Below are positions 1 to 8,664 of a stretch of 8,664 nucleotides of DNA, piece by piece. How positions within the stretch are numbered: position 1 is the first letter of the stretch; each line of letters opens with the position of its first letter. Source of the stretch: Candidatus Methylomirabilota bacterium (GTDB lineage: Bacteria; Methylomirabilota; Methylomirabilia; Methylomirabilales; JACPAU01); the NCBI GenBank assembly GCA_016180705.1, contig JACPAU010000024.1:1-8664 (forward strand), given 5' to 3'. The notes below the pieces were generated by a model that searched no databases, was not told the DNA's origin, and saw nothing but the letters and a program-made list of their open reading frames with translations. The position numbers were made by a program, and so were the translations under genes.

Positions 1-1
1 C

Positions 2-262
2 CTGGACGAGCCCACAGGGGGTGTGGACCCCGAGGCCCAGGGCGCCTTCCATGCCCTCCTCCGGCACCTCAACCACGACCGGCACGTGACCCTGATCCTG
101 GTGAGTCACGACATCGGCGTGGTGACCCGGGAGGTGACCCGGGTCGCCTGCCTGAACCGCCGCCTCGTCTTCCACGGCCCCCCCGGTGACTTCCTGAGCG
201 ACGCCGCCCTGAGCGCCTTGTACGGGCATTCGGTGGGCGTGGTCGCGCACGATCATCCCTAA
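2..262 (+). CDS. znuC: Zinc/manganese-type ABC transporter ATP-binding protein, C-terminal fragment (5' end outside window)
   Basis: The visible 86 codons are the C-terminal third of an ABC ATPase. They open inside the Walker B/D-loop region (LDEPTGGVD) and continue to the H-loop (LILVSHDIGVV), the switch histidine that contacts the ATP gamma-phosphate. The tail (VACLNRRLVFHGPPGDF.. followed by a short Leu/Tyr segment) matches the layout of the ZnuC/MntB/SitB group, in which 'CLN+ + L .. G .. F' precedes the end. The protein would energise import of zinc or manganese through the permease encoded 3 nt downstream. The gene is truncated only by the window edge; full-length members are about 250 residues. 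Zn versus Mn specificity cannot be read from this fragment, since the binding-protein gene is not in view. The stop codon is TAA at 260-262. Confidence 0.88.
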   Translation: MDEPTGGVDPEAQGAFHALLRHLNHDRHVTLILVSHDIGVVTREVTRVACLNRRLVFHGPPGDFLSDAALSALYGHSVGVVAHDHP

Positions 263-265
263 CCT

Positions 266-1087
266 ATGCTGCCCGAGTTCCTGCAGTACAGCTTCATGCA
301 CCGCGCCTTCCTCGCCGGCGCCGTGACGGCTCTGGTCTGCCCGGCGATCGGCGTCTTCCTGATCCCGCGCCGCCTCTCGCTCATCGCGGACACGCTGGCC
401 CACGTCGCGCTGGCCGGGGTCGCGCTCGGCCTCCTCCTCGGCCTCTCGCCGGTGTGGGGCGCCCTCGCGGTCACGGTCGCCGCCGGGGTCGCCATCGAGC
501 GACTGCGGAGCGGGGGGGGCCTCCAGGGCGACGCGTCCCTCGCGGTCTTCCTCTCGGGCGGCTTCGCCCTCGCGATCGTCCTGATCAGCCTGGGCCGCGG
601 GTTCAACGCGGACCTCTTTGCCATCCTCTTCGGCAGCATCCTGACCGTGAGCCCGGAGGACGTCTGGGTCATCGTGGGGCTGGGCGCGCTCGTGGGGGCC
701 TGTCTGGTCGCCTTCTACCCGAAGTTCCTCGCCATCACCCTGAACGAGGACCTGGCGCGGACGAGCGGGGTGCCGGTCGGCGCCCTGAACCTCCTGCTCA
801 CGGTGCTCACCGCTCTCACGGTCGTGGTCGCTATGCGCATGGTGGGGGTCCTGCTCGTGAGCGCCATGATCGTGATCCCCGCCCTCACCGGCTTCGCGGT
901 GGGCCAGGGCTTCGCCCGGGCCCTGGCGACCGCCATCGGGACCGCCCTGCTCGCGATGCTCCTCGGGCTCACGGCGGCCTATTACCTGGCGCTCGCGGCC
1001 GGCGGCGCCGTCGTCCTCACGGCGCTCGCGATCTTCGCCGCCGTCGTCCTCACGGCGCGCCTCAGGCGGCGCGGGGCGGCCCGCTGA
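266..1087 (+). CDS. znuB: Zinc/manganese ABC transporter permease (ABC-3 family)
   Basis: This 273-residue polytopic membrane protein has the usual length for ZnuB/MntB permeases. Seven to eight hydrophobic segments are visible, starting at about residues 13-35. The family hallmark RRLSLIADTLAHVALAGVALG lies at about residues 35-55, and a conserved late segment (VAMRMVGVLLVSAMIVIPA) at about 185-208 contains the coupling region. The C-terminus is a short Arg-rich cytoplasmic tail. The gene begins 3 nt after the ATPase stop and has no clear Shine-Dalgarno sequence of its own, so translational coupling within a znuCB operon is likely. The protein forms the transmembrane channel that moves Zn2+ or Mn2+ inward. 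Family identity is secure; the metal is an inference. No Zur box was recognised inside the window, because the operon promoter lies upstream of it. Confidence 0.92.
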   Translation: MLPEFLQYSFMHRAFLAGAVTALVCPAIGVFLIPRRLSLIADTLAHVALAGVALGLLLGLSPVWGALAVTVAAGVAIERLRSGGGLQGDASLAVFLSGGFALAIVLISLGRGFNADLFAILFGSILTVSPEDVWVIVGLGALVGACLVAFYPKFLAITLNEDLARTSGVPVGALNLLLTVLTALTVVVAMRMVGVLLVSAMIVIPALTGFAVGQGFARALATAIGTALLAMLLGLTAAYYLALAAGGAVVLTALAIFAAVVLTARLRRRGAAR

Positions 1088-1092
1088 CGGTC

Positions 1093-1129
1093 GCCCGGCC
1101 ATGTGCCGTTTGACAAACGCCTGCCGGGC
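1093..1129. repeat. Nested inverted repeat downstream of znuB, overlapping the -35 of the next gene
   Basis: The outer arms GCCCGGC (1093-1099) and GCCGGGC (1123-1129) are perfectly complementary. They enclose a 13-bp palindrome, CGTTTG-A-CAAACG (1107-1119). The palindrome contains the TTGACA hexamer of the proposed promoter at 1110-1139. It could be an operator or, in RNA form, a hairpin ending the znuCB transcript. No U-tract follows, so an intrinsic terminator is the weaker reading. Confidence 0.45.
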
Positions 1130-1139
1130 CCGCCAGAAT
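1110..1139 (+). promoter_or_regulatory. Putative sigma-70 promoter giving a leaderless transcript
   Basis: A perfect -35 hexamer TTGACA (1110-1115) is followed after 18 nt by CAGAAT (1134-1139), which matches 4 of 6 positions of TATAAT. The expected transcription start, about 6-7 nt past the -10, falls on or next to the A of the ATG at 1145. No Shine-Dalgarno sequence precedes that ATG, which is consistent with leaderless translation. This is a motif-based inference only. Confidence 0.45.
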
Positions 1140-1144
1140 GCAGC

Positions 1145-1750
1145 ATGTCCCATGCGCGCGGCAAGAGCCGGGTCCGGGCGACCACGATCGTTCTGATGCT
1201 CAGCGTGCTCGCGGGCGCGCCTCGTGCCCGAGCGGAGCAGGCGCCTCCCGCGACGGAGCCGCCGGGGATCGTCGTGGAGATGGGGCCGGCCGAGGTCCCG
1301 GCGCGGCCCGGCACGCCGCTACCACCGCGCGCCCTCTCCGATGAGGTCCGCGCCCTGCGGGAGCGCGTCGAGGCTCTAGAGCGGGCCCTGACCGGCCTCC
1401 TCGAGGCCCTGCCCATCGTTGCGTCCGGGGTGGTGACGGTCCCGCCGTCGGCCCGGACGCTCGCGGACCCCATCGCGAATCCGCTCGGCTTTGCGCGCCT
1501 CGAGCCCGGCCGGGCCACCGTCCCCCACGGACTCGGGGCTGCGGAGGTCACCGTCTACCTGGCCGTCGTCTCGCCGGAGGGCCGGGTCTCCTACCAGGTG
1601 CCCGCCGGTGCCCTCTTCGCCAATGCGCCCTCGCCCCCCGACGGGACCTTCACGGTCTACAACGCCACGGAGCGCCCGCTCGAAGTCCGCTGGTGGGCCC
1701 TCCTGCATGCCGCGGCGGGCGGGCGGCCGGCGCCGGAGGGGACCCCATAG
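1145..1750 (+). CDS. Exported coiled-coil protein of unknown function
   Basis: I do not recognise a family for this 201-residue protein. Residues 1-30 look like a Sec signal peptide: a basic N-region (HARGKSRVR), a hydrophobic core (TIVLMLSVLAGA) and a likely signal peptidase I site after ARA at residue 30. There is no lipobox Cys. A Pro/Ala-rich linker follows, then a heptad-like helix at about residues 64-89 (LSDEVRALRERVEALERALTGLLEAL) that may form a short coiled coil. The C-terminal half (about 95-190) is beta-rich and includes VTVYLAVVSPEGRVSYQVPAG and GTFTVYNATERPLEVRWWALL. An ATG at 1103 is also in frame, but it lies upstream of the apparent promoter and would put 14 residues before the signal peptide, so 1145 is preferred. 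The stop codon overlaps the next gene's GTG by 1 nt. An oligomeric periplasmic or envelope protein is the most that can be inferred. Confidence 0.7.
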   Translation: MSHARGKSRVRATTIVLMLSVLAGAPRARAEQAPPATEPPGIVVEMGPAEVPARPGTPLPPRALSDEVRALRERVEALERALTGLLEALPIVASGVVTVPPSARTLADPIANPLGFARLEPGRATVPHGLGAAEVTVYLAVVSPEGRVSYQVPAGALFANAPSPPDGTFTVYNATERPLEVRWWALLHAAAGGRPAPEGTP

Positions 1751-2208
1751 TGGGGCGCCTCCTCCGCCTCCTCGCGTTCGGAGGCGCCGTCGCCCTCGTG
1801 GCCCTCTACGTCCTCCCCTTCCTCTCCCGCGTCGGCGTTTTCTCCCTCTGGCCGGTCATCAATCGGGTCGAGACGGGTGCGACGCCGGAGTACCCCGCCT
1901 TGCAACCGCTCACCGTGGCGCTTCCCGCGGGCCGCGTCTTCAACGTCGCCCTCGCCGTCGCCCGGACGCTGCCCCGGTGGACGGTCGTGAAGGCCGACCC
2001 CGCCACCGGCCTGATCGAGGCCGAGGCCCGCACCCGGCTCTGGCGCTTCGTGGATGACGTGACGATCCGGGTTGCCGCGAAGGCGGGACGCACGACCGTC
2101 TCCGTGATCTCCGCCTCCCGCGTGGGGCGGGGCGACCTGGGGCAGAACGCGCGCAATATCCGCGCATTCCTCGGGGCCCTCCGGCGGGCCCTCGGGGAGA
2201 CGGCGTAG
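1750..2208 (+). CDS. DUF1499 family protein with N-terminal membrane anchor
   Basis: This 152-residue protein starts at a GTG that overlaps the upstream TAG by one base, implying translational coupling. Residues 4-27 form a hydrophobic anchor (LLRLLAFGGAVALVALYVLPF). The body matches DUF1499 as known from many bacterial and chloroplast proteins: LPRWTVVKADPATGLIEAEARTRL at about 74-97, FVDDVTIRV at 100-108, and the signature SASRVGRGDLGQNARNI at about 121-137. The biochemical function of DUF1499 is unknown. The anchor suggests the soluble domain faces the periplasm or the membrane surface. An in-frame upstream GTG/ATG-type start at 1693 lies inside the preceding gene and would add a charged, Gly/Ala-rich leader, so it was rejected. 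Its position between an exported protein gene and a membrane protein gene suggests a shared envelope role. Confidence 0.82.
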   Translation: MGRLLRLLAFGGAVALVALYVLPFLSRVGVFSLWPVINRVETGATPEYPALQPLTVALPAGRVFNVALAVARTLPRWTVVKADPATGLIEAEARTRLWRFVDDVTIRVAAKAGRTTVSVISASRVGRGDLGQNARNIRAFLGALRRALGETA

Positions 2209-2209
2209 G

Positions 2210-2524
2210 GTGCTCCGCCTGGTGGCGGGCCTCGCCCTCCTGGCCTTCACGATCCCCGTCTCGGTCTGGGCCTATCTGATCTTCCAGCTCGGCCCGGTCG
2301 CCGTCCGGGCCGAGGCCCTCACCCCCGGCGAGGCCCTCCTGCGGATGGCGGCCGCCGGGGCGCTCCCGCTCGCGCTCGTGGCCGCCGCGGCCCACGCGCT
2401 CCTCACGCGGGCCCTCCTGGCCGGGGGAATCCTCACCCGGGCCCTCGCCGTCACCTCCCTCTGCTTCCTCTACGCGGCGCTGGCCCGCGGCCTCGTCCTG
2501 GCCCTCCCCCTCCTCCCCTGGTGA
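2210..2524 (+). CDS. Small polytopic membrane protein, unknown function
   Basis: This 104-residue very hydrophobic protein has three likely membrane helices: about residues 3-27 (LRLVAGLALLAFTIPVSVWAYLIF), 42-66 (LRMAAAGALPLALVAAAAHALL) and 76-101 (RALAVTSLCFLYAALARGLVLALPLLP). I recognise no catalytic or binding motif. The gene begins with GTG one base after the DUF1499 stop codon, so it is almost certainly the third gene of the 1145-2524 operon. Codon use has the same strong G/C third-position preference as its neighbours, which supports real coding. It ends in PLLPW followed by TGA. The function cannot be assigned; a membrane partner of the DUF1499 protein is a guess from context. Confidence 0.6.
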   Translation: MLRLVAGLALLAFTIPVSVWAYLIFQLGPVAVRAEALTPGEALLRMAAAGALPLALVAAAAHALLTRALLAGGILTRALAVTSLCFLYAALARGLVLALPLLPW

Positions 2525-2547
2525 GGTATCCATCCGTGTGTTAAACT
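2519..2547 (+). promoter_or_regulatory. Putative extended -10 promoter for the DUF255 gene
   Basis: TAAACT (2542-2547) matches 4 of 6 positions of TATAAT and is preceded by TGT (2539-2541), an extended -10. The -35 position 17 nt upstream (TGGTGA, 2519-2524) is poor, as is common when an extended -10 is present. Transcription would start near 2554 and give a leader of about 47 nt before the ATG at 2601. The region is the only AT-rich patch in the gap. Confidence 0.4.
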
Positions 2548-2600
2548 CGGACTGACTCGCGCCGGCCGGGGCGCGGTCTCCTGCGGGTTGCGAGGACGAG

Positions 2601-4700
2601 ATGGATCACGCTTACACCAATCGCCTCAGCCGCGAGACGAGCCCCTACCTGCTCCAGCACGCGCACAATCCCGTGGACTGGTACGCCTGGGGGGAGGAGG
2701 CCCTCAAGAAGGCGAAGGCCGAGGACAAGCCGATCCTCCTCAGTGTGGGGTACGCCGCCTGCCACTGGTGCCACGTGATGGAGCGGGAGTCCTTCGAGGA
2801 TCCGCGCGTCGCGCAGGTGATGAACGAGCACTTCGTCTGCGTGAAGGTGGACCGCGAGGAGCGGCCCGACCTGGACCGGATCTACCAGAGCGCCGTCCAG
2901 ATGATGGGGGTGCACGGCGGCTGGCCCCTCACGGCCTTCCTCACCCCCGACGGGGAGCCGTTCTACGGGGGGACCTACTACCCGCCCGAGGACCGGCACG
3001 GGCTCCCGTCCTTCACCCGGGTCCTCCTCTCGGTCTCCCGGGCCTGGAGGGAGGACCGGGACGAGGTCCGGAAGGCGGTCGGCCAGTTCCTGGAGGCCCT
3101 GGGTCACCTCAACCGGTTCCAGCCCTCTGCGGGGGAGGCGAGCGCCGCCGTGGTGGACGCCGCCGTTCGCGCCCTCTCCCGCTCCGTGGACCCGGTGGAC
3201 GGCGGCTTCGGCCGGGCGCCCAAGTTCCCCCAGCCCTCGGCGCTCGAGTTGCTCCTGCGGGTCGGGGCCCGGGGGGACGCGTTCGCGCTGGACATGGCCG
3301 TCCTGACCCTGCGGAAGATGGCCGAGGGGGGCATCTACGACCAGGTGGGCGGCGGCTTCCACCGCTACTCGGTGGACGCCCGCTGGCTCGTCCCGCACTT
3401 CGAGAAGATGCTCTACGACAACGCCCAACTGATCGGCGTGTACGTGCACGCGCACCAGGCGACCGGGGAGGCCTTCTTCGGCCGGATCGCGCGGGAGACG
3501 GTGGGCTACGTCCTGCGGGAGATGCAGCACCCCGAGGGCGGCTTCTACAGCACCCAGGACGCCGACAGCGAGGGGGAGGAGGGCAAGTATTTCGTCTGGA
3601 CGAAAGAGGAGATCTTCCGGGTCCTGGGAGAGGACCTGGGAGAACTCTGCAGCCGGGCGTTCGGCGTGAGCGAGGCCGGCAACTTCGAGCACGGGAAGAA
3701 CATCCTGCACGTCGTGTCGACCCCGGAGCAGCTCGCGAAGCGCTTGGACAAGAGCCCCGAGGAGATCGGGATGCTCCTGGGGCAGGTCAAGTGCAAGCTA
3801 TTCGGGGCGCGGGACAAGCGGGTGAAGCCGGGCCGGGACGAGAAGATCCTGACCGCCTGGAACGGCCTGATGATCTCGGTCTGTGCGGCCGCCGGGGCCG
3901 CCCTGGGGCATGAGGCGGCGCTCGAGGCGGCCGTGCGCGCCGCGGAGTTCATCGAGCGGCACCTGACCAAAGACGGGCGGCTGCTCCGGACCTGGACGGC
4001 GGGGGAGGCGAAGCTCAACGGCTACCTGGATGACTACGCCTTCCTGACGGCGGCCCTCCTGGACCTGTACGAGGCGACGCTGGAGGACCGGTTCTTCCGG
4101 CGGGCGGAGGCGCTCCACCGCGTGACGCTCGAGCAGTTCTGGGACGAGGCGGAGGGGGGCTTCTTCTTCACCGCGAAGGACCACGAGCGCCTCGTCGCGC
4201 GGATGAAGTCGGCCTACGACGAGGCCATCCCCTCCGGGGCGGCGGTCGGCACGATGAACCTCCTGCGGTTCGCCTCGCTCACGGGCGAGGAGGCCTACCG
4301 GCGGATGGCCGACCGGGTCTTCGGGAGCCTGCTCCGGGCGATGGAGCAGAGCCCCTCGGGGTTCGGGCACCTCCTGCTCGCCCTCGACTTCGCCACCCGC
4401 GGCCCGGTGGAGGTGGTCCTGGTGGGGCCCCGGGAGGCGCCTGCGATGCGGGCGATGCGGGAAGTCGTCCACCGCCGGCACCTGCCGAACCGCGTCCTGG
4501 CCCACGTGGACCCGGGCGCTCCGGCGGGCCCGCTCGCGGGCCCGCTCGTCGAGGGCAAGCGCGCCGTGGACGGGCAGGTGACGGCGTACGTCTGCCGCCA
4601 CTTCACCTGCTCGGCACCGGTGACCGACCCGGAGGCCTTCCGCGCGCTGCTGGAGCAGGAAGCGCTGCAGGGGAGGGGAGGGCGGCCGCCGGCCACCTAG
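2601..4700 (+). CDS. DUF255 / thioredoxin-domain protein (YyaL/SPATA20 family)
   Basis: This 699-residue protein matches the usual length of the family (B. subtilis YyaL and animal SPATA20 are of similar size). The N-terminus carries the strongly conserved block [21 protein letters not shown] (about 7-27). A thioredoxin-like domain follows, with the redox motif C54-H-W-C57 in [18 protein letters not shown] and then [15 protein letters not shown]. The middle and C-terminal regions resemble an alpha/alpha-toroid (six-hairpin, glycosidase/epimerase-like) fold, with family landmarks [12 protein letters not shown] (about 200-211), [43 protein letters not shown] and LDDYAF. The tail has the conserved Cys motif [11 protein letters not shown]. 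No signal peptide is evident, so the protein should be cytosolic. The reaction is unknown; a redox or sugar-related role is only suggested by the folds. The ATG at 2601 is preceded by a GAGGACGAG-type purine stretch and by a candidate promoter. Confidence 0.95.
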
Positions 4701-4702
4701 CA

Positions 4703-4779
4703 GAGGGTGCACGTGTGCGGGCCCGCCGCGTTGCAGGGGCCCTGCGGCGCGGGCGGGCCCCTGTCGTTCGTTGCACCTC
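4703..4779 (+). promoter_or_regulatory. Long nested stem-loop after the DUF255 gene (terminator or 5'-UTR structure)
   Basis: Three arm pairs are nested on one axis. The outer pair is GAGG(g)TGCA (4703-4711) with TGCACCTC (4772-4779). The middle pair is GGGCCCGCCGCG (4719-4730) with CGCGGGCGGGCCC (4748-4760), with one bulged G. The inner pair is GCAGG-GGC-CCTGC (4733-4745). The TT (4731-4732) and GG (4746-4747) between middle and inner arms can form two U-G wobbles, giving an almost continuous stem of about 19 bp. It begins 3 nt after the DUF255 stop and ends 24 nt before the next Shine-Dalgarno sequence. No U-run follows (ctgtcgttcgtt), so classical intrinsic termination is uncertain. An attenuating or mRNA-stabilising hairpin, or a structured leader of the downstream pair, is equally possible. 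Confidence 0.55.
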
Positions 4780-4802
4780 GGGACCCGCCGTTACGTGCAG
4801 CA

Positions 4803-4809
4803 GAGGAGG
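4803..4809 (+). promoter_or_regulatory. Strong Shine-Dalgarno site deciding the ATG at 4815
   Basis: GAGGAGG sits 5 nt before ATG 4815. It marks that codon as the start, rather than the in-frame GTG at 4707, which lies inside the stem-loop and has no ribosome binding site. Confidence 0.75.
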
Positions 4810-4814
4810 CGACC

Positions 4815-5036
4815 ATGCCGCGCAGAGCATCCAAAAGCCGCCGCGCCACGCCCGCCCGCCGGAAGGGAGAGCGGCGCCGCGCCACGCCCGCCCGCCGGAA
4901 GGGAGAGCGGCGCCGACTCAAGGTGGACCCCAGGCAGATCGTCTTCATTGATGAGCAGGGGATCCACACGGGCCTCCCGGAACGGCGGAGTGGGAAGGAC
5001 CGGCGTCGGTCCGGTCGGCGCAGGGACCGCTCGTGA
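4815..5036 (+). CDS. Small Arg/Lys-rich protein with a duplicated 12-residue basic unit
   Basis: This 73-residue protein of unknown function is extremely basic. Residues about 9-33 contain two copies of the unit RRATPARRKGER, encoded by an exact 36-bp tandem duplication. The middle (VDPRQIVFIDEQGIHTGLP, about 37-55) looks like a short ordered element. The tail reads PERRSGKDRRRSGRRRDRS and resembles the ERRxGxDRR stretches found next to some PilZ-type or response-regulator domains. No such domain is present here. The basic arms suggest nucleic-acid or membrane-phosphate contact, which is an inference only. The start is fixed by an excellent GAGGAGG site 5 nt upstream. The TGA overlaps the GTG of the M20 peptidase gene in a GTGA arrangement, so the two are translationally coupled. 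A real small gene is likely, though its homologues are not known to me. Confidence 0.65.
   Translation: MPRRASKSRRATPARRKGERRRATPARRKGERRRLKVDPRQIVFIDEQGIHTGLPERRSGKDRRRSGRRRDRS
4839..4915 (+). repeat. Exact 36-bp tandem repeat, about 2.1 copies
   Basis: Every base from 4839 to 4879 equals the base 36 positions later (4875 to 4915), giving two full identical copies plus 5 bp. The period is 12 codons, so the duplication keeps the reading frame of the small basic protein. Lack of any mismatch suggests a recent duplication, or slippage in GC-rich DNA. Confidence 0.92.
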
Positions 5037-6175
5037 TCCGCCCCGACCGGCTCGTCGAGCACCTCATTGCCCTGCTCCGCATCCCGAGTCCGTCCCGCCG
5101 GGAGGGGGCGGTGGCCGCCCGTCTCGCGCAGGACCTGCGCGGGCTCGGGGCCGCGGTCACCTTCGACGGCGCGGGGGAGAAAGTCGGGGGCGAGGTCGGC
5201 AACTGCATCGCGCGCCTGCCGGGGACGGTGCCGGGCGCCCCGCCGCTCCTCCTCAATGCCCACATGGACAACGTCCCCGGGGGGACCGGTAGGGTGGTCC
5301 GCGAGGACGGCCTGCTCCGGAGCGATGGGCGCGGGATCCTCGGCGCCGACGACAAGGCGGGCTGCGCGGCGATCGTGGAGGCGTTACGGGCGGCGGTGGA
5401 AGGGGGCCTCCCGCGGGGGGACGTGGAGGTGGTCTTCACGATCTGCGAGGAGGTGGGGCGGCTCGGGGCGACCCACCTCGAGCCCGCAGGGCTCCGGGCG
5501 AAGGAGGCGCTCGTCCTGGACGGGGACCTGCCGGGGAAGGTGACCACGGCCGCGCCTTCGGCGGATCGGCTCGAGGTCCGGATCTACGGGCGGGAGGCCC
5601 ACGCCGGCGTCCGCCCCGAGCAGGGCATTAACGCCATCCGGGTGGCGGCCGAGGCGATCGCCGCGCTGCGCCTGGGGCGCCTGGACGAGGAGACCACGGC
5701 CAACGTCGGGACCATCGAGGGAGGAAGCGCCGTCAACGTGGTCCCGGGGCTGGTCCGGCTCCGGGCCGAGGCCCGGAGTCACGACGAGGACAAGCTGCGG
5801 GCCCAGGTGGCCCACATGCGCGGCTGCCTCGAAGCGGCGGCGGCGCGGCACGCCGTCACGGTGGACGGAACGCGCTACCAGGCCCGGGTGGAGGTGGAGG
5901 TCACCCGCCAGTACACCCGGATGGCGGTGCCGGCCGAGGCGCGCCTCGTCGGCCTCCTTCGGCAGGCGGCCCGCCGGGTGGGCGTTGAGGTCCGGACGCA
6001 CCGGACCGGCGGCGGCCTCGATGCGAACGCCTTCAACGCGAACGGCATCCAGGCCGTCGGCATCGGCTGCGGCCAGCGGGCCATTCACACGCCGGAGGAG
6101 CACTGCGTGCTGGCGGACGTGGCCGCCGCCGCGGGACTGGTCCTCGAGGTGCTGCGCCTGAACGCGGGGGGGTAG
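5033..6175 (+). CDS. M20 family metallopeptidase, PepT-like (tripeptidase/aminoacylase type)
   Basis: This 380-residue protein has the layout of M20 di-zinc peptidases related to PepT. Metal and catalytic positions are all visible: H77-x-D79 in LLLNAHMDNVPGG, the bridging Asp in GADDKAG (residues 104-110), the E139-E140 pair (general base plus ligand) in FTICEEVGRLGA, D163 in VLDGD, and H352 in CGQRAIHTPEEH. The lid/dimerisation domain (about 175-290) contains the conserved GREAHAGVRPEQGINAI and NVGTIEGGSAVNVVPG segments. The enzyme should be a cytosolic Zn-dependent exopeptidase or amidohydrolase. The substrate cannot be named, but GADDKAG and TGGGLDAN favour the PepT/YqjE-like subgroup. The GTG start overlaps the small basic protein's TGA, indicating translational coupling. 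The gene converges on the minus-strand PCD-like gene with only 20 nt between the stop codons. Confidence 0.93.
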   Translation: MIRPDRLVEHLIALLRIPSPSRREGAVAARLAQDLRGLGAAVTFDGAGEKVGGEVGNCIARLPGTVPGAPPLLLNAHMDNVPGGTGRVVREDGLLRSDGRGILGADDKAGCAAIVEALRAAVEGGLPRGDVEVVFTICEEVGRLGATHLEPAGLRAKEALVLDGDLPGKVTTAAPSADRLEVRIYGREAHAGVRPEQGINAIRVAAEAIAALRLGRLDEETTANVGTIEGGSAVNVVPGLVRLRAEARSHDEDKLRAQVAHMRGCLEAAAARHAVTVDGTRYQARVEVEVTRQYTRMAVPAEARLVGLLRQAARRVGVEVRTHRTGGGLDANAFNANGIQAVGIGCGQRAIHTPEEHCVLADVAAAAGLVLEVLRLNAGG

Positions 6176-6195
6176 GGCGGCGGGGCCCGGGGGGC

Positions 6196-6498
6196 TCAGC
6201 CCGCCAGGGTCTCCTGGGTCTCCGCGTAGTTCTGGATCTGGCGGGCGAGTTGAATGTCCTGGAGGGAGACGCGCTTGGTGATCCGGTTGCTGCAGGCGAG
6301 GGTCACCCGCGGCCCGGCGATCCGGATCTCCGGGTGCTGCCCGGAGATGTCCGCGAGGTCGGCGATGCTGTTCACGAAGGCCAGGGCCGACCGGAAGTCC
6401 GGGAACCGGTACTCGCGGAGGACCGCCTGCCCGTCGAAGGTCCAACCGGGCAGGTGAGCCAGGTGCCTCGCGATCTCGTCCGGCGGCAGTCCGTGCAC
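6196..6498 (-). CDS. Pterin-4a-carbinolamine dehydratase homologue, active site degenerate
   Basis: The 100-residue product matches the length and fold order of PCD/DCoH proteins: an N-terminal helix (LPPDEIARHLAHLPGWTFDG), a strand and long helix (YRFPDFRSALAFVNSIADLAD), then the active-site strand and C-terminal helix (LQDIQLARQIQ). Authentic enzymes dehydrate 4a-hydroxytetrahydropterin using three histidines, in the HHP motif and a later T-H. Here HHP reads Q54-H55-P56. By a gapless fit to the bacterial pattern, the later T-H becomes N71-R72, and the usual GG after it becomes KR. Catalysis is therefore doubtful, and a non-enzymatic role of the kind known for PCD-like assembly or regulatory proteins is possible. 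The GTG start at 6498 is chosen because GGAGG lies 7 nt upstream. The ATG at 6540 would add 14 residues, lacks a ribosome site, and lies upstream of a weak promoter-like element. Confidence 0.82.
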   Translation of the reverse strand: MHGLPPDEIARHLAHLPGWTFDGQAVLREYRFPDFRSALAFVNSIADLADISGQHPEIRIAGPRVTLACSNRITKRVSLQDIQLARQIQNYAETQETLAG

Positions 6499-6505
6499 CG
6501 TTCGA

Positions 6506-6510
6506 CCTCC
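6506..6510 (-). promoter_or_regulatory. Shine-Dalgarno site deciding the GTG start of the PCD-like gene
   Basis: On the minus strand GGAGG (6510-6506) is followed by a 7-nt spacer and GTG at 6498-6496. The alternative ATG at 6540 has no purine-rich sequence before it. Confidence 0.7.
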
Positions 6511-6518
6511 GGCGTTCC

Positions 6519-6548
6519 TCTCTACTCCCGCCCTCCGCATCCCGTCAA
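6519..6548 (-). promoter_or_regulatory. Weak candidate promoter for the PCD-like gene
   Basis: Minus-strand TTGACG (6548-6543) and TAGAGA (6524-6519) are spaced 18 nt apart. The -35 matches 5 of 6 positions and the -10 only 3 of 6. A start near 6512 would give a very short leader carrying the GGAGG site. It agrees with the GTG start but is not independently strong. Confidence 0.28.
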
Positions 6549-6575
6549 CAGAAAAGCGCCGTCCCGGGAGGCCGG

Positions 6576-7319
6576 GTGCCCGTGGTGATCCTCGAGTGCC
6601 GCGGCGTCTCCCTCCACTACCAGGGCGGGGACGGGGCGGCCGGGCGCGAGGTCCTGCGCGGTGTCTCGTTCACCCTGAAGGCCGGAGAGCGCCTGAACGT
6701 GGTCGGCCCCTCGGGCGGCGGCAAGTCCACGCTCCTCAGGCTGCTGAACCGGTTCGAGGACCCCGACCAGGGGAAGGTCCTCTTCCACGGGAAGGACCTG
6801 CGCACCTACGATCCCCTGGAAATCCGCCGGCGGATCGCGCTCACCCTCCAGACTCCGGTCATGTTCGACGGGACGGTCCGGGACAATCTGCTGCGGCGTC
6901 CCCGGGAGCGCCGGGCGGCGCTCACCGAGGCGGATCTCCGCGGAGCGCTGGAGGATGTGGCCCTGGATGCGACCTTCCTGGACCGCGTGGCGGGCGAGCT
7001 GTCCGGGGGGGAGAAACAGCGGGTTGCGATCGCCCGGGTCCTCCTGATGCGCCCGGAGGTCCTCCTGCTCGACGAGCCGACGTCGGCCCTGGACCCCGTG
7101 GCCGCCGGGCACCTGATCGAGACTGTGACCACGCTCAATCAGGAGAAGGGGCTGACGCTGGTGGTGGTGAGCCACGACCTGAACGTCGTCCGGAGACTCT
7201 CCGGACGGCTCCTCTTCCTGGCCGGGGGCGAGGTCATCGTGGACGCCGAGACCTGCGCCTCCCTGGAGCACCCGACGCACCCGGCCGTCCGCGACTTCCT
7301 CGCCGGGAGTTTGCCGTGA
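6576..7319 (+). CDS. fetA: ABC transporter ATP-binding protein, FetA/YbbL type
   Basis: This complete 247-residue ABC ATPase has all motifs: Walker A GPSGGGKST (44-52), Q-loop Q92 in LTLQTPVMF, signature LSGGEKQR (142-149), Walker B VLLLDEP (162-168), D-loop SALD (170-173) and switch H200 in VVVSHD. The phrase LQTPVMFDGTVRDNL after the Q-loop is characteristic of the YbbL/FetA group. The pairing with a UPF0014 permease in the next gene supports this; E. coli FetAB is linked to iron export and oxidative-stress resistance. The start is GTG 6576, or possibly the in-frame GTG at 6582, because GGGAGG at 6566-6571 is 4 nt from the first and 10 nt from the second. The TGA overlaps the permease GTG (GTGA). 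The ATPase itself looks intact, although its partner gene is damaged. Confidence 0.9.
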   Translation: MPVVILECRGVSLHYQGGDGAAGREVLRGVSFTLKAGERLNVVGPSGGGKSTLLRLLNRFEDPDQGKVLFHGKDLRTYDPLEIRRRIALTLQTPVMFDGTVRDNLLRRPRERRAALTEADLRGALEDVALDATFLDRVAGELSGGEKQRVAIARVLLMRPEVLLLDEPTSALDPVAAGHLIETVTTLNQEKGLTLVVVSHDLNVVRRLSGRLLFLAGGEVIVDAETCASLEHPTHPAVRDFLAGSLP

Positions 7320-8024
7320 CCGAGGTCCTTGACATCGCTCCCTGGCGGCTTGCCGCGGCGCTGCTCCTCATCGCCGTGGTCTTCGTCCTGTCCTTCCGGG
7401 AGCGCCTCGGCCTGGAGCGCTCCCTCCTGATGGCGACCGTTCGGACCTTCCTCCAACTGTTCCTGGTCGGCTACGTGCTCCGGGCGATCTTCGCCCTGGA
7501 GCACTGGGCGCCGGTCCTGGGCGCGGTGGCCGTGATGGTCCTGGTGGCGACCCACACGGCGGTCTCCCGGCTGAAGCGACGGGTGGCCGGCATCACGGCC
7601 TTCGCCGCGATCGCCCTGACGGCGGGGTCCGGGCTCACCCTCGTTTTCGTGACCGAGGTGGTGATCGGCGTCCGGCCCTGGTTCGACCCGCAGTATGTGA
7701 TTCCCATCGCCGGCATGATCGTGGGGAACGCGATGAACGGGGCGGCGCTGGCGGGGGAGCGTTTCCAGGCCGAACTGAAGAACCGGGTCCCGGAGGTGGA
7801 GACCCTCCTCGCCCTGGGGTTCCCGGCCCCGGAGGCGTTAGCAGGGCTGCGACAGGAGGCGATCCGCGCGGCGCTGATTCCTCGTGGCCGTCCGGTATCA
7901 GATCGTTGTGATGCTGATGCTCACGGCGGCGGTCGCGTTCACGAGCGTCCTCTTCCTCGCGCTGCTCGTGCGGCGGTACTACACCCCCGCCCACCAACTG
8001 CGCCGCCACCTGGTAGGGGGCTGA
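7316..8024 (+). pseudogene. fetB: UPF0014/FetB-type permease with an internal deletion and frameshift
   Basis: The N-terminal 189 codons are a normal FetB/YbbM permease: hydrophobic helices from residue 10 on, RTFLQLFLVGYVLRAIF, YVIPIAGMIVGNAMN (127-141), VPEVETLLALGFPAPEAL, then IRAALIP ending at codon 189 (7880-7882). In intact FetB, IRAALIP is followed by about 28 residues including the hallmark 'SLPGMM.G..(F/L)AG' before a 'xxYQIxV' helix. Here that block is missing. The family sequence resumes in another frame at 7884 (VAVRYQIVVMLMLTAAVAF..TPAHQLRRHL) and stops at TGA 8022-8024. The size suggests a loss of about 83 nt. Without frame change, translation runs to TAA 8039-8041 (241 residues) with an unrelated Pro/Arg-rich tail. 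The GTG start overlaps fetA's TGA. A true inactivating deletion and an assembly error are both possible; the change is more than a single-base error. Confidence 0.82.
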
Positions 8025-8048
8025 GCGGACGGGGGAGGTAAGCCCTAT

Positions 8049-8068
8049 GCCTCAGGATCGGTTGAGGC
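8049..8068 (+). terminator. Weak hairpin after the fetAB operon
   Basis: GCCTCA (8049-8054) and TGAGGC (8063-8068) form a 6-bp stem with an 8-nt loop, 24 nt past the fetB remnant stop. There is no U-run after it, so it may aid termination or mRNA 3'-end stability rather than act as a classical terminator. Confidence 0.3.
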
Positions 8069-8089
8069 GAGCCTAGAAAGCGTTTGAGC

Positions 8090-8118
8090 TTGACGCCCGT
8101 TTGCCCTTGTGTTACAAA
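8090..8118 (+). promoter_or_regulatory. Promoter of the abiEi gene (-35, 17-nt spacer, extended -10)
   Basis: TTGACG (8090-8095, 5 of 6 positions) and TACAAA (8113-8118, 4 of 6) are separated by the optimal 17 nt. TGT (8110-8112) adds an extended -10. Transcription should begin near 8125, leaving a leader of about 46 nt. The -10 overlaps the left outer arm of the inverted repeat at 8110-8157, so a protein bound there would be placed to block RNA polymerase. Confidence 0.65.
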
Positions 8119-8157
8119 ACATCGGTAGTTGTTAACATGTACCGCGGTCTCGTAACA
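8110..8157. promoter_or_regulatory. Nested inverted-repeat operator upstream of abiEi
   Basis: The whole element is symmetric about 8133.5. The core is an 8-bp perfect palindrome TGTTAACA (8130-8137). Flanking it are CGGTA (8123-8127) and TACCG (8140-8144). The outer arms are TGTTAC (8110-8115) and GTAACA (8152-8157), whose centres lie 21 bp (two helical turns) from the core centre. Counting base by base, 18 of 24 mirror positions are complementary. The outer arms repeat the TGTTA of the core, as expected for several bound copies of one regulator. It overlaps the -10 and the predicted start site. AbiEi antitoxins are known to repress their own operon through promoter inverted repeats, so this is the likely operator. 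Confidence 0.65.
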
Positions 8158-8170
8158 GGTGGGCCTGGAC

Positions 8171-8664
8171 GTGAAATCTAATACTCAGAGGGCTCTCGAG
8201 CTGGTGCGCCAAGCAGGCGTGCTCCGCCCGCGCGATCTGGATCGCCATGGCATCCAGCGCGAGCACCTGCAGCGTCTCCTACGTCGCGGCCAGGTGGAGC
8301 GGGTGGGCCGTGGCCTCTACACGCTTCCCGGGGCCGCTCCCACCGAGCACCAAAGCCTGGTAGAGGCCTGCAAGCGGGTTCCGCGGGGCGTGGTTTGCCT
8401 GCTGTCGGCGCTCCGTTTCCACGAGCTGACCACCCAGATCCCCTTCGAGGTCTGGATCGCGATTGACCAGAAGGCCTGGCGGCCCAGGAGGGGGAGCCCA
8501 CGGCTGCGGATCGTCCACCTGTCGGGGAAGGCGCTGAAGAGCGGCGTGGACGAGCACCGCGTCAAAGGGGCAACGATCCGCGTCTACAGCCCGGCCAAGA
8601 CGGTGGTGGACTGCTTCAAATTCCGTAACAAGACCGGGCTCGATGTGGCACTGGAAGCGCTGCG
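8171..8664 (+). CDS. abiEi: AbiEi-type antitoxin / winged-helix regulator, 3' end outside window
   Basis: The 164 visible complete codons match the AbiEi antitoxin family of type IV (AbiE) toxin-antitoxin and phage-abortive systems. Residues about 4-54 form the N-terminal winged helix: TQRALELVRQAGVLRPRDL, the recognition helix region GIQREHLQRLLRRGQV, and the wing VGRGLYTLPG. The following AbiEi core includes SALRFHELTTQIPFEVWIAI (79-98) and VYSPAKTVVDCFKFRNKTGLDVALEAL (138-164), which is highly typical of the group. The GTG start at 8171 has AGGTGGG 7 nt upstream (8157-8163). The promoter and operator upstream fit negative autoregulation. The toxin gene abiEii (a nucleotidyltransferase) would be expected directly downstream but is not visible. 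Codons such as AAA, TCT, ACT, CAA and CTA are commoner here than in the neighbours, which hints at horizontal acquisition. A solitary AbiEi-like regulator without a toxin cannot be excluded. Confidence 0.85.
   Translation, partial: MKSNTQRALELVRQAGVLRPRDLDRHGIQREHLQRLLRRGQVERVGRGLYTLPGAAPTEHQSLVEACKRVPRGVVCLLSALRFHELTTQIPFEVWIAIDQKAWRPRRGSPRLRIVHLSGKALKSGVDEHRVKGATIRVYSPAKTVVDCFKFRNKTGLDVALEAL

Follow-up and report, generated by a model that had tools for sequence, protein, structure and literature searches.

The contig analysed here, a window of 8664 bases, ends within an abiEi gene that is preceded by a 48-bp inverted repeat, and the question raised by this locus is what the repeat does and which parts of AbiEi, if any, would recognise it. 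AbiE is a widespread toxin-antitoxin family of phage defence, and its antitoxin has two roles, neutralising the toxin and repressing the operon. The window spans an entire contig of an assembly with a completeness rating of 64%, and PF13338 (AbiEi_4) indicates that the encoded protein has an AbiEi-type N-terminal winged helix (COG5340 membership). Only 164 residues precede the contig end, which cuts abiEi; abiEii is therefore not visible there. The start codon is probably GTG 8171, which was preferred over the alternative GTG 8159 because of a likely ribosome-binding sequence and the start positions of homologues.

8171..8664, + strand: abiEi, 164 whole codons before the contig end (PADLOC AbiEi 2.9e-71; PF13338 5.1e-12)
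8157..8163, + strand: AGGTGGG, likely ribosome-binding sequence, 7 bases 5' of GTG 8171 (sequence)

The nearest complete homologue among the matches listed, locus L029 of Candidatus Rokuibacteriota, is 71% identical; its abiEii overlaps abiEi by 4 bases and matches PF08843 (4.3e-47), and its modelled AbiEi, compared with 6y8q, has the C-terminal antitoxin domain of the AbiEi fold. Among plasmid abiEi loci, for which the gene table is incomplete, abiEii was annotated in at least 14 of 19. In that same incomplete table, abiEi stands with no annotated adjacent abiEii in L202, L207 and L216, and a TnpB-family gene comes after abiEi in L202.

The repeat at 8110-8157 reads TGTTACAAAACATCGGTAGTTGTT to the left of its axis and AACATGTACCGCGGTCTCGTAACA to the right. 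As an earlier note on this DNA had claimed, complementary bases stand at 18 of the 24 mirror positions; among the other even axes of the 8664 bases the maximum was 15, and 18 was attained by none of 3000 dinucleotide-preserving shuffles of 8025-8171 (shuffle maximum 16). Extended to 31 mirror positions, the dyad has 22 complementary ones, again matched by 0 of 3000 shuffles. The three concentric inverted elements described in that note were all recovered (TGTTAC at 8110-8115 with GTAACA at 8152-8157, CGGTA at 8123-8127 with TACCG at 8140-8144, and TGTTAACA at 8130-8137), and its placement of the outer arms about two helical turns from the core agrees with an outer-arm centre 21 bp from the axis. 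Taken by themselves, the innermost 16 bp, with 6 of 8 pairs, are ordinary, an equally good dyad occurring in 43% of shuffles. The parts of the dyad are as follows.

8110..8157, no strand assigned: predicted AbiEi-type operator, 48 bp, inverted 24-bp half-sites 8110-8133 and 8134-8157 (dyad, profile, spacing)
8110..8115, + strand: left outer box TGTTAC, half-site 1-6, predicted winged-helix contact (left-right covariation; covariation with residues 29-35)
8120..8127, + strand: left middle box CATCGGTA, half-site 11-18, predicted C-terminal-domain contact (left-right covariation; covariation with residues 100, 101 and 103)
8130..8137, no strand assigned: palindromic core TGTTAACA, judged incidental (1 of 172 loci; no clear covariation)
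8140..8147, - strand: right middle box, TACCGCGG on the + strand (left-right covariation; covariation with residues 100, 101 and 103)
8152..8157, - strand: right outer box, GTAACA on the + strand (left-right covariation; covariation with residues 29-35)

Loci for comparison were taken from related genomes (15 of 28 places, the window included, 13 weak ones with E above 1e-6 having been dropped) and from a one-genome-per-species scan (the best 80 of 552); L077 had too little upstream DNA, and the resulting set of 94 loci contains duplicates (L002 = L029; L005, L006 and L090). A symmetric profile of a 48-bp even-axis site was trained iteratively, and each locus was scored with itself left out. 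The profile gave at least 9.8 bits in 92 of the 94 abiEi loci, which include the best 80 of 552, and at most 8.2 bits in 1880 base-shuffled regions scored with the full profile; the window operator, with 45.2 bits, ranked 15 among the same 94 loci. Phyla among the matches listed were the Rokubacteria, Acidobacteria, Planctomycetes, Cyanobacteria, Proteobacteria, Chloroflexi, Bacteroidetes and others. The half-site consensus comprises TGTTnC, an A followed by an A/T-rich stretch, sTCGGTA and nTTrTn. When spacing was left free, strong half-site pairs had a length of 48 bp in 63 of the 66 training loci with such pairs (86 scanned) and, among held-out loci (126 scanned), in 56 of 65 strong pairs, with 49 bp in 6 of 65. 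The two misses among the 94 loci were L058, which has a 49-bp dyad instead, and L014, where no such dyad was found upstream of abiEi; the odd-axis operator of L058, an Acidobacterium, is close in sequence to the 48-bp operator of L061. On the viral contigs L118, L119, L126, L127 and L131-L135, which carry more distant abiEi genes, the 48-bp dyad frame is kept and the boxes are rewritten (for example, TGGATA...TATCCA).

The dyad could in principle be the site of an unrelated global regulator that lies before abiEi by chance, dyads being used by many regulators. This is the least probable of the readings weighed here: the site turns up before abiEi genes of chromosomes, plasmids and viral contigs alike, its bases track residues of AbiEi, and it occurs once in its own, 64% complete assembly, where no second copy was found at up to 3 mismatches. 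A regulon beyond abiEi was likewise set aside, no further site appearing in that assembly at this threshold.

The earlier note had proposed that the upstream regions of abiEi homologues be aligned and inspected for conserved dyads with compensating changes, and had counted a lack of conservation as evidence against an operator at the abiEi promoter. The dyad proved to be conserved, and its two halves change together. In 80 non-redundant sites picked by the profile, the halves agreed in 1260 of 1920 cells, versus 995 +/- 17 after the right halves were redealt (highest of 2000 shuffles, 1050). The left-right excess in these sites was found at half-site 2-7 (z 3.3 to 8.7), 9 (z 3.2), 12 (z 8.8) and 14-17 (z 3.8 to 9.6), position 13 being nearly invariant; no clear left-right covariation was seen in the core, half-site 19-24 (z -1.2 to 2.1). 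With 172 loci, among which 86 held-out sites had been picked by symmetry, core positions 19 and 23 gave z 3.9 and 2.9, values that leave room for a weak constraint on the operator core. The weight that the note had placed on TGTTAACA, and on a TGTTA unit common to core and arms, was not borne out: TGTT at half-site 21-24 in both halves occurs in the window only (1 of 172 loci), and the core was rejected as the key element on this count and for the lack of clear covariation at 19-24 in the 80 sites. Judged from these alignments, the operator is an outer box plus a middle box per half, and the perfect core palindrome is incidental.

For 86 non-redundant loci out of 114, mutual information was calculated between AbiEi residues 1-120 and the positions of the half-site, the viral loci L117, L129, L130 and L136, which had no consistent site, having been excluded from this training set by hand; L115 had too little upstream DNA. 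Residues are counted from GTG 8171, and the numbers of the L029 model run 2 higher. One cluster linked the outer box with residues 29, 30, 31, 32 and 35, and a second linked the middle box with residues 100, 101 and 103. In the L029 model (mean pLDDT 91.2), for which the best matches among solved folds were S. agalactiae AbiEi (6y8q, TM 0.72) and then Rv2827c (1zel, TM 0.48), the first cluster lies at the beginning of the recognition helix (33-40) and immediately before it, and the second forms a C-terminal-domain loop, flanked by strands 96-100 and 114-118, in which pLDDT averages 86. Each half-site holds two boxes that covary with different domains of AbiEi, an arrangement that the earlier note had missed.

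8255..8275, + strand: codons of residues 29-35 (QREHLQR), start of the recognition helix (covariation; L029 model helix 33-40)
8468..8479, + strand: codons of residues 100-103 (QKAW), C-terminal-domain loop (covariation; L029 model)

In the window, Q29, R30, E31 and R35 correspond to T4, C6, T3 and G2 in both halves, Q100 and K101 correspond to T17 and G16 in both halves, and W103 corresponds to A12 in the left half and C12 in the right; with these residues, the predicted AbiEi fits its own operator. Among the covarying pairs, those of Arg103 with G12, Lys101 with G16, Arg or His100 with the G opposite C17, Asn or Gln100 with the A opposite T17, Glu100 with the C opposite G17, and Arg30 with the G opposite C6 all fit known contact chemistry.

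Residue-base rules were fixed before new loci were examined, and held-out sites were then placed by symmetry alone; agreement between their halves is therefore not independent evidence, and the identity of the shared base is. Loci were excluded if more than 90% identical to those used or if they had no symmetric site of 14/24 at -75 to -20 (18 of 44 in set 1 and 22 of 82 in set 2); short or partial sequences made up 5 of 110, and four weak matches to phage records were left out. Set 1, of viral contigs, plasmids and three genome loci, retained 26 usable of 44 non-redundant loci, and set 2 retained 60 of 82. Three usable loci of set 1 were not entirely new: L172 and L187 share contigs with L117 and L129, whose sites were known before the rules were fixed, and the sequence of L149 had been obtained earlier, though unexamined.

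The rules mostly held in these sequences, with Fisher p values that ignore relatedness. Both halves carried G12 in 11 of 12 loci with Arg103 in set 1 (other residues 0/14) and in 31 of 32 in set 2 (1/28). With Arg or His100, C17 was present in both halves in 7 of 10 (0/16) and 25 of 33 (1/27), the other 8 of these 33 lacking it in one or both halves. The corresponding values for sets 1 and 2 were 11/12 (others 3/14) and 20/25 (5/35) for Lys101-G16, 10/12 (2/14) and 35/39 (1/21) for Arg30-C6, and 17/17 (5/9) and 32/37 (11/23) for Arg35-G2. Trp103-C12 held in 10 of 12 loci of set 2 (others 2/48) and was not significant in set 1 (2/3; others 3/23; p 0.085); Asn, Gln, Gly or Lys100 with T17 held in 8 of 9 loci of set 1 (others 4/17) and was not significant in set 2 (4/9 vs 11/51; p 0.15). 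For Glu100-G17, the single locus of set 1 failed the rule, and in set 2 both halves agreed with it in 2 of 4 loci and one half in the other 2 of 4 (others, in both halves, 0/56). Swapped controls were mostly null, R30-G12 and R30-C17 among them in both sets; the exceptions, Lys101-G12 (p 0.003, set 2) and Arg103-G16 (p 0.053 and 0.048 in sets 1 and 2), were read as linkage within the 100-103 loop. When all 164 x 24 pairs were ranked afresh and blind in the held-out loci (86), 103-12, 31-3, 101-15, 100-17, 30-6 and 101-16 came out on top.

Shared ancestry was then taken into account. Over the 172 loci, both halves carried G12 in 88 of 92 with Arg103 (other residues 1/80), C17 in 49 of 62 with Arg or His100 (1/110) and C6 in 100 of 118 with Arg30 (7/54); the state of Arg103 was unrelated to half-site 17 or 6. 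On a tree made without columns 27-38 and 97-107, with independent pairs counted on well-supported branches, Arg103 was gained or lost at least 29 times. Arg103-G12 gave 8 independent pairs, with a mean of 7.8 in the same direction and 0 opposite (median p 0.008), and Arg/His100-C17 gave 10, with a mean of 7.9 in the same direction and 0 opposite (median p 0.008). The remaining rules went in the same direction and were not significant in this control: Arg30-C6 (2.3 of 5 pairs), Trp103-C12 (4.0 of 6), Arg35-G2 (4.1 of 7, 0.2 opposite), Lys101-G16 (3.3 of 6, 0.4 opposite), Asn/Gln/Gly/Lys100-T17 (6.2 of 10, 1.1 opposite) and Glu100-G17 (0.8 of 3). The tree-controlled case is good for two pairs of the C-terminal domain and only suggestive for those of the winged helix.

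Given the 48-bp frame, its conservation before abiEi, the left-right compensation and the covariation of the boxes with residues 29-35 and 100-103, all of them properties of the sequences themselves, 8110-8157 is probably the AbiEi operator of a type IV toxin-antitoxin operon, autorepressing and with boxes read by the winged helix and a C-terminal loop. As to its working, we infer AbiEi binding with one monomer per half-site, the domain order, the promoter position and repression. Two AbiEi monomers would occupy the two inverted 24-bp half-sites, one each, the recognition helix of the winged helix reading the outer box TGTTnC and the loop of the C-terminal domain reading the middle box nsTCGGTA, with the winged helices outside and the C-terminal domains toward the axis. 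Box centres are separated by about 11 bp within a half and by 19 bp across the axis, a spacing at which one face of the helix could carry all four boxes, the C-terminal domains pointing inward. Bound AbiEi would then block RNA polymerase at the abiEi promoter, giving negative autoregulation as in S. agalactiae.

We consider it likely that the C-terminal antitoxin domain of AbiEi, with its nucleotidyltransferase-like fold, carries a second base-reading head with a near one-to-one code, and that operators have been rewritten with the protein within a fixed 48-bp frame. In this code, Arg103 would specify G12, Lys101 would specify G16, and residue 100 would select T17 as Asn or Gln, C17 as Arg or His and G17 as Glu. 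Such a base-reading loop in the C-terminal domain would be a new claim. An unlikely alternative is that AbiEi binds with a C-terminal domain that reads no bases, the middle box serving for bending or for a second winged helix and residues 100-103 covarying indirectly, for instance through a contact between monomers. This would accord with published work that ties the domain to cooperativity and DNA bending (PMC7319586) and with the leakage of some swapped controls within the loop, but the strongest pairs are specific in position and agree with contact chemistry, Arg103-G12 above all (88/92 vs 1/80). If a second winged helix bound the middle box, moreover, that box should track residues 29-35; it does not, the R30-G12 and R30-C17 controls being null.

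The position of the operator relative to the abiEi promoter was predicted from the best promoter match of the locus.

8090..8095, + strand: predicted -35 hexamer TTGACG, external to the operator (best promoter match here)
8113..8118, + strand: predicted -10 hexamer TACAAA, within the left outer box (17 of 80 sites share the offset -21)

With a 17 bp spacer, these hexamers make 9 of 12 consensus matches and would place the transcription start near 8125. The description of the dyad in the earlier note as lying over the -10 and start site is a prediction: the predicted TACAAA falls in the left arm, and a stricter scan of the window, with T demanded at the sixth -10 base, found no promoter. Across the 80 sites, the best -10 match began 21 bases before the axis (-21) in 17, the window included, at 0 in 8, at +19 to +22 in 30 and elsewhere in 25. 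In the 172 loci, 5-of-6 matches to TTGACA occurred 28 times at -45 to -42 from the axis, about 2 being expected (upstream rate 0.33% per position), and in 40 loci at -2, with further peaks at +16 (12) and -12 (10); 5-of-6 matches to TATAAT occurred at 0 in 27, with further peaks at -6 (13), -19 (10) and -10 (9). The matches at -45 to -42 alone fall outside the operator, and those inside it are partly due to the operator consensus. A scheme of three discrete promoter registers was only partly borne out, given the extra TATAAT and TTGACA peaks. The window falls in the first of these, and the right half of its operator therefore covers the predicted start and the early transcribed region. In the proteobacterial loci L070, L076, L088, L101, L104 and L107, TTGACA runs across the operator axis; at axis sites of this type the -10 would lie some twelve bases before the start codon, which predicts a leaderless or nearly leaderless mRNA.

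The same register bears on the notion that the dyad acts as an RNA hairpin, an attenuator or processing site in the abiEi leader, and makes it very improbable: the left arm holds the predicted -10, and the transcript would thus lack that arm. The window folds at z -2.45 (5 of 200 shuffles as good) and L029, L070 and L032 at z -6.0 to -8.3, but any long DNA dyad folds by construction; moreover, the primary sequence is conserved and tracks AbiEi residues, and the AbiEi of S. agalactiae is described as binding the matching site as DNA (PMC3985639).

The kind of operator favoured here, read by AbiEi as DNA, is known. The S. agalactiae AbiEi, a monomer, gave one gel-shift step per half-site (IR1 and IR2) and represses; the full-length protein was needed, and the winged helix was proposed to lie on the outer ~11 bp with the C-terminal domain on the remainder of the box (Dy et al., 2014; PMC3985639). 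The covariation supports this proposed contact of the C-terminal domain with the inner half-site and adds candidate residue-base pairs, of which the available part of that paper assigns none (PMC3985639). Cooperativity was not observed by Dy et al. (2014; PMC3985639), and later work described positive cooperativity and DNA bending, tied to the C-terminal domain of AbiEi (PMC7319586). As in the published description of the S. agalactiae abiE operator, two inverted half-sites overlap a promoter, here predicted, upstream of abiEi, the total length is nearly the same, and outer elements TGTTGC/GCAACA there resemble TGTTAC/GTAACA in the window (PMC3985639). In contrast, the S. agalactiae operator has the spacing 23-3-23 (49 bp, odd axis), which the window operator does not have (48 bp, even axis) and for which the latter is filed as a variant; its middle part is unlike TCGGTA, and its -35 lies within IR1, whereas the left outer box of the window holds the predicted -10 (PMC3985639). 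At 48 bp versus 49 bp in S. agalactiae, the reading of the window operator as a compact version, put forward in the earlier note, is not supported.

In M. tuberculosis, the AbiEi-family antitoxin of Rv2827c-Rv2826c likewise represses through 23-bp inverted repeats over its own promoter, but there are two repeat pairs with 13 bp between the repeats of a pair, and Rv2827c has a larger C-terminal domain and negative cooperativity (PMC7319586). At the AbiE promoter of a Streptococcus suis ICE, AbiEi is reported to bind either repeat, IR1 or IR2, repression needing both, and to bind oriT as well (PMC11062541), whereas no second site was found in the 64% complete assembly here. By these descriptions, as far as they were available, the 48-bp frame and the TCGGTA box set the present operator apart from those of S. 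agalactiae and M. tuberculosis. A distinct operator class, as had been suggested, is reasonable on the strength of the frame and of a widespread TCGGTA box unlike that of S. agalactiae, though not on that of TGTTAACA, a core found in 1 of 172 loci only. Relatives of the 48-bp operator may be present in Figure S8 of Dy et al., which gives the repeats of other abiE loci. Residue-level base readout by AbiEi was not found in a literature search that covered main texts, chiefly openly accessible ones.

By naming residues and bases, the covariation indicates exchanges expected to alter specificity, makes the 2014 proposal testable residue by residue, provides a rule by which AbiE operators could be located from the protein, and predicts which of several AbiE systems sharing a cell could regulate each other. 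If the proposed code is true, AbiEi specificity would be predictable from sequence.

Two further features of the window were recorded. A broken UPF0014 (FetB-like) permease gene at 7316-8024 adjoins abiEi, its pieces corresponding to PF03649 profile positions 2-179 (7316-7876) and, in another frame, 211-242 (7884-8021); it is either a pseudogene or an assembly error. At 4839-4915, a perfect 36-bp tandem repeat of 2.1 copies lies within a small Arg-rich ORF.
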